DNA of 7,244 nt. It comes from Actinomycetota bacterium (GTDB taxonomy: Bacteria > Actinomycetota > Actinomycetes > Streptosporangiales > Streptosporangiaceae). The notes beneath the pieces were generated by a model. That model was not told the DNA's origin and made no database searches. It was given only the letters and a program-made list of their open reading frames with translations. The stretch spans positions 1 to 7,244 of the forward strand of contig PMST01000139.1 of the NCBI GenBank assembly GCA_003168295.1. The letters run 5' to 3'. Each line of letters starts with the position of its first letter. Position 1 is the first letter of the stretch. Made by a program: the position numbers and the translations under genes. Positions 1-7,244 of the stretch are shown one piece after another.

Positions 1-34
1 CATCACGGTCGGTCCATCACGGGCCACCTCCGGG
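1..34 (-). other. Probable translation start region of a further downstream gene, with a 14-base-period repeat
   Basis: Just after the prenyl synthase stop, the minus strand has GGAGGT (31-26), then GTG-ATG (20-15) at good spacing. That frame closes with TGA (5-3) after five codons, and the TGA overlaps another ATG at 3-1. The octamer CCGTGATG occurs twice (22-15 and 8-1), 14 bases apart, so the start site itself seems partly duplicated. Which ATG is used, and for what gene, cannot be judged from inside the window. Confidence 0.4.
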
Positions 35-1036
35 TCAGCCGGTGCGCTTCTCCACGAAGTCGCACAGCGCCAGGAAGGCCGCCCGGGCCGGGGTGTCCGG
101 CAGCGCCATGATCTCGTTCCTGGCCCCGAGCAGCCAGTGCAGCACGTCCGCGCGGGACTCCTTCATCGCGTGATGGCCCCGCAGCAACCCCAGCGCCTCA
201 TCGAGCAAGGGTTGCTGGGTCAAGTCAGCCTCGTCGAGCAGCCAGCGCAGGCGCGCGTCCGCCGGCGTCGTCACGGCCGAACGCAGAGCGTACAGAACCG
301 GCAGCGTCCGCACCCCCTGGCGGAGATCGGTGCCGGGCGTCTTGCCCGACTGAGCCGAGTCGCTGGCGACGTCGATCACGTCGTCGGACAGCTGCCAGGC
401 CACCCCGAGCTGCTCACAGGCGACCGCGATCCGGTCCGCGATCTGGCCGGGGGCGCCGGAGAACAGCGCGCCGAACTGGCCGGAGGTGGCGATCAGCGAT
501 CCGGTCTTCTCCGTGATCACGTACATGTAGAAGTCGAGCGGATCCTGGCCGGGGCGCGGGCCGATGGTCTCCGCCATCTGCCCGGTCACCAGCCGGCTGA
601 ACGTCTGGGCCTGGATCCTGACCGCCTGCGGTCCGAGGTCGGCGAGGATCTGGGAGGCCTGCGCGAACAGGAAATCTCCGGTGAGGATGGCGACCGAGTT
701 ACCCCACCGGGAATTGACCGAGGGGGAACCGCGGCGGACCAGCGCCTCGTCCATGACGTCGTCGTGGAACAGCGTGGCCAGATGGGTGAGCTCGATCGCG
801 GTCGCCGCCTGGATGACCCGCGAGTCCTTCGGGTCGCCGAACCGCGCGGCCAGCAGCACGAGCATGGCGCGGAAGCGCTTGCCCCCGGCCGCGATCAGGT
901 GCCTGGAGGCCTCGGTCAGCAGTTCGTCGTCGGGATGCGCCGTGATGGCCAGCGCATCCTCGACCTGGGCCAGGTCATCGAGCACTTCCGCCTCGAGGGC
1001 GGAGTCCAGGAACTCTACGGGAACTGCGGTGATCAC
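35..1036 (-). CDS. Long-chain (all-trans) polyprenyl diphosphate synthase, probably for the menaquinone tail
   Basis: Class I trans-isoprenyl diphosphate synthase that adds isopentenyl diphosphate units to an allylic primer. It has 333 residues, normal for the family. Motifs in order: GGKRFR (51-56), first Asp-rich motif DDVMD (92-96) followed by RRG (101-103), K177-T178, and second Asp-rich motif DDVID (218-222) with GKTPGTDLRQG (231-241). The residue five before the first Asp is alanine (A87), a small residue consistent with a long product rather than C15 or C20. The closest relatives I recognise are the mycobacterial GrcC group and the synthase that follows nuoN in streptomycetes. The exact chain length cannot be read from the sequence. 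The start is GTG (1036) with GGAGA four bases upstream; an in-frame TGA at 1051-1049 excludes a longer form. It lies 99 bases after nuoN and may be read from the nuo transcript, from its own promoter, or both. Confidence 0.93.
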   Translation of the reverse strand: MITAVPVEFLDSALEAEVLDDLAQVEDALAITAHPDDELLTEASRHLIAAGGKRFRAMLVLLAARFGDPKDSRVIQAATAIELTHLATLFHDDVMDEALVRRGSPSVNSRWGNSVAILTGDFLFAQASQILADLGPQAVRIQAQTFSRLVTGQMAETIGPRPGQDPLDFYMYVITEKTGSLIATSGQFGALFSGAPGQIADRIAVACEQLGVAWQLSDDVIDVASDSAQSGKTPGTDLRQGVRTLPVLYALRSAVTTPADARLRWLLDEADLTQQPLLDEALGLLRGHHAMKESRADVLHWLLGARNEIMALPDTPARAAFLALCDFVEKRTG

Positions 1037-1040
1037 ATGC

Positions 1041-1045
1041 TCTCC
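1041..1045 (-). promoter_or_regulatory. Ribosome binding site of the prenyl synthase gene
   Basis: GGAGA on the minus strand, four bases before the GTG at 1036. It supports the GTG start over any internal start. The out-of-frame ATG that overlaps this GTG (1038-1036) does not fit the protein. Confidence 0.65.
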
Positions 1046-1080
1046 ACGTCATCGGAACGCGCAAACGCCTCGAACTGAAG

Positions 1081-1110
1081 AGTATGCCCGTTCTGCGTGG
1101 CAACATCCAA
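1081..1110 (-). promoter_or_regulatory. Weak candidate promoter for the prenyl synthase gene
   Basis: Reading the minus strand, TTGGAT (1110-1105) and CATACT (1086-1081) are separated by 18 bases and resemble the -35 and -10 boxes of a housekeeping promoter (TTG conserved; four of six bases in the -10 box). They lie between the nuoN hairpin and the gene, and predict a 5' leader of roughly 35-40 bases. The match is weak and could be chance. Confidence 0.22.
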
Positions 1111-1135
1111 GGCCAGCGGCGCCTTAACCGCTGCC
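1111..1135 (-). terminator. Hairpin directly after nuoN, possible weak terminator or 3'-end structure
   Basis: Immediately after the nuoN stop, CAGCGG and CCGCTG pair perfectly around an eight-base loop (1114-1119 with 1128-1133). The stem extends by two more G-C pairs if one base is bulged. No T tract follows on the minus strand, so it is not a classic intrinsic terminator. It could be a T-less terminator, an mRNA 3' stabiliser or an attenuator ahead of the prenyl synthase gene. Confidence 0.4.
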
Positions 1136-2761
1136 TTAGCCAACGAACAGCTGGTTCGCAGCGTGGCTGGCCAGGCTCAGGACCGGTTCTGGCACGATGC
1201 CGAGCACCAGGGTCGCCAGCACGCCCAGCCCCACCACGCTGCCGGTGAAGACGGTCGGGAGCACCACCTGCGGGCCGTCCGGGATCGGGTCGCTGAAGAA
1301 CATCAGCACGATGATGCGGACGTAGAAGAACGCCGCGATCGCGCTGGCCAGCACGCCCACGATCACCAGCGGCGTCTCGCCGGAGGCGATGGCGGCCTGG
1401 AAGACGGCGAACTTCCCGGTGAAGCCGCTGGTCAGCGGGATGCCCGCGAAGGCCAGCAGGAACAGCGCGAAGATGCCCGCCAGCAGCGGGGACCGGCGGC
1501 CCAGGCCGGCCCAGCGGGAAATGTGCCCGGCCTCGCCACCGGGATCCCGGACCAAGGTGATGACCCCGAACGCGCCGACCGTGGTCAGGCCGTACGAGGC
1601 CAGGTAGAACAGGCTGCCAGAAAGCCCGGCCACGCTGGTCGCGATGACCGCGGTGAGCACGAACCCGGCGTGCGCGATCGAGGAGTAGGCCAGCAGCCGC
1701 TTGACGTCCGTCTGGGTGATGGCGATGACCGCGCCCGCGACCATGGTCAAGACGGCGACCACCCACAGCGCCGGGCGCCAGTCCCAGGTCAGGTTGCCGA
1801 ACGCCACGTAGAACACGCGCAGCAGGGCGCCGAAGGCCGACACCACCGTGCAGGACGCCATCAGCGCGGTGATCGGCGTCGGGGCGCCCTGGTACACGTC
1901 CGGCTTCCAGCTGTGGAACGGCACCGCCCCGATCTTGAACAGCAAGCCGGTGCCGACCAGCGCGATACCCGCGAACAGCAGCGTGGAGTTCGCGGTGTTG
2001 CTGGCCGCCGCCGACGCGATCGCCGGGAGCGAGACCGAGCCGGCGAAGCCGTACAGCATCGCGACACCGAACAGGAAGAAGGCCGAGGAGAAGGCGCCGA
2101 GCAGGAAGTACTTCATGGCCGCCTCGTGCGAGAGCAGCCGGCGTCGCCGGGCCAGCCCGCACAGCAGGTACAGCGGCAGCGACAGCACCTCAAGCGCCAC
2201 GAACATGGTGAGCAGGTCGTTCGCGGCCGGGAACATCAGCATCCCGCCGATCGCGAACAGCGTCAGCGGGAAGATCTCGGTGTGGAAGATCCCGGCCACC
2301 AGGCCTTCGCGCTCCTCGGCGCTGCCGGGAGTAGCGGCGGCCTGCGCGGCGAACGGGCTGTTGCTCGAGTCACCGATAAGAAGCATGCTCGCGAAGGCAA
2401 GCACCAGGATCGTTCCCTGAATGAACAGGGTCGGGCGGTCGACCGCGATCGCCCCCATCGCGGCGATGTGGCCCGGGCTGCCGTCGGCGAAGATCTTATG
2501 GGTCCCGGCGATCACAATCGTCATGATGAACGCGGCGGCCAGCGAGCCCAGGGCGAGGATCAGGTGCACGGTGCGGCGGAACGGGCGCGGCACGAACGCC
2601 TCCACCAGGACGCCGACGACCGCCGCGCCGAAGACGATCAGCATCGGCGCGAGCTGGCTGTACTCGATGCTCGGCGGGCTGATGGTGCCGCTCGCGCTGC
2701 CCGAGGAGATAACGGCCGCAGGAGCGGCCAGGGCCGCGGGGGCGGCGAGGACCGCGATCAC
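1136..2761 (-). CDS. nuoN: NADH-quinone oxidoreductase subunit N
   Basis: Antiporter-like subunit N, the proton channel closest to the quinone-reactive end of the membrane arm. It has 541 residues, about the length recalled for streptomycete NuoN. Translation starts at GTG (2761), which overlaps the nuoM stop as GTGA; AGAAGGG lies nine bases upstream. No other in-frame start codon was seen before M40, so the Ala-rich N-terminus (about 30 residues before SIEYSQLAPM) is probably real. Seen channel residues: E191 in ALEVLSLPLYLL, K217 in EAAMKYFLLGAF, K276 in LLFKIGAVPFHSW and K450 in GFTGKFAVF. The lysine expected in helix 8 (the TKV of relatives, K247 in E. coli numbering as I recall) is valine here: V306 in ASCTVVSAFGALLR, codon GTG at 1846-1844. 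The rest is full length and undisturbed, so it is not a pseudogene. It is the last nuo gene; stop TAA. Confidence 0.96.
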   Translation of the reverse strand: MIAVLAAPAALAAPAAVISSGSASGTISPPSIEYSQLAPMLIVFGAAVVGVLVEAFVPRPFRRTVHLILALGSLAAAFIMTIVIAGTHKIFADGSPGHIAAMGAIAVDRPTLFIQGTILVLAFASMLLIGDSSNSPFAAQAAATPGSAEEREGLVAGIFHTEIFPLTLFAIGGMLMFPAANDLLTMFVALEVLSLPLYLLCGLARRRRLLSHEAAMKYFLLGAFSSAFFLFGVAMLYGFAGSVSLPAIASAAASNTANSTLLFAGIALVGTGLLFKIGAVPFHSWKPDVYQGAPTPITALMASCTVVSAFGALLRVFYVAFGNLTWDWRPALWVVAVLTMVAGAVIAITQTDVKRLLAYSSIAHAGFVLTAVIATSVAGLSGSLFYLASYGLTTVGAFGVITLVRDPGGEAGHISRWAGLGRRSPLLAGIFALFLLAFAGIPLTSGFTGKFAVFQAAIASGETPLVIVGVLASAIAAFFYVRIIVLMFFSDPIPDGPQVVLPTVFTGSVVGLGVLATLVLGIVPEPVLSLASHAANQLFVG

Positions 2762-4443
2762 GGTGCGGTTCCCTTCTGGGCGACGGTGGCGGGATGCGCG
2801 GGGACCGGATCAGTCATGTGCACCTGCGCCATGGTCACGCGGACGGCGGGGTTGATGATGTCGAGCACCGGCTTGGGGTAGACCCCGACCCCGACCAGCA
2901 GCACGATCAGCGGCGCGACCGCGAGCAGTTCCCGCGGGCGCAGGTCCTTCATCCCCGCCACCTGCTCGCGGACCGGCCCGCCCATCGTGCGCTGGTACAT
3001 CCACAGGATGTAGATCGCGGCCAGGATGATCCCCGCGGTGGCCAGGATGGCCGGCAGCTTGTACCGGGAGAACGTCCCGACCAGGACAAGGAACTCGCTG
3101 ACGAAGGTGGAAAGGCCGGGCAGCGAGAGCCCGGCCAGGCCGGAGATGAGGAACAGGCCGGCCAGCACCGGGGCGACCTTCTGCACGCCGCCGAAGTCCG
3201 CGATCCGGGACGACCCGCGCCGGGTGATGAGGAACCCGGCCAGGATGAACAGCGCGCCGGTGGCGAACCCGTGGTTGACCATGTACAGCGTCGCGCCCGC
3301 CACGCCCTGGCTGGTCATCGCGAAAATACCGAGCGCGATGAAGCCGAAGTGCGAGACCGAGGTGTAGGCGATCAGCCGCTTCATGTCCTGCTGGCCGATC
3401 GCGACGATGGCTCCGTACAAGATCCCGACCACGGCCAGCGCGATCACCAGCGGCGTGAAGTACTTCGCGCCGGCCGGGAACAGCTCGAAGCAGTACCGCA
3501 GCATCCCGTAGGTGCCGACCTTGTCCAGCACGCCGACGAGCAGCACGGCCGCGCCGGGCTGGGAGGCCGCGGCGGCGTCGGGCAGCCAGGTGTGGAACGG
3601 CCACAGCGGCGCCTTGATCGCGAACGCGATGAAGAACCCGAGGAACAGCCACTTCTGCACGGTCGGGCTCAGCGAAATCTGGCTGAGCTCGCTGAACAGG
3701 AACGACCCGTGGTGGCCGGTGACGCCGCTGTGCGTGGAGTACACGTAGAGCGCGATCACCGCGACCAGCATGAGCAGCCCGCCGAGCAGGCTGTAGAGCA
3801 GGAACTTGACCGCCGCGTACTGCCGCTTGCCGACCCCGTAGCTGCCGATCATGAAGTACATCGGCACCAGCATGGCCTCGAAGAACACGTAGAACAGGAA
3901 GACGTCGGTGGCCGCGAAGACCCCGATCATCATCGTCTCGAGCACCATCATCAGCGCGAAATACGTCTTGACGCTGTGCTGCTTGGCCGCCCCCCCAGAG
4001 GGGGGCCCGGGGGGTATGGGGGGGCGGGCAGCCCCCTCATGAGCAGGGGGGGTCTGGGGGGGATCGTTCCCCCCGGGGGTAACAGCATCCGCGTCGTGCC
4101 ACGAGGCCAGGATCACCACCGGCATCAGGACCGCGGACATCGCGATGAGCACCAGCGCGATGCCGTCCACGCCGAGCGCGTAGTGCACGCCGAAGGCCGG
4201 GATCCACGAGTAGACCTCGGTGAACTGGTAGTTCGGCCCGCCGACCTGGAACTTGACCGCGATGATGATCACCACGACGAGCGTCACCAGCGAGAACGCC
4301 AGCGCGAGCCATTTGGCCAGCGCCTCGCGCGCCCGCCGGTCGGCGGCGGCGCTGTCCTGAGGCAGGCCGGGGATCAGCGCGATCACGATCGCGCCGAGCA
4401 GCGGCACCGCGCCCGCGACGGTCAGCCAGGGAAACCCGTTCAT
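2758..4443 (-). CDS. nuoM: NADH-quinone oxidoreductase subunit M with a Pro/Gly-rich loop insertion
   Basis: Middle antiporter-like proton channel of the complex I membrane arm. It has 561 residues, longer than remembered actinobacterial NuoM by roughly 30. Channel residues are in place: E189 in FFEAMLVPMYF (helix 5), K277 in FAIKAPLWPFHTWLPD (broken helix 7), K308 in GVLDKVGTYGM (helix 8) and E450 in STFVSEFLVLVG (helix 12). The extra length lies at about residues 120-152, between helix 3 (about 95-114) and helix 4 (about 160-178). It contains 11 prolines in residues 122-150 and is encoded by G/C runs (see the repeat entry). By the known topology of the family this loop faces the cytoplasm, so the channel could stay intact. 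The ATG overlaps the nuoL stop by one base and has a GAGG sequence five bases upstream. The stop overlaps the nuoN GTG. A normally conserved Glu after HTWLPD is Ala (A293). Confidence 0.97.
   Translation of the reverse strand: MNGFPWLTVAGAVPLLGAIVIALIPGLPQDSAAADRRAREALAKWLALAFSLVTLVVVIIIAVKFQVGGPNYQFTEVYSWIPAFGVHYALGVDGIALVLIAMSAVLMPVVILASWHDADAVTPGGNDPPQTPPAHEGAARPPIPPGPPSGGAAKQHSVKTYFALMMVLETMMIGVFAATDVFLFYVFFEAMLVPMYFMIGSYGVGKRQYAAVKFLLYSLLGGLLMLVAVIALYVYSTHSGVTGHHGSFLFSELSQISLSPTVQKWLFLGFFIAFAIKAPLWPFHTWLPDAAAASQPGAAVLLVGVLDKVGTYGMLRYCFELFPAGAKYFTPLVIALAVVGILYGAIVAIGQQDMKRLIAYTSVSHFGFIALGIFAMTSQGVAGATLYMVNHGFATGALFILAGFLITRRGSSRIADFGGVQKVAPVLAGLFLISGLAGLSLPGLSTFVSEFLVLVGTFSRYKLPAILATAGIILAAIYILWMYQRTMGGPVREQVAGMKDLRPRELLAVAPLIVLLVGVGVYPKPVLDIINPAVRVTMAQVHMTDPVPAHPATVAQKGTAP
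2771..2777 (-). promoter_or_regulatory. Ribosome binding site of nuoN
   Basis: AGAAGGG on the minus strand within the last codons of nuoM, nine bases before the GTG at 2761. It supports the GTG start that overlaps the nuoM stop. Confidence 0.55.
3990..4062. repeat. 10-base inverted repeat arms within the nuoM insert
   Basis: The bases CCCCCCCAGA at 3990-3999 recur as the exact reverse complement TCTGGGGGGG at 4053-4062, with 53 bases between the arms. The match stops at both ends of the arms. The arms could act as terminal or subterminal inverted repeats of a small element, or simply reflect the runs of C and G; the shared non-run bases AGA/TCT favour a real repeat. Confidence 0.6.
4000..4028 (+). 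other. Canonical G-quadruplex motif on the nuoM template strand
   Basis: Four G runs (6, 6, 7 and 3 bases) are separated by loops CCC, TAT and C, which fits the standard G3+ N1-7 pattern. Because nuoM is read from the minus strand, the G-rich strand is the template and the mRNA is C-rich here. A folded quadruplex would therefore affect RNA polymerase or replication rather than the ribosome. The motif itself is certain; its folding in the cell is inferred. Confidence 0.65.
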
Positions 4444-6344
4444 CAGAGCCTCACCACCAGGAGCAAGGTCACCAGCGCGGCGGCGCCGAAGAACATGGAA
4501 AGCGCGTAGGAGCGGACGAAGCCGTTCTCCGTCTTACGGACCCGGCCCGAGGTCCCGCCCACCAGGGCGGCCAGCGAATTCACCAGGCCGTCCACGCCTC
4601 GGTTGTCGAAGTACACCGACAGCCTGGTCAGCCACTGGCCAGGCCGCATCAGGACCGATTCGTTGAACGCGTCCCCGTAGAGGTCCTTTCGCGCGGCGAC
4701 GGTGAGAAATCGCCCCGCTGGGGCCATCCGCGGGACCGGAAAGCGTCCGTACCTCATCCACGCGATGGCGACGCCCACCAGGGCGAGCGCCAGGGCCACC
4801 AGCCCGGAGACGGTGAAGAAGCCGTGTGAGACCGGCGGTACCCCGACGACCGGTGCGAGGAAGCCCTGGAGCCGGTCGTTGACGATGAGGAACGCGCCGG
4901 CGCCGACCGAGCCGATCGCGAGCACGACCATCGGCCCGGTCATCACCGGGGGCGACTCGTGCGGGTGCGCCTCATCGTCCCAGCGCGCCTTCCCGTACCA
5001 GGTCATGAGCATCATGCGGGTCATGTAGAACGCGGTGATGCCCGCGCCGATCAGCGCGCAGATGCCGAGTATCCAGCCTCCCGTGCCGTGCTCGCTGAAG
5101 TCCGCCCCGATGATCGGGTCCTTGGTGAAGAACCCGGAGAACGGCGGGATGCCGATGATGGCCAGGTAGGCCAGGCCGAAGGTCACGTGGGTGATCGGCA
5201 GGGAGCGGTAAAGGCCGCCGTACCGGCGCATGTCCTGCTCGTCGTCCATGCCGTGTATCACCGAGCCCGCGCCGAGGAACAGCCCCGCCTTGTAGAACCC
5301 GTGCGAGAGCAGGAGCGCGATGGCGAACACGTAGCCGGCCGGCCCGAGGCCGGCCCCGAGCGTCATGTAGCCGATCTGGCTCATGGTAGACCCGGCGAGC
5401 GACTTCTTGATGTCGTCCTTGGCGGAGGCGATGATGCCGCCGAACAGCAGCGTGACCGTGCCCACGATGGCTATCGCTATCCGTGCGTCGGGCGTGAGCG
5501 CGAGGATCGGATTAGACCGCACCAGCAGGTACACCCCGGCGGTGACCATGGTGGCGGCGTGGATCAGCGCCGACACCGGCGTCGGGCCCTCCATCGCGTC
5601 CAGCAGCCAGGACTGCAGCGGCACCTGGGCGGACTTCCCGCACGCGCCTAGCAGCAGCAGCAGCCCAAGCGCAGTGGCCACGCCGCTCCCGCCGGAGCGC
5701 ACCGAGCCGAACACACCGGTGAACGAGGTCGTGCCGAACTCGCTGAACATCAAGAAGATGGCCAGGGTGAGGCCGGCGTCGCCGATCCGGTTGACGATGA
5801 ACGCCTTCTTCGCCGCGACGGCCGCCGAGGGCCTTTCCTGCCAGAACCCGATCAGCAGGTAGGAGGCCAGGCCCACGCCCTCCCAGCCGACGTAGAGCAC
5901 CAGGTAGTTGTCGGCCAGCACGAGCAGCAGCATGGACGCGACGAACAGGTTCAGGTAGCCGAAGAAGCGCCGCCGGTCGCGGTCGTGGGCCATGTAGCCG
6001 ACCGAGTAAATGATGATCAGCGACCCGACCCCGGTGATCAGCAGCACGAAGCAGATCGACAGCGGGTCGGTCAGCAACGACACGTTCACCTGGAGGCGCG
6101 CCACCGGAATCCACGAGTACAGGTGCTGGTCCTGGCTGCGGTCGGTGTCGCCGAGCAGGCTGAAGAAGGCGACGACGCCGTAGACGAACGCCGCGACCGG
6201 CATGGCCACCCCGAGCAAGTGCCCCCACCGGTCGGTCCGCCGGCCGCCGACGAGCAGCACCACGGCGCCGAAGAGCGGGAACGCGAGCAGCAGCCATGAC
6301 AGCTTCAGCGCGCCAGTAGCCGCAATGGTGGTCAACGTGGTCAT
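4443..6344 (-). CDS. nuoL: NADH-quinone oxidoreductase subunit L (distal antiporter-like channel)
   Basis: Largest antiporter-like subunit of complex I, at the far tip of the membrane arm, with one proton channel and the long lateral amphipathic helix that braces NuoM and NuoN. It has 633 residues, within the usual range. The channel residues are visible: E155 in [16 protein letters not shown] (helix 5), K237 in [13 protein letters not shown] (broken helix 7), the motif [19 protein letters not shown] with H262, and K408 in GFFTKDPI (broken helix 12). The C-terminal part after about residue 540 is the polar and amphipathic extension ending in a hydrophobic anchor (about 613-631). The stop TGA shares one base with the nuoM start (TGATG). 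The start is debatable: the upstream GAGAGG abuts the ATG with no spacer, whereas an in-frame TTG three codons later (6335) would have a nine-base spacer. An in-frame stop just upstream rules out a longer protein. Confidence 0.97.
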
Positions 6345-6350
6345 CCTCTC
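6345..6350 (-). promoter_or_regulatory. Ribosome binding site abutting the nuoL ATG
   Basis: GAGAGG on the minus strand overlaps the nuoK stop (TGAGAGGATG) and touches the nuoL ATG with no spacer. Such spacing is poor for direct initiation. It fits either reinitiation by ribosomes finishing nuoK or use of the in-frame TTG at 6335, which would sit nine bases away. Confidence 0.5.
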
Positions 6351-6648
6351 AGTACTTCAGCAGGTTGGCGTCGTCCACCGACGCCGACCGGCGGGCCCGG
6401 TAGATAGCCATCAAGATCGCGAGGCCGACGACGACCTCGGCGGCGGCCACCACCATCACGAAAAACGCGATGACCTGCCCGTCCAGGTTGCCGTGCATGC
6501 TAGCGAACGCGACGAACGCCAGGTTGCACGCGTTCAGCATCAGTTCCACGCACATGAAGATGACGATGGCGTTACGCCGGACCAGCACGCCGACGGCGCC
6601 GATCACGAACAGGATCACCGACAGGGACACGTAATGCACCGGGCTCAT
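6349..6648 (-). CDS. nuoK: NADH-quinone oxidoreductase subunit K
   Basis: Small membrane subunit K (ND4L homologue) of complex I, between NuoJ and NuoN in the membrane arm and part of the central hydrophilic axis that relays protons. It has 99 residues, the usual length, with three transmembrane helices at about 5-23, 27-50 and 58-82. The two buried glutamates that mark the family are present: E35 in the segment [14 protein letters not shown] and E71 in [10 protein letters not shown], matching E36 and E72 of the E. coli protein. The ATG is preceded by a strong GGGGAGGG Shine-Dalgarno sequence with seven bases of spacing, and overlaps the nuoJ stop as ATGA. The stop TGA is four bases before the nuoL ATG. 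Nothing in the sequence departs from the family. The short C-terminal tail ([16 protein letters not shown]) is polar. Confidence 0.97.
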
Positions 6649-7244
6649 GCGTCGGCCCTCCCCGACGACGCGGACTCGCGCCCGCTTTCTGCCTCAATGG
6701 CATCCTGCTCTTTTGGAGGCCGAACGGACGGTGCTGCGTCCGCCACGCCACGCGGGGCGAGTGTCGTGCTGACCGACAGATCGGAGGTCGTGCCGTCCGG
6801 CAGCAGGGCCGGCCGGTCGGCGGCGTCGTGCAGCGCGTACACCCCCGGCGACGGGTCCGGCGCCATGTGGCCGCTCTCCAGCCTCCTGGCCGCGAGCTGC
6901 CGCTGCGTCGGCCGGGGCGTGGTGCGCTCGCGGTGCGCGAGCACCATCGCGCCGAGCGCCGCGGTGATCAGCAGCGCGCCGGTGACCTCGAACGGGAACA
7001 CGTAGGTGGTGAAGATCAAGGTGGCGAGCCCGGAGAGGTTGTTCGTTCCGTTCGCCGCGGTGGCCGGGGTCGCCGGACCGAGGGCGGCGTGCCCGACGCC
7101 GAGGATCAAGATCACGAAAAAACCGATGGCGACCAGGCCGGCGGCCATCCGCTGGCCCTTGATCGTCTCGGTGACCGAGTCCGCCGAGCTGACCCCGATT
7201 AGCATGATGACGAACAGGAACAGCATGAGGACCGCGCCGGTGTA
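6645..7244 (-). CDS. nuoJ: NADH-quinone oxidoreductase subunit J, 5'-truncated by window edge
   Basis: Membrane subunit J of complex I, which sits near the quinone-reactive module and helps couple quinone reduction to proton pumping. The reading frame is open to the right edge: six codons (Tyr-Thr-Gly-Ala-Val-Leu) precede the first visible ATG at 7226. Together they form the family's third transmembrane helix ([17 protein letters not shown]), so the ATG at 7226 is internal and the true start lies outside the window. Two more hydrophobic segments follow (about residues 28-48 and 75-96 counted from that ATG). The last 95 or so residues are hydrophilic, beginning LAHRER and including [21 protein letters not shown] tail with this kind of sequence is, as I recall, typical of actinobacterial NuoJ. 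The final residues use unusually AT-rich codons (see findings). The stop TGA overlaps the nuoK start by four bases (ATGA), implying translational coupling. Confidence 0.95.
6656..6663 (-). promoter_or_regulatory. Strong ribosome binding site of nuoK
   Basis: GGGGAGGG on the minus strand inside the end of nuoJ, seven bases before the nuoK ATG. It fixes that start and suggests nuoK can also initiate independently of nuoJ translation. Confidence 0.65.

Follow-up and report, generated by a model that had tools for sequence, protein, structure and literature searches.

The nuoM gene of this actinobacterial contig raises the question of how a NuoM protein comes to carry an additional proline-rich stretch in the loop between helices 3 and 4. 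In the window, by which we mean the whole 7,244-nucleotide stretch of DNA that was analysed, nuoM lies on the minus strand (2758..4443) and forms a single complete open frame of 561 amino acids. The codons of the linker (residues 120-155; 3979..4086, minus strand) are flanked by those for SWHDAD, which ends at residue 119, and HSVKTYFALMM, which starts at residue 156. The original prediction held that this loop contains about 30 extra residues of low complexity, with 11 prolines in residues 122-150, and both figures were confirmed when recounted on the protein. The solved M. smegmatis NuoM (8e9g chain M) has 4 residues opposite 33 residues of the window protein (123-155). The linker is also much shorter in relatives such as P0043, whose NuoM is ~90% identical and whose linker reads SWHDADDVGAAKHSVKTYF, 30 residues fewer. 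The AlphaFold model of NuoM is of low quality (mean pLDDT 46.9; 32 similar sequences) and serves only to indicate coil at 120-157; from the general topology of the antiporter-like subunits of complex I, the linker would be on the cytoplasmic side.

Our analysis indicates that the segment is very probably a copy of a mobile repeat, short and probably non-autonomous, that has spread in Streptosporangiaceae-like actinobacteria and is tolerated in frame. The copy matches positions 1-87 of the repeat model at 4003..4090 on the minus strand, sense to nuoM (82.9 bits, E 2.8e-17); this score is set by construction, as the window copy is included in the model's own alignment, and independent support comes from BLAST matches elsewhere. 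The other model hits in the window are two weak ones on the plus strand, both within the same stretch. All parts of the copy are read on the minus strand. It begins with a T-rich head, GCTGTTAC (4079..4086), which in other copies reads CTGTTTC, TGTCTGCC and similar. This is followed by hairpin 1, GGGGGGA-ACGA-TCCCCCC (4057..4074), and by the hairpin 2 region, CATGAGGGGG-CTGCCCG-CCCCCCCATA (4015..4041), which is taken from the consensus and which the window copy alone is not predicted to form. The 3′ part consists of a C-run and a variable GC-rich tail, CCCCCCGGGCCCCCCTCTGGGGGGG (3990..4014), and the sequence after the C-run differs between copies. The insertion had been placed at 3988-4086; the insertion itself stands, while its conserved part is better drawn from ~4090 to ~4003, followed by the GC-rich tail as far as ~3990. 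Folding of the window copy alone was no better than that of shuffles (z -1.16 and -0.19). Complementary stretches of 9 nt are present near both of its ends (4006-4014 with 4069-4077), and G/C runs give such stretches easily. No Rfam family was matched in the window. Elsewhere in the window, NuoJ (6645-6960, minus strand) was observed to have a long hydrophilic C-terminal tail.

Dispersal of the repeat was counted in related genomes rather than in the window's own genome. BLAST with the 99-bp insert (E ≤ 0.01) returned 11 matches in G076 and 29 in G020, some of only ~30 bp; they lie at unrelated loci, the best with 94% identity over 72 bp. These two genomes belong to one genus, their NuoM proteins are 86% and 81% identical to that of the window, and neither of these proteins contains a full element. 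A family-wide BLAST, in which 4 candidates were scored per genome, identified 7 of 200 genomes with an insert match at E ≤ 1e-5. The repeat model was built from 35 aligned copies, the window copy among them, and the scores of those 35 follow by construction. Searches with this model gave 24 matches in G076 and 52 in G020 at E ≤ 0.01. At E ≤ 1e-5, there were 16 matches in G001 (a Streptosporangiaceae MAG), 8 in G009, 3 in G031, 22 in G167 and 25 in G177, and the same search returned 0 in G007 and G002. The copy-bearing genomes are ~4 to 9.5 Mb in size, and the element-bearing genomes are in hundreds of contigs each. When the model was run over 80 named nuo loci, 6 weak hits were obtained (E ≤ 0.1, 22-31 bits). 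Two loci of G020 on different contigs, L199 (C144) and L201 (C394), have a near-identical upstream flank, which may reflect a duplicated gene or a second strain. Of 14 genomes, 2 had genes for Y1 transposase, and G076 was the only one of the 7 copy-bearing genomes with them, some of these genomes being possibly incomplete; a Y1 transposase as the mover is therefore unsupported.

The positions of the copies relative to genes were classed with our own codon-score script, which covered 104 copies at 100 loci; of 106 model matches, two partial ones were omitted (L226 1614-1677 and L257 2000-2061). Among the 150 matches listed, 102 of the 104 classed copies are found, with 2 additional copies on the same loci and the other 48 listed matches lying outside the classing. 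The largest class consists of copies in frame within one ORF that is open through the copy (42 of 104). A further 26 lie between frames on the same strand, 2 are in the same frame with a stop, 10 lie between opposite-strand genes, and 14 have a coding signal on one side only, while 5 are unclear and 5 are at contig edges. Both orientations are represented among the in-frame copies, 30 of the 42 being antisense and 12 sense, and this antisense excess may mean that a Gly-rich reading is tolerated better than a Pro-rich one. Many of the 28 copies that lie on the same strand but change the frame or contain a stop look like gene junctions. In 12 of the 28, the upstream stop codon is no more than 10 nt from the near edge of the copy, and a Pfam search on 5 of them detected no family on both sides and left one side family-free in 2. 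At one of these loci, L195, the two families can occur within one protein, so this copy might lie in a broken gene. ARAGORN detected no tRNA gene in 30 dispersed loci for which an in-frame host was not evident.

Pfam scans of 40 of the 41 in-frame ORFs (L261:1130-5158 was left out) showed domains flanking the copy on both sides or spanning it in 27, on one side only in 8, and no family in 5. The 27 include PurH in G020, GlnE (sense in G076, antisense in G177), PknG (sense in G076, antisense in G001), enzymes of the RimO/MiaB type (sense in G177, antisense in G167), GltB (at different places in G020 and G009) and NuoG (antisense in both G076 and G020). Additional hosts are a class I tRNA ligase of the valyl type, CarB, an acyltransferase E2, FolP-HPPK, Mfd-like and Lhr-like helicases, an iron-sulphur subunit and AMP ligases. 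Their opposite orientations in different genomes argue that the insertions in GlnE, PknG and the RimO-type gene were independent; the NuoG copies of G076 and G020 are possibly one event. The Mfd-like ORF of G177 (L224 307-3084) has two in-frame copies. In L257 (1112-2665), the element separates the Pterin_bind (FolP-type) and HPPK domains of a single ORF, and it may have fused two genes. The original prediction, an undescribed element whose insertion into essential-type genes is tolerated, was thus borne out by a multicopy repeat that is present in sister genomes and in frame in many conserved genes. No account of this repeat was found in the literature on RPE, REP and MITE elements, in a search that reached few of the subscription journals.

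Relatives also have sites without the element. PurH was aligned from 12 of 13 genomes, G036 being excluded for its split match, and the element is present in G020 only; the rows of G001 and G029 are without it and have longer loops there. The PknG of G002 is likewise without it, and the NuoG proteins of the relatives shown are ~5 to 14 residues shorter than those of G076 and G020. At the DNA level, the PurH copy stands in for a variable loop of ~10 residues rather than splitting an identical one. No target-site duplication could be read at PurH, where the flanks are too diverged, and no clean empty site was found at the DNA level.

A related repeat was found behind tRNA genes. In a model search of 296 genomes of the class, 6 matched at E ≤ 1e-6, namely G076 and five others (best 50-55 bits), and 49 matches were listed in those five and G031 at E ≤ 0.001. 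For these 49 listed matches, 30 loci were checked for tRNAs. A same-strand tRNA ends 35-76 nt upstream of the repeat in 21 of the 30 (L329 and L346 share one tRNA), and a tRNA lies downstream in 1 of the 30. The tRNA 3′ end is visible by eye in L313, L326, L330 and L337. The tRNA-trailing repeat comes after a terminator-like hairpin, for instance in L314 (1390-1581), L315, L325, L327 and L331, and Rfam matched only tRNA in nine related loci. A pattern search was also performed for a tRNA T-arm followed after 60-90 nt by GGGGGNCGACCCCC, which spans hairpin 1 only and some of whose matches are not tRNAs. This gave 158 matches in 35 of 80 chosen genomes, compared with 1 for the reversed pattern; in the dispersed-copy genomes it gave none in G076, G020, G167 and G177, 2 in G001 and 1 in G009.

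The tRNA-linked copies were then compared with the dispersed ones after the rows of G031, which has the tRNA type and would match itself, were removed (3 of 106 dispersed and 5 of 33 tRNA-linked). Against the dispersed copies, the median score of the tRNA-linked copies was 58.1 bits (range 38.3 to 68.9), and shuffles that keep homopolymer runs reached a maximum of 41.9 bits in 30 rounds. The two repeats are thus very likely related. We can speculate that the dispersed in-frame element is an escaped tRNA-trailing repeat which spread into coding genes in the window's clade, perhaps with a precursor tRNA as intermediate, much like a bacterial SINE, or with an enzyme that aims at terminator T-tracts. 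This is a tentative suggestion, to which we would give a minority chance.

The association with tRNA genes and terminator-like hairpins, for which 35 of the 80 chosen genomes gave matches to the pattern, also bears on a different reading of the repeat. According to this, it is kept by positive selection as a useful signal, such as a recombination site, a terminator or a pause in transcription or translation, and the insertions into genes are by-products. The 12 of 28 frame-changed or stop copies that have an upstream stop codon at most 10 nt from their edge would fit such a role. However, the copies within genes are scattered, occur in both orientations and are missing at the same site in relatives, which looks like spread. 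We therefore regard a useful signal as unlikely, if deserving of attention, and favor a mobile repeat.

It is far less probable that the segment is an ordinary, fast-evolving low-complexity linker whose G/C runs grew in place by slippage, and that no mobile element is involved. Unrelated Ala/Pro-rich linkers of similar length do occur at the same NuoM site in other lineages, and some copies have extra tandem units (L142, L159 and L170), so slippage seems to act on the element. Nevertheless, in-place growth sits poorly with 94% identity over 72 bp to an unrelated locus in another genome and with the presence of copies in both orientations in other genes. The anatomy of the repeat also stands against it. 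The repeat is ~85 bp long and consists of a T-rich head and two G/C hairpins, in this fixed order across 35 aligned copies. The consensus reads T-rich head (e.g. CTGTTTC), CCCC, GGGGGG-ACGA-CCCCCC, C-run, CAY-GGGGGG-CTGCCCG-CCCCCC-RTA, CCCCCCTGG, it folds as two local hairpins, and its 3′ end is variable across copies. In L170 (585-660, G020 contig C397), two first-hairpin units lie head to tail, 39 bp apart, as a half-length form. Over the whole structure, 36 cells have paired changes. Shuffles gave 10.6, with none of 500 reaching the observed number, and sliding the partner columns gave 2-6. Compensatory stem changes are found above all in hairpin 2. Counted by pairs in which both sides have changed, the signal was not unusual (5 versus 3.7 in shuffles; 73 of 500 as high). 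The case for structure rests on the paired changes and not on the folding of the single window copy.

The NuoM proteins themselves were examined in the best 120 homologues of 8000 hits, among which the loop between LASW and YFALMM ranges from 20 to 62 residues. By regex, these 120 rows comprise 37 full element-like, 31 half-element-like, 10 short and 42 other loops; these labels are loose protein-level calls, with "half element" inferred from codons and a few such rows being plain Ala/Pro linkers. A stricter regex on the same rows gave 27 full, 25 half, 10 short and 58 other. Full element-like loops are most frequent in the nearest relatives among the 120. On a tree of the 120 proteins, for which the linker was left out of the alignment, the full-element label (37 rows) requires at least 13 changes and the half-element label (31 rows) 18; starred branches force 5 and 10 of these, respectively. 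Two rows (P0060 and P0082) do not differ over 521 kept columns and have unlike linkers. Alignment with relatives, which the original prediction had proposed as a check, showed that the segment is missing in P0043 and common to many close relatives. The concern that the same length and composition would be seen across the order was not realized, as full element-like loops come and go on the tree. Since many close relatives share it, sequence comparison indicates that the NuoM insertion is inherited or recurrent rather than fresh. The linker would be permissive anyway, since other lineages place unrelated Ala/Pro linkers of similar length there. In each of G178, G139, G067, G144, G105, G027, G126 and G061, one TGA was read inside the NuoM match.

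The frame of the copies speaks to whether the segment reaches the protein at all. If it were removed from the RNA as an intron-like element, or bypassed by the ribosome, it would be absent from NuoM, and the G/C hairpins and the presence of copies in conserved genes without obvious loss could be read in this way. Removal would make the frame irrelevant, so the excess of in-frame copies counts against it: the frame is kept in 42 copies, whereas 28 on the same strand change it or contain a stop. Of those 28, moreover, 12 lie within 10 nt of the upstream stop, and the 5 checked with Pfam show no family on both sides, nor is there an Rfam match in the window. We consider removal or bypass highly improbable, and the conservation of frame suggests that the segment is translated into protein. 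As long G/C runs are difficult to sequence, an assembly artefact was a concern from the outset, but it is exceedingly improbable given that P0002, a separate ENA contig whose NuoM is 99% identical, has a linker identical to the window's, that closely similar loops occur in many other records, and that the frame is kept throughout.

Based on these observations, we propose that the mobile repeat would move as DNA or RNA, through the action of some enzyme, with copies landing in either orientation. The copies are built of G and C runs (G+C of 0.69-0.85 each) and so hold few stop codons, and a copy of suitable length could thus be read through. The mean number of stop-free frames per copy is 4.56 of 6, close to the 4.41 from composition alone; the openness of the copies is thus due to base composition and not to special design. 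Intragenic copies would persist where the frame is kept and the site is a loop or linker, and other copies would persist at gene junctions. The NuoM copy, read in sense, would make the linker ahead of helix 4 a coil rich in Pro and Gly, and its effect on the protein is probably near-neutral. The element may descend from the tRNA-trailing repeat.

Several families of bacterial repeats are similar in kind. RPEs are described as short multicopy repeats that are intergenic or fused in frame in conserved protein genes (PMC2229807, PMC10969869), with a length of 105-146 bp, long stem-loops and terminal inverted repeats (PMC2229807). Like RPEs, the repeat reported here is short, dispersed and multicopy, and has in-frame copies in conserved protein genes (42 of 104). 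In contrast to the RPEs of intracellular alphaproteobacteria, it is ~85 bp long, has two separate G/C hairpins and actinobacterial hosts, and has a tRNA-trailing relative. RPEs have a long terminal stem; here the consensus folds as two local hairpins, and the window copy has 9-nt complementary stretches near its two ends, easily made by G/C runs. By analogy, the repeat would appear to work as RPEs do. Kinship or membership is not claimed, because a long terminal stem is not predicted, the hosts belong to a different phylum, and the likeness is one of description and not of sequence. Wolbachia coding palindromes are reportedly of a similar kind to RPEs. MIRUs are small actinobacterial repeats, mainly intercistronic, found at gene junctions where they touch stop and start codons. 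Compared by features and not by sequence, the repeat may resemble MIRUs in the upstream stop at most 10 nt away in 12 of 28 frame-changed or stop copies; unlike MIRUs, 42 copies are intragenic.

REP/RAYT elements of the GTAG and CGTC types are dispersed hairpin repeats, some of which are inside genes (PMC3733652). No GTAG or CGTC tag is present at the feet of the consensus hairpins on either strand; CGTC occurs only at the hairpin 1 loop, on the other strand. Unlike in REP/RAYT systems, a Y1 transposase is found in just one of seven copy-bearing genomes. For MITEs, in-frame fusions of intragenic copies are known in several bacteria (PMC10969869). The repeat resembles MITEs in being small, dispersed and without genes of its own; no clear terminal inverted repeats were seen in the window copy beyond short G/C-run complementarity near its ends, and the diverged flanks at PurH revealed no target duplication.

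In the intracellular bacterium Rickettsia, in-frame repeat fusions in conserved genes have been described at high frequency (PMC10969869). If actinobacteria, whose genomes here are ~4 to 9.5 Mb, undergo a similar process, it is not confined to intracellular hosts. The repeat would also supply a natural insertion scan of housekeeping enzymes, indicating which loops tolerate ~30 foreign residues. Further, it would connect a repeat that invades proteins with one that trails tRNA genes, so that the question of how such repeats move would become testable.
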